Positions 1 to 64,000 of a DNA stretch of 64,000 nucleotides are shown here, one piece after another. A program made the translations under genes and the position numbers. The notes under the pieces were generated by a model. It searched no databases, was not told where the DNA came from, and was given only the letters and a program-made list of their open reading frames with translations. Position 1 is the stretch's first letter. The number at the start of each line of letters is the position of its first letter. Source of the stretch: Zygnema cylindricum. Lineage: Eukaryota > Streptophyta > Zygnematophyceae > Zygnematales > Zygnemataceae. The stretch covers positions 1 to 64,000 of the forward strand of contig JBBHKE010002011.1 in assembly GCA_037447655.1 (NCBI GenBank), written 5' to 3'.

Positions 1-170
1 GAATGATAGGAATAAGACTCAATCGAACTTGCTCACAATTACTTACATGTCTCAATGCGGAAGTGAAATTGAAATATAATCAACATTACAACACATTGAA
101 AACTTATAATCCAAGATAGAGGCAAATTGAATACTCAATAAAATAAACTCATATAAACTCAATCCTTAAA

Positions 171-620
171 CATTACACTTCTCCTAATTCATTCTTCCTT
201 AATTGACTCTCGATTTAATTCCTAATTTTCTCTTACTTAATTCAATCTACCTTACTTGATGGCTTTTTAACTTAGCCACGGAAATAATCTAGAACACTAT
301 TTTTAGAAGCGTCACAATGTACTTAGACGCAAATATGGTACAACGCAAAGTGAAACAACTAGAAATGAAACTGACAAAGTCCTGTAAAAAAAACTTAACT
401 TACACGAAACAAAACTGCTACACGTACGTCGCGCGAAACTAAACTTCCCATAAGTACAAATCTATAACTTAAACAAAACGAAACAAATCAAATCAAATCA
501 AATCGTCTACACGCGAAACGTACACGTACGAAATACTAAATCAAACTAAACGAAACAAAACTAAAATAAGCGAACCGACGCACGACCAAATCTAAATCCA
601 CTTCGAAGCAAAATTACATA
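171..620 (-). repeat. Interspersed repeat, copy inverted relative to 58.8-59.1 kb
   Basis: Read on the minus strand, this stretch matches 58830-59090: both have blocks around TTTCGTTTCGCGCGAC, a TACGTCTAAGTACATT block, and AGTCAATTAAGGAGGAATGA near the distal end. It is rich in short TTTCGTTT runs. No coding frame is supported. The first 170 bases and the remainder up to 660 show nothing further. Confidence 0.6.
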
Positions 621-659
621 AACATAGATTCAAAAATTGTAAATCCTTACATCGTCGAG

Positions 660-1035
660 GCCTTTCCCTCTCCTTTCCCTCCTCTCTCTCTTCCTTCCAA
701 ATTCCTCCTCTCCCTGCCTAGTGCTACTCCATGCCCCCGTACTTTCTTGTCTCCCTCTCTCCATCATTTCCACTCTCATTTCTTATCTCCCTCTACTTTC
801 TTCCCTCTCCTCCCGCCCCGCCCTTCCTCTTCCTCTCCTTTCATCCCACCCTCCTCTCCTCTTTACCCCCTTCTATTTTGTCTTTTTGTACTTTCCTCCC
901 TCTCTTCCCTCCCTCTCACTTTCCGCCCTCAAACAGATCCGCCGTGTATCTCCCCTCGTGTCTCTCCCCCTTGTCCTCCTACCGTGTCTCTTTCCCTCTC
1001 TCTTTCCTCTCTCTCTCGTCCACTATCCACACCTT
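660..1035 (+). repeat. Pyrimidine (TC/CCT) tract
   Basis: About 370 bases are almost pure C/T on the plus strand. All three plus frames are open only because of composition (Ser/Pro/Leu/Phe), so they are not genes. Similar tracts precede exon 1 of the multi-exon gene family elsewhere in the window. Here no matching exon follows. Confidence 0.85.
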
Positions 1036-1957
1036 CTAACACGCTCCTACTTTTGCGTCACCACTTGTCACCACCTTTATTAGTGTGGTCCGTTAAGCGT
1101 TTTATTTTACTGTTGAATTAGGTCTAGCGGTCGTCGTACAGCAAGTATTGTTTGATATTGTTTGATAGTGTGACAGTAACAGATAGTAAAAATGTTTTGT
1201 ACTTCTGTAGGGACACACGTCGACCGTTGAAGATGATGCAGGTATTCGAGAGTGTTGATCGACACCCACATACGCGTGACACAAATCATACAGGCGGGTT
1301 CAGCAAATCGAACGGACGAAGACTAATCCGAACATCCGGGAGAGAATTGTGCGAAATCGAAAGTAGGTCGTCAATACGAACCACTTCCACGGACGGAATT
1401 AAAGTGGGGACCATAATGACTAAGTGCGCCGTTCGCACTCAAGATGTTCGTACCACGTGTGATTAATGTTGACTAAACAACGGCAACATTAATTATACGG
1501 ACGATATTTGTAAATATGTGGAAAACAAACGGTTGGCGTATAGTGCATTAGAATTTAGTGTTACAGTGATCATTTAGCGGCAGGTAGTAATCAAGGTTTT
1601 GGAAAAACTTACGGTACTGTAAAGTACAAGTAGGACACTTTGTCGGAAGTCTACAAGTAGGACACTTTGTCAAAAGTCACGATAGTGTTGTTTTGAAAAG
1701 TCAGTTTCGTGATGGCGTGTCGTTTCGTGCGTACAAAATGTTTTGTGGGTACAGTACGAGAATCTATTGCTATCATGATTTACTGTAGAGATTCAAATGG
1801 ATCTGCCAATTGGGGAGTAATGGTACTAATTGCTTAGGATGTACGGAATTATTTGAATCACTGGTAACGTTAGCGGAAGGGGTGGTGACGGTTGAACAAA
1901 AAGGGAGAAGGGAGAAATGTGGACTTAGTTGTTGAGAGAGTCTAATGGTTTGGGGGA
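1036..1957. other. Intergenic stretch, no supported gene
   Basis: A 104-codon plus-strand frame (1152-1466) is open but shows no recognisable motif, no pyrimidine lead and no second copy in the window. I see no RNA gene here. Two 17-base direct repeats (AAGTAGGACACTTTGTC) lie near 1625-1670. Confidence 0.4.
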
Positions 1958-2160
1958 GTGTTGGTTTTTGGAAACCTTTAGTCCTCTCTGTATCACATTG
2001 CTATGCTGCCATGTTGCGGTGGTTACATCCCAGCCATAGCAGCTTGTGTGATAAAGATATTGTGTTGCCATTCTGCGCTAGTCACATCGCATTCATAGCA
2101 GCTTGCGTACTAGGTACTAAGTTTATTAGCACATACGGAATTGGACTTCAAGTGACGCGA
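1958..2160 (+). repeat. Dispersed repeat with internal ~75-bp tandem duplication
   Basis: About 200 bp here recurs at 50186-50390 with high identity (shared TTGGAAACCTTTAGTCCTCT and GGAATTGGACTTCAAGTGAC). Inside each copy a GCTGCCAT...CATAGCAGC unit occurs twice about 75 bp apart; each unit has an imperfect dyad (GCTGC...GCAGC). The frame across it is probably incidental. Confidence 0.7.
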
Positions 2161-3888
2161 AGACACATAGACGAAAGTACGGTTTGCTTAAAGGGAAATG
2201 GAGGGCAGATCGCGAAACGATCCGACGTTAGATAATCGACGCGGTTGGAAATGTATGTCGCACGTATGAGACAAAATGTGACGGGCGACATTTGATGAAT
2301 CGGATGCCGCCAGAGCTACGGAAGTCGGCGCCGTCAGTTTGATCATTTTGACGAGGGACGCGAAATCGCGTCCATCACATGATATTTATTTTGGACGATC
2401 CGGATTCGTTTGACGGAATTCTTAAGACTTTGTGTATTAATTATTAATGTAGATCTCAGGTACATTCACATTAATAGAGGTAGTTGATTGATTACGTACG
2501 GCTGGTATGCCTCCGTACAGTTAGTAGTAAGCTGTAGTGTATATTTGTAGAACTTAGTCATTTTTTTTGGGACTTAGGAAATGTTGGACTAAAATCTGTT
2601 TTAGGTCATTTTTGGTGTTTTAATCTGAGAATTGCTCTCAGTTTTATTGGCACAATTATCTGAAAATTTGCATGTGTGTGTCTCCTTCTGTTGGCAATAT
2701 TGTGGCAAATTTCTAGACCTATTGTGTTCCTGATTTGCTTGGGGCTTTATTGTGAAGTTGGTCAGATTTATCGAAGTTCTGGCAGGGTGTTTTTCTGCAC
2801 TTTGACTGAGTGTTCTGATTATTTGGTTTGGTATTGTTATATGAAAATTGGTGGGAATACTTATTGGTCTAGGAACTATCTGTTTGAGTAGTTTTAGCTT
2901 GGTTTGATTATTCTGTAGAATTCTGAGTGGAATCAAAGGAGGTTGTTTTGGGGTAGTCTGTGGTGCTTCCGAGGGTACATTCATGGTTGAAAAGGGCTAT
3001 GAACAACAGATAGTACTGTAGTACGGCCACCCGAATTAGTGTGACCAGTAGATACTCACTGTGAGTATATAGTTTAGAACTTAGCCAATTTTGAATCATC
3101 CATTTTTGGGATTATGATAATTTAAGGGCAGTTTTTGAAAAACTTCTAGACCTCATATCTTATGGTTGACTTGGTTGTTTAGGCTGCAATTTTGGAAATT
3201 GTCATTTTATTGTGTTGTGTATCATTGTGGCAAGTTTGAGGCATATTGGCCTTTTGAGTCATATTTTGTGTTAGCTGAAAGTTGGCTGTTGAGTAGGTGC
3301 TTGATAGTTTCTGTTGTCTATCATGTCTACTTTCACTACTACTGCTGGCTCTCCTCCTGCAACGGTGGTTGTAGAACAACAAGCACATCTAGTACAGTAC
3401 GGTAGTCAGCATTCCTTTGACCCGAACACTGGAAACACTAAAACATTGTTTTAGATACCTTCCATTATTTGTCTTTCACTGATTGATGTGAAAATATTTT
3501 TGTACAAATATTATGGTGGCACTGACTATTGTCAGTGCTAATCAGTCATGTTGTCATTTAGGGAAAAGATTGTCGGTCTCGAAGTTATATCACGTACAAC
3601 CACAGTTGTCCGATTCGTACGGATTTGAACTTTTTTACGAAAACTACGTAGTATTAATGGATTTCATACTTTTATTAAAGTTTGTACTGTTCGTGCTATA
3701 CAAAATGTACAACAATGTATGAAACGCGTGACAGTAGAAAATCCTTCAAACATCTAAAAAAGGTACGGAAGATATACGGAAATGTGTAAAAAAATACGGA
3801 AACCGTTCCTTGATAAACGTAAAAGTAAGAAAAATCTTAGACTATTATACTGAAATATTTGGGAACGTACAACAATGTACCCAAAAAA
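2161..3888. other. AT-rich intergenic region
   Basis: No convincing gene. Two related segments (about 2550-2720 and 3070-3250, both around TAGAACTTAG...AAACTTCTAGACC) suggest an old duplicated repeat. From 3329 a short frame begins MSTFTTTAGSPPATVV and runs about 40 codons. It could be the start of a degraded gag, but nothing else supports that. Confidence 0.35.
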
Positions 3889-3891
3889 CTA

Positions 3892-4411
3892 CACCGCGAA
3901 TCGTAATTAGAGTAAAGAAATAATTAGAGTAAAAAAATGAAAAAAAATAATGAGATATATTAACTCTAATTTGGGTTATCAACTCTTTTCAAAAAAAAAC
4001 TTACTCTTATTTATCAATAACTCTAATTTGGGTTTTTTGCAGTAATAATTTTCCGCTCTGAATATCTCTAGTTTAAATTAGGTACACGTACAGAATATGT
4101 CAAAACGTACAGTTTCAAGTCATTATGATGTTTGCATGATACAGTGTGTGAAAATGCACTTACATGTTAACCGCATGTATTAAATCGTATTTTGTAATTT
4201 TTAGTTAATAAAGGACAATTTTGCACAGTCAGACACCGACCCTAAGCCATACTATCTGAAACGACATTATATTAGAGTTGTTAATGCTGATTCAAAAGTA
4301 CCTTCAATAATATAAATAAAAATTTAGAATTATAAACTCTATTTAGGGTAATAGAGTCAAAATTAGGGGTGACGGAATTAGCGTACATAACGCTAATTAC
4401 GATTCGTTGTG
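3892..4411. mobile_element. Non-autonomous TIR element (CACCG family), ~520 bp
   Basis: The left end CACCGCGAATCGTAATTAG and the right end CTAATTACGATTCGTTGTG are inverted repeats with one or two mismatches, flanked by TA on both sides. The interior is AT-rich and non-coding. A second copy starts at 9271. Short TIRs, TA targets and no transposase are typical of Stowaway-like MITEs moved in trans by a mariner-type transposase (inference). Confidence 0.75.
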
Positions 4412-4803
4412 TAATGTTGTGTATCGGCAAGAAATTTATCGCAATAACACCGATACCGATAGTTATCAGTTCTCAATATATCGCTTCGAGACCAACAAAT
4501 TCTTTATCAGCGATAAGTGGAGATTTTATGGTACGCTATATAGTTGTACTTTATTATATATTGTATTATATTTCTCACTGTATATAGCGTGTCATGCCAT
4601 GTGTATTAAACTGTTTCGTGCTCCGTATAACATAAAAACAACGGTTCAGTACGAAGGCATAAATCATACAGCTTTGCGGTAAAAAGCGTACAATAATCGT
4701 TTATAGTTATCATTATTGGTGTTATCTCGATAAAAAACCGATACTATCGGTTTTTTATTGTCGATAACATCGGTTTTGATATGTCGTGCCAATATATCGA
4801 TTA
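4412..4803. mobile_element. Truncated TIR element (TAGTGTTGTGTATCGG family)
   Basis: Starts TAATGTTGTGTATCGGCAAG and continues with the family's ATCGCGATAACACCGATACC palindromic words. It abuts the previous element and shares its TA. The distal TIR is missing: the copy ends at TTATCGGCAAGC, where a pyrimidine tract begins. Confidence 0.7.
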
Positions 4804-4811
4804 TCGGCAAG

Positions 4812-5385
4812 CATCCTTTCTCTTCCCTCTCTTCTCTTTCTTTCCTCAATCCATTCTCTCCTTTCACTCCTCTCTCTACATTATCTCCTCTCGCTTCCTC
4901 CTCCTCTGCTTCCTTTCCTCTCTCTCCATTTGCTTCTTCCTCTTCTCCTTTCTCTCCTATTTCACCTCTCTCGCCTTTCTCGTCTCCTTTCTCTCTTCTC
5001 TCTTTTCCCTTCTCCTTTCTCTCCTATCTCTCCTCCTTGCCCTTTCTCTCCTCTTTCTTCATTCTCATCTCCTCTCCTCTCCTCTCCATCTACCCTCTCC
5101 CCTTTGTCTCCCTTCTTTCCTCTCTCTTTTTTTTCTTCTCCTCTCCCTCCTCCCTCTCTTCCCTCTCCTTTCTCTTCTCCTTTCTCTCCTCTCTCGCCAC
5201 TCTCTCCTCTCTCTCCTTCCGCTCCTCTCTCTCCCCTATCTCCTTTCCCTCTTCTCCCTCCTTCCCCTCCTCTCCCTCCTCCCCTTATTTCCCCTCCTCC
5301 CCCTCTTTTCTCTCCTCCCCTGCTTTACCTCCTCTCCCTCCTTCCCCTCCTCTCTCACCTTTCTCTCCTCTTATCCCATTCCTTA
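4812..5385 (+). repeat. Long pyrimidine tract
   Basis: About 570 bases are almost all C/T on the plus strand, leaving three open plus frames by composition alone. One of these continues past the tract to 5608 and ends in a lysine/arginine-rich tail (DSKKKKRNENSDLSHKRR). That tail could be a real 3' exon, but no splice or start signal decides it. Confidence 0.8.
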
Positions 5386-5974
5386 TACGATGATTCTGTT
5401 TCCTAACTTCTCTCTCTTTCAAAATATTTCTTTCTTCTCGATATCGATTATTGCATATTGGCAATCCACGACATTTTCTTTCCGACACTTTCGGATATTC
5501 TTTTCCGATACTTTTTTCGATGATAATTATTTGATTTCGACGATCCGAAACGATTCAAAGAAGAAGAAACGAAACGAAAATTCAGATTTGTCTCACAAAA
5601 GGAGATAGAGGAAGATTTTTTTTTTTTGAAACATCTTTATTCTGAGTAAATGGTTGATGCAAAAGTTTCTCCGGTTAGAAATTTTCTTCAAAAAATGGGT
5701 CACGGAATCCAGTTTCTTTGGGAACCAAAATTAGAGAAGATTTTTTAGAATGATTGTAACGCCTCTTAGAATGAAAATGTGCGTAAACTGTTTGGTGCTA
5801 AATAAGGTACGAATTTTATTAACTTTTCAAAATGGTTTGATGCGCACTGTACATAGTATTCGTTAGTTTATTGCTTGCATTTTGTGCGCATAAGACATTT
5901 GTGCGTAACAAAAGGTCATGTACGGATTAGGTGTACATGTCGTGCGTTCTTGAACAGATGCACGATATTATTAG

Positions 5975-6924
5975 TAGTGTTGTGTATCGGTAAAAAATTT
6001 ATCGCGATAACATCGATACCGATAGTTATCGGTTATCGAACGGTCAGAGGTACCGATATATCGGTCCGAGACCAACAAATTCCATATCGGCGATAACTTT
6101 AAAAATATATAGTACGCATACTATAGTACCTTATTATATACTGTATTATACTATTTACATTATATAGCGTGACATGCCACGTATTCAAATTTGTTCCGTA
6201 ATTATTAAACTGAAAATATTTATGGTACACGCAGCATATAAAACGCTGGCCAGTTAACTAAACAGAAATTTTACAGAATCGTACAGCATTGTACCGAAAA
6301 ATTGATGAACATGGAATGGGAAAAGGACGGCGGACATAAAGTACAATGGACGCAAAACAACATTTTGAGCGCCGCCTGAATCGAACGGACGACTTGGAAT
6401 GAGAAAACCGACGGCCAGCGTGAGCGCCGGCATCTCGGAATGGCTCTTTTGGCGGCTTACGCCAAAAAAAGCCGACAAATTGACACGTGGCAGGTCTCCA
6501 GTGGATCCCAAGGAACAAAGGGACAAAGCCATGGCGTCGGATGTGAAAGGTACATCGTTTTATTGTATCTGTACTAAAATCGTACGTACCTCATGACGGT
6601 TACTGTACCTTCTGTACTTGTACAACTGTACAATAACACTGATCTGATTGGTCGACACCTTAGTAGATAGGGGTTGTGAGTAGAGCACGATCGGGGAATA
6701 AGACGTACATTTCAGTGTACTGACCGTACATTTGTGTGTACGGTCCGTACATATATCGCCGATAGTTATCGATATCGGTGTTATCGCCGATAAAAGCGAT
6801 AAATATCGGGTATTTATCGGCCATAATACCGATAGCGATATATCGTACCAATATATCGATTATCAGGTACCCGAAAAAAGGTCCATATCGGTTATCGGCA
6901 AATCCTTACCGATACACAACACTA
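5975..6924. mobile_element. TIR element (TAGTGTTGTG family) containing an LTR remnant
   Basis: The ends TAGTGTTGTGTATCGGTAA and TTACCGATACACAACACTA are perfect 19-bp inverted repeats beginning and ending in TA. The middle (about 6470-6690) is not family sequence. It resembles the distal half of the copia LTRs near 20 kb: GACACGTGGCA, GCCATGG, GTACCTTCTGTAC, CTGATTGGTC and TAGATAGGGGTTGTGAG occur in the same order. Confidence 0.8.
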
Positions 6925-7029
6925 ATTATTAGTTTCAAACACTAAAAAACACGTTGAAACGATGATATGATTCGTTCAATTTGTCCTTGTCTATCATTCG
7001 CATTTTTGTGACAAGGCGTCACAAAATAT

Positions 7030-7500
7030 TAGTGTTGTGTATTGGCAAGAAATTTATAGCGATATCACGGATAACGATAATTATCGGCTATCGAAGGGTA
7101 TAGGGTCCCGATATATCTCTCATATACCAACAAATTCCTTATCGGCGATAAGTTGGAAAAATATAGTACGCTATTTAATAGTACTTTATAATATATTGTG
7201 TTATACTTTTCACATATATAGCGTGGCATGCCACGTGTAACAGTATGTTCCGTACGTTGTGTAACGGAGAAACGACGATTCAGTACGACTGAAAAAACCA
7301 TACAATTGTGCAGTACAAACGGTACAATTATTGTCGATGGTTATCGGTACCGGTGTTATCACGATACTAAACTAATACTATCGGTGTTTTATAGACAATA
7401 ACACTGGTGTCGATAAATCGTGCCAATATATATCTATTATCGCCAAGCCAAAAAAATGTACATATTGATTATCGGCAAAACCTTGCTGGTATACAATACT
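7030..7500. mobile_element. TIR element (TAGTGTTGTG family), ~470 bp
   Basis: Left end TAGTGTTGTGTATTGGCAAG, decayed right end GGTATACAATACT. The interior carries repeated CGATA/TATCG words and no reading frame of note. Confidence 0.7.
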
Positions 7501-7619
7501 GCAAAATGAATTTCGTCACAAAATCTTGAAACTACGTTTTGCCAATCTATAACCGTCATATAATAAGAATTGTTCTCACGCGTGTGAAATGTATCACGAA
7601 TGAAACTTATAGAAATTTC

Positions 7620-8124
7620 TTGTGTTGTGTATCAGCAGAGTTTTGCCAATAATCGACATGTACATTTTTTTGGCTTGTTGACAATCGATATATTGGCACG
7701 ATATATCAAACTGGTGTTATTGCCGATAAAAAACCGAAAACGTCGAATTTTTTATCGCGATAAAACCGGTATCGGTAACTATCGGCGATAATTGTATGGC
7801 TTGTTTTGTTCAGTTGTACGTGTGATGCCATCCTACTAAACCACCATTATTCCGTTACATAAAGTACGTATAATATTGTTACACGTGGTATGCCACGCTA
7901 TTTAAAGTGAAAAACATAATACAATATATTATAAATAACGTACTATTTATAATAGTATTATATTATATATTACTATTAAATAACATACTATTTTTTTTCT
8001 ACTTATCCCCGTTAAGGAATTTGATGGTCTCGAAATGATATATTGGGACCCCTGGCCGTCCGATAACCGATGATTATCGGTATGGTTGTTATCACGGTAA
8101 ATTTTTTGCCGATACACAACACTA
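7620..8124. mobile_element. TIR element (TAGTGTTGTG family), ~505 bp
   Basis: Ends TTGTGTTGTGTATCAGCAGA and GCCGATACACAACACTA are inverted. The sequence after it, 8125-8290, is a further partial copy (TTATCGCGGTAA, ATCGGTTCG) without an intact TIR. This makes three to four family members within 2.3 kb. Confidence 0.65.
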
Positions 8125-8290
8125 GAAATTTCACTGTTCTCCGATAACCGATATGCCCTTGGTGGCTTACGGATAATCGATGTATTGGAACGATATATTG
8201 CTTACCAGTGTTATCGCGGTAAAAAACTGACAGCAATTTTTTATCGGTAGGTTTTCTATCGTGATAATATCGGTTCGATTACTATCGATG

Positions 8291-9270
8291 ATACTTCAGA
8301 TTTATTCCGTTGTACAACAAAGTTTCGTTCTTCCGTTCTTATCAACTTTAGGGTACTTTCGCATGTAACCGAAACTTAGTCTTGTTACTTTGATTTTTAG
8401 CGAAGATTCTCCGTACAAATTTCCGAGCATTCGTATGTAAAGAAAATGAAATCGGAACTTTAGATTGTGATGGATGTAGACATAGGTGCAATTTGTGACG
8501 ATTGTAGACGCGTACAAAACTCGCGACAATTGATAACGTTTACAGAATTGGGACGGTTGTAGACGTTTAGCTACTTGTGACATTGTAGATGTTTAGGGTT
8601 TGTGACATTTTGACGTCACACGTACTTATGATAGCCTCGACGTCACAAATTCCAAAACATTCCGCCATGGTTTTCCGATTTTTTTTTTTCGTCCGTTCTC
8701 ACTCTACTTGCCACAAAAATAAGCTAAAAGACAACCAAAATAAATATTTTTTTTAGATCTTTCATTTGATACCTTTCTTACCTTTTTTCATTGCAAGAAT
8801 TGTGAGATAGACCCGTTAGTGGGAGAGGGAGAGAGAGAGAGGCGCTTTCACGGACTTCGCTTTTGCGAAATGGCGTCTGTTGGTCGAAACACCCTCCACG
8901 GCCCCTGTACGGAAAAAAACGCACAAAAAAAGTCACACATAGGCTGGAAACTTGCGGTGAGTTTTTTTTTTTGGTACTCCGCGCTCAATAATTGTAAAAA
9001 ACTTCCGGCTGACGGTTGTTGTTGAAAGGTAAGATTCTCAGCTTCCGATGGACGATCTCAAATTGAAAATTGGACGGTGCAAAGAGAAAAGATGTTTGAA
9101 GTTCGTAAAAAAAATTATTAACACTATTAGCGGTACACGTGTTGATTCCGCCGGTGCTACGGGTTCCCGCTCCCCGCCGGCGTAAGCGCCGGTATTCCTT
9201 CGTCGTAACTTCGGTTGCCGTTGCGCCTCCGGCGGCGTAAGGCCGATGCACGTTGGAAGGCCGTGAAGTA
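8291..9270. other. Intergenic repeats
   Basis: Contains one copy (8480-8600) of a dispersed GTGACG-x-TTGTAGACG word cluster also found near 49665, 57390 and 58190. A half copy of the short MITE type lies at about 9027-9140 (TCTCAGCTTCCGATGG ... AACACTATTAGCGGT). Confidence 0.5.
8870..8956 (+). CDS. Possible 5' exon, 29 codons
   Basis: A purine-rich lead (GGGAGAGGGAGAGAG) is followed by an ATG at 8870 opening MASVGRNTLHG and running to a good donor, GCG|GTGAGT, at 8957. The layout resembles exon 1 of the multi-exon family (low-complexity lead, initial MAS, ~90-140 nt, strong donor). The donor phase is 0 rather than 1, however, and no downstream exon is recognisable. Hypothetical. Confidence 0.25.
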
Positions 9271-9800
9271 CACCGCGAATTGTAATTAGAGTAAAGAAAT
9301 CATTGCAGTAAAATAATGAAAAAAAATAATTAGAGTTATTAATTTTAATTTGGGTAATGAACCCTTTTCAAAAAAAACTTCTACTATAATTTATCAATAA
9401 CTCTAATTTGGGTTTCTTGCCGTGATAATTATCAGCGCTGAATATCTTTAGTGTAAATTAGATACACGTACAGAATTTGACATAACGTACAGTTTCACGT
9501 CACTATGACGTTTGTACTACGCGGTTTGTGAAAACGCAGTTACATGATGACGATCTTTATTAAATCATGTTTTGTACTTTTTTACTTAATGAAGTATAAT
9601 TTTAGTTATTGAAGTACAATTTGCATGGTCAGGCACCGTCCGTACGCCACACTTTTTTAAGCGACACTATATTAGAGTTGTTAACGCTGATTCAAAAAAT
9701 ACCTTAAATAATGTAAAGAATAATTTTGAGTTGTGTACTTTATTTAGGGTGATAGAATCAAAATTAGGGGTGACGGAATTAGCGTACATAACACTGCGGT
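9271..9800. mobile_element. Non-autonomous TIR element, second copy of the 3892 type
   Basis: Starts TA|CACCGCGAATTGTAATTAGAG and follows the 3892-4411 copy through TTTGGGT...TTATCA and GGGGTGACGGAATTAGCGTAC. The right TIR is damaged (ACACTGCGGTG). A fragment of the short MITE type follows at 9816-9870. Confidence 0.65.
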
Positions 9801-10113
9801 GTTCACCTTGTGTCGCTATTAGTGTTGAAGTTTTTTAAGTATATTAAAACATTTTTTCTCCGTACACCATGAAAAAGGACAACAGGCGCTTCCTCCGTAC
9901 TGTAGCAAACCAGTACACCGTGAATCGCTATTAGCGTCAATATCTCTAATTGCGGTACCCCGTTTCTTTACCCAAATTCTCAAATAGAATTAGTAAAAAC
10001 CCTTTAAAAAACAAATTAGATTAAATGATTTCCCTCAAAACCCCCAAATTCCCAAATAGCGTTAATAACGCTATTTGTTTCATAACGCTATCTATTTCTA
10101 AACGCTAATCGTA

Positions 10114-10638
10114 CACCGTCAATCGCTATTAGAGTAAAGGAATAAATAGCGTAAAAAAAAATTAGTGTTACAGGCACAAATCGGGATTTTTTTTTTTTTG
10201 AAAAAAAAATATATATACTAATTAATCCCTAACTGTAATTTGGGTTGTCTTGAATAATAAATACCCGCCCTTTCGATGTCTACAGTAATATGTGTACACG
10301 TACAAAATCTGACACGGTCGACGGACGAACATATGAGAACGTGATTTTTGTCGACGAGTTTACGTCTCTTTCTTCCATTGCACATTCACATGTGTGCGCA
10401 ATAATGTTAAGTATCTTTTTATGCCTTTGTAATTCAAAAAATACCATTTCGTGCGGAGATACCCTGTCCGTACGACACAATACTTCCATCGCATTGTACT
10501 TCCATTATTAACGCTAATTGAAAAAAAACCCTAATTAGAATAATGGAAAAAATGGAATTATGGATTGTATTTCAGGTTTTTTTTTTTGAAAAAAGGGTAC
10601 TGAATTAGCGTTATTTACTCTAATAGCGATTGGCGGTG
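10114..10638. mobile_element. Non-autonomous TIR element, ~525 bp
   Basis: Flanked by TA, with ends CACCGTCAATCGCTATTAGA and CTCTAATAGCGATTGGCGGTG. The inverted match extends inward through GTAAA...AATAGCG. The interior is AT-rich with poly-T and has no gene. Part of the preceding 9900-10113 sequence is another fragment with the same TIR. Confidence 0.75.
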
Positions 10639-10645
10639 TACCGTA

Positions 10646-11301
10646 CACCGTGAATCACTATTAGAATCATAGTTCAAAAGTAGTCGTTTTTTGGTAGGCC
10701 TTTTGTAGTCCGCCTTTAGCGTAAGTTGTGTTACGGGTTTTCCATGTGATGTTCTTAGATCGTTACTTTCATCAGCCACCGTCCGATCGTCTGATTCTGG
10801 CGATAGTCCTAACGAAAGTTGTGTTATGGGCTTTTCATGTGATCTTCTTAGATCGTTACTTTCATCAACGACCGTCAGATCATCCGAATCTGACGGTTTA
10901 AATAAAAAGTCGCTCAAAATATTTTTTTGTCCGATTTTTTTTTCAAATTTTGACATGACGTTTAATTCTCTATCAATCCATGTGCAACTCAATCCTGTTA
11001 CTATTTTATTTCATTTTGCGGCCAATACAATATGGGTCTTAAGGCCATATTTTATGTTTTGCATACAATAGGCATATTGTATGGGCGTACGGTCACCTAC
11101 TTTTGAACTATGTATTTTTCGTCTCTTAAAAAAACATTTCTCCGTACACACATGTCAGTTTTTGAATCTAACGGTTGAGATTGAAAGGTGAGGTTCTCAG
11201 CTTCCGATCGGCAATCTCAAATTGGAAACGGACAAATGTGTACGGATAAAAGATGTTTTATGTGGCGATAAAACTATTAACACTAATAGCGATTCACGGT
11301 G
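10646..11301. mobile_element. TIR element carrying a repeated coding segment
   Basis: Flanked by TA, with ends CACCGTGAATCACTATTAG and CTAATAGCGATTCACGGTG. Just inside lies a second inverted pair, ATAGTTCAAAAGTAG (about 10669) and CTACTTTTGAACTAT (about 11097). The right ~190 bp is the short MITE type. The left two thirds holds the minus-strand reading frame described separately, and that piece recurs without the TIRs at 56756-57140. This is consistent with a gene fragment captured between TIRs. Confidence 0.65.
10716..10992 (-). CDS. Hypothetical repetitive protein fragment
   Basis: An open minus-strand frame contains two tandem copies of a ~31-residue unit: SDDLTVVDESNDLRRSHEKP and SDDRTVADESNDLRTSHGKP, each followed by a V/I-TQL core (93-nt period). 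A positively charged tail (KRPTKKRLLL) follows. The same two units stay open in the copy at 56742-56951, with mostly conservative differences. I do not recognise the domain. It lies inside a TIR element, so it may be a captured exon rather than a host gene in place. The frame reads on to 10615, but the last part is TIR sequence. Confidence 0.35.
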
Positions 11302-11624
11302 TACTGTACCGTGGTTCGAAGAAATCTTGAAGGTGAAGTCAACATCAAGCTGAAGACCTGAAGACTGAAGTCCGTACAAATAAAAGAGTGATAAAAGCTG
11401 ACACGTTTAAACAAACAGACGCGTAAAGTTAAATTGTTATTTGACGCGTTTAAACACTAAAAGCTCGTCGATCACAAAACCGTGCAATCAAAGCGTGTCG
11501 TTTATGCAAACACAATATAAGTAAAATAAGTAAACAGAGTAAGCAAACAATATAAGTAAACATTATATATTAAGTAAACACAATATAAATATGATAGGTA
11601 AGCAAAATCTGAGTCTGTAGTCCT
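11302..11624. other. Intergenic, A-rich
   Basis: Short AACACAATATAAGTAAA direct repeats occur around 11510-11600. No gene is seen. Confidence 0.5.
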
Positions 11625-11860
11625 CCCACTTGCTCGCCCTCTCGCCTCTCGGCTCCCACTCCTCCCACTCCCTCTCTCCCTCTTCCTCCCTCCCTCACTC
11701 CTCTCTGCCTCCTTAATTCCCGCTTCTGTCCGTCCTGCCTTCCGTTCTTCCCTCCTTTTCTCTCTCCCTCTCTCCCTCCCTCTCTCTCTCTCTCTCTTTC
11801 CCTCTCTCCCTCCCTACCTCCCCCTCCCTCCTTTCCTCCCTCCCTCCCTCCTCCGGCTAT
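11625..11860 (+). promoter_or_regulatory. Pyrimidine tract upstream of gene copy A exon 1
   Basis: Dense CTC/CCT repeats end 16 bases before the likely start ATG. The same tract-then-ATG arrangement precedes exon 1 in copy B (50590-50850) and in the two MAS-type exons (56455-56575, 58500-58625). It may be a promoter or 5' UTR element. That role is inferred from position only. Confidence 0.5.
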
Positions 11861-11875
11861 TTTTTTTTTGAAGAG

Positions 11876-12018
11876 ATGGCTTCTACCGAATTACGGGATT
11901 TTTTTTTTAAAAAACATTCGCCGCAATTTTCTCGAGTTGATGACTTCTATTATTTTTTCGGGAAAATGTCTCCCAAGAGACAGAGATTTGGAGGCAAATT
12001 TGAGAAATTTATTTCAAT
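11876..12018 (+). CDS. Multi-exon gene copy A, exon 1 (frame-damaged)
   Basis: The first exon of an unrecognised protein. ATG at 11876 opens MASTELRDFFF. An 11-base T-run follows, and the homologous reading then continues in another frame as NIRRNFLELMTS...KCLPRDRDLEANLRNLFQ. This aligns with copy B exon 1 (ENIRRIFFELEF...KCPRDRFLAEKLKDLF). The frame change in the T-run is either a real lesion or a homopolymer error. The donor AAT|GTAAGC leaves one base (phase 1), the same phase as copy B and the MAS-type exons. No domain is recognised. Confidence 0.55.
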
Positions 12019-12242
12019 GTAAGCTCTTTGGAAAGCCATTAAAACATCCTTGATCATCCCTACTCTCTCTCTCTCTCTCGATCTCTCTCTTTCCCTCTTC
12101 TCCCTCTCCATCTCCTTCCCTCCTTTCCTCCCTCCTTCCCTTTAATTTACAGATTCCGAACTCTATCAGCTACTTTAAAACAATAAATAAATCAAAAAAA
12201 TTGACTAACTCGGGAACCCAAACAATGGGTTGGTTATTTCAG

Positions 12243-12398
12243 GTGAAAGATTTTCCGACCCAAAAACAAACGAAAATTATTTCCCGGAAGAAAAGAAAAA
12301 TTCCACACTAAATATGGTTTCAAAAATTTTATGTTTAATGAAAAAAGGGGAAGCAGAAAATTTTCAAATTCCAGAAAAACTGTCGAATGTTTCACAAA
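12243..12398 (+). CDS. Multi-exon gene copy A, exon 2
   Basis: Acceptor TTATTTCAG|GTGAAAG, donor CACAAA|GTAAGT. The exon is 156 nt, phase 1 at both ends, and fully open. It reads GERFSDPKTNENYF then NSTLNMVSKILCLMKKGE. Copy B exon 2 is also exactly 156 nt and gives GERFSDP...NSTINMVLEGLCLLKMGE with similar borders. Conservation of length, phase and residues with drift at other positions argues for a real exon. The function is unknown. The 12060-12150 part of the preceding intron is another pyrimidine tract. Confidence 0.65.
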
Positions 12399-12552
12399 GT
12401 AAGTTTTTTACCTCACAATTTTTTATTTTTTATTTTTCCTTTTTTTTTCAATTTTGCTGCTTTTGATCTAAATTAGAAATTTCATATTCCGAAAAAAAAA
12501 AGTATATATAAAAATATAAAAAGGAGATTTTTTTTTTTTTTTATACACCTGG

Positions 12553-14446
12553 GTATGGGTTTTTATCTCATGCCACGCATAATGATTGGATCATCCATAG
12601 TGGTGCCAGTCATCACCTCTCTCCTCGATCTGATTGGTTTTCACATTTAACTCCTTTACTCTCCCCTATGCAGCTACGCTCCTCGATCTGATTGGTTTTC
12701 ACATTTAACTCCTTTACTCTCCCCTATGCAGCTACGTTTAGGGGACGACCGAATACTATTGACCACTCACTCTGGCCACGTTCGCGTTCCAAATTCCTCG
12801 ATTCACATTGAGAATGTCCTTTTAGTCCCTGGTTTAGTTCGGAATTTATTTTTTGTTCGAGTCGCTATGACTGACGCCGTTAAGGCCGAGTTTGATGAAG
12901 ATAACGTTCAATTTTTAAGGTAAAAGGATAAAATTAGCGTAGGTTATGGAATAGCAAAAGACTCTACGCACCCCCCACAATCCTACTATCCTAAAAATCT
13001 TTATGCATCAAGTGTTAGCGTCCCTTTTGCTTTAAATGCTTGTGTAGACGATTTTTCCCTTTGGCATCTACGCTATGGGCATCTAAATAGCGCTAGTTTA
13101 ACTTCTTTGCCAAAACTTGTAACCGGAATCAACTCTTTTTCTAACAAAAAATTGGATCTTTGTCATGGATGCATTCAAGGCAAAATGCCTCATCAATCTT
13201 TCCCTATCAATACTACCATTATCACGGAAACACTTGCTCTCATTCACGCCGACGTATACGGTCCCATGCGCAAACGCAGTTTTGGCGGCTCCTTGTACTT
13301 TGTTTCTTTCATCGATCATGCCACCCCGCTTTTCCCATGTGTACACTATTTGTCATAAATCTGACGTTTTTGCACGTTTTCAGGAATTTAAAGCGCTTGC
13401 AGAAAATTTTCACAACAAGCGCATCAAGGCTTTACGCACTGACAACGGTGGCGAGTTTATGTCTCACCAATTCTCCTCCTTCCTCGCTCACCATGGCATC
13501 TCGCACCAGTTGAGTGCACCATACACTCCTCAGCAGAATGGCGTTGTCGAAAGGTACAATCGTACTTTAGCAGAAATGGCTCGATCTATGTTGTATTTTG
13601 CAAATTTGCCTTTTTCTTTTTGGGCTGAGGCAACCATATGCGCTAACTATCTTCGTAACTTGTGCCCGACAAGTGCTAGGCCTAACATTACCCCTATGGA
13701 AGCATGGTCCTCTATAAAACCCGATGTAGGCCACCTTCGTACCTTCGGTTACGAAGTGTGGTATAAGGACGTCACCCATTCTACCGGGAAATGGGGTGCT
13801 CGCGCGTTTTGTGGAACGTTTGTAAGGTATGCCCCTAACTCAAAAGCCTACCGCATTTGGTGCCCTTCACGTTGTCGTGTGATCACCACACGTGACGTTG
13901 CTTTTAACGAATCCCCCCTTCTCCAAACTCTCTCTCGTCCTCCCCTTCCATCCTCTCATGTCGACCTCTCTTCTTATCCCTCTCTTTGTAATTTCCCCAC
14001 CCCCATCCAATCCCCACCCAACTTTATTTCTCTCTCAGTTCCCCCACTTCTCCCACCTCCACTCCCCTCTCTTCATCCTACCCCTGTTATCAATAACCCC
14101 ATCATGTCAAATGATCCCTCTTCCTTCCCATCTCGGTCCTCTCAACTTACCCATGACGACGATCCTCTCTTTTCCTCTCTTCTGTCCACTATACTCCCTC
14201 CCCCTCCCCTCCTTTCAAATCCCCACCCTCTTTTATCCCCCACAGATGTCTCCCCCGATACATTTCGTCGATACCCGACCAGATCTCGTGGTCCTCCGTC
14301 TCGCCTCATTGAGACCATGGATCATGCATCCCTTGCTTGCGCTTATTCAACTGGTGCCTTTGCCTCTCTATCTCCACCCCTTTGGATGCCAATTCTCCTC
14401 TTGTCCCCTCTACCGACATCCTCCTCTCCCCTCCTCTCCGATACCA
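12553..14446 (+). pseudogene. Ty1/copia pol fragment (protease-integrase), inserted in intron 2 of gene A
   Basis: The order is a protease segment (DWIIHSGASHH at 12575, catalytic Asp replaced by His), then GAG-pre-integrase (LWHLRYGHLNS with CHGC), then the integrase core (HADVYGP, LRTDNGGEF, PQQNGVVERYNR; all three acidic residues present), then the C-terminal RVITTRDVAFNESP region and a CT-rich Ser/Pro linker. LTRs, gag, RT and RNase H are missing. Lesions are a 58-bp tandem duplication at 12621-12736, a stop near 12921 and a frame change near 13355. The integrase C-terminus resembles that of the minus-strand copia at 52.6-55.0 kb. The 3' end is cut by the TRIM. Confidence 0.85.
12621..12736 (+). 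repeat. 58-bp tandem duplication in copia fragment
   Basis: CTCCTCGATCTGATTGG...CAGCTACG occurs twice in direct succession (12621-12678 and 12679-12736) with no differences seen. As 58 is not a multiple of three, it shifts the protease frame. Confidence 0.9.
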
Positions 14447-14502
14447 TGTTAAGATTCCTAGAATCGGGGGATAGAATGGACAATCCCGGTAAAGGGATTG
14501 AT

Positions 14503-14573
14503 GAGCCGGCCAGGATTTGAACCTGGGACCTTTCACTTAAGCTGCGAACGCACTACCACTGTGCCACCAGATC
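14503..14573 (-). tRNA. tRNA-like gene in TRIM 3' LTR
   Basis: 71 nt with D stem GCAC/GTGC, D loop AGTGGTA, T arm CCAGG-TTCAAAT-CCTGG (perfect) and a slightly degraded acceptor stem GATCTGG/CCGGCTC. The anticodon arm TTCGC-AGCTTAA-GTGAA has a weak last pair, and position 33 is G rather than T. It may therefore be promoter-competent (boxes A and B present) but is unlikely to be a working tRNA. Confidence 0.65.
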
Positions 14574-14790
14574 AGATGTTACGCTGGTGGGTCCAATTTT
14601 ATATAGGTTTTTAGTGTGGATTTTACCACAATTCGGGATATCGAACTCACGTTTCACGTACGTCAACACCCCCCCTCGAGAGGTAGCCGGTCATAATTGT
14701 CCATGTAAACCTGGTCCCCCTGGCTCTGATTCCATGTTAAGATTCCTAGATTCGGGGGATAGAATGGACGATCCCAGTAAAGGGATCGAT

Positions 14791-14861
14791 GAGCTGACCA
14801 GGATTTGAACCTGGGACCTTTCATTTAAGCTGCGAACGCACTACCACTGTGCCACCAGCTC
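14791..14861 (-). tRNA. tRNA-like gene in TRIM 5' LTR
   Basis: 71 nt. The acceptor stem GAGCTGG/TCAGCTC pairs over all seven positions (last pair G-T). The D stem is GCAC/GTGC, and the T arm CCAGG-TTCAAAT-CCTGG is perfect. The anticodon arm TTCGC-AGCTTAA-ATGAA has four pairs and one mismatch; the loop centre would read CTT, but the universal T33 is G. There is no encoded CCA. The stem pairing is better than in the 3' LTR copy. Confidence 0.7.
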
Positions 14862-14984
14862 AGATGTTACGCTGGTGGGTCCAATTTTATATTGGTTTTT
14901 AGTGTGGATTTTACCAAATTCCAGATATTGAGCGCACGTTTCACATACATCAACACCTGGTTTTGCGGGTGAAACTCTCCCTCG

Positions 14985-15145
14985 CTCTCCTCCTCATTCT
15001 CCTTCAACCCCCTCCTTGACTCTCTTCCTCCTCCTCTCTCCCTTTCTCTTTTCTTTCTTACCCTCTCCCTGCCCCCATTCCCCACCCTTCTCTTTCTCCT
15101 TCTTGCCCTCTCCCTCTCCCTCTCCCTCTCCCTCTCCCTCTCCCA
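14985..15145 (+). repeat. Pyrimidine tract in intron 2 of gene A
   Basis: CTC repeats (including a run of CCCTCT) begin shortly after TGGTTTTGCGGGTGAAACTC. The matching intron in copy B (51978-52155) has TGGTTTTGCAGGTGAAACTC and the same kind of tract. Confidence 0.8.
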
Positions 15146-15179
15146 AAAGGAATCTCCTTCCCCCCCCCTCAAAACATAG

Positions 15180-15306
15180 AATTTAATAATTTGCAAAAAA
15201 TCGCGGAATCGAAGCTGTTGACCGCATTGGAAATTTTTAATTTTTTGGTTAATTTTGAAGGGGGGGAGTTTTTATTGACAAAAAGGCCACCCGAGAAAAC
15301 CAAGAA
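15180..15306 (+). CDS. Multi-exon gene copy A, exon 3 (donor lost)
   Basis: Acceptor AACATAG, then phase-1 entry and an open frame FNNLQKIAESKLLTALEIF ... GGEFLLTKRPPEKTKK. The copy B counterpart at 63185-63310 (LQNIVESKLLTTSEFF...TKRAPEKPES) ends in a clean AAA|GTGAGT. Here the aligned site reads AAG|GGAGTT, so the GT has become GG. The exon is otherwise well conserved. Either the donor is broken or a nearby GT (15311, different phase) is used. Function unknown. Confidence 0.5.
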
Positions 15307-15591
15307 GGGAGTTTTTTTTTTATATTTTTTTCAATTCCAAATGCATCTTTTTACCAAAAACACTTTTTATCGAGAAAAATAATTGGTCGGAAAGTTTAAA
15401 AATGAAAACTAGTTTTTTCATTTTTTTATTTTTTTTTATTTGTTTTTCTTTTTCAAGAGAATAATAAAAGCTAGTATTTTACGCCTCCATTTTTTACTGA
15501 TGTACATATATGTATTTTTTACTCGTTTTTTATTTATATATTTATTCATTTGTTTATTTGTTTATTTGTTTATTTGTTTATTTTCGGGTAG

Positions 15592-15710
15592 GTGGAACTT
15601 TGTTTTTGTATGACAAAAAAAACACTCGATTTTTTCGAATAGACGATCATATTTGGCAAAAAAAAATGAACGGAGGAAGTACAGTGAACGAAACCCATGT
15701 CAATCTTAAG
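15592..15710 (+). CDS. Multi-exon gene copy A, exon 4
   Basis: Acceptor TCGGGTAG|GTGGAAC, phase 1. It reads GGTLFLYDKKNTRFFR then DDHIWQKKMNGGSTV and ends NLK|GTATTT in phase 0. Copy B exon 4 at 63896 reads GGTLFLYDKKETRSFRN over the same stretch, from a TCGGGCAG acceptor. Three of the first ten residues are fixed near the acceptor even in exon 2 (GER/GGT), so exons 2 and 4 may be distant duplicates (inference). Confidence 0.6.
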
Positions 15711-16047
15711 GTATTTTATTAATTAGTTAACTACTTATCTATTCAGTTGATAATATTAATTATTTTATTAATTTATGAATGAATTTTCTGGTTTTTCTTA
15801 CAGAAGCCTAGGAGTGATCCACAGTATTTGTCTGTGCATCAATTTTCTTGCACTTTTTTTTTGTTTGTTTGATTGTTTGATTATTCATTTTCTCTCTCCT
15901 TAAAATGTTGCGACAACTACATAATTATTTAAGAATGTAGAAATTGTTTGAAAATTAGATTTTTGCGGGGAATTTTTTTTGTCCGTTCACAATATTTCAG
16001 TTCAATATTAAATGTACTATTTTATTATTCTTAATTTTTTTTTTTTT

Positions 16048-16200
16048 TATTTCGGACGGGTCAATGGGAAGGAAGTCACTTAAAATGTTTCAGGTTTGTT
16101 TATTTTCTCTGTTTTTCCATTTATCCATTGTTTTTTTTTTTTTTGTTCTGGGTAAGTCAATGGGAAGGATGTCAGTAAAGAATGTTTTTAGTTTTTTTTT
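16048..16200 (+). other. Two decayed exon copies upstream of the VNG exon
   Basis: GTCAATGGGAAGGAAGTCA (about 16054) and GTCAATGGGAAGGATGTCA (about 16157) both follow a TCGG/CTGGG lead and resemble the start of the open exon at 16248 (GTCAATGGGACGGAGGTCA). Both run into stops within 8 to 12 codons, so I treat them as dead tandem copies of that exon. Confidence 0.5.
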
Positions 16201-16247
16201 TTTTTTTTTTTTTCCATTTATTTATTTATTTGTAAATTTTCGGGCAG

Positions 16248-16336
16248 GTCAATGGGACGGAGGTCATCGCTTGTTATTACGCTCGAAAGGAAGATGACGA
16301 CGAGTTTCATCGACAAATTTATTTTTTATTGAGAAA
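16248..16336 (+). CDS. Multi-exon gene copy A, internal exon VNGTEV
   Basis: Acceptor TTTCGGGCAG, donor GAGAAA|GTAAGG. Open for 29 codons: VNGTEVIACYYARKEDDD then EFHRQIYFLLR. It ends with two bases of a codon, and the next exon supplies the third (AA|A, Lys). The exact phase match to the downstream exon is the main support. No domain recognised. The possible exon at 15804 (KPRSDPQYL) between this and exon 4 has an acceptor but no clear donor. Confidence 0.6.
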
Positions 16337-16387
16337 GTAAGGGAAAAAAAACAAGCCAAATCAAGATTTCAAAGGAAAAAAAAAAAA

Positions 16388-16426
16388 TGTATATATATAC
16401 ATATATATATAGATATATAGATATAT

Positions 16427-16466
<40 letters not shown>
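16388..16466. repeat. AT/ATAG microsatellite
   Basis: TATATATACATATATATAGATATATAG... then a pure (AT)n run, in the intron after the VNG exon. Confidence 0.95.
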
Positions 16467-16467
<1 letters not shown>

Positions 16468-16629
16468 TAATCTTTTATTTTTTTCCCAATTGATGATATC
16501 ATGTCATAAGATACTCCAAATTGCTCTATTTTTTTATTTTTTTTATGAATTGTTACCGTTGCTATTATTTTCTTTGTTATGGTATATTATTTTTAGTGTT
16601 AATATTTTTCTTTTATTGCCTTTTTCCAG

Positions 16630-16690
16630 ACCACGAAACGGGAAACATGAAAATGAAAATCTTGTTCTAGTTCAATATCTCAAAACTACG
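16630..16690 (+). CDS. Multi-exon gene copy A, short internal exon
   Basis: Acceptor CTTTTTCCAG, donor ACTACG|GTACTT. The exon is 61 nt: one base completing the previous Lys codon, then PRNGKHENENLVLVQYLKTT, ending in phase 0. Entry and exit phases fit the neighbouring exons. The other two frames stop within the exon. Confidence 0.6.
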
Positions 16691-17118
16691 GTACTTTCTC
16701 TAATTAATCTCCCCCCCCTTTTTGTTTTTTTTTTTTTTTTTTTTTTTACGGCATTGTTTAATTTTATCTGCAATTGCCATTCTTGTCACGTCACACAACT
16801 ATATTTGGAAAAAGGACAAAAAATAAATTCCACAATTGAGAGGAATTCCCCACTAAATTGTAATTTTGTATCTGATTTGCTTCTATTTTTTTTTATGTAA
16901 TTTTATTTGATTTTGAATTATTTTATTTTATTATATTGTATATGCAAAAAATTTATCAGCAATGTCTGAAAAAAGATAATTCCCCATTCATTAAAACTCA
17001 ACCTTTAAAAAAAAAAAAACAAAAAAAAAAAAAACCGATTTTAAAATCATTCCATCAGACTTTGAAAATATTCATTTGACTTTTTTGTTTTTTTTTTTTG
17101 TTTTTGTTTTTAATGCAG

Positions 17119-17667
17119 GAAAATCGTAGGGGTGGATCAAAAAGTTTAATTCGGAAAGAAATTGAAGAAAAACCCCAAGAAAAAAAAGCTGAAATTGAGA
17201 AAGAAATTCAAGAAATCGTTGACATTCGATCGGAAAGTAACGAAATTCAATGGGGAATTCGGTCAGAAAATAACGAAATTCGGGCAGAGAATAATGACAG
17301 TTGGGTAGAAATTGTCAAAGTTCTCGCAAAAAATGCTGAGATTCGGGCAGAAAGTAGTGAAAGTCGGGCTGAAAAACTGGAAATTCTGTCAGAAATTAAC
17401 AAAATTCGGACAGAAAATGACAAAATTCGGCCTGTTAAAGCTCGAATTTTGGCAGAAAGTAACGTGATTCGGGCAAAAGATAACAAAATTCTGGCAGAAA
17501 ATGCCGAAATTAGGGCAGAAAGTAACGAAATTCCGTCAGAAACAATCGGCAGTTGTATATCAAATTATTCGTTGAATAGTTGGATACCGAGTTATTCGTC
17601 TGATGAGGAGGACGAAATCACTGACAGAGGATCTGATTCTGATTCGTCTTATTCCAAAACTGACGAG
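17119..17667 (+). CDS. Multi-exon gene copy A, large exon with ~15 seven-residue repeats
   Basis: Acceptor TTTTAATGCAG, donor GACGAG|GTAATT, 183 codons in phase 0. After a basic/acidic lead (ENRRGGSKSLIRKEIEEK) come about fifteen tandem heptads of the type EIRAESN, underlain by a 21-nt DNA repeat (GAAATTCGGGCAGAAAGTAA). A Ser/Asp-rich acidic stretch (SYSSDEEDEITDRGSDSDSS) follows. Charge alternates and one Ile plus one Ala recur per heptad, so a long helix is likely, although the spacing is not a textbook coiled coil. Reading frame and unit length are kept throughout despite divergence between units. Confidence 0.65.
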
Positions 17668-17747
17668 GTAATTAAAATTCAAACTATTATTTTTTTGCTC
17701 TTTTTGTTTTAGTAATTTTTTTTTAATTGTTTTTTTTTCCCTTTTAG

Positions 17748-17759
17748 AAGAAGGAGTAA
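17748..17759 (+). CDS. Candidate short terminal exon (KKE-stop)
   Basis: Acceptor TTCCCTTTTAG|AAGAAGGAGTAA directly follows an 80-nt T-rich intron and is in phase with the previous exon. It would end the protein after three more residues. Confidence 0.4.
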   Translation, partial: KKE

Positions 17760-18113
17760 GAAACAAAAAAAGGGAAAAAAAAAGATGCAGCAAGACGACA
17801 AAAGTTCAAATTTAATATAGTATTTATTTTCTTTTTTCTTTTCATTTTTTTTTTCCTTTTTCTTTTCCTTTTCTTAACGTCCTTTTATGCAATTTCCAAA
17901 AAAATTTGCGCAAATTGTGCACAAATACTCAAATATGTCAAAAAATTCAAGTTCTTGTTTATTATAATGTTTTCAAGGTATTTTGGGTTTATTTGGGGTT
18001 TTCTAAGGGTTTGTTTATGGTGTTTCTAGGATTTTCAAGCACTCATGAAGGCTAACAATTTCTTTTTTCTTTTATTCTCTACTTTTTTTTTTTTGCGTAT
18101 TTTAAATTTTCAG

Positions 18114-18185
18114 GCTTCTAAATCGGACTCGATCAATCCTCTAAAGAGACGAAAAATCACATCTTTATTGAGAAATGAACAGTGA
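18114..18185 (+). CDS. Alternative terminal exon with basic motif
   Basis: Acceptor AAATTTTCAG, phase 0, 23 codons plus TGA: ASKSDSINPLKRRKITSLL then RNEQ. PLKRRKI resembles a nuclear localisation signal. It is compatible with skipping the 17748 acceptor, which would give two C-termini from one gene. The sequence to about 18780 after it is T-rich, with no further exon seen. Confidence 0.5.
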   Translation, partial: ASKSDSINPLKRRKITSLLRNEQ

Positions 18186-18839
18186 CTTTTTTTTGTTTTG
18201 TTTTCAAGGTCATTTGTTTTCCAAGGCATATATAAATATCTGGGGATCTTCGTGATGTTACTCTATCTTTGTCTGTAGCACCTCAATCTTGTCTTTTAGT
18301 GCCAACAATTATCTTCAATAGCTATATTTTATTTTTTTCAATACCTATTATTATTATATTAATATATCATATTTTACATCTTCACTGGCTACATTTCCGC
18401 TCGCCAATGACTCAATTTTGTCTTTTAGTGCGTTTCATTGTACGTTCAAATTCTGTCGCACATTCTTTGTCGTTTTCTTTTTCGAACTAATTAAGCATTT
18501 TTGGCTCGTCTTATTTTTTTTTTGGTTAATTTTGAACATATGCTAGATTTTTTTGTATATATTGAAAAAGTTACATAAACCCTAACAACTTTTAGGGCCT
18601 TTTTAGTGTTTTTTAGGATTTGTTTTGGGTTTTTCTACGGTTTTCTTACGGGTTTTTTAGGGTTTTTATGGGGTGGTTTTATTGTTTTGACACAAATATG
18701 CCCCGATGAAGCTAGTTTTATGAATATAGTTCCTACTTGATATTTATTTTTTTGTCTTTTTTTTTTAATTATAAAACATTGGTATGTCGCTTCTTCGAAT
18801 CCTGTCATCTGATTAGGTGTACGTGGTCGTAGGAGTCCT

Positions 18840-19694
<855 letters not shown>

Positions 19695-19866
19695 TGAGAC
19701 AAAGCCGATTAAAGATTGGGACATGAGGTAGATCCGAGCCAAAAATTGCTTAATTCGTGGTTTGGCAAATAATCAACTGATAAATGTGACGAGACATAAA
19801 ACTTCTTCAAAGATTTGGGAATCCCTTAAGGCGACACACAAACTCTGAGGTATTACAAAAAGAATC

Positions 19867-20917
19867 TATTGAAATCATTATATTTAGGGGAGGTATTATC
19901 TAGGTCTTAATTAAAATAAAAAGGAAATGAAAAGCAGAGGCAGCCTACCTCCACCTTCTCTTCTCTGGCCCCCACACTTGTTGTAGTCACTGAAAGAGAG
20001 AGAGGGCGGTGGAGCCATGGCTGCCACACTTGTTGTAGTCACTGAAAGAGAGAGAGGGTGGTGGAGCCATGGCTGCCTTAGCTCCATAGGCAGGGCTTAA
20101 GAGTGATTTAAGTCACTCTCAACCAAAAAGGTTCAGTCCGGCAGGATTCAAACCTCCGATTTGTAGGGCAAGGCATAGCCGTCAACCCTTACTAGTCTGT
20201 CGTAGTAGTCCGTTAGGAAACATAGGGTTCGATAGCTATTTAGACAATAGATAGACGACTAATCCGATTAACGGGATTACAAATAGAAAACATAGAAACT
20301 AGTTGGGGAATTGAGTGCGCACGAAACAAATGTACCTGACATTTGTTTTGAACGGCTGGGACTTAAAGCCGATTTGGATCTAACGGCTCACATCATTGCC
20401 AAGATCCTTGAATGGCTACTTTGGCGTTTTTCGGATGTAACATGACCTGGCAACACGTGGCGATATGTCATTGGGAAATTGGAATCTCGGGGAGCATGAA
20501 GACAAGTCTAGAGGAGACAGGCGTCCACTCCATGGCCTTGTCGTACACAGGCCGTACAGAAAGTACATCGGCCATAGTACCTTTCTGTACTATACAGTCT
20601 TCTGATTGGTTCCTTTCATCAATAGATAGGGGTTGTGAGAGGGTTTGGGACTTACTGGATTGATGAGGTAGCCGCCTCTCTCCTATTAAGCTTGTATAAA
20701 TATTGGCATCTTTGCCACTCCGTAATTAATCGCCTGGTTAGGCGTTTTCAGTGATTCTTTTTGCTGTGGACTCAGGGGAGTTGAGACTCCATTGGGGTGT
20801 AGTGAGATTGCCTATTTATTTGCTAGGGTAGGAGTTGCTCTCGCTGAAAGTGGGCTAGTCAAAAACTACCTAGAGGCTTCCTCAATTCTTGGTCGAAGTG
20901 GAGGACACAGAATTGCA
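19867..20917 (+). mobile_element. Solo copia LTR (1051 bp) inside element 2 gag
   Basis: Begins TATTGAAATCATTATATTTA and ends GGACACAGAATTGCA. Flanks GAATC / CAATC match at four of five bases, as expected for an old 5-bp target duplication. It is alignable along its length with the minus-strand LTR at 26213-27276. It contains GGAGCCATGGCTGC words, an antisense tRNA-like module, a GTAC dyad (20554-20590), CTGATTGG (inverted CCAAT) and TGTATAAATA (about 20693). A purine-rich lead AGAGAGAGAGGG occurs twice in a local duplication near 19990-20060. Confidence 0.75.
20134..20201 (-). ncRNA. tRNA-like module, antisense in solo LTR
   Basis: 68 nt on the minus strand: starts GACAGACTAGT, central GGCTATGCC, box-B-like GGTTTGAATCC, ends GCCGGACTG. 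The two sister modules (26992-27059 and 35312-35379) have the same length, the same start and end words and the same antisense orientation relative to their LTRs. The cloverleaf is decayed. Pol III promoter capacity is inferred only. Confidence 0.5.
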
Positions 20918-23900
20918 CAATCAAGCTTGGAAAGATACTCATGACAACTGTCTACCAAGATGGCATCTCACTATGCCAACCTCTTAGCTGAAGCTAACGT
21001 TGTCAGCTTCACATTCCCAATTGACACCAAAATTACCCTTCTCATGCTTTCGCTCCCAATCGAGTATAAACCTATTCTCAATTGGTTGGTTCAGAAAAAA
21101 GTCTCCACATGGAAGTGGAACGAAGTTGTCGAGGCACTCCTGAAAGATGAATTTAGCACGACCACCATGACAAATCGTGATATAAACTTTGAGAGCTTTG
21201 CATTTGTATTTGGGAACAAAATCAACAACAAAGTCAAGAAGGGCAACCAGAACCACAATAAGAAAGATGATAGAAAGTGATTTTATTGTGATAAAGCAGG
21301 TCACTTCATTTTAGTTTGCAGGAAATACGCTCAGGACAAACAAAATGGAAAAGTGGATGAATCCAAATTTAAGAGGATGAAGGGGAAAGGAAAAAAGATA
21401 GTGAACTCAAAGGCGATGATCGCATCGTCCCTCGCGGTCAGCTTCAACGATAGTATGATTTACACGGGCGCATCCAAACATTTGTGTTACAAACGTGAGT
21501 GGTTCACCAACTTCAAGCAGACGACTCCATCTCGCAACTTCATGGGGGACAATCACTCCTCACTTGCGATAAGATATGGAGACAAAGAAATAGAGGCGTT
21601 AGTGGATGGAAAGCTAACATTTTAAACAAACAAAAATATTATATATGTTCCATATTTAAAGAGGAATCTCTACTCTAACCCTCAAGAAGAGGGTAGCGGC
21701 ATCATACCAATATTGAAAAAAGGAATAAAGTCAACGAAAAGGGGGTCACTGAAACTAAAACTCACAATCTATCAAATCAATTTCTTTAGCATTGCAAAAT
21801 CGATCACCTACACACGAAGGGGATGAGGAAATTGGTCAAAGGCAACCTGGCGCACAAGATCAGAATCACGTCCGTGAAAGAATCACCTGATCGAAGTCAC
21901 GCTTGCGAGATGGGAAAGTCACATCGACTCCCTTTTCCACAAGCAGGTGGAGAAAGAGCCACCTGACCTCTCGAAATTGTGCACTCCGACGTCCAGGGAA
22001 GCGCAAAAGTTTGATCCTGCAGTGGAAAGCGGTACTTGATTACATTTGTTAATGACTTCACTTGGATGACACACATTTTTTACTCACTCACAAGATCAAA
22101 GTTTTCACTAACTTCAAAGCATACAAAGCAACAAGAGAAGAAACATGACATGTCACTCGCTTGCTTGAGAAGCGATAAGGGTGGAAAGTACCTCTCAAAT
22201 GAATTCAAGGATTTCCTCACAACTGAGGGAATCAAACACCGCTTGACAACACTATCGACACCCAAATAGAACGGCATCGCAGAGAGGATGACAAGAAGCA
22301 TGATGGTCGTCACAATACAAAGCCGCATTATTAGGAGGAAGGCATAAGCACTGCTGTGTATCTGCGCAACAGATTCACCACCAGAGCATTAGACAACTCC
22401 ACACCGTTTGATCAGTGGCATGGGTTTAGACCAAGCATATTGCACCCAAAAGTTATCTAGACAACAAAGGAGGGAAACTTTGGGGAGAAGCAATTGAGGG
22501 GACATTCTTCGGATACAACGAGCACAGCATAGCTTACAAAGTGCTAAATAACAGTACAAGGACGATAATCATCAGCACAGACGTAAGATTTGGTGAAAAA
22601 CCATAGTTCAACAGCTGTGGGAGTGAACAAGGAGGTGAGACATTTACCTTTGATGAGCAGGTGTTATCATTGTCACCTAACCTATTCAACAGTCCGCCAC
22701 AAGATGTTGATTTAGAGGAGGACATAGACGATTCCCCTCTGGAACCAAAGACCCGTGAACAAGCGCAAACACAGCCAAGATTAGAGGAGTTAGATTCTAA
22801 AATACTCAAATCCACTGAGGAGATCATCGCAACAAAGAAGAGAGGCAAAGCTAAGAAATCACCACAAGTGAAGGTGGAAAAGGGGAAGAAGAAAGATTCA
22901 ACAACAAAACTAATTGAACGAACGAGCCGGGTCAAAAACTTGTCTAACAAATTTGGTGAGTGGTTAGACACATTGAATGCTCGAAGGAAAATTTTTGCTG
23001 GGATGGAATAAGTTGAGAAACCATCAACTCTTAAATGTGCTCATGTAGGTGAAGATTCCAACAAGTGGAAGGTTGTTGCCAACTAGGAGATGGCTTCCAT
23101 TCTCAAGAATGGCACATGGACATTGGAGGACCTGCCTGAAAGGAGAAAGCCAATTGGGAGGAAGTGGAATTTAAAATCAAATGAAAGGAAGATTGCACAA
23201 TTGAAGGTTATAAAACAATGTTGGTCAATTGGGAGTAAGTGGAATTTAAAATCAAAAGAAACGCAGATTGCACAATTCAACGCTACAAAGCAATACTGGT
23301 CGCTAAAGGGTTCACTCAAAAAGAGGGGATAGATTAGAATGAGACATTTGCACCGTTCATAAAATTTACCTCAGTTCAGGCACTACTTGCCCTAGCCGCC
23401 ATTTTTGACCTCAAAAATGAGCACATGGATGTGAAGACGGCCTTTCACCATAGAGAAATTGAGGAGGAACATATTATGACCCAACAGAAAGGTTATGAGG
23501 ACCCAATGAACCCCAAGAAGGTTTATAAAGTCTCCAAGGCTCTTTATGGCCTTAAGCATTCTCCCTGATAATGGAACATTAAGATAGATGAATTGTTGCA
23601 AGAGAGGGATTTGTAAAGACTCAGTCACATCACTTTGTGTATTATCATCCAAAAAGCAAGATAATCATATCAATATATGTAGATAATCTGATCATCTTAG
23701 GAAAAACTAGAGAGGAAATAGCAAATGTTTAACAGTTGCTATCACAAGCATTTGAGATGAAAGATTTTAGAGAGCTAAAGTATGTACTTGGCATTAAAGT
23801 GATTAGAGATAGAGAGAATACAAAGATTCATCATTGTCAAAGATAGTACATAAAAGAGCTTCTTATTAGATTTGGCCTTTAGGATGCAAAAAGTATCTCC

Positions 23901-24720
23901 TCACCTCTCGAGCAAGGGGAGAAAAACATTGAGGACCTCGAAATTCAAGATGAGCCATTTGAGGCTCTATACCATGAAGCAATGGGAGCATCCATTTACG
24001 CAATGAATTATGCCCGTTTCGACATCGCCACCGCAATTAGAATCCTCTGTTGAATCCGAAATCAACCAGGAAAACAACATTGGTCAGTAGCGAAATGAAT
24101 ACCTAGATACCTCAAGGAGACAATTGATTATACTCTAACTCTTAGGGGAACTCAAGAAGGCATCAAAATGTATGCATTTATTGACTCTGACAAGGGAGGG
24201 GATGTTTTAAGCAGAAAATCAACCACAGGTTATCTGATGAACATTGGAAATATGAGCTTGAGTTGGAGCAGCAAGCTCTAAAAGACTGTGATATTATCCA
24301 CCATGGAAGCAAAGTACATGGCTACTGCAGCCACAGTGAAGGAGGTTCTATGGCTCAAGGCGATTTTGAGCGAGCTAGGGTTTGTACAAAAAACTAATAT
24401 CACCATCTATACAGATAGCCAAAGCCCTGATTAAGAATCCTATCAACCATCCTAAAGCCAAGCACATTGATAAATGGTACTACTTTATCACAGACACCAC
24501 AATTGCCGGGGCCGTAGCATTTGAGTACATGTCAGACAAAGAAAACGCAACTAACAGGCTAACAAAGGCTATCGAAAAAAATAAATTGTTGTTATTTGCA
24601 AGAAAAGCATGACTCTCTAAGGCAAAAGGAGCAAACCAGAAGGAGAAAAGAGAGGAACCTAAGCTAGCTGCATCGAAAGAAAGCAAGAAAAACTGATGGT
24701 ACTTTGGCAGCTCACCATAT
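20918..24720 (+). pseudogene. Degenerate Ty1/copia element 2, Gag to RNase H
   Basis: Order: Gag C-terminal half (HYANLLAEANVVS...WNEVVEALLKDE), zinc knuckle YCDKAGHFILVCRK, protease IYTGASKHLC (catalytic Asp replaced by Tyr), integrase (LRSDKGGKYLSNEF, a stop, then NGIAERM), RT (EHMDVKTAFHHREIEEE, ALYGLKHSP, VDNLIIL) and RNase H (STTGYLMNIG, STMEAKYMATAATVKEVLW, IYTDSQSPD). Many stops and frameshifts throughout. It is a single decayed element of the 18.8 kb Gag lineage, with no LTRs recognised at its own ends. Confidence 0.85.
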
Positions 24721-24739
24721 GTCAGCATGAACTACATAT

Positions 24740-26212
24740 TTTTTTTTTCTCCCTTATAGGTTGTAGTTTTCACGAATGGTTATATGTGGGCCTTACCTTG
24801 TGCGCATCCACTACAACCATCCAAAGTCTCATTATCCCCAAACTGTATTCCATCTACCATTCTTATTTTCTTTATTTTTTTTGGTCTATCTAGATGGACA
24901 TGCCCTAATCGTTTATGCCAAATCATTAAGTAACTTACACTTCGATAGTAAACTCCCGTATTTCTAATACTCAAATTCAGCCAAAACATTCCTTCGCTAC
25001 CCTTTTAAGCTGTGAAGTATACTTCATCCTCATAGTTAGCAACAAAGACTCCTTTTATTCGTGTTAGTCCCAAAACCCTTATCATCTAAAATTGACGTAG
25101 GGATAAGATTTTTGTGCAGCTGTGGAATGAAAAGGACATTAGAGAAAGTGATTATAGATCTTTTACCTTCATCTAAGACTTTTAGATCCACATATCCTAC
25201 TACACTAGTGGTTACTGCTCGCCCATCCCCATACATTATCTCTAATTTAGGGATCTTTCTCATTTTAGTAAACATATGTTTCTCTCTACAATTATGCATA
25301 GAGGCACCTGAATGAATAATCCAACCTTCTTCGGGAAAGTCTTTCACTCTGGCGAATGAACACTTCTGCTTCCTTGGAATCTCTGCCTCAGTTTTCACCT
25401 CCAACTCCTCGTTGAGGAGTATTCCATCATCCTCATCAGAATCCTTTCCCGTTACTTGTGTTGCCTCAAGTGCCATTTTCATTCCTCGGGCTGATCCACC
25501 AATCTTCCCCTCCTTAAGCCTCGGCTCCGTCAATCTAGTACACTCCACCATGTAATGTCGCGGCTTCTTACAAAAATGACAAAGCCCCTTAGGAGGCCTG
25601 GATCAGGATCCATCCGATTGGTTTTCACTCCCTCCTCCACAAAGTTTCCATAAGGTTTCTTATAATCTTGATTCCTCCAGTTAGTTCCAGTGGCCAAGGC
25701 TTCAACACTCTTTCCACCTCTCCAAATCTCAATGGTGATTTCCCAAACCAAAATTATTCCAACAAAGGAATTCCTAATCCATTGATGATTTGTCAAATTT
25801 TAAACCTTGTTAAAGATGTTCTCATAATCATCTGGCATGTTCATTAGCAAAGTATTCACCTTTTCTTTCTCGTTTTGCTGTTATCTAGCACTCTCCAACT
25901 CCATAAATAATTCGGCAAAGTCATTGCAAAAGTGAAGCATCTTTCCTTTTTTGTAAGCATATGCTTGCACCTTCTGATCAGCCAATTTCTACTACAAAAT
26001 TGTACCATTATTGTAAATATTTACAAAAGCCTCCCACAAATCTGCCCACTTGTCCACATTTAGGTGAGAAGTAGCAACTACTTGAGTAAGACGCCCGAGA
26101 ATAAAAATGAGTTGCCATTATGTTGTTGAAATCCTATATTTATGTATCATTCGCCTCTATTTTAGGAGTAACCCCTACAGGAATAGATTCAGTAGCTATC
26201 GGTGCAACGAGT
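24740..26212 (-). pseudogene. Degenerate minus-strand copia (element 3), Gag to pre-integrase
   Basis: On the minus strand from 26212 down: Gag C-terminal half (related to the element at 29.9 kb), knuckle CHFCKKPRHYMVECTRL, acidic GKDSDEDDGILLNEELEV, protease GWIIHSGASMHNC (Asp to His), IITFSNVLFIPQLHKNLIP, and pre-integrase MIWHKRLGHVHLDR ... CSGCAQGKAH, ending at about 24780. The rest of pol is missing. Multiple stops. Confidence 0.85.
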
Positions 26213-27276
26213 TGCAATTCTTCCATTGGACTGCAAAATTAAAGAAGCCTCTAGGTAGTTTTTGACTAACCCCTTTTCAACCAGAACCACTAATACCTAA
26301 GCCAATAAATAGACAATCTGACTAGATCCCTTTGCAATTTGGACTCCCCTAAGTCCACAAAAAAATCATTTACTGAAAACGCCCACCCTTGTGCAATTAG
26401 AACTCCCTAAGTCCACAGCAAAAAAAAATTACTGAAAACCCCCAACCACGTAATTATTTATCAAGTGGCAATGATGCCAATATTTATACAAGCTTATTGG
26501 AAGACAAGCGGCTACCTCCTCAATCATCCAAGTCCTAAACCCCTCTCACAACCGTTATCTACTGATGTATGAACGAATCAAAAGATTGTATAGTACAAAA
26601 AGGTACTAAGGTGGATGTCCTATCCATACGACCTGTATATGACAAAGCCATGGAGTGGACGTTTGTCTTCTATTACTAGTCCTCAAGCTCTCAAGATTCC
26701 CGCTTCCTAATGATATCTTGCCACGTGGCGCCAAGTCATGTCACACTCGAAAACCGCCAAAGCAGCCATTCGAGGATCTCGGCGATGATGCGTGCCGTCA
26801 GATGGAAATGGGCTTTTAATGCTAGCCTTTTAAAACAAATCTCCGGTACATTTGTTTCGTGCGGGTTTTCTATACGCACCATATTCTAACTAGTCTCTAT
26901 ATTCTTTATATGTAATTCCGTTAATAGGAATAATGTTCCCAACTAATGTTTACATAGTATTCAAATCATATATAGTTTAATGAACTTCTAGGACAGACAG
27001 GTAATAGCTAAGGGCTTTGCCTTGCTCTAACAGTTGTAGGTTCGATTATTGCCGGACTCTACTTTTTGTTGAGAGTAAATTATATCACTCTTCAGTCCTA
27101 CCCATGGAGCTGAGGCAGCCATGGCTCCACCGCCCTCTCTTTCCTTCATTGACTGCAAAAATTATGGGTGCTACTGAGAGATGTTCGAAGCAAGTTGTGT
27201 ATGCTTTTCCTTTTTGCTATTTATTAATCAATTCAGACCTAAAGAATACCTCCCCCTAAATCTAGTGATTTCAACA
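26213..27276 (-). mobile_element. Solo LTR (1064 bp) inserted in element 3 gag
   Basis: On the minus strand it starts TGTTGAAATCACTAGATTTA and ends ATGGAAGAATTGCA. Flanks ACTTG / ACTCG match at four of five bases. It is the same family as 19867-20917, and gag of element 3 resumes on both sides. It contains the GGAGCCATGGCTGCCTC word and an antisense tRNA-like module. Confidence 0.75.
26992..27059 (+). ncRNA. tRNA-like module, antisense in solo LTR
   Basis: 68 nt: GACAGACAGGT start, TAGCTAAGGGC (box-A-like), GGTTCGATTAT (box-B-like), GCCGGACTC end. It is antisense to the LTR that carries it, as in the two sister modules. Confidence 0.5.
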
Positions 27277-27530
27277 CAAGTGTAAGCTTTACTTTTCCTT
27301 TCTCCTTCGTTTTGTCCAACATAATGCTTTCTCCATCTACCTCCTCTGTCTCCACATATCCTCCTGAGAATCTGGCTCTTCCAAAGTCTTGTGAAATTTC
27401 CAGATTTGTAGATGGGCGCCTCACAAGACCACTCATAATGCCCCATAAACGTTTTATAAAGTGAGCACCTCTCATCATGTTTTCCCACTATATGAACCCC
27501 GTTCCATTGAAATATGTTACCCTAGAGGGT
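27277..27530 (-). pseudogene. Element 3 Gag N-terminal part
   Basis: Minus strand: a frame matching the Gag start of the 29.5 kb element (VTYFNGTGFI-like, then RLWGIMSGLVRRPSTN, DFGRARFSGGYVETEE). The primer-site region has decayed (GTTGTTGGCTCACC against GGTTATGGGCCCACC). It is split from the rest of Gag by the solo LTR. Confidence 0.7.
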
Positions 27531-28005
27531 GAGCCAACAACGTTTAACTGTGTGACCTCCATTGGCCCACAAATTATCTACCTTAAATGAAGCCTCAAGG
27601 ATAAAATTTGCCTTTTTTACTTTTAGACCAAATAAAAGCCACCTTATGAGGCAGATTTTTGACCTCTATTGCCCTTGTAAAGGCCCAACTCCCTTAAATC
27701 TGACACATAATGAATCAGTGAATTTGCTCCCCTGAGCAGTAAGTTATGGCTCGCCAAGGATGGCTTGTTTATACAAAAGGTCATATGGAGAGAGGCGCCT
27801 CAAAAATAACTAAGTCCTTAAACCAGTACTCACAACTACCTACTTCTAAACCCTATACCAATATGAAAATTGTACAGTACAAGAAGGTACAATGGCCGAT
27901 TTACTTCTTGTACGGTCATTGTACGACCTGGGATTTTGGTAGACCTTTGTCATCTTTGGATCCGTGGCTCCTCCTCCCGAATTCTCTATAAATTAATGGT
28001 TCTTT
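27531..28005 (-). mobile_element. Element 3 5' LTR, 3' portion
   Basis: Minus strand. It ends CAATGGAGGTCACACAGTTAAAC and aligns with the distal half of the LTR at 28565-29529: GGACTTAG, GCCATAACTTA-TGCTCAGG, and a GTAC dyad at 27877-27913. The proximal part is missing. Confidence 0.6.
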
Positions 28006-28564
28006 TAGTATTTTCTAGGTCTTAACATGCAAAATAAAATGCAAAAAAGAAACAAAGGCAATCTGCCTCTATCTCCTCTCTTCAACTCTCAAACTTGTTG
28101 TAGTCACTCAAGGTTAGAGAGGGAGCTAGAGCAATGGCTGCCTATGCTATCCAGACAGAGACAAGCTGTAGTTTTTTGTAGGTTTACTTAAAAAGACTTG
28201 CACGAACCCAAAATTTGATCCAGAATGTCAAAGTCAACAATAGCTTTTAGCTTTGTCCTATAGTCTAGGACCAGTGTTGAGGTATGAAGGGTTTGTTAGA
28301 TATCTAAAATGAACAAGTAGATGAATTCATTTGACAGAGTGAGAAGACTCTTAGCGCATAGATACAGTTAGAGTATACTACAACTAACGGTACTTCGCGA
28401 AAAAATTACCGTGCATTTATTTCCACGGAGAAACAAATAGTGCGCATTTATATCAACTGCTAGAGTTTAAAGACGATTTTTATCGAACGACCACGATAGG
28501 TGCCGAGATTGGGGAATTGTTGCTTTGGCGGTTTTTGGTCATAGCGGCGTCAAGTGACACGTGG
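28006..28564 (+). mobile_element. Host LTR interrupted by element 4, left part
   Basis: Starts TATTTTCTAGGTCTTAACAT, similar to other LTRs of this lineage, and continues to the CGTGG target site. Its remainder is 34838-35105 on the far side of element 4 (GCCATGCCGTACGATAG, TTTGATTGGTG, AGAGGGTTTAGAGAG). So element 4 is nested in an older LTR. Confidence 0.55.
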
Positions 28565-28715
28565 TGTTGAAAAAGGTATTTTATGGTCTTGTCCTTTATA
28601 GTCTTCTAGTAGCCCTCATACTTGTCGTAGTCACTGAGGACTTGCAGGCAGCCATGGCTGTCTCATACAAGAAAGGAGACAGAGCACAAGCTTTAAATTC
28701 ATGCAAAACTTAGGT

Positions 28716-28797
28716 AGTCCCTAATAGGACTTGAACCAGTAACCTTCGGATATTTGGCCGTACGGCGTAGCTGTTAACCTTATCCACTAGGTCCTAA
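28716..28797 (-). ncRNA. tRNA-like module, antisense in element 4 5' LTR
   Basis: The minus strand reads GGACCTAGTGGATAAGG (a good box A, like the D arm of tRNA-Arg), then GGCC...GAAGG and box B GGTTCAAGTCC. The distance between D and T arms is about 12 nt longer than in a standard class I tRNA, so it is either class II-like or degraded. The 3' LTR copy lies at 34056-34137. Confidence 0.5.
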
Positions 28798-29155
28798 CAA
28801 AACGTGATACATGTATATGGAGCGATAATTATTTAAAGCCGTACAGCGCCGGACATTTCATTTAACAAGTGACGGAAAGATTTATGCATGGAAACATACC
28901 GCGTCGCACGAAATCGGGACCGCAAAAAAATTACGAATTAACATTTAATTTCGACGGACGAAATTAAATGTCTAGATGTGATCGAACGACTCACAGTGGA
29001 GCCGGAATACCGGAATAGACATTTGGCGGTTTGCGGAGCATATGTCGGCGGATGACACGAGACATCATATGGTTGGACAACGGATATTACGGGAGGAGCA
29101 ACTACGGCTCTTGAACTGACACGCGTCAGCGGACCGGCCATGCCGTACTATGGCC

Positions 29156-29192
29156 GTACAAGAAGTACAACGGTACCTGTACCTTCTTGTAC
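29156..29192 (+). promoter_or_regulatory. GTAC dyad upstream of inverted CCAAT box
   Basis: GTACAAGAAGTAC, a 10-nt spacer, then GTACCTTCTTGTAC: inverted arms with a single extra G. It is followed at a fixed short distance by ACAGTCATATGATTGG. In the solo LTR at 20554-20590 the arms are GTACAGAAAGTAC and GTACCTTTCTGTAC, so the central bases changed on both sides together. Confidence 0.6.
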
Positions 29193-29529
29193 TTTACAGT
29201 CATATGATTGGTCTAGTACCTTAGAGATAGGTTTAGAGAGGTAGCTTAGGACTTAGAATATTTTCGGTTTTTCAGCCTCTCTCCCAGAGAGCACCTGTAT
29301 TTATGGACCAACTTTGGTCAGCCATAACTTAATGCTCAGGTGAGCAAATTTAGTGATTCTTTTTGGAACAGACTAAGGGGATTCCAAGCTACACAAGGGT
29401 GTAGTCGGTTAGAGTTTTTGCGTCCCAGGGTGGGACTTATTCACTGTCAAAGTCAAAAGTGCATATATTATCCTAGAGGCTTCACATAAACTGGACACTC
29501 TGTGTACCAATAGAGGTCACAGAATTACA

Positions 29530-29544
29530 GGTTATGGGCCCACC
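29530..29544 (+). other. Primer-binding site for half tRNA-iMet, overlapping gag ATG
   Basis: GGTTATGGGCCCACC follows the LTR end directly and is the reverse complement of GGTGGGCCCATAACC, the anticodon arm of plant-type initiator tRNA-Met. Drosophila copia is known to prime from the 5' half of initiator tRNA in this way. The ATG in the site (29534) is in frame with Gag. Confidence 0.85.
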
Positions 29545-30803
29545 CTCTAGGGTGCCCATTTTCAATGGAACAGGGTTCAGTTATTGGAAAACTATGATGA
29601 GGGATGCATTGTTTGAAAAAAGGCTTTGGGGAATTGTGAGTGGTAGTGTGCGTCGGCCATCCGCAAAATTGGGAGTTCCACCAGGCTTTGGAGGATCTCG
29701 GTTCACAGGAGGATCTACGGGGGCAGAGGTGGTAGAGGATGTTGGACAAAGCATCGTGTCGGACATAGGGAAGGAGAAACTCACACCGATGCCTACAGGA
29801 TCGGTTCCGATAGCAGATGTTCAGAAACCGAGGCTAATGATAGTGAAATATGCGATTTCAACAATACCATGGCGACTCATTTTATTCTCGGGCGTCTCAC
29901 CCAGGCTCTGGCTACACCTCATCTTCATAATGACAAGGCAAACGAGTTGTGGGAGGCTCTTGTCAACATATACAAGAGTGGTACAATTAAGCAACATAAG
30001 CTGGCAGATCAGAAGGTACAACCATATGTATACAAAGGGGGAAAGATGTTATATTTTTGTAATGACTTGGCTGGGTTATTTATGGAGTTCGAGAGTGCAG
30101 GGAAAATGGAGACCGAGAAGGAGAAGGTGAATACTTTGTTGATGAAACTCCCAGATGATTATGAAAACATTGTTAATAGGGTTCAGGATTTGCCACATCA
30201 TCGATGGATGTGGAACTCCGTTGTGGGAATGATTTTGGTTCGAGAAAGCACAATTGAGATTCAGAGAGGAGGAAAGAGTGTTCAGGCATTGGCAGCTGGC
30301 ACTAACTGGGGGGGTAAGGATTCCAAGCAACCTTATGGGAACTTTGGTGGAGGAGGAAGAGGAAACCATGACGGGTCTAGATCTAGGGCCCCCAAGGGGC
30401 TTTGCCATTTTTGTAAGAAGCCAGGACACTACATGGCAGAGTGCACTAAGTTGATGGAGCTGAGATTGAAGGAGGAGTCGATTGGAAAACTTGGCGGAAA
30501 GAAAAAGAAGGCGTTCGTTGCAACACAAGTCGTAGGAGAGGATACCGATGATGACGATGGAGAACTTCTCCTCAACGAGGAGTTGGAGGTGAAAGGTGAG
30601 CCGGAGATTCCAAGGAGGCAAAAGTGTGCTTTTGGTGGAGTGAAAGAAGCTCTTGAAGAAGGATGGATCATTGATTCAGGAGCCTCTATGCATATGTGTA
30701 GAGAAAAACCATTGTTTACCAAAATGAGAAAGATCCCTACTGTAGAGATAGAGTATGGGGATGGGAGAATAGTGACCACTAATTCAGTGGGATCAGTGAT
30801 CTG
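29534..30803 (+). pseudogene. Element 4 Gag and protease (one frameshift)
   Basis: From the ATG inside the primer site: MGPPSRVPIFNGTGFSYW, RLWGIVSGSVRRPS; a frame change near 29868; then MATHFILGRLTQALATPHLH, NELWEALVNIYKSG, knuckle CHFCKKPGHYMAEC (CCHC intact), acidic GEDTDDDDGELLLNEELE, and protease GWIIDSGASMHMC, which keeps the catalytic Asp. A stop after TTNSVGSVI (30801-30803) breaks the frame before integrase. Gag forms the particle, and the protease matures Gag-Pol. Confidence 0.9.
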
Positions 30804-33800
30804 AAGGTCCTAGTTGATGGAAAGACATCTATAGTCACTTTCTCTGATGTTCTTTTTATTCCGGAGCTGAACAAAAAGCTTATCTCTACGTTGGTCTTAG
30901 ATGATAAGGGTTTTGAGACTAGTACTAAGAAAGGAGTCTTTGTCGCTAGCTATGAGAATGAAGTGTACTTCAGAGCTGAAAAGGGTAGCCAAGGAATGTT
31001 TAGGCTGAATTTGAGTAATGGAAAGACGGGAGTTTACTATGCTGGTGTAAGTGATTTAATGATGTGGCATAAAAGATTGGGACATGCGCATCTAGATAGG
31101 TTGAAGGAAATGAAGAAAAGGGGTGTAGTTGAGGGCATACATTTTGGAGATAATGAGACTTTGGATGATTGTAGTGGGTGTGCTCAAGGAAAGGCCCACA
31201 GATTGCCTTTTCCAAAAGCCGCAACATATAAGGGTGAAAAGGTTTTAGATTTGGTTCACACTGACATATGGGGACCGGCCAAAGTGCCATCAATTGGAGG
31301 GAAAAGATTTATGCTTACTATCACTGATGATTGGTCTAGATACTCTCGAGTATATTTCTTGAAAAACAAATCTGAGGCTTGGGCTTATTTTAAGGAATAT
31401 AAATCATGGAGTGAAAAGCTTCATGAGACACCAATAAAGAGAATAAGAAGTGATAATGGGGGGGAATTCACTTCTAATGAGTTCGAGGATTACTTGAAAG
31501 AGGAAGGGGCTCAACACCAAAAGACAGTCCCAAAGAACCCGGAACAAAATGGTGTAGCCGAGAGACTAAATCGGACATTAAGTGATAGTGCCTGTAGCAT
31601 GTTGTCGGATAAAAAGATAAGGAAAAGTTTTTGGGCAGAAGCTATAAATTGTGCTAACTATCTCAAAAATAGAGTCCTTACCTCAGCTGTAAAAGGTCAA
31701 ACACCTTATGAAAGATGGACCGAGAGAAAACCTAACATATCACACTTAAAGGTGTTTGGAAGTCAAGTGTTCAATTTAAACACAGAAAAATCTGATTGGA
31801 AGTTAGACGCTAGAGGAAAGTCGGGATACTTACTTGGGTATGATGAGAATGTAAAAGGGTATAGAGTTTATGATCTCGGAAAAGAAGACATAATTCTAGT
31901 GAAACACTTGGTAGTTATGGACGAAGGAAAATCCATAGATCCCTTTAAGTACACCAAACCGGCCAGAATTAGATTTGAATCCGAAAGTGAATTAGATTCA
32001 GATTCTACTAACCGAACTCCGGTTCAGCCGGACTTTGTAGAGGAAGAAGAAAAATTGACCGAGAGTGATCCTCTCTTGGAGTCACAACATCCGGTTCAAA
32101 CCGAGGAAGAAAATGAAGAAAAAATGGAAATGGACGATGAACGTCCGGAGATGGACTTCACCGATAGGGGAGAAGGCGAAGTTGTTCGGAGAAACCCGAG
32201 ATTGCCCTCCATTCCAGCATCAGAGTTTGAAAGAGGAAGGAGAAGCAGCAAGAGACTTCAAGAGAGACAAGTGAACAACAAGGTAACTAAGCTGTCACAT
32301 TTGAGTGAACCTCAGACTTACTCGGAAGCGGTTAATAGTCCGGAAGGTGGTATATGGGTGACAGCTATTAATGATGAGATGGCTTCCATTATGGAAGCAA
32401 ACACCTGGGTATTGGTGGATTGTCCTCCGGATAGAAAACCAATAGGATGCAAGTGGGTATTTAAGTTGAAGCTCAATCTTGATAACACTATCGAGCGATA
32501 CAAGGCCAGATTAGTGGCAAAGGCGTTCACACAGATGGAGGGAATCGATTATGAGGAGACCTTTGCTCCGGTTGTTAGATTCCCCTCCATCCGGATTTTA
32601 CTTAGTCTCACGGCAGCGGAAGACATGGAAGTGCACCAGATGGACATCAAAATTGCTTTCTTACATGGAGAATTGGAAGAAGAGATTTTCATGAGACAAC
32701 CGGAAGGATTTGTGGAGAAAGGAGAAGAAAACAATGTGTGTAGATTGATAAAGTCCTTTTATGGACTGAAGCAAGCTCCTCGCCAATGGAACAAAAAGTT
32801 GGACAAGTTCTTGACGAATTTGGGATACATCCAAATTAATTCGGATCATTCGATCTACTTATTTGAGGATGAGGAAGGTATAATTTTCATTGCCATATAT
32901 GTTGACGATTTGCTTTTGTTAAGTAAATCGATGGTGAAAATTAATAGATTGAAAAAAGGATCTATGAGTAGATTTGAAATGAAAGATTTGGGGGAGGCAA
33001 AGTACATATTGGGAATTCAAATGGAGAGGGATAAAGAAAAGAAGATAATTAGACTAACTCAAAAGGAGGCAATTGGGAATATGCGGAAAAATTTCAAATG
33101 GATAAAGCAAATAGTTGTACAACTCCAATGGACTCAAAGAAGGGAAGTGAGGGGAGCTCAGAAGAGGGAATCTTGATCTTAGATAATGAGTTAGGACCTG
33201 AGGAAAGTAAGTTCATGCAAAATATTCCGTACAGACAGGTTGTCGGTAGTTTGATCTATTTAATGAATTGTACTCGTCCTGATATAGCAGCAGTTGTGGG
33301 GGTATTAAGTAGGAGTATGAATGATCCTAGAAAGAAAGATTGGGAAGTAGCCAAAAGGGTCATGCGGTACTTGATAGGGACAAGAGATCTATGGTTGCAT
33401 TTGGGAGGGGATAATATTGACATCACCACTTGGAGTAATGCTAGTTATGGGGATGCTCCGATGAGGAGGTGTACTTCTGGGTATGTGTTATATGTTGGGA
33501 ATAGAGCTTGTTGTTGGAGCAGCAAGCAACAAAAGGTGATTGCTCAATCTACCATGAGGCTGAGTATATGGCCTCTTGTTCGGCTGTGAAAGAGTTAATG
33601 TGGGTAAAATCTTTGCTTAAAGAATTGGGAGATATGAAGAATGGAGTGCAAAAAATATTTTGTGACAATCAAGCTGCGATTCCAATTTGAGCAAACCCTA
33701 AACATCATTTTAAAGCAAAGCATATGGATATTCGTTTAAGCTTTGTTAGAGAAAAGGTTGAGAATAAAATAATTATCTTGGAATATAGACCAGATGGAGA

Positions 33801-33893
33801 GATGGTAGCAGATATGATGACAAAACCGGTTCCTTCTCCCAAACTGATATTTTGTAGGGAGAAATGTGGGCTAAAGCAAAAGCTAGACTAGAA
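30804..33893 (+). pseudogene. Element 4 integrase, reverse transcriptase and RNase H
   Basis: Longest open part 30891-33176. Pre-integrase zinc region WHKRLGHAHLDR...CSGCAQGKAH. Integrase HTDIWGP, IRSDNGGEF, PEQNGVAERLNR (DDE complete). Acidic linker. RT CKWVFKLKLN, MDIKIAFLHGELEEEI, YGLKQAPRQWN, YVDDLLLLS (catalytic YVDD). After a frame break near 33090, RSMNDPRKKDWEVAKRVMRY, RNase H CSAVKELMWVKSLLKELG, CDNQAAIPI, and the end ADMMTKPVPSPKL. Breaks near 33090, 33560 and 33687. Typical length for copia pol. Confidence 0.92.
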
Positions 33894-33904
33894 AATAAGG
33901 GGAG

Positions 33905-34837
33905 TGTTGAAAAAGGTATTTTATAGTCTTGTCCTTTATGGTCTTCCAGTAGCCCTCATACTTGTCGTAGTCACTGAGGACTTGCAGGCAGCCATGGCTG
34001 TCTCATACAGGAAAGGAGACAGAGCACAAGCTTTAAATTCATGCAAAACTTAGGTATTCCCTAGTAGGACTTGAACCGGTGACCTTCGGATATTTGGCCG
34101 TACGGCGTAGCAGTTAACCTTATCCACTAGGTCCTAACAAAACGTGATACATGTATATGGCGCGAAAATTATTTAAAGTCGTATAGCGCCGAACATTTCA
34201 TTTAACAAGTTACGGAACAATTTATGCATGGAAACATACCTCGTCGCACAAAATCGGGACCGCACAAAAATTACGAATTAACATTTAATTTCGACGGACG
34301 AAATTAAATGTCTAGATCTGGTCGAACGACTCACAATGGAGCCGGAATACCGAAATAGACATTTGGCGGTTTGCGGAGCATATGTCGGCGGATGACACGT
34401 GGCAACATATGGTTGGACAACGGATATTACGGGAGGAGCAACTACGGCTGCGGAACTGACACGCGTCAGCGGACCGGCCATGCCGTACTATGGTCGTACA
34501 GGAAGGACAACGGTACCTCTACCTTCTTGTTTTTTACAGTCATATGATTGGTCTAGTACCTTAGAGATAGGTTTAGAGAGGTAGCTTAGGACTTAGAATA
34601 TTTTCGGTTTTTCAGCCTCTTTCCCATAGAGCACCTGTAATTATGGACCAACTTTGGTCAGCCATAACTTAATGCTCAGGTGAGCAAATTCAGTGATTCT
34701 TTTTGCAGCAGACTGGTCAGAGTTTTTGCGTCCCAGGGTGGGACCTATTCACTGTCAAAGTCAAAAGTGCATATATTATCATAGAGGCTTCACATAAGCT
34801 TGACATTCTGTGTACCAATGGAGGTCACAGAATTACA
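33905..34837 (+). repeat. Element 4 3' LTR (933 bp)
   Basis: Starts TGTTGAAAAAGG right after AATAAGGGGAG and ends AGAATTACA before the CGTGG duplication. It lacks the AAGCTACACAAGGGTGTAG segment of the 5' LTR, and its GTAC dyad is damaged. The tRNA-like module lies at 34056-34137. Confidence 0.9.
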
Positions 34838-35105
34838 CGTGGCACAACCAAATTGCCTTGTTGCATCTTGAGAGAATATGAGAGCGAATCCGGATATGGT
34901 AGTCGTCGACATTTTGGCCATGCCGTACGATAGCCGGACAAAAAAGTACTCCTGCACATGAACTTTTCTGTACAACCCAGTATTTTGATTGGTGACGTAC
35001 TCTAGTAGAAGAGGGTTTAGAGAGGAATTTATGACTTAGAAAAAAGTGTAGGTAGCCGCCTCTCTCTTAGAGTGCTTCTCTACAAAAGGTCAACTCTTAC
35101 CCAGT
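34838..35105 (+). mobile_element. Host LTR interrupted by element 4, right part
   Basis: Continues the 28006-28564 LTR: GCCATGCCGTACGATAG, TTTGATTGGTG, AGAGGAATTTATGACTTAG, GTAGCCGCCTCTCTC. It stops near CCAGT where the next LTR begins, so its end is not intact. Confidence 0.5.
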
Positions 35106-36100
35106 TGAAATAAATAGCTTTAGTGTATTTTCTAGGATCTAATATTAGCAGAAAAAGAAAACATGCAAGCAACTTGTCTTCATCTCTTCTCTCTTACCCC
35201 CGTACTTTTCGTAGTCACTAAACGAGAGAGAGAGAGTGATGGAGCCATGGCTCCCTCAGCTCCATAGACATGATTAGGGAGTGACCTTAAGTCACTCTCT
35301 ACAAAATGGTTGAGTCCAGCAAGACTCGAACCCTTGACCGGTAGAGCGTGGCGTAGCCGTGCGCTCTAACTTGTCTGTCATAGATGTTTGCTAAAGTATA
35401 TAGAGTATGATTTATATTTAATATATGTTTTGTTGCCTTAACTGATTAACGACAATGTAATTGTACCATCATAGAACACATTTAATTCAGTGCGGACTAA
35501 ATACCGCTCGAACAAATGAAACCGACATTTGTTTTGACAAACGAAATTTAATGTCGGTTTTTATCCAACGGCATACGTCTTCGTCGAGATCTCGAAAGGT
35601 CACTTTGTCAATTTGTGACGTGGCATGACCTGGAGCCATGTGTAGAGATGACATTTGGTCGCGGGAATTTTGAGGAACGCACAAACGAGTGAAAAGTGGA
35701 CACGCGTCCGCTTAATAGCCTTGTCGAACATAGGCTGTTTAAAAGGTACACCGGCAGTAGTACTTTTTGGTACGCTGCACTAATCTGATTGGTCTGTACT
35801 TCACTAGATAGAAGATATTAGAGGGAATCAGGACATAGATAATTTTGGTAGGTAGTCACCTCTCCCTTTGAGAGTTCTGTACAAATTGGCATTTTTACTG
35901 CCTCATAACTTATCGCCTGGTTTGGCGTTTTCTGAGATTCTTTTTCCTACGGACTCACGGGGGTCTAAGCTGCAAAGGAGTGTAGTCAGATTGTCTGCTT
36001 GTTTGCTTAGGTAGCAGTGGTTGCCATTGAAAGTGGGTAAGTTAATAACTATCTAGAGGCTTCGTGTATTCTGTAGTCCAATGGAGGACACAAAATTTCA
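35106..36100 (+). repeat. Element 5 5' LTR (~995 bp)
   Basis: Starts about TGAAATAAATAGCTTTAG (boundary approximate) and ends GAGGACACAAAATTTCA directly before GGTTATGGGCCCACC. Contains GGAGCCATGGCTCC, an antisense tRNA-like module, TCTGATTGG and GTACAAATTGGC. Confidence 0.7.
35312..35379 (-). ncRNA. tRNA-like module, antisense in element 5 LTR
   Basis: 68 nt minus strand: GACAGACAAGTTAGAGCGC (D-loop/box-A-like), GGCTACGCC, then GGGTTCGAGTCTTGC (near-consensus box B), GGACTC end. Same length and ends as the two solo-LTR modules. Confidence 0.55.
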
Positions 36101-37425
36101 GGTTATGGGCCCACCCTCTACGGTGCCCACCATCAATGGATCTAGGTTCATCTATTGGGAAGCCATGATGATGGGATATTTGTGCGAAAAACGATACTAG
36201 GGTATTGTCACTGAACAAGTGAAAGGTCAACATTCGGGAACTCCACCAAGATTTGGAAGAGTAAGGTTTCCTACAGCAACGGCTGCCTCAGCGGAGGAGG
36301 CAAATGATGGACACAACAGTTTTTCCGAATTTGGGGAAAGGGAAGAAGACACTCCTCACTCCTATTGCCACACTACCGAGAGTGGCGACCGTGAAGACTG
36401 CGGAGAACGATACTCAAATGTGGGAAGATGTAAACATGGCTGCAAATAACTTCATTTTGAGGCACCCCACGCAAGCTTTGGCCACCCCTCATCTTCACAT
36501 TTACAAGGCTGAGGAGTTGTGGGTGAGTTCGGTGGAGATTTATAGAGCTGTAACTGTTCAGGAGCTCTAGTTGGCTGAGCAAAAGCTAGTGAGTTACACT
36601 TACAAAGGAGGAAAGTTGTTAGATTACTGTAATGATCTTTCTTGTCTGTATATGGAGATGGAAAGTGCCGAGTGGACAGGTACAATGAAAATGAAAGTTA
36701 ACACCCTTATCATGAAGTTACCAAATGAGTTTGAGAACAAAGTGCACTAACTATAGGAAATGCCTAATAGTTCATGGAAATAGAGTTCTTACCTCAGCTC
36801 TAAAGGGAGTGACACCTTATGAGAGATGGGTTGAAAGGAAACCAGATATATTATGCCTTAAAGTATTTGATAGCCAAGTTTAGAGTCTTGACCTAGATAG
36901 TAAGAACTAGAAATTGGATGCTAAAGGAAAACCCGGATACTTTGTGGGATATGATGAGGATGTTAAGGGATAAAGAGTCTATGACTTAGCAAAGAAAGAT
37001 ATCATTCTAATCAAACACTTAGTTGTCATGGATGAAGGGAAGTCATTTGACCCCTTCAAATATAGAAAGAAGATAAGAATCAGATTTGAGTCCGAAAGTG
37101 AGGAGAACTCGGTCGTTCCCGAAAAAGACACAAGTGATATCTTGATTGCAAATTCAGGAGAGATTTGAGATACAGGAGACTCACCGGAAACCTCACATAC
37201 TCCTATGGATTTCGAGGACATAGAAGAAGCGGGACCAGAACCGGCTTCCATGGACAGGGGAGCCGATGAGACACTGAGAAGAAACCCAAGACTTCCATCC
37301 ATTCCAGCTTCGGATTTTAAGGGAGCAAGGAGGAGCAGCAAAAGGATACAAGAAAACTAGGCCGCTCATAAGGTAACTAAGCTATCTCACCCAGATGAGC
37401 CTCAGTCGTGTTATTCTACAACCAT
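36101..37425 (+). pseudogene. Element 5 copia, internally deleted
   Basis: The primer site GGTTATGGGCCCACC contains the Gag ATG (36105, MGPPSTVPTINGSRFIYW). Gag proceeds through HPTQALATPHLHIYKAEELW to about 36775, then joins directly to the integrase C-terminal region (NRVLTSALKGVTPYERW, VVMDEGKSFDPFKY, RNPRLPSIPASDF). Knuckle, protease and integrase core are absent, as are RT, RNase H and the 3' LTR. The junction lies near TTCATGG|AAATAGAG. Several stops. Confidence 0.8.
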
Positions 37426-38020
37426 CGGTGCACGTAGAGGAGCAGCAGTAGTAGTAGAAGTAGACATGATACTTTCTCAGAAGCTATGAAGAATCCTACC
37501 AAAAGTTGTTTACAAGTGCTCACCAAACCTTCTACACGCATCCAAACTTCAGAAAGCTCTATCAAAGTATAGAGCAATATAAACACTGACATCTCCCAAA
37601 GTTTCAATTCAATTGACACGAGAATACTCAAGATATAATGCTCAAAAATTTCCCACAAATTGCATCAGTTTTACTACTTGGAAGTTTGGATATATAATTT
37701 GTTCTGAGTCCTAAGTCTTATACTTGTGTTGTACCGGCAATACCAATGTACGTGAAAATTATGTCAAGCTACCAAGCTAATACTAATCAGTCGAGCAACC
37801 ACTGAGCTACCACTAAACTACCACTGAGCTACCCACTATGTTGAGTGTTGTCCATAGCCTATTTCAGCCATGGATTACTCACGGAAACACCCACAGACTA
37901 CCTCAAAAACAGCTGTGTTTCAGACGACACAGATTACTCCACAATAAACAAAATGATCTCAAACTGCACCATGATGATAAAGCACTCTCTTATTTATAGA
38001 GATTAAGTGATGCACAGATA
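37426..38020. other. Unassigned stretch
   Basis: No gene. On the minus strand at about 37788-37850, GTAGCTCAGTGGT-like words occur twice (tRNA box A sequence), but no box B or cloverleaf follows. Confidence 0.4.
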
Positions 38021-39699
38021 ATGACTGGCAGACAGGTTATGTGGATGCAGAAATTAGCATATTTCAAATTTAATGTGAAACATATTACTAGGAAGACAAA
38101 TGTAGTTGTAGATCCTTTAAGTAGATATTTTAAAAGAAGAGTTATGGTTCAAGATGAATTTTTTTTAGATACTGTTAGAAATGGTTATGATAAGGATCCT
38201 TATTTTGCTGTGATTTGAAAAAATATTTCGAAGGGAATTCTGACCCATTGAAAGAGAGGCATGTCAAAAACTTTAGATTAGAGGATGGTTTACTGTATTT
38301 TGCAAATTGGGGATAGATTATGCATTCCAGAAGTGGGAGACTCAAGAAAACAAATTTTACGGGTAGCTCATGAGCATTTAGGACATCTAGGTGGAGATAA
38401 AACTCTTAGTCGGTTGCAAAGTAGATTGTTTTGGCATGGGATGGCAAAAGAGGTGTCAAATCACGTGGAAAGTTGTGTCTCTTGCCAACATAGTAAACCT
38501 AGTACCCTAAAACCTAAAGGTCTCTTAAAAGCTTTGGATATCCTCGAAAGACCGTGGGAATCTGTCAGTATGGATTTCATTGTGAGGTTGCCTGCTACAT
38601 CTAAAAAGAATGACAGTATCATGGTCGTAGTCGATAGGTTTAGTAAAATGGCAATCTTTATCCCTTGCAAAACCACTCATTCAGTTGTAGATATTGCAAA
38701 ACTATATCTTGACAACGTGGTCAGACATCATGGAATCCATCTATCTACATTCAGTGATAGAGATTCTAAATTTACGTCTGCTTTTTGAAAAGAATTACAA
38801 CAAAATTTAGGCTCTGAATTGAAAATGAGTACCGCTTATCATCCTCAGATAGATGGATAGACATAAAGGATGAACCGTACACTAGAGGAAATGCTTAACA
38901 ATGTTTGCAGTGCAGTTCAAAACACATGGGAATCTAAATTGCCATGAATGGAATTTGCTTACAATTCTTATAAACATGCTAGTAGAGGATTCTCATACGG
39001 ATACCAACCTAGAGAAGCATTAGACGTAATAACAGGGGTCACTCAAGAGAATAGATGTTCTAGAACAGAGTTTTGGGAATACATTCAAACAGTTTGGAAA
39101 ACTGTCCGGGATGCATTAGTGGAGGCACAAAGGAGGCCAAAATTAAATGCTTACCGCAAACGGGATGATTGGGTGTTACGCACAGGCGAGAAGGTTTGGC
39201 TTTTTACAACGCATTACAAGTGAAAGATCGAAGGACAATCAGATCTTTCGGGAAAGTTTGCTCCTAAGTAAATTGGACCATTTACTGTAATCGAGATGAT
39301 ATCGTCAGTTGCTACCAAATTGGACTTCCCGCCTTCAACAAAAATTAATCTTGTGATACACATTAGCCAATTGAAACCAGCAAATCTTCGACCAACTGAA
39401 AGAGAATTGGAATTGGATCCCTCGAAGTTCACAGATGGGTAATAGATTGGGTTGGACAACGGTTCAAGGTCGGTGATACTATATTCTAGCAAGTGCATTA
39501 TCTAGAAAGGTCTGAGGATGAGTTGAATTTAAAGCATAAAAATCTTGCCATTATCTAGGAAGGCCTGAGGATGAGTTGAATTTAAAGGATAAAAATTCTG
39601 AGTTTTTACAGATGTATTGGAGGGATAATAATATAGAAGTCCCGTCTGGAGAATTAAAGGTGTTTTAATTGAGGTCAGTTAAAAATAAGGAGGGGATAA
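38021..39699 (+). pseudogene. Ty3/gypsy pol, RNase H end to integrase C-terminus
   Basis: RNase H end (KLAYFKFNVKHITRKTNVVV, DPLSRY), integrase zinc region (HEHLGHLGGDKT ... CVSCQHSKP), core (VSMDFIVRLPATSKK with the first Asp, STFSDRDSKFTS with the second), STAYHPQIDG then NRTLEEML, and a C-terminal segment FLTTHYK...GPFTVIEMIS-like. Interrupted by several stops (38218, 38788, 38860, 38946). It ends at the polypurine tract AATAAGGAGGGGATAA just before an LTR. The 5' two thirds of the element is absent. Confidence 0.85.
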
Positions 39700-40293
39700 T
39701 GTAACAGTAATAGCAAATTGAAATTGTTTATAAAGAGGTATTTAGGTGTTACGATTATAGAGTACTAAATTTGGTAGACGTCCGCGAATGAATCACGCTA
39801 TTTGGAGTTATATTTTAAAAGTTATAGCGTTGGGTGTATTTAGGTGACAGCAAGTGGGTATCATTGAAACGGGTTAAGGGTCAAATTAGTACGGAAATTT
39901 TGCGTGTACGTTTCATGAAGTTCTAATGAATCGTTCAGTATGCACGGTGGTTCGTTTCGTACAAATTATAGTACGAAACGTCACTTTCACTTAAAGGAAT
40001 TTAGAAAGAAGCTTCGCGTGTGAAATTTGTTACGCACGATCGTGCGAAGTCGAGTTTCATTTGGCGCGCACTTTTGCACGTAAATGTTAGTGAAACGTAA
40101 TGTTTTATTGGTTGTTAAAGTGCTAAGTAGTTAGTAAGAGATTTCGCACGTTTTTGCATTGGTCAGTCCAAGTCTTTGCTGATCAATGATTGGCCCAGGT
40201 AAAAGATTGTTCAAACGGAGCTTTGACTCTGGCCTGGCGAGTCTTGGGCGATGATGGTTAAATAGTGAAGTGTGAGAGGAGAGTAGACATCTT
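39700..40293 (+). repeat. Gypsy 3' LTR, left ~590 bp
   Basis: Starts TGTAACAGTAATAGC after the polypurine tract and matches 44564-45175 (ACGGGTTAAGGGTCAAATTAG, CACGATCGTGCGAAGTCG, AAGTGCTAAGTAGTTAGTAAG). A short MITE interrupts it at GTAGACATCTTTA. The rest of the LTR is not found beyond the MITE. Confidence 0.75.
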
Positions 40294-40503
40294 TATCGCT
40301 ATTAGGGTTAATTATTTTTTCGCCACTTAAAACATCTTTTCTCCGTACACACTTGACCGATATTTGAATTTGAGACCGCCAATTGGAAGTTGAGAATCTT
40401 TGATTTCAATCGCAACCGTCGTATTGACAATCCGACAGCTATGTACGGAGAAAAGACGTTTTGAGTGGCGAAAAAAACATTAACTCTACTAGCGATTAGC
40501 GTA
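40294..40503. mobile_element. Short MITE, ~210 bp
   Basis: TA-flanked; TCGCTATTAGGGTT...TTTTTTCGCCACTTAAAACATC inverted against ACGTTTTGAGTGGCGAAAAA...CTAGCGATTAGCG. Internal TCTCCGTACACACTTG / ATGTACGGAGAAAAG arms pair as well. The outer TIR is partly lost on the left. Confidence 0.75.
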
Positions 40504-42449
40504 CGGAAATGTACGGGAAGTACATCTAGTACTGTGCCGGTATCATTGTCAAGTTTTTTTTATTTTTTTCGGAATTTAAATCTGACCTGGAGGTGTGTAC
40601 GGATTTTTGTTTTACTTTAATTGTTTGTACCTTAACCCAGACCAGGTTCCAAGATCAGGAAATCGTTTTAGTCTTTGCGCCGACCTGAGCGGGTATATGT
40701 AGCTTTAACATCTCAGTTTGTCATTAAGTCGTCAATAACAATGATTCGCACGCGGCTCTGTTGGCTCTAAATCATACTGATTCGATGTGCATCAAACTGA
40801 CGTTAGCTAACTGTATTTAAGATAGTGGATTGCAGTTTGCCTACGTCTCCTTACACCAAACTATGAATAGGGTTTGTAATTTATCGTTTATACTATTGTA
40901 CCCTTGCCTTAATAACGAGTGTTCGATAAAAAACCCATTTTTATGACTTTAACAACATGGTTTGTAAACATTTCATGGATATTTTCATTAACAATAATTA
41001 AAAGCATAGATATCCATAAAACGTTTAGTTCAAGTATATTATTTATGAGCATTTTCTTTTTATCTTATCACGAAGTTATAAAATGTACACCAAGCTTAAT
41101 TGTTGGTGCGATTTGAAGGGCCGGTTGTGGCATTACAAACCCATGTTTCATTGTTATTAGTCTTATATAAGTACGCTTTAAAATATTTGTGCATATAAGT
41201 CATGCGACCCTATGTCCCAATTGTAGAACTTATCGACGTTATAAAAACATTTATTTTTCAAGTTTGTTCCACTGGAGAAGTGTTGCTACAATATCATTGT
41301 TTATTCATTATACTGATGGATGATATGCTTTTGGTTTGCGCACTATAATAAACAACGTTTCATCTGAGAAAACCATGTACTTACGCTTTATGTTTACAGT
41401 TTTATTGTAGCGTGTGATATTTAGGGTTTTAATAATTCCCAACAGTGTCTATTTATACTTGTTTGAGTTTCTATATCGTCCAATTTCAAAAGGTTGAATA
41501 GTAACCTATGACGTTATTACTTGCATATTCTATGTTGTGTGTGGTTGGTTATAATATTCTTTACATTGTTTTTCGTCGACATATTGAAAACACACTTTGA
41601 GGTTTCAACTAAAAATGTGTGTTTCGACCACGTTTTTCGATAACCCACCTTATTCATTCGTTGAACATACCACGAATGAACTGCGAAGCACCACAATAAC
41701 CCCTTTGCGGGCTAAATAAATTGGAAATCGGTCGATCAACCATTTACACATGCATTGAAGGTGAAATTGGGATTGCAGGGTGACTTAAAATTGCACAAAA
41801 TTTGAAAGCTTATAACCCTTACATTTATCGTTGGTCAATATCCTATAAATTTCTATAAAAAACTACAAAAGGGCGAAAACCAAGTTATTCGTTGACATGT
41901 TGAAAACATGCTTTGAGGGTTTGACTAAAAATGTGTGTTTCGACCACGTTTCTAAATGTTATGTTAATATTTTGCATCAATATGCAATGCATGTATTTGT
42001 TTTAATATTTGTTTTCGTTAGCATTGATACACACGTTTTATACAATACTCATACGTACAATTGCAATGATTTTGTTGTTTCGTCCGTATGAAACAAAGTA
42101 TCAAAGTGTATATTTCATACAAAGTCATTCGATGCTTACCAAAAATAACAAGATTAACATGTTAAAGTGAAAACTATAACAAAGCCCAAATCTAAGTACA
42201 AGAATAAAAAAAGAATATCATATGTCTATTGAACTCGTCGTCACTTCTAAGTTAACATATGATTGCACGTAACTCCTCTAATTTCCGAAATCGTGACATG
42301 TTTCACTTGAATTGTTTATCATTTACTCCGTCACTATGAACCGGTTCAGTAGAAATAACTAAAGACACTTTCAGTTCAGCTGTGCTCCCATTAAACTGGT
42401 ATATTTTAATCTTTCTAAATATTGTATCACTTTCGTTAAGTCCCACCCA
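40504..42449. other. AT-rich region without gene
   Basis: Two ~65-bp direct repeats (about 41570-41636 and 41888-41952, TGTTGAAAACA...GTGTGTTTCGACCACGTTT) lie 320 bp apart. Nothing else is supported. Confidence 0.45.
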
Positions 42450-42808
42450 CGATTTTTGCTGCGCGCAGGTAGTTGTCAGAAATTGTACATTTGAAGTACA
42501 GTTTTGTACAAGTGACGTACCTTTAAGTTCAGATCTGACGGTCAATCCGTCAAACAACTTTAGCTGGCGGAATACTGTACCGGCGGTTAGAAAAGTGTCG
42601 CGCTTGCAAACGTCGGCCGTCATAACAAAAAAAACAATTCACACGGCCGGCGCAGATTTACTGTAACCAAACTGCGGCAGCCACATATAAATAAAATGGC
42701 TGCGCGCAGGTAGTTTATCACTTCACGTTAGCCGCAAAATGAAATCAACTCGTCGTCACGTCCACGGTGGACGTGACGACGTGTCATTTTAGCTTCATCG
42801 ATATTTAT

Positions 42809-43024
42809 TAGTGTTGGGTATCGGGTAGTTTCATATCGCGATAATTTCGATATTCGATATATCGAATATCGATCGAGGAAAGTCCTCGATATATCGTACC
42901 GCGACCAACATAAAATATCGCGATATATATCGCAAAAAATGGATATCCGTACAGTTACTGTACAGGGGTGGTATGGTAAACCGTACGGAAAATGGTCCCC
43001 CCCCCCCCCCACTGAGCGCCCGCC

Positions 43025-43084
<60 letters not shown>

Positions 43085-43245
43085 TTGAAAAAAAAAAATC
43101 TTGAAAAAAAAAAAAAATCCGGAAAAAAAAAAAAAAAAATCTGGATATTTAGATTCTCTGTACATGGTCTCGATATATCGATTATCGGGTAGCTAAAATT
43201 CGATAATATCGAATATCTGCTATAGGTCCTCGATACCCAACACTA
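42809..43245. mobile_element. TIR element (TAGTGTTGGGTATCGG subfamily) inside foldback left arm
   Basis: Ends TAGTGTTGGGTATCGG and TCGATACCCAACACTA are inverted and begin/end in TA. Contains a C14 run, a 53-base G run (43030-43082) and three A runs. The related family members at 5-8 kb lack these homopolymers. Confidence 0.8.
43030..43082 (+). repeat. 53-nt poly-G run
   Basis: Uninterrupted G after CGCCACGGA. The length as given is doubtful because such runs are prone to sequencing and assembly error. It would form G-quadruplexes. Confidence 0.9.
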
Positions 43246-44563
43246 ATATTTATACACGGGTAAGCATTTTTATTTTGTACGAAGTTTATTTCGTTTCGTG
43301 CGAGTTTACACATGTTGTACGTCGTCCTTTAATATGTGTCCAAGTTCAATGTAATGGTTCGCGAGTTTGATTTCATTTATGCGGTAAACTATTTGCGCAC
43401 AGCCATTTTATTTAGGGAATTGCTAATCGCAGAGACGATTTTTGCTTCGCGCAGGTAGTTGTCAAAAATTGTACAACTGAAGTACATTTTTGTACAGACT
43501 ACGTACCTTTAAGTTTAGATTTGACGGTCAATCCGTCAAACAACTTTGACTGGCGAAATGTTGTAACGGCGGTTAAAAAAGTGTCCTGGTTGCGAACGTC
43601 GACCGTCATAAAAAAATAAACAATTCACACGGCCGACATAAGTTTACTCTCACGGAACTGCGACAGCCACATATAAATTAAAATGGCTGCGCGCAGGTAG
43701 TTTCTCACTTCACGTGAGCTCCACACACCGACATTTGACTTAGGCACTTAGCCGCAAAAATACAATTTAATCGCGAACCGTTAAAAATTAAAGGACGACG
43801 TACGACATCTATAAACTCGCACGAAACGAAATTAGCTTCATACAATGATTTTGTATGAAGCTAATTTCGTTTCGTGCGAGTTTATACATGTCGTACGTCG
43901 TCCTTTAATTTTTAACGGTTCGCGATTAAATTGTATTTTTGCGGCTAAGTGCCTAAGTCAAATGTCGGTGTGTGGAGCTCACGTGAAGTGAGAAACTACC
44001 TGCGCGCAGCCATTTTAATTTATATGTGGCTGTCGCAGTTCCGTGAGAGTAAACTTATGTCGGCCGTGTGAAATGTTTATTTTTTTATGACGGTCGACGT
44101 TCGCAACCGGGACACTTTTTTAACCGCCGTTACAACATTTCGCCAGTCAAAGTTGTTTGACGGATTGACCGTCAAATCTAAACTTAAAGGTACGTAGTCT
44201 GTACAAAAATGTACTTCAGTTGTACAATTTCTGACAACTACCTGCGCGAAGCAAAAATCGTCTCTGCGATTAGCAATTCCCTTTATTTATATGTGGTTGC
44301 CGCAGTTTGGTTACAGTAAAGTAGTAAACCTGCGCCGGCCGTGTGAATTGTTTTTGTTTTTATGACGGCCGACGTTTGCAAGCGCGACACTTTTCTAACC
44401 GCCGGTACAATATTCCGCCAGTCAAAGTTAAAGGTACGTCACTTGTACAAAACTGTACTTCAAATGTACAATTTCTGACAACTACCTGCGCGCAGCAAAA
44501 ATCGTCTCTGCGATTAGCAATTCCCATATTGTATTGCTTTTGTTAAGTCCCACCCCGGAATAC

Positions 44564-45440
44564 TGTAACAGTAATAGCGAATTGAAATTTTTTAGAAAAG
44601 GGTATTTAGGAGTTATGATTATAGATTACTAAATTTGGTAGATGTTCGCGAAAGAATCACGAGATTTGGAGTTTTATTTCAAAAGTTATAGCTATGGGTG
44701 TACTTAGGTGGCACTGCGAGGTCTAAATAACAGGTGGGTATCATTGAAACGGGTTAAGGGTCAAATTAGTACCGAAATTTCGCGTGAACGTTTCATAAAG
44801 TTCTAATGAATAGTTCAATATGCATGGTACTTCGTTTCGTACAATTTTTAGTACGAAACGTCACTTTCACTTAAGGGAACTTTTTAGGAAGTTTCGCGTG
44901 CGAAATTTATGACGCACGATCGTGCGAAGTCGCGTTTCGTTTGGCGTGCGATTTTGCACGTAAATGTTACTTAGTGAAACGTAGCGTTTGATTGGTTATT
45001 AAAGTGCTAAGTAGTTAGTAAGAGATTTCGCACGTTTTTGCATTGGTTAGTCCGAGTCTTTGCTGATCAATGATTGGCCCAGGTAAAAGACTGTTAAAAC
45101 GGAGCTTTGACTCTGGCATGGCTAGTCCAGGGCGATGATGGATAAATAGGGAAGTGTAAGAGGTGAGTAGACATCTTTTTCCTTTGGGTAAAGTTTGTGG
45201 AAATTCTGGCTGATCTTGGTCCTTAGCGATTAATACCAAATTGGAGAAAAGGCATTTTGGCATTGGGGTTCTGACTGTCAAGGGGTCAGTCACTTGGGTT
45301 TATATTAACTTGGAGTCGGCACTATCTAGATTAGCTTCTTTTGGATCTGCATACTCTGAGGGCCAATGGAGGTCTCAGAGTTTCACTACGAGGGCAAGAG
45401 ACCAAGCTAATGTTATGTGGACAAAAGCTTCTTCTAATTT
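44564..45440 (+). repeat. Second gypsy LTR copy (probably solo or partial)
   Basis: Starts TGTAACAGTAATAGCGAATTG, homologous to 39700-40293, and continues past the MITE site of that copy (AGTAGACATCTTTTTCC TTTGGG). The right boundary is uncertain. No primer site or polypurine tract was identified next to it. Confidence 0.65.
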
Positions 45441-45739
45441 AAAGTTTATCTTTATGTGAGTGTTGTCCAATGTGGATGTGTATTTTCCAATGTGTGGAAT
45501 GTGTGGTTGGAATTGTTGATAGTAATATGATTTTCTGAGAGGTAGAAGATCCTGTTACAAATAGTCATTAGTTTTTCAATAAAATACACAATTATAGCAC
45601 ATCGAAGCCACCTAATACCTTCTTTGTCCGCCCATACCGAAAATGGAGATCCTTGTTTTTTATATTTGACCTTTTCTTCCCGATTCAACATCAACTTTAC
45701 TGGGGATGCCCATTCAATTCATAATGGCACTCTTTAAAT

Positions 45740-46171
45740 TTCTTTTCCACATTCACATTACTCCCGCTGCTTTGTAAAATGTATCCCTTTCGATTGGCCC
45801 AATCTATATGATGTGCAGAAAGGCGGACAGAGAGAGTTCTGAAGAAATGGTATGGATTGATGATGTGAAGGAGCGGCGTTGGTAAAAGTGGAGGGTTGAG
45901 AAAGAGAAGGTGAGGGCTGAAAAGGGGGGGAGTGGACATGGGTTGAAAAAAAGGGTTAGGAAGAAGATGGTGTGGATATAATAGGGGGAGGAGAAGCATT
46001 AGTAAAAGTAGAGGGTTGGGAAATAGAAGGTGTGGACTGAAAAGGGGGGGATGGGGCATGGGTTGAGGTAAGGGGTTGGGAAAGAGATGGTGTAGATAGA
46101 ATGGGAGGAGAGGGGAAAGTAGTAAGTGTATGCTGTTGAGAAAAAGAAGGTGTTGGTTGGGTAGAGGACAT
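45740..46171 (-). CDS. Hypothetical Ser/Pro/Thr-rich repeat protein fragment
   Basis: ATG at 46171 (minus) opens MSSTQPTPSFSQQ followed by about four 20-residue units of the type SPPFQSTPSISQPSTFTNAS (60-nt period), with a stop at 45956 in the third. Another frame then carries SVRLSAHHIDWANRKGY. Composition is biased but the repeat is in-register DNA. It could be a degraded surface or linker protein, or part of a retroelement linker. I do not recognise it. Confidence 0.3.
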
Positions 46172-46353
46172 GGGTGCAAAAAGGGAAAATGAAAAATGGG
46201 CTGAATTTGTAGAAGAAGAGGGAGGAGGGGGAGGAGTAGAAGAAAAGGGAGGGGAAAAGGATGGTTGTGAAAAAAAAGAAAAGGGTTACATGTAAGTTTG
46301 CGTGGAGACCTAAAGTATGGACTCCATTCTCAAAAATCCTCCATTAATTTAGT

Positions 46354-46922
46354 GTTGTGTTGTCGTGTGTTAATATTAATGCAAAGAACAAGAAAGTCAA
46401 AGTAAGCCAAAGTCACGTGTGAGAGAAGTCAATGTGACGTGAAAATGAATCAACCGGAGATTTGTTAGGTACATGTACCGTTGAATAGACGTGAAGGTAT
46501 ATTTGCGTAGACGTCAAGATTTGATGAAACATAGTCGTTAAATTGTATTGTACGACAAGTCAAGTCGTCACAAATTTTGAGTGAATGTCACGTGGTGAAT
46601 TACGACTGTTGATTTGTTTACGTAGGTGACAAGTTAAGATATTTCTTTTACGTGAAACACAAGTAGCGTAGTACCTACGTCATCCACACATATAAAATGT
46701 ACGCATGCTTGACATTGAAAAAAATAAAAATCATTAATCTACTGAATGATTCTCTCCAATTTTTCCCTGCTGCTATTTTCCACCGAGTGCTTATTTTGTC
46801 GTATAATTAATCTATCTTCTTCCTTGTTCAATAATTAAGATTATCTTCTCATATATAGAGTTGATTTCTTTAGCCTTTGTCTTGTAATTGATCGATCCTA
46901 TGGCTATTTTTTCTTAATCTCA
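46354..46922 (+). repeat. Element 7 copia 5' LTR (~569 bp)
   Basis: TGTTGTGTTGTCGTG ... TTCTTAATCTCA, followed by AAA and the primer site TGGTATCGGAGC at 46925. Contains a TATAAAATG box (about 46691). Confidence 0.65.
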
Positions 46923-48998
46923 AAATGGTATCGGAGCTTTAGGTAAAATTACAAACATCCAAAAACTTAATGGAAGTAATTATTTACTGTGGAAAGCTAA
47001 GTTGACCCGAATTCTAAAATTTACGAATTACTGGGGTATTATAGCAGGCAGTGAACATCAACCTACTGAAGCCCAAAAGGCAGTAGGATATCAGGCAGTA
47101 GGATATGATAGAAGGGAAGAAGAGGTAGTGACATTAATTTTTCTAGCAGTGGAAAATAGTCAACTTTTACACATAGTAAAGTTGGATAAACCTAAGGCTA
47201 TGTAGGATAAACAAAAGACTGTACATGAGGGTAATAATCCGTCAAATATTATGCAATTAAAGAACAAATTGTTGGACTCTAGTATGGAGAGTGGAGATAC
47301 TATTGAAACCCATATCAATACACTGAAAGAGCTTAAGTTACAGTTAGGCGCAGTCGGCACAAAACTGAATGATGATAATTTGATCCTCAAACTGTTTAGG
47401 TTATTGCCATCACGGTATGCATTGATGATCACGGCTTTGAAAAGTAAACATACAATAGACTTTGATGCAATATGTCAGCATTTCATTCAAAAAGAAGTTG
47501 AAATTAAAAGAAAGGAGGAAAAAGAGTCAGTTTCATCTCTTTATGCCAAAAATAAACAGTCACTAAGATGTACCGAGTTAGTAATTGCTTGTGCTATTTG
47601 TAGCAAAGCCAATCATCAGACTGTTAACTATAGATTTAAAAAGAAAGATACTGAAAACTTCAAGAAAAAGATTGATTGTTACTGTTATGGAAAACCAAGT
47701 CATAAGTCTTCATTTTGTCGTAGCAAAGATTAAAACAAACAAAACAAACAGTCATTTGCCATTAACATTCAAGATGAGACTAAATTTTTCCTCACAAAGT
47801 CAAATGCTCAAAAAAGTAAATGGATTATAGGCTAAGGAGCATCGCATCATATGTGTAATGACAAGTCCATCTTTTCTTCTCTCACAACATTATAAAGTCC
47901 TCGACGGATTGTACTAGGAGATGATAAGATTCTAAAAACCAGTTTAATGGGCGAGGCTAAGTTACAGTTGTACTGTGATACTGGTAGCCACGAAGGCCAT
48001 CTAAAAGAAGTGTTATACTTACCAGGTTTAAAACATAACCTTTTTAGTGTTATGCATGCAGTGAGGGGTGGACTTAAAAGTCGAATTTGAGAAAAAGAAA
48101 ACGAACGTTGTGAAATCAGAAGTGAGGGAAAACTAATCGCTCTTGGATATTCGGAAAGGAATCTTTTTGCTCTACGTTTGGACGATGAAGATGCACAGAT
48201 GAATTTCATCAAAAAAATACAGACTTTGGAGCTATGACATTAATGACTTTGTCATCTGCGAGAGCAAAATCTCAACGACTCATCGACAAGAAGATGGTGA
48301 AAGGACTTGAGGACATCGACGCCAAAGACAACCTTAAGATGCTAGGTAATCCAAGCAGAGAACATGAAGTGGAGCCTTTGTCATCCACGCTAATTTCTAT
48401 TCCAGTTCAGACTTCCGTCATCCCTTGTGGAACATCAACCTTTCAATCTTTACCAGTGGAGAAGTTACCGGCACCACAACCTTTGCAAAGTTCAATCTCT
48501 CCAAATCCGATTCAACAATCGAGATTGAAGGTAACTCCTCAAAGAGTCTAATCGGGTACGTGCTAAACCAAAACGGCTCATTGAAGAAACATAAGATGTG
48601 GGTTTAACTTATTATTTAATGCTGAACGATGGGGAACCGCAAACCTTTCATAAATCTTTGGAGAGTTTTAATTCTCAGAAATAGAAAGAGGCAATAGAAT
48701 TAGAATATGAATCACTGATCAAAAACAAAACTTGGACCTTAGTAGAACGCCCAAAAGAGAAAAAACATTGTGGGGTGTAAATGGGTCTTTAAAATTAAGA
48801 GGAAATTAGATTCGTCAGTGGAAAGATATGAAGCAAGTTTGATAGCTAAGGGGTATTCCCAAGAAGAGGGGGTTGATTACACTAAGACTTTCTTACCTGT
48901 AGTGAAGTTTAATAGTCTCACTAGTTTAATAGCCTTAAGGGCAATTAAGGGTATGTAGATGCATCATCTAGATATCAAAACTTCATTCCTTAAAGGGA
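46923..48998 (+). pseudogene. Element 7 copia Gag-PR and RT fragment
   Basis: The primer site TGGTATCGGAGC is complementary to the tRNA 3' end. Gag: ITNIQKLNGSNYLLWKAKL, SMESGDTIETHINTLKELK, LLPSRYALMITALKSKH; two degenerate knuckles (CAICSKANHQTVNY, CYCYGKPSHKSSFC). Protease region KWIIG*GASHHMC, with a stop where the catalytic motif should be. A large deletion removes integrase. RT resumes at CKWVFKIKRKLDSSVERYEA, HHLDIKTSFLKG and stops at about 48998 in a purine tract. Confidence 0.8.
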
Positions 48999-48999
48999 T

Positions 49000-49385
49000 A
49001 TGGGAAGAGAGAAAGAGGGAATAAGGAGAGGAAAGAAGGGCTCAAAAGAAAGAGGCAAGTTGAAAATAGACAATGGACTGAGGGTAATAGAGAAGTGGAG
49101 ATCAAAAGGGGGTAATAAGAAAAGGAGAAGAGTGAAGAGGTGAGGAAGGATAAGGGAATAAAGAAGAGGGAAAAGGGGAATTTGGAAGAGGGAAGAGAAA
49201 CGTGTGAAGTGGGATGGTGAAGGATGAAAGGAGCAAGGTATAGCTCGGAAGAGTGAAATCCGGAAGCCCGAAGAGCAAAGAGGGGGAGGAGAAAAGGAGA
49301 AAATGAGAAGATCAAAGAGAGAAAGAAAGAGAGAAGAGGGAAGAGGGAAGTGGGAATGGCAAGAGGAAAGAGAGGAGGACAGAGG
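49000..49385 (-). repeat. Pyrimidine tract on the minus strand (GA on plus)
   Basis: GAGAAAGAGGGAATAAGGAG-type sequence. It is the same class of low-complexity tract as the others, opposite in orientation. A 40-codon minus-strand frame (SFENMTIFIQAYVLPLN) at about 49400-49520 precedes it and could be an exon, without further support. Confidence 0.7.
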
Positions 49386-49537
49386 GAAGACACGATTACT
49401 AGCTGTATTTCTTGTGCATAGTCTCCATAAGTAGACTCCTTTTCGTATGCGTCCCCTTTATTGAGTGGTAACACATAAGCTTGAATGAAGATTGTCATAT
49501 TCTCAAAGGATTTCATTTTTTTTACGGTCGGCAAGTA

Positions 49538-50050
49538 CACCATGTATCGCTATTAGCGTTATGGGGTGTCCCCATGTAATCGGTACTTTGATAAATTATT
49601 TTGGACTTCAGTGATGATTCTCGGTACTCTTTTGAAGAGCGTCCCGATGTGCAAAAATAAATTGTAACTTTGAAATGTGACTGTTGTAGACTTAGGTACC
49701 AACATTGATACGGTTGAAGACGACTACCAAATTGGTGCAGCTTGATAACATGACTTGACAACTTGACGTTTGCTGTACTTTTTTAAAATGTATTTTTTTG
49801 TACGGCTAAAATTTTTATCTTAACAAAATGCGGTTGGGGGAAAACGACAAGAAAAAGTCGATAATCTAACATATAGGAACATACTGTTATTCGTACACAC
49901 TTGTCCGATTGTAAAATGAAGACCGCCAATGAGAAAATAGTCATCTTTTACTTCAATCGCAACCGTCAAATTTCCAATCCGACGATTGTGTACGGAGAAA
50001 AGATGTTTTTAAGTGGTGAAAAAAGCTAAAACTAATAGCGATACAGGTTG
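49538..50050. mobile_element. TIR element, ~513 bp
   Basis: TA-flanked. Left CACCATGTATCGCTATTAGCG, right CTAATAGCGATACAGGTTG. Its right part (49880-50050) carries the short-MITE arms TCGTACACACTTGTCCGATTG and ATTGTGTACGGAGAAAAGATG. Confidence 0.65.
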
Positions 50051-50185
50051 TAGAGTGTTCCGCAATATGTACGGTCATTTGAATGAATGTAAAAGCGTAG
50101 CTTCGCAGACGCCCAATAGGAGACCGTGAAATAATTTCACGGTATGCTCTCGACATGGATTATAGTAGGTTACGTGTGTTGGATT

Positions 50186-50395
50186 TTGGAAACCTTTAGT
50201 CCTCTCTATATCACATTACTATGCTGCCATGCTGCGCTGGTCACACCGCAGTCATAGCAGCATGTGTGATAAAGATATTGCGCTGCCATGCTGCGCTGGT
50301 CACATCGCAGTCATAGCAGCTTGCGTACTTGGTACTAAGTTTATTGGAACGTACGGAATTGGACTTCAAGTGACGCGAAGAAAAAGTCAATTAAC
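50186..50395 (+). repeat. Dispersed repeat, second copy of 1958-2160
   Basis: Same unit with the internal GCTGCCATGCTGCGCTGGTC duplication. Here both internal units are better preserved than at 2 kb. Confidence 0.75.
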
Positions 50396-50589
50396 GTGTT
50401 TGGAAAAAATTCATAGAACAAACGGGCGAGTTACGTTACATGTCATCCCCGTGTTTTGTGACTTCGAAGCGCGTCGGCCAGGAACCCTGCCGCACCGAAA
50501 TACTCAAATTGTCACGTCAGCGTCGGCGGGAAAGCGCGATGTTTGAAAATTTAAATTCGAAATGAAAGTCGAGTCTGTCGAAAGTACTC

Positions 50590-50850
50590 CACTTGCCGCC
50601 TCCTCTCGGCCCACGCCCCCCACCACTCCCTCTCCCTCTCTCTCTTCCTCCGACCCTTCCTCCCTCTCTTTCCTCCGTCACTGCCTACCAGCCAATGTGC
50701 CTCCGTCCATCCTTCCCTCTATCCTTCCCTACCTCTCTCCCTCCCTCCCTCCTTACCTCCGTCCCTCAATCCCTCCCTCTCTCCCTCCCTACCTCTCACT
50801 CGCTATACCTCCCTCTCTCCCTCCTTTCCTCTTTCCCTCCCTATTCCTCT
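50590..50850 (+). promoter_or_regulatory. Pyrimidine tract upstream of gene copy B exon 1
   Basis: CCTCCCTCT repeats ending 18 bases before the start ATG, matching the arrangement in copy A. Further tracts fill intron 1 (51055-51590) and intron 2 (52010-52155). Confidence 0.5.
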
Positions 50851-50867
50851 AATTTTTAAAATTTAAA

Positions 50868-51009
50868 ATGATGGTTGGTGACCGTTTAAGGAATTCTCTT
50901 TTTGAGAATATTCGCCGAATTTTTTTCGAATTAGAGTTTTCTATAAATCTTTTGGAAAAATGTCCCAGAGACAGATTTTTGGCGGAAAAATTGAAGGATT
51001 TATTTCATC
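50868..51009 (+). CDS. Multi-exon gene copy B, exon 1
   Basis: ATG at 50868 (a second ATG at 50871): MMVGDRLRNSLFENIRRIFF then KCPRDRFLAEKLKDLF. The donor TTTCATC|GTGAGT leaves one base (phase 1). Open throughout and aligned with copy A exon 1 (NIRR-x-F-x-EL, KC-PRDR-x-LE-x-x-L-x-x-LF). I do not recognise the family; the exon is only 47 codons. Confidence 0.55.
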
Positions 51010-51645
51010 GTGAGTTTTTTTGATAGCTGTACTTGCTTCTTTTTGATCCTTCATCATCCCTACTTCTCTTCCTCTCTCTCTCTCACACTCTCACTCTCCC
51101 CTTGTCCAAATGACTTTATTTTCCTCTCTTTCTCTCTCTCTCTCCTTCCTCTTCCATTTCCCTCTTCTTCTCCTTCTCTTTCTCTCGATTCCCTTTTCCC
51201 TTTCCACCTACCTCTCCACCTTTCTCTTCCTCTCTCTTCCTCAATCCCTAACGCTCTCGTTAGCCATCTCCCTATTCCTCTCCAGCTCCTATGTCTCTCC
51301 AACTCATTTTTCTCTCTCCCTCTCTCCCTCTCTCTCCCCTCTCCCTCTTCCTCTCGCTCTCCCTCTCCCTCTCCATCTCTCTCTCCCTCCTCTCTCTCTC
51401 TAGCTCTACCTCTCTCTTGTATTCTTCCTCTTCCTCTCCCTCTCCCTCTATCTTCTTCTCCTACTCCACCTCCCTCTCCTTCTCTCTCTCCCCTTTTGCC
51501 TCATCCCCTCTCTCTGTTGCCCTCCACCTCCCTCTCCTTCGCCCTCTCCCTCTCCTTCTCTTTCCTTCCTTTCCCCTTTCGGAGAAGTAAAACAGTAAAG
51601 GGAGTAAATGGGGCACTTTCAAAAAAAAAGGGTTGGTTTTTGCAG

Positions 51646-51801
51646 GTGAGAGATTTTCCGACCCCAAAAAAGAAACTAACAGTATTCTACAAGGAAAATA
51701 AAATTCCACGATAAATATGGTGTTGGAAGGTTTATGTTTACTGAAAATGGGGGAGGGGACAAAGGTTAAAAATCCGGAAAACCTGCCGAAAAACTCACAA
51801 T
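51646..51801 (+). CDS. Multi-exon gene copy B, exon 2 (one in-frame stop)
   Basis: Acceptor TTTTTGCAG|GTGAGAG, donor CACAAT|GTACGT, 156 nt, phase 1-1, same as copy A. Reads GERFSDPKKETNSILQGK, a TAA where copy A has AAA, then NSTINMVLEGLCLLKMGEGT and NPENLPKNSQ. There is no length change relative to A, so the single nonsense base is the only lesion in this exon. Confidence 0.55.
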
Positions 51802-52165
51802 GTACGTTTTTTTTCATCTCAAGATTTTTTTTTGGTCTCTCAAGATTTTTCTTTTCCTCTCAATTGCCATTTTTTTTTTCTCTGTTTTCTTTCTAAATTT
51901 GAAATTTCCGATTCCGGAAAATGAATATACACATAACCCCTTATTATTTACCCCACGTTTTTTCCCTCCTCTCATGTCTGGTTTTGCAGGTGAAACTCCT
52001 CCACTTCCTCTTGCTCGCTCTCTTCATCCTCCCTTTACCCCCCTCCCTCTCTCTCCTCCTCTCTCTCTCTCTCTCTTCTCTTTCTCATCATCTCCCTGCC
52101 CCCATTTCCTTCCCTTCTCGTTCTCCTTCTCGTCTTCTCCCTCTCCCTCTCCCTGATGTATTATC

Positions 52166-52636
52166 TATTGAATGTGATGCCATAAAAGGCTGAAAAGATT
52201 GAAATGTCAAAAATAACAAGAAAAGCAAAAACAAGAAAAACACTAAGATAAATAAGACAAGGAAGAATGTAACGACAAACAAGGAACGAGTGAGAGGTTT
52301 GTCGTTCAAGTGTCTTTGATTTTTTTGATAAATATTTAAGACAACACAAGAGAGTCTTATAGTAAGACGAGTGAAGGACTAGCCGCAAAAAGGCTCTAAA
52401 AGGTACTTTAGCCTGAAGTGTAACTTAGGAAGGTACATCTAGTTATGGTAAAAGGAATCTAAGACTAAAGAGATTCCTAAACAAGAATCATCAATTCTAA
52501 TAAAGGTATGTGCATTCCACTAAATAAAGTACAGAATGCTAAACCGAAGTACAAAACTTATAGAGTAGCAAATAGAACTCTAAAAATAGTGTAGGAAACA
52601 ACAAGTAATGTGGAATGCTTTAATTATATTTCAACA
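52166..52636 (-). repeat. Element 8 3' LTR (471 bp)
   Basis: On the minus strand TGTTGAAATATAATTAAAGC ... CACATTCAATA, preceded by the polypurine tract TCGAGGGGGGG. Related copies lie at 59949-60400 and 62705-63156. Confidence 0.85.
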
Positions 52637-54984
52637 CCCCCCCTCGATTAAAGCATGGTTAGTCACAAAGACCGGCAAAGAAAATGTGATGATGAAATAA
52701 AGGACGAGGGAGAGGTTTGGTGAGAAAATCGGCAAGTTGAGAGTCGGATGCACAATGAGAGAAGGAAACGGTACCATCAAGAATTTTATCACATGTAAAA
52801 TGAAATTGTATATCAATATGTTTGGTGCGTGTATGATGGATAGGATTTTTCCTAAGAGCCAATGCCCCTTGAGAGTCACAAAAAATGGGAGTGGGAGAAG
52901 ATGGAGGAAAAGAGAGATCGGAAAAAAGGCGTCGGAACCAAATAGCCAATTTCGTGGCAGTAATGTCGGCCATATATTCCGCCTCCGTTGAGGAAAGAGC
53001 AATAGTGTTTTGTTTGCGGGGTGACCAAGAGACGAGACCACCACCTAGAGAAAGACATACACCGGAAATGGAACGACGATCGTCGAGTTGATTTCCCCAA
53101 TCCGCATCGCAGAATCCAATAATCGAAGTGTCCGGAGAAAAAGAAGGGGAGGAGTGCGAGGGAGGAGAAGTATGGGAAAAAGTGAGGTGAAGATATTTCG
53201 TTCCTTAGAGGTATCGAAGGACACGCTTGGCGGCTTGGAGATGAGTTTGAGTGGCACAATGCGAAAATTGAGACAAAAGACAAACGACAATACATATATC
53301 CGACCGTGTACCAAGCATAGCATACATCAATCTTCCAACAATCGACCGATAGAGTGAGTTTATATCTCCTTGGGCATTCCCATCGGAGGACTCTTTTGTG
53401 AGAGTGGTATTCAGATCAAGAGCAAAGCACGGCATTAAAAAGTCGTCGTTAACTATTAAATCGTAAAATAGTGATGCCTAAAAAATAGTCAAGATCCCCT
53501 AAATTGGTCATAGGCCAATAGAACGAGAGAATGTTTTTTACTTGAGTAATAGAGGTTTTACTAGCACCTGCGAGAATTAAATCATCTACGTAAATAATAA
53601 TGATGATTAATTGGTCTTCCTACCTCTAATATAAATCCCAAGATCAGCAGTGATTTCTTTAAAACCTTTTCTAATTAATGTTGCAACAAGGGTTTGATGC
53701 CAAACTCTAGGTGCTTGTTTAAGACCATAAATAGACTTGCGTAAATGACAGACAAGAGTTTCTGTACTACGGATAGCGTAGCCAAGTGGTTGTTCCATAA
53801 AAATATCTTCTGCAAGACTGCCATGAAGAAAAGCAGTTTTGACGTCGAGTTGCTGTAATTCCCAATCATGAAGAGTTGCAAGGGACAAAATAGTACAGAT
53901 GGAGTCAAACTTTGCGATAGGGGCAAAAGTTTTGTTGTACTCAACGCTTTCCGTTTGTAAGTACCCTTTGGCAACGAGCCGTGCATTGTAACAATCGCTA
54001 GTACCATCCGCCAGTCGTTTAATTTTAAAGACCCATTTTGAACCAATAACACGACGATTTGGTGGAAGAGTACAAATCATCCAAGTATTGTTTGTCATTA
54101 ATACGTCATATTCTTGTGTAGCCGCAAGTAGCCACATTTTAGCATCAGGTCGTTTCAACGCGGCATTTAATGTAGGAGGATCTTTGACGTCGGCAAGGTA
54201 AGCATGAGCAAGATTTTTGCGAATTTTCCACGTTGGTTCTGAGAGGCGCGTACTTTGACGTACGACAAGCTGTTCAGCAGGTGGCGTAAGTGGCGTAGTA
54301 ATGACTGAATTGCGAGTAACACGTGCCGACCAAAAGTGATCTCCAAAGGACGTGAAAATATTTTTTTTGATGGAATGACCGAGGCGTCACCAACGATTGG
54401 TCGTATAGTAATAAAATTTGTCGCGTCCGGAACCATTGCGTCACCAGCGACAGGTCTTACGGCGGTAAAATTTGTTCCATCCAAGACCGTTGCATCACCA
54501 GCAACGTGTCGTACGGTAGAATTTGTCGCGTCCAAGTGTGTCACGTCATCAGCGACAGATTGTACAACACCAGAAATTGTGGAGCCCAAGTGGGAAAATT
54601 CATCGCCGGAATTGGAGGAAGAGACAAAATCTGTAGAAAGAGGAAGATGTGTAGAAATAAGGGAAATGTGAGGGTGTAAAGGGGGCGTGGATTGCGATAG
54701 GGTTAAAAGGGGTGTGAGCGAGGTGGTAATATAATTAGTTGTGACAGTTTCATAAGGAGGGAATAAGCAGGGTAGAGGAGTGATGGGGAAATTGGGTACA
54801 AGTGTACGAATAAGAGGAGTTTCATGAAAAATAACGTCGCGAGTGGTGATCACGCGGTGAGAAGTCGGAAACCAAATATGATATGTTTTGGAATTCGGGG
54901 AGTATCCCACAAAAATTCCTTGCATAGCTCGAGGACCTAGTTTACCATTTGAAGGGGGAATGATTTTGAAGTATGCTTTGTAAT
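52637..54984 (-). pseudogene. Element 8 copia, integrase C-terminus to RNase H
   Basis: Minus strand, from 54984 down: MQGIFVGYSPNSKTYHIWFP, RVITTRDVIFHETP, a Ser/Thr/Pro linker with an 18-residue tandem repeat (54-nt), RT (GSKWVFKIKRLADG, QQLDVKTAFLHGSLAEDI, YGLKQAPRVWH, YVDD near 53590), AKRVLRYL, RNase H (STEAEYMADITATKLAIW-like, CDSQGALALRKNPIHH) and DFLTKPLPRPLF, then the polypurine tract. A few frame breaks (53600, 53440). The upstream part is cut by the gypsy LTR at 54985. Confidence 0.85.
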
Positions 54985-55488
54985 TGTAACATGGTTACAG
55001 AATTGGGTACTTAGTAGCTGAAGCTAGGCTGCTATAGTTGCGATTTCAGAGCAGCGCAGTTGCGGTTCCTTTGGAACCGCAACTGCGATTCCGAACCAGC
55101 GCAGCATAGCAACTTGGTAGCGCAGCAGCGCAACATAGCAACTTAGTAGCGCAACAGCGCTGCATAGCAACGCCGCAGAATGTAGATGGAACTGTATAGT
55201 TCTAGAAGGAAGTTTTAGATAGATCTCGGTTGGCCGCGAAGGTCCACGTGTACAGCTGTATAGTACTAGGTTGACTAGCAGTTAGCTAGTTTAAATAGGC
55301 GAGTAGACCTAGTGAATGGGACACCTGAAGTAGACCTACACAGCTAGCGCAACCTTGTACTCTCTCTCAAGTAATAAAGCTTAACCTTGTTTGTGAGTTC
55401 TGTGTATTCCTGCAATTGCTACGGGAAGATCCTTGGTGTTTTCCCCTGTGCATCGTAACGTGTTGTGGTGTATCGTGCCCCTTTTACA
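54985..55488 (+). repeat. Ty3/gypsy 5' LTR (504 bp) with internal GCGCAGCA repeats
   Basis: TGTAACATGG ... CCCTTTTACA, followed by primer site TTGGTATCGGAGCC. Contains a 15-bp perfect palindrome with 3-nt loop (55055-55087, CGCAGTTGCGGTTCC arms) and repeated AGCGCAACATAGCAACTTAGT units. Possible polyadenylation region near AATAAAGC (55374). Confidence 0.85.
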
Positions 55489-55522
55489 TTGGTATCGGAG
55501 CCATTACCGTGACTTGACAGCA

Positions 55523-56185
55523 TGGATGAACACGGTGTATCCACTACAAAAATGTTGGCGCAAGTTCTCAGAGAGTTGGAAAGTGTGAGGTTACATAATG
55601 CGCAGCTGAGTAAAACCGTCACAGCCTTGGAGTCGCGTCTAGGGGAGCGACCTCTTGGAGGCATAGAGCGAGACTTTCAGAGACCGAAATTAAGACTTCC
55701 CGACGAGTTTGATCCTGCAAGACACAAGAACCTTGACTCATGGCTATTCTCCATTGCGAACTATCTCGAGAATTTTCCTAGCCTGTCGGATCGTGAGAAG
55801 ATTCACTACGCGGGTGGTCTTCTTAAGGGGGCAGCGGGGGCTTGGTGGAGAACATTGGTGGAGGATGATGAGTTACCGACCGTCTGGGCACTCTTCGTTC
55901 AACTTCTCCACGACACTTGGTAGCCGGTCAACACGGTGAAGGCGGCGAGAGATAAGATCGCAGTATTGAAGCAACGAACTTCAATGATGGAGTTTACGCA
56001 AAGGTTCTTGGAGTGCAAGGTTCAAATACCTACGATGACGGAGGATGAAGCCGTGGATCGTTTCGTGAAGGGGCTTAAGTCGTCTATTCGTAGAGATGTG
56101 GAACAATGGCTTGCCCGGGAAAGCACGACTCCTCCTCTCTCAGCAATCATCCAGTTTGCGGAGCGGACAAATTTAGTCGACTTTA
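55523..56185 (+). pseudogene. Ty3/gypsy Gag
   Basis: ATG at 55523: MDEHGVSTTKMLAQVLREL, a coiled N-terminal part (LHNAQLSKTVTALESRL), LRLPDEFDPARHKNLDSWLF, then the retrotransposon-gag core LLKGAAGAWWRTLVED and FTQRFLECKVQIPTMTEDEA, FVKGLKSSIRRDV. One stop (TAG at 55921) lies mid-gene. It ends at FAERTNLVDF, where the 570-bp duplicated segment begins. No pol follows. Confidence 0.85.
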
Positions 56186-56755
56186 ACGATTGGTGGTATC
56201 TTAACGCATGTTGCTTATCAAAGATTCGCAGCGTTTGGAAACAGGTGAACCAGAGTGTGTACGGACCACCGAGCCGTACTTTTCCCTGTCGTCCCATAAA
56301 AGAAAGCAGCGTTTGGAAGTTTTGAGGAAGCAACGAACCACTGAAAACCGTACAAAACCGTTCAAAAATGTGTCGAGCCACCACGTAAAACCTACAAGAC
56401 CGTGCTGGTGGACCAAAAGCTTAACTCAATTTTTCTTGCATCCCATTTCTTTCCCTCTCCCTTTCCCTTTTTGTGTCCCTTAGGAGTATTCCCTTCTGTC
56501 CCTCTTCCTTGCCCTCTTTCTCCCTCTCCCTTTCCCTCTCCCTCTCTCTCCTCTTTTCCTTCCCTCAGTTTTTTGTGTCTCATGGCTTCTCTCACTGTAC
56601 CTTTAAGGAATAAATTTATTCAAGTCAGGATTCACGAACTAGTCGCTTTCATTAAACGATGTTTTTTGAACGAAAATTCGGTCGAAAATTTCATGGATTC
56701 TACTGGAGGTAAGAATAGCTCAGGAACCTAAAAGATTTGATTTATTGTTGTTTCG
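56186..56755 (+). repeat. 570-bp segmental duplicate, copy 1
   Basis: ACGATTGGTGGTATCTTAACG ... TTTATTGTTGTTTCG, almost identical to 58239-58807 (569 bp). Copy 1 follows gypsy gag and precedes the repeat at 56756. Copy 2 has unrelated flanks. Confidence 0.9.
56582..56708 (+). CDS. MAS-type exon 1 (copy 1)
   Basis: After a pyrimidine tract and CTCAG, ATG opens MASLTVPLRNKFIQVRIHEL, VAFIKRCFLNENSVENFMD, STG, and ends ACTGGAG|GTAAGA, leaving one base (phase 1) as in the multi-exon family. LRN-x-F and its general layout resemble copy B exon 1, so it may be a distant or orphan member. No second exon is found nearby. Confidence 0.45.
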
Positions 56756-57140
56756 TAAGTTGTGTTACGGGCTTTCCATGTGATCTTCTTAGATCGCTAC
56801 TTTCATCAGCGACCGTCCGATCGTCCGAATCTAACGATAGTCCTATCGTAAGTTGTGTTATGGGCTTTTCATGTGATCTTCTTAGATCGGTACTTTCATC
56901 AACGACCGTCAGATCGTCCAAATCTGACGGTTTAAATAAAAAGTAGCTCAAAACTCACAGGAAAAAGATTTTTTTGTCCATTTTTTTTTTCAAATTTAGA
57001 CATGACGTTTAATTCTCTATCGTTCCATGTGCAACTCAACGCTGTTACTATTTTATTTCATTTTGCGGCCAATACAATATGGGTCTTAAGGCCATATTGT
57101 ATGTTTTGCATACAATAGGCATATTGTATGGCCGTACGGT
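56756..57140. repeat. Copy of the repetitive coding segment of 10716-11095
   Basis: ~385 bp, high identity, here without the CACCG TIRs. The minus-strand frame (56742-56951) keeps both SDD-type units (SDDRTVADESSDLRRSHGKP). Homology ends just after CACCTACTTTTGAACTATG. Confidence 0.7.
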
Positions 57141-58238
57141 CACCTACTTTTGAACTATGGGTCTTTCGTTCGATTTCTCGTACATTATTTTCGTACTGAA
57201 ACTGTACGGACAGCCCACCTCCCACCAAATATACCTCGATTATTTTTCTTGGTCCCGGCACGATTTATCGAGAACTATGATTGCGCGATAGTAGATATAT
57301 AGAGTAGCTAATAATCGCTGTAAAAATATTCCCGATACAGAACACTTCTTTGCAAAGCGTTCGAATGTGCGAAAATGATTTCGCTACTTTGAAATGTGAC
57401 GGCTGTAGACGATTTCAAAACGTGCGGCAATTGGTGACATCTACAATTGGTGGTACCTTTCCATCTCTTGCTATCGAAGTTTACACGTTTAGAAGTTTCG
57501 AGGAAGGAACGAACCACTTTTTACCGTACAGTGTGTGTACGAAACCATACCAGACGTGTGTACGAAACACTGTCAATCGTATCTTTCTCCCGTGCCTGGG
57601 AAGGTTACAGCTTTTTGGAAGAGTCTGTAATCCACGTGCTCAAAATTGAATGGCTCCACTTAAGATAAGGTCGTAGATTGAAAATCGTCAAAATATTTTT
57701 CTCACCGACCAGCTTCAACTTTGAAATCTTCATTTGCGTACCATGGTCGTGTTGTGATTTCTGAATGTATGTATCATGTGCAAAATTATTTTTCGATTTC
57801 CACTCGTTGCCGTCTTGACACGTATGTTCATTATCCAACGTGTCGCGGCTCAATTTTTTCTGTAAATGGTGATGTACTTCATCGAGGTACATCACCATTT
57901 ACAGAAACTTTCGAAACGAATGCTTCGCGAAAATAAATCCAACGGTCATTGTTATCTCCCAGACTTTTGGAGATTTTTTCCAAGATTCACTGTAATGCTG
58001 TTCGCCCATAAAAACAAAATAAGCGGTAAAATATGGTACGGATAGGCGCCGATTTCTGTGAACTACCCCACTTTTCGTCTGATGGAACGCCAACCTAAAA
58101 AATTTCCCACAATTGGTGACGTCTACCAAAATAACAACGGTTGTAGACGCGCAGGGTTTTGTGACATTGTGACATCATGCTCGTTTGAAATGTGACGGCT
58201 GTAGACAATTTGAAAACATGCGACAATTGGTGACGTCT
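57141..58238. other. Intergenic, repeat fragments and a perfect hairpin
   Basis: A 21-bp perfect inverted repeat with 9-nt loop lies at 57857-57907 (arms TTTCTGTAAATGGTGATGTAC). Two copies of the TGTGACGGCTGTAGACGATTT word cluster lie near 57390 and 58190. No gene supported. Confidence 0.5.
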
Positions 58239-58807
58239 ACGATTGGTGGTATCTTAACGCATCTTGCTTATCAAAGATTCGCAGCGTTTGGAAACAGGTG
58301 AACCAGAGTGTGTACGGACCACCGAGCCGTACTTTTCCCTGTCGTCCCATAAAAGAAAGCAGCGTTTGGAAGTTTTGAGGAAGCAACGAACCACTGAAAA
58401 CCGTACAAAACCGTTCAAAAAGGTGTCGAGGCACCACGTAAAACCTACAAGACCGTGTTGGTGGACCAAAAGCTTAACTCAATTTTCCTGCATCCCATTT
58501 CTTTCCCTCTCCCTTTCCCTTTTTGTGTCCCTTAGGAGTATTCCCTTCTGTCCCTCTTCCTTGCCCTCTTTCTCCCTCTCCCTCTCCCTCTCCCTCTCTC
58601 TCCTCTTTTCCTTCCCTCAGTTTTTTGTGTCCCATGGCTTCTCTCACTGTACCTTTAAGGAATAAATTTATTCAAGTCAGGATTCACGAACTAGTCGCTT
58701 TCATTAAACGATGTTTTTTGAACGAAAATTCGGTCGAAAATTTCATGGATTCTACTGGAGGTAAGAATAGCTCAGGAACCTAAAAGATTTGATTTATTGT
58801 TGTTTCG
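58239..58807 (+). repeat. 569-bp segmental duplicate, copy 2
   Basis: Near-identical to 56186-56755; differences are single bases and one CTC-repeat length change. Confidence 0.9.
58634..58760 (+). CDS. MAS-type exon 1 (copy 2)
   Basis: Same 42-codon open exon as at 56582, with the same phase-1 donor TACTGGAG|GTAAGA. Downstream sequence differs from copy 1 after 58807. Confidence 0.45.
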
Positions 58808-58829
58808 TTTGAGTTCTAGTATTGTACGT

Positions 58830-59090
58830 CGAGAAGTTTCGTTTCGCGCGACATACGTCTAGTTGTTTCGTTTCGCATAAGTTAAGTTTTGTCGTACAGG
58901 ATTGTTTGTTTGGTTTCTAGTAGTTTCATTTTGTTTTGTACCACATTTACGTCTAAGTACATTTAGACACTTCTAGAGTTAGTGTTGTAGATTGTTTCTA
59001 CGGCTAAGTTTAAAAGCCATCGTATGAGTTAGAAATAATAATTAGGAATCTATCAAGAGTCAATTAAGGAGGAATGAATTATGAGAAGTG
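58830..59090 (+). repeat. Interspersed repeat, inverted copy of 171-620
   Basis: TTTCGTTTCGCGCGACATACG ... GAGTCAATTAAGGAGGAATGA, matching the minus strand at the window start. Confidence 0.6.
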
Positions 59091-59296
59091 TAATGTTTGT
59101 CATGCACGATTACATTTTATTGCCTATGGAGGAATTTCGACCCTATTATGACTTCATTGGATGCGGTTTCGGACCAATTTTGGAGTTAGTTATTATAGGG
59201 CCGGCAAGACACCAAAAGCTATTTTTGAGAGACGATTTTGACTCCACCGTTTATTGTTTTGATCTGGAATCAAACGTCCTATTACATTCTATGTAG
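59081..59296 (+). CDS. Hypothetical 71-codon frame
   Basis: MRSVMFVMHDYILLPMEE, FRPYYDFIGCGFGPILELV, then a charged segment LFLRDDFDSTVYCFDLESN. Composition is protein-like, but there is no motif, no splice signal I would rely on and no second copy in the window. Confidence 0.25.
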   Translation: MRSVMFVMHDYILLPMEEFRPYYDFIGCGFGPILELVIIGPARHQKLFLRDDFDSTVYCFDLESNVLLHSM

Positions 59297-59755
59297 CGTA
59301 GCTGATAGAACTTTACTTTACTTAATTTGGATAATTAGGCTACGAGATATGTTAGGTCAAAGTAGTCTTTTGGTACAGTTTTTGAAAACTTTGATGTACA
59401 GTAACTTTGCAACGGATCATTCAAATACGCTGTATTTCATATTGGTAGATAGAACTTTTTAATACCTTTGTAATAAGATTTGGTTTGTATTAATCCAATA
59501 GATATTTGGAGAGATATGGCAGTTTCTGTAAACTGCATAATATAGGTTAATTACTGACTTTTCGAAGTAATGATTGCTTTGGTCGGTTGGAAATTGGTAC
59601 AGGCTGTCCAACCGACGGTTCATAAGTCAAAGGTTCTGACGTTTTCGGGAATTAAACATAGAATAAGTCCCGTAGTGTCAGTTTTTGATGCTAAGTATTA
59701 GTTCTAAGTGTTTTAGGTTGTTGGAACTCAATATTGCATTGGAAATGAAGGCTCA

Positions 59756-59945
59756 GAACTGTCTCTCAGTTCTGTCGCCTTCCAAAACCTGAACTCACCA
59801 GAAAANNNNNNNNNNGTGACAGTGCCATTAATCCCCAAATTTTTTCAAAAGAAAACAAATGCTGGATTTGAAACTTCCAGTCATAGAAATTTTCGCCGTG
59901 AAATTTCGGCACAGAGTTTGAGACAGACGAAGGGCTAGGCCCATA
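59756..59945 (-). pseudogene. Copia Gag start (element 9), broken by a scaffold gap
   Basis: On the minus strand a frame starting at an ATG inside the LTR end (59966) reads MASHSIGYGPSPSSVSNS through the primer site and on to VPKFHGENFYDWKFQIQHL. Ten Ns at 59806-59815 interrupt it, after which it stops. It resembles Gag starts with NF/GF-x-x-W. Confidence 0.65.
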
Positions 59946-59948
59946 ACC

Positions 59949-60400
59949 TATTGAATGTGATGCCATAAAAGGCTGAAAAGATTAATATGTCGAAATATCA
60001 AGAAAAGCCAAAACAAGAAAAAACACTAAGATAAATAAGACAAGGAAGAAAGTAACGACAAACAAGGAAACAAGTGAGAGGTTTGTCGTTCAAGTGTCTT
60101 TGATTTTTGATAAATATTCACAACGACACAAAAGAGTCTTATAGTAAGACGAGGTAAGGGGTAGCCGCAAAAAAATTGTAAAAGGTACATCTAGCCTAGA
60201 GCGTAACTTAGGAAGGTACAAATGTTATGATAAAGATTCCTACGCAATAATCATCAATTTTAATAAAGGTATGTACATTCCACTAAATAAAGTACAGAAT
60301 GCTAAACCGAAGTACAAGACTTACAGCATAGCAAATAGAACTCTAAAAGTAGTGTAGGAAAATAACAAGTAGTGTAGAATGCTTTAATTGTATTTCAACA
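59949..60400 (-). repeat. Element 9 5' LTR (452 bp) with half-tRNA primer site
   Basis: Minus strand TGTTGAAATACAATTAAAGC ... CACATTCAATA followed by GGTTATGGGCC. Same family as 52166-52636. Its primer site lacks the last matching bases (CTAG instead of CACC). Confidence 0.8.
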
Positions 60401-60461
60401 ATATATAATATATAATACAATTTAGTATAAAATCCTAATATTTAGTGTACTATATTTCCTA

Positions 60462-60590
60462 CACTTATCGCCAATAAAAATTTTGTTGGTTCCGAAAAGA
60501 TATATCCGGACCCCTCACAGTTCAATAATCGATAACTATCGTTATCACTTTTATCGCGATAAGTTTTTTCACGAAACACAACACTACTAC
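60462..60590. mobile_element. Partial TIR element (TAGTGTTGTG family)
   Basis: TTATCGCCAATAAAAATTTTG ... GAAACACAACACTA; only the right TIR remains. Confidence 0.6.
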
Positions 60591-61430
60591 TTTGTGTGGG
60601 TTCTTGCAGTTTTAGTGAGGGAGCACCGAGAATAAAAGAAGGGGCAAACATTTGTTACGTTTGTACTTAGGGAACATCATATATGTTTGAAAACTTGGAC
60701 TATAAGCAGTTCTTGAAGGCTTAATATAATTCCTCTTTGGTCAGTTACAAAATACGACTACATCTCCCACGTGTAATACTCTTGACGTTGCTTCCACATT
60801 GAACCACAAGAAAGTACCATCCCTTAGGTTTTTAATGCCGAAGGATATTATTTGCTTTCTAGTGAAAGACTTGGCTACACAATCGACCTCCACCTTATTC
60901 AACCAAGAGTTAATGTTCTCCTAGGGTTTCTTGTGATACGTGGGTAATTGAATTGGAAAAGGCCCACTTTCTACTTGAGGATTCCAATTAAGGTAAAAAA
61001 CAAATTGTTGGAATCGATGGAAAAATATAGTGTTCGTTGTAAATCATTTTTGAAATTTAAGATCTTCTCATAAGATCTTGTAGAATTTCCTAATACTTCC
61101 ACTGGAAAAAAGTGACCACCTTGGTCAACCTAGTGGTACCCCCATGTTCCAGCCTCTTGCCATCCAATTCCGTGGAAGTCTTGCTCTGGTATGGAAAAGT
61201 GGAATCCCTCTCTAAATACCGACTAATTGTCAACGGTTTATATTAACCGTCCAGATTGTCAGCTTCCAGATGGCAAATGTGAAGATTTTTTTATCAAAAT
61301 AGCGATGGTTAAACCATCTTAGTACAAAACGTGATTGGAAATGTAAAAATGTTTACTACCATTAAAGGCTTTAGAATCTTAGTCGATGTTTGTGGAGTGT
61401 TGGAAAAACTCAAAAGAACAGAAAATGCAC
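60591..61430. other. Intergenic, no supported feature
   Basis: No coding frame, RNA gene or repeat that I can support. Confidence 0.4.
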
Positions 61431-61432
61431 TA

Positions 61433-61649
61433 CACCGTCGATCGTATTTAGCGTGTATGTTTTTTTTTGTCTCTTAAAACATCTTTTCTCCATACATACA
61501 TGTCGGATTGTGGATCTGACGGTTGCGATTGAAAGGTTGTATTCTCAGCTTACGAATGGCGGTCTTAAATTGAAAATTGGACAAATGTGTACGGAGATAA
61601 GATGTTTTCAGTGGCGAAAAAACATACACGCTGAATACGATTGACGGTG
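61433..61649. mobile_element. Short MITE, 217 bp
   Basis: TA-flanked, CACCGTCGATCGTATTTAGC / GCTGAATACGATTGACGGTG, with inner arms TTTTCTCCATACATACATGTC / ATGTGTACGGAGATAAGATG. Confidence 0.85.
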
Positions 61650-61651
61650 TA

Positions 61652-62255
61652 GCTAAGCAACACTAAAAAAAAAAATAAAAGCAATAAAAACTAAAACAAA
61701 TACCAAAACCAAACTACAATAGCACTAAAAAACAACGCTATACACGAAATCTATAAGACAAACTGGGCCGTTGGCCCAAAACCTAAAACAAGTCCACACT
61801 AAAAGTCGGAACAACAAATATCATCAATGTGCACCGGTCCCTGAATTTCAAATTCAAACTACGACCTCGAAATCTAGACCCGAACTCACGCTTAACAGAA
61901 CTGCCCAGGAACTAGCGTCAAATCTTAAATAATCATGGTACCGTACTGGTGTACTTTGGAGCACAAAGAAGTACAATAAATTTGACGACGTAACTTTTAG
62001 GTTTTCCCGGCAGTTTTCCACCGATTTTTTGAAGGGTTATGAACGATTTAACATGCATGAGCCTCGGTTCGGCAAAATCCATCAGTCTGGCTGGTTTTGA
62101 AAATCCCAAACCTGTTCCAAACTTTTCAGATTGGTTCGGGGCCAAATTAAAACGCACCGAGCCGAGCTCGTAGCACTCAGATTCCAAAAGAATTTTACCT
62201 GGAATCTTTTCAAATTTTCTTTCATCCGGCGGTGAACTTCCAACAGTAACGATAT
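61652..62255. other. Intergenic, no supported gene
   Basis: The minus frame over 61933-62322 extends into the MITE and shows no motif. A-rich at 61660-61740. Confidence 0.4.
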
Positions 62256-62257
62256 TA

Positions 62258-62473
62258 CACCGTGAATCGCTAATAGTGTTGATGTATTTTTGCCACTTAA
62301 AACATATTTTCTCCGTACACACTTGTCAGATTGTGGATCTGACGGTTGCGATTGAAAGATGTTATTCTCAGCTTTCGATAGGCGGTCTCAAATTGAAAAT
62401 TGAACAAGTGTGTACGGAGACAAAATGTTATAATTGGCGAAAAAGTTACTAACACTAATAGCGATACATGGTG
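62258..62473. mobile_element. Short MITE, 216 bp
   Basis: TA-flanked, CACCGTGAATCGCTAATAGTG / CACTAATAGCGATACATGGTG; inner arms TTCTCCGTACACACTTGTC / AAGTGTGTACGGAGAC. Confidence 0.85.
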
Positions 62474-62704
62474 TACAGTAACAGTCAGAGATTTGTGGAG
62501 GTGAATTAGGGTTCAGAACCCAGTTCTTGTGGCGTTTGAAATTTTATGAAATTATGCGCATATTCGTGTCACCCGTTACACCTGTAAACTACAGTACAGT
62601 ACAGATAGGTACATATCGACACGCTTTAAAATCGAATCAGACGGTCACTATGCTTTCCATACAATACGGCGACGATTAAAGCATCATTAATGTGCGGCAG
62701 TACA

Positions 62705-63156
62705 AGTACTGAAAAGATTGAAATGTCGAAAAATAACAAGAAAAGCAAAAACAAGAAAAACACTAAGATAAATAAGACAAGGAAGAAAGTAATGACAAAC
62801 AAGGAACAAGTGAGAGGTTTGTCTTTCAAGTGTCTTTGATTTTTGATAATTATTCACAACGACACAAGAGAGTCTTATAGTAAGACGAGGTAAGAGTAGC
62901 TGCAAAAAGGCTCTAAAAGGTACATCTAGCCTAGAGTGTAACTTAGGAAGGTACATCTAGTTATGGTAAAAGGAATCTAAGACTAAAGAGATTCCTACGC
63001 AAGAATCATCAATTCTAATAAAGGTATGTACATTCCACTAAATAAAGTACAGAATGCTAAACCGAAGTACAAGACTTATAGAGTAGCAAATATAACTCTA
63101 AAAATAGTGTAGGGAAAACAACAAGTAGTGTGGAATGCTTTAATTGTATTTCAACA
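62705..63156 (-). repeat. Outer LTR of the 11-kb nest, 3' end truncated
   Basis: Minus strand TGTTGAAATACAATTAAAGC through CTTTTCAG. The last ~25 bases of the LTR (GGCATCACATTCAATA) are missing. Right flank TTATC equals the left flank of 52166. Confidence 0.8.
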
Positions 63157-63184
63157 TTATCTTCTCTCCCCCCCAAAATTGTAG

Positions 63185-63310
63185 AATTTAGTAATTTGCA
63201 AAATATTGTGGAATCGAAGTTGTTAACAACATCGGAATTTTTTTTTTATTTTATTTATTTTGACGGTGGGGATTTTTGATTGACAAAAAGGGCACCCGAG
63301 AAACCAGAAA
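63185..63310 (+). CDS. Multi-exon gene copy B, exon 3 (one in-frame stop)
   Basis: Acceptor AAAATTGTAG, donor CCAGAAA|GTGAGT, 126 nt, phase 1-1. Reads FSNLQNIVESKLLTTSEFF ... FDGGDF, a TGA, then LTKRAPEKPES. Aligned with copy A exon 3 (LQKIAESKLLTALEIF ... LLTKRPPEKTKK). The TGA arises from one base out of register in a T-run (GATTTTTGATTG against GAGTTTTTATTG). Confidence 0.5.
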
Positions 63311-63480
63311 GTGAGTTTTTTATTGCCATAAGTTTTTTTTTTTTAAGTTTTTTTTTTTCCAGTAAAGTCTTTTATGTAAGTTTTTTTCTATGTTTTTTTG
63401 TTATCTCAAATACATCTTTTTGTAAAAAACATTTTTTATTGAGAAATATAATCGGTTGAAAAGGTTAAAATTGAAAACTA

Positions 63481-63679
63481 CACCTTGAATCGTTATTAGC
63501 GTATAGAAATTATTAGTGTAAAGAAAAAATTAGCATCATTCATTCTAATTTAGTGCTAGGAGACGTGGCGGATTATGGTCCACGTCCTTAAATAGTGTAG
63601 TTTATTACATTTAAGGTATCAATGTCAAAATTTTGGGGTGCCGATATAGCGTACATAAGGCTAATAACGATTCACGGTG
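63481..63679. mobile_element. MITE (199 bp) in intron 3 of gene copy B, TSD proven by paralogue
   Basis: CACCTTGAATCGTTATTAGC / GCTAATAACGATTCACGGTG flanked by TA on both sides. Copy A has the empty site: GAAAACTAGTTTTTTCA at about 15405 against GAAAACTA-[MITE]-TACTGTTTTCA here. Confidence 0.9.
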
Positions 63680-63895
63680 TACTGTTTTCATTCCTTTTTA
63701 TTGTTTTGTTTTGTTTTTTTTTTTTTTTTTTCAAGAGAGTAATAAAAGCTATTTATATATATTTATATATTGTTTTACTTATTTTTAATTTCTTATATAT
63801 TCATTTGTTTATTTGTTTTATTTGTTTATTAGCTTTTTCGTTTAGTTAGTTATTAATTAATTTGTTTAATTGTTTGTTAATTTATTTTCGGGCAG

Positions 63896-64000
63896 GTGGA
63901 ACTCTGTTTTTGTACGACAAAAAAGAAACTCGATCTTTTCGAAATGACGGCCTTATTAGGCAAAAAAAAAAAAAAACGGAGGAAGTACAGTAAACGAAAC
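63896..64000 (+). CDS. Multi-exon gene copy B, exon 4 (runs off the window)
   Basis: Acceptor TTTCGGGCAG|GTGGAAC, phase 1, reads GGTLFLYDKKETRSFRNDGL then an A14 run and a GGAAGTACAGTAAACGAAAC stretch matching copy A (GGAAGTACAGTGAACGAAAC). The A-run length (14 against 9 in A) decides whether the frame stays open. The gene continues beyond 64000. Confidence 0.55.
   Translation, partial: MELCFCTTKKKLDLFEMTALLGKKKKKRRKYSKRN

Follow-up and report, generated by a model that had tools for sequence, protein, structure and literature searches.

The window analysed here, a 64,000-nt stretch of Zygnema cylindricum DNA, carries at 14447-14955 on the minus strand a complete TRIM of 509 bp, composed of an LTR of 221 bp, an interior of 66 bp and an LTR of 222 bp. 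The LTRs with their TGTTGA...TTAACA ends, the primer site, the interior and the polypurine tract of the original prediction all lie at their expected place on this strand. Its features, in the direction of the element, are as follows.

14735..14955, minus strand: 5′ LTR, 221 bp, ends TGTTGA...TTAACA
14886..14891, minus strand: TATAAA of the 5′ LTR, 30 bp upstream of the tRNA
14790..14861, minus strand: tRNA-like gene of the 5′ LTR, 72 nt, with A box TGGCACAGTGG, B box GGTTCAAATCC, anticodon CTT and G33
14769..14788, minus strand: short hairpin of the 5′ LTR, just 3′ of the tRNA, found as a self-complementary match
14669..14734, minus strand: interior, 66 bp, without coding capacity
14719..14734, minus strand: primer-binding site (PBS) TGGAATCAGAGCCAGG, complementary to the 3′ end of host initiator tRNA-Met (15 of 18 nt against the end of a host tRNA-Met gene)
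14669..14677, minus strand: polypurine tract (PPT) GAGGGGGGG
14447..14668, minus strand: 3′ LTR, 222 bp
14598..14603, minus strand: TATAAA of the 3′ LTR, 30 bp upstream of the tRNA
14502..14573, minus strand: tRNA-like gene of the 3′ LTR, 72 nt, anticodon CTT, one acceptor mismatch
14481..14500, minus strand: short hairpin of the 3′ LTR, just 3′ of the tRNA, found as a self-complementary match
14436..14446, minus strand: PBS-like piece TGGTATCGGAG, immediately behind the 3′ LTR

The two LTRs are 92.3% identical and, being 7.7% different, mark this as an old copy; no TSD was found at its flanks. The PBS-like piece behind the 3′ LTR may be the start of a second interior, that is, the remnant of a cut-off tandem array. 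The element sits at the end of a reading frame (13123-14520, plus strand) that looks Copia integrase-like by eye. Two other repeats were noted in the window: about 550 bp duplicated some 2052 bp apart at 56179-58782 (91-99% identical), possibly the LTR pair of another element, and two 283-bp copies, 99% identical and spaced by 293 bp, at 19119-19694, a recent tandem duplication.

A tRNA-like gene had been predicted in sense in both LTRs. ARAGORN reports one in each, in sense with the element and twice labelled tRNA-Lys(CTT), and the Rfam model RF00005 scores 51.7 bits in the 5′ LTR and 50.6 bits in the 3′ LTR (gathering score 29); the length is 72 nt rather than the 71 nt first given. No Rfam family besides these two tRNAs reached its gathering score in the window. 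Each of the two tRNAs has one stem mismatch by eye, and the folding energy of neither is better than that of shuffled sequences (z = −1.11 and −0.19).

Genome counts given here and below are lower bounds, from the one genome examined. A search with the LTR, as the original prediction had proposed, gave at least 76 matches (40 of 817 candidates scored), and the whole 509-bp query gave at least 49 (40 of 874 candidates scored). A 31-base piece of the interior matched 101 times at up to three mismatches (control, 1). Among the 103 loci fetched at first (numbered with L), the 49 from L044 to L092 are interior matches beyond those obtained from whole-element similarity. Their 60 interiors are bordered by LTRs of the window type (LTR1) on both sides in 41 cases, downstream only in 12, upstream only in 6 and on neither side in 1. 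The whole tRNA segment is spanned by 74 of the 102 LTR hits adjoining these interiors, a count in which an LTR between two interiors enters twice. The LTR pair is thus found at many loci and most copies keep the tRNA, which bears out a TRIM family with the tRNA as part of its LTR; the same genome matches and tRNA-bearing, interior-chosen copies rule out a single insertion into one LTR pair.

Of 27 LTR1 elements, 17 have exact 5-bp TSDs, compared with 2 of 702 wrong-partner controls, and in the arrays L006 and L016, which hold several LTRs, the TSD lies outside the array. The LTR pairs of 15 elements are identical in two cases (L002 and L004) and 90-99.5% identical in the others; the identical pairs indicate that some insertions are recent. 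At L063 and L086, two interiors stand head to tail with no LTR between them.

LTR1 is not the only tRNA-bearing LTR type in this genome. LTR2 (247 bp in L067), a different LTR with a different tRNA, lies upstream of an LTR1-type interior in six mixed loci of the form LTR2-interior-LTR1 (L044, L049, L057, L067, L075 and L080); in L067, these parts are followed by another interior and by the beginning of a fourth LTR type, which is decayed. LTR2 also has an interior of its own. Among the matches listed (40 of 304 candidates scored), copies of LTR2 reach 99% identity with the query, and a 5-bp TSD was recognised by eye in four of nine LTR2 loci (L105, L107, L108 and L112 of L104-L112). ARAGORN found a tRNA in 25 of 30 LTR2 copies (Asp or Ala by anticodon, with one Ser), and a 37-base piece of the LTR2 tRNA has 118 genome matches (control, 0). 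Between LTR1 and LTR2, the flanks are no more alike than shuffled sequences and the tRNA bodies are different.

LTR1 has a diverged scaffold in common with LTR3 (229 bp, L061) and with LTR3b, the young form of LTR3. For LTR3b, a 37-base stretch of the tRNA gave 170 genome matches (control, 0). Seven of 11 LTR3b loci parse with two LTRs, 98.3-100% identical within each pair, and six of these seven have exact TSDs (none at L139); in the remaining four, one LTR was parsed and no TSD. All 12 of 12 further copies of the LTR3b-type tRNA that looked single match the LTR beyond the tRNA (L156 without U3; L161 only 81% alike), which rules out dispersal of this tRNA as a SINE.

We then consider the tRNA itself across these types. 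From the 226 LTR1 hits over all loci, 168 near-complete LTRs were used for tRNA calling, and ARAGORN reported a tRNA in 119 of them, compared with 0 of 840 dinucleotide-shuffled LTRs, which rules out a chance fold. The called anticodons are CTT (62), CTA (50) and others (7); CTA is the amber-suppressor anticodon, seen in the copies termed LTR1cta, for example at L027:1596-1668. Infernal, at E up to 0.01, found a tRNA in all 16 of the loci given to it; under fast filters and the gathering-score cut-off, the count was 17 of 20 loci, and three of the 16 Infernal-positive loci were without a match. In the representatives of LTR1, LTR1cta, LTR3 and LTR3b, all 21 of 21 cloverleaf pairs are formed, and the minimum-energy fold is the cloverleaf for LTR1, LTR1cta, LTR3 and LTR2 but not for LTR3b. 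Folding energies of the five representatives are mixed when set against shuffles (z = −2.04 for LTR1, −2.35 for LTR1cta, −2.00 for LTR2, −0.80 for LTR3 and −0.92 for LTR3b).

Short hairpins follow the tRNA on its 3′ side in LTR1, LTR3b and LTR2; U5 folds better than shuffles only in LTR2 (z = −3.54, 0 of 200), the other values being −0.29 to −1.00. By eye, a short hairpin in U3 is kept with different letters in LTR1, LTR3 and LTR3b (L003, L061 and L139). A motif conserved shortly upstream of the tRNA, GGACCC(A/G)CCAG, can pair by eye with the tRNA's own 5′ strand; in the 3′ LTR, this pairing could possibly act as a switch between hairpin and cloverleaf.

How the tRNA has changed relative to its surroundings bears on whether its fold matters. 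Between the LTR1 or LTR1cta representatives and those of LTR3 or LTR3b, U3 is 0.60-0.62 identical and U5 0.60-0.63 (shuffled maximum 0.53-0.58), and the tRNA is 0.85-0.96 identical; the window copies compare with LTR3 in the same way (U3 0.61-0.63, U5 0.59-0.62, tRNA 0.92-0.94). Within a set of 58 LTR1 copies, conservation of the tRNA does not exceed that of its flanks, and in L044 a decayed relative of LTR3 retains 17 of 21 pairs, a level that chance would also give (0.26-0.71). Our reading is that source lineages may be under selection and that dead copies decay.

Five stem changes separate LTR1 from LTR3b, all in the anticodon stem and none breaking a pair: 27-43 went from U-A to C-G, 29-41 from C-G to G-C, and 30-40 from G-U to A-U, so that two are compensatory double changes. 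LTR1 and LTR1cta differ at 11-24 (C-G to U-A) and 30-40 (G-U to A-U). Monte Carlo values are 0.007 (LTR1 vs. LTR3b) and 0.045 (LTR1 vs. LTR1cta), with few sequences compared and under a mutation model of our own. Since the anticodon stem lies in neither promoter box, these compensatory changes hint at selection on the RNA fold of the LTR tRNA.

The signal over many copies is weaker. Covariation was scored in 84 copies chosen for diversity from the 157 segments of 72 or 73 nt among 179 LTR1/LTR3 segments; dropping the 22 segments of other length favours intact copies. Paired cells amount to 90.9%, compared with 89.6% in shuffles, and the covariation score is 0.185, compared with 0.157 (0 of 500 shuffles as high). 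The counts are 9 vs. 6.1 for pairs changed on both sides (43 of 500) and 29 vs. 27.5 for further pair types (144 of 500). Structures slid by one to three columns gave 9-13 pairs changed on both sides, and the +2 slide gave more such cells than the true structure (52 vs. 43). The signal is thus weak and comes mostly from one event, at pair 11-24. The test for compensatory changes suggested in the original prediction therefore came out positive at family level, in the anticodon stem, and weak across the 84 copies; of the two comparisons the family-level one is the stronger, but it rests on few sequences.

Could the likeness of the LTR1 and LTR3 tRNAs reflect recent exchange, by template switching or recombination at R, instead of selection? 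Pieces have evidently been exchanged, as the mixed LTR2-interior-LTR1 loci and the tandem arrays show, and the representatives of LTR1 and LTR3 are without any stem difference. Exchange alone, however, does not produce the compensatory stem changes between LTR1 and LTR3b, and we regard this explanation, which is compatible with the one we favour below, as unlikely.

The promoter parts differ between the LTR types. All five representatives and both window copies have A and B boxes; over all 179 LTR1/LTR3 segments, the A-box pattern occurs in 148 and the B-box pattern in 102. Of the 155 LTR1 copies with a recognised tRNA start (13 of the 168 were skipped), 131 have a TATAWA motif that starts 30 bp upstream of the tRNA, and TATA is absent by eye from LTR2 and LTR3. 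The representatives of LTR2 and LTR3, and not those of LTR1 or LTR3b, have CAA within 10 nt upstream of the tRNA. In the representatives of LTR3 and LTR3b, TTTT comes one base past the tRNA, and 28 of 30 LTR2 copies have it within about 30 nt; LTR1 is mostly without a T4 terminator, with TTTT between the tRNA and the LTR end in 39 of the 155 copies. For angiosperm tRNA genes, a published account gives TATA in 22-32%, CAA within 10 nt in 36-45% and poly(T) in 67-72% (PMC11700998). This list of parts would suit Pol III better in LTR2 and LTR3 than in LTR1, where Pol II transcription from the TATA box is possible.

The LTR1 parts lend themselves to another reading, which leaves the tRNA as a passive relic, such as the trace of an old SINE insertion, and has the element driven by an ordinary Pol II promoter, its TATA box placing the start at the 5′ end of the tRNA. 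The position of TATAWA, the scarcity of T4 terminators and the lack of excess tRNA conservation among LTR1 copies are what a relic would lead one to expect. Against it, LTR1 and LTR2 both keep A and B boxes despite unalike flanks and different tRNA bodies, the tRNA is a conserved island between the diverged LTR1 and LTR3, and the stem changes between family representatives are compensatory. We consider a passive relic distinctly unlikely.

For comparison with the host, 26 tRNA loci were chosen from 63 scored of 24,620 candidates, a selection from which the true donor may be missing. Within this selection, LTR1 comes closest to the host tRNAs for Arg, Asn, Cys and Trp (0.65-0.68), which speaks against recent capture of a host tRNA-Lys gene. 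The host tRNA-Lys-CTT (L115) has a different sequence and is not among the five closest of the 26 loci. We take the host tRNA-Lys, tRNA-Trp and tRNA-Met genes to resemble those of green plants. Position 33 is G in 136 of 157 LTR1/LTR3 segments and T in 3. With G33 and no close kinship to the host tRNA-Lys-CTT, the segment does not qualify as a functional nuclear tRNA-Lys gene. Because of G33, the variable anticodon and the different sequence of the host gene, the LTR segment is, judged by its sequence, a tRNA-derived fold and not a tRNA-Lys gene in use; it is ‘Lys’ by anticodon alone. That the element spreads working tRNA genes used by the host for decoding is, accordingly, very improbable: the fully paired stems of four representatives and the minimum-energy cloverleaves of LTR1, LTR1cta, LTR3 and LTR2 would fit such a role, but T33 is rare in LTR1/LTR3 (the LTR2 representative has it), the anticodons drift (CTT, CTA, CTG, CTC; GTC, GGC), and identity to any of the 26 host loci, tRNA-Lys-CTT included, is at most 0.71.

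The PBS points to another host tRNA. Among the 98 of 106 interiors that start at the PBS, 41 have the form TGGTATCAAAG (AA), 21 TGGTATCGGAG (GG), 16 TGGTATCAGAG (AG), 2 TGGTATCGAAG (GA) and 18 some other form. Searching the genome with a 20-base pattern modelled on the plant initiator tRNA 3′ end gave five matches (control, 0), with gene ends CTCCGATA (two genes), CTCTGATA (two) and CTTTGATA (one). ARAGORN calls all five fetched genes (L162-L166) tRNA-Met(CAT), in three acceptor-stem versions. Their acceptor 5′ strand changed along with the 3′ end, so they look like real genes, and by their sequence we take them to be initiator genes. The three common PBS forms are the complements of these three host acceptor ends; for the rare fourth form, TGGTATCGAAG, the 20-base pattern search found no host gene. 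The PBS of a new retroelement copy can be copied from its primer, and since the PBS variants equal the host variants, there is good evidence that the host initiator tRNA-Met is the primer. It had been suggested that the LTR tRNA might help priming, and PBS target and LTR tRNA are indeed both tRNA 3′ ends, but the PBS matches the element's own tRNA at best at 9-11 of 18 nt and the host tRNA-Met at 15-16 of 18 (a comparison made without a random control) and its variants follow those of host tRNA-Met, so that we give this idea next to no weight.

Taken together, we put at roughly three in four the probability that the element is a non-autonomous TRIM of the Helenus/TRIMp3 kind, in which the LTR tRNA would serve as internal (type 2) Pol III promoter and as R, the host initiator tRNA-Met as primer, and an autonomous LTR element as the source of proteins. 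The LTRs, PBS, PPT, 5-bp TSDs, the tRNA as part of the LTR, the further LTR types and the PBS variants are read from the sequence, and from them we infer Pol III transcription, the RNA ends and mobilisation in trans. A Cassandra-like Pol III role for the LTR tRNA, with A and B boxes intact, is thus our best reading. Transcription would begin at the tRNA of the 5′ LTR or slightly upstream of it, and the element RNA would take in U5, PBS, interior, PPT and U3 before ending past the tRNA of the 3′ LTR, which would make the tRNA the terminal repeat R; reverse transcription would be primed by the host initiator tRNA-Met, with proteins supplied in trans by the autonomous element. Counting against this explanation, a tRNA that folds well could be cleaved from the element RNA by RNase P or RNase Z.

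No autonomous partner element was found, a PBS-pattern search of the window giving only two sites on the plus strand. These, of the form TGGTATCGGAGC, lie at 46926 and 55490, the former about 280 bp before a reading frame (47206, plus strand) that looks Copia gag-like by eye. Both are possible partner elements.

A bolder form of the same explanation is possible, although we lean against it: the cloverleaf may be the R region and itself be selected as an RNA structure, one that sets both RNA ends, provides the strand-transfer repeat and is the place where LTR halves are swapped between families. Pol III would start at the 5′ side of the tRNA, and the 3′ side would be set by termination at a T run or by RNase Z cleavage. 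This would account both for the compensatory changes in the anticodon stem and for the tRNA as a conserved island between diverged LTRs.

The tRNA-bearing TRIMs added here, from a plant-like genome, form a large group that is partly young. Their near-identical LTRs, their TSDs and a PBS that records the priming tRNA-Met gene make them a good system for testing the still unproved claim of Pol III transcription and for finding out if the fold of the tRNA has a role of its own. They are also a warning to annotators, since ARAGORN calls tRNAs in so many LTR1 and LTR2 copies (119 of 168 and 25 of 30) and a loose search of the genome returned 24,620 tRNA candidates (63 scored).

Finally, we compare these elements with known systems. 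The tRNA in the LTR had been proposed as an independent version of the Cassandra strategy; tRNA-bearing TRIM LTRs are, however, already described, Helenus being TRIMs with tRNA-derived LTR sequence and TRIMp3 TRIMs with a Pol III promoter (Kojima, 2024; PMC10886601). Among the titles and abstract openings listed in a literature search, none was of a further primary paper on TRIMs that carry tRNAs; Kojima, 2024 is cited in a meeting report of 2026 (PMC12859917).

Cassandra, a TRIM with 5S RNA in its LTR, the PBS TGGTATCAGAGC and tandem arrays (PMC7215508; see also PMC10853983), is alike in having a small RNA gene with a Pol III promoter in the LTR and in forming tandem arrays. In contrast, the window has no 5S match at Rfam gathering scores, and a tRNA stands in its place. 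SINE2 elements, which are free of LTRs and insert by target priming, likewise have a tRNA head with A and B boxes, but the elements described here have two LTRs, a PBS, a PPT and 5-bp TSDs, and the 12 further LTR3b-type tRNA copies all lie in an LTR. Other plant TRIMs share the size class and the tandem arrays; in the main text of the survey by Gao, 2016 (PMC4717578), the word tRNA does not occur and tRNA-bearing LTRs go unreported.

The closest match is Helenus. Like its members, the LTR1 element is a TRIM of less than 1000 bp with two LTRs and no protein (here 509 bp with a 66-bp interior), has tRNA-derived sequence in both LTRs (as in the ARAGORN calls, and in no shuffled LTR), a PBS after the 5′ LTR and a PPT before the 3′ LTR, conserved boxes A and B (here in five representatives and both window copies), and the 5-bp TSDs of plant and fungal members (here at the 17 of 27 elements, the window copy not among them). 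Several families per genome, tandem arrays (in one Helenus family) and CTA anticodons are further points of likeness; suppressor-type CTA anticodons are reported for Helenus of rust fungi (PMC10886601). These features all agree, and the LTR1 element is best placed in the Helenus/TRIMp3 kind, set beside Helenus-1_SMo of Selaginella by the published description of that family, the only plant family listed (LTR 120, interior 85; PMC10886601). The LTRs differ in length, 120 bp in Helenus-1_SMo and about 222, 229 and 247 bp here. For the published members, Pol III transcription has not been validated, conservation is reported for the regions around the boxes, and the majority of the predicted tRNAs were judged unfunctional (PMC10886601). 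Here, in contrast, no cloverleaf pair is lost in four representatives, between which the anticodon stem shows compensatory changes, and several tRNA-bearing LTR types occur in one genome.
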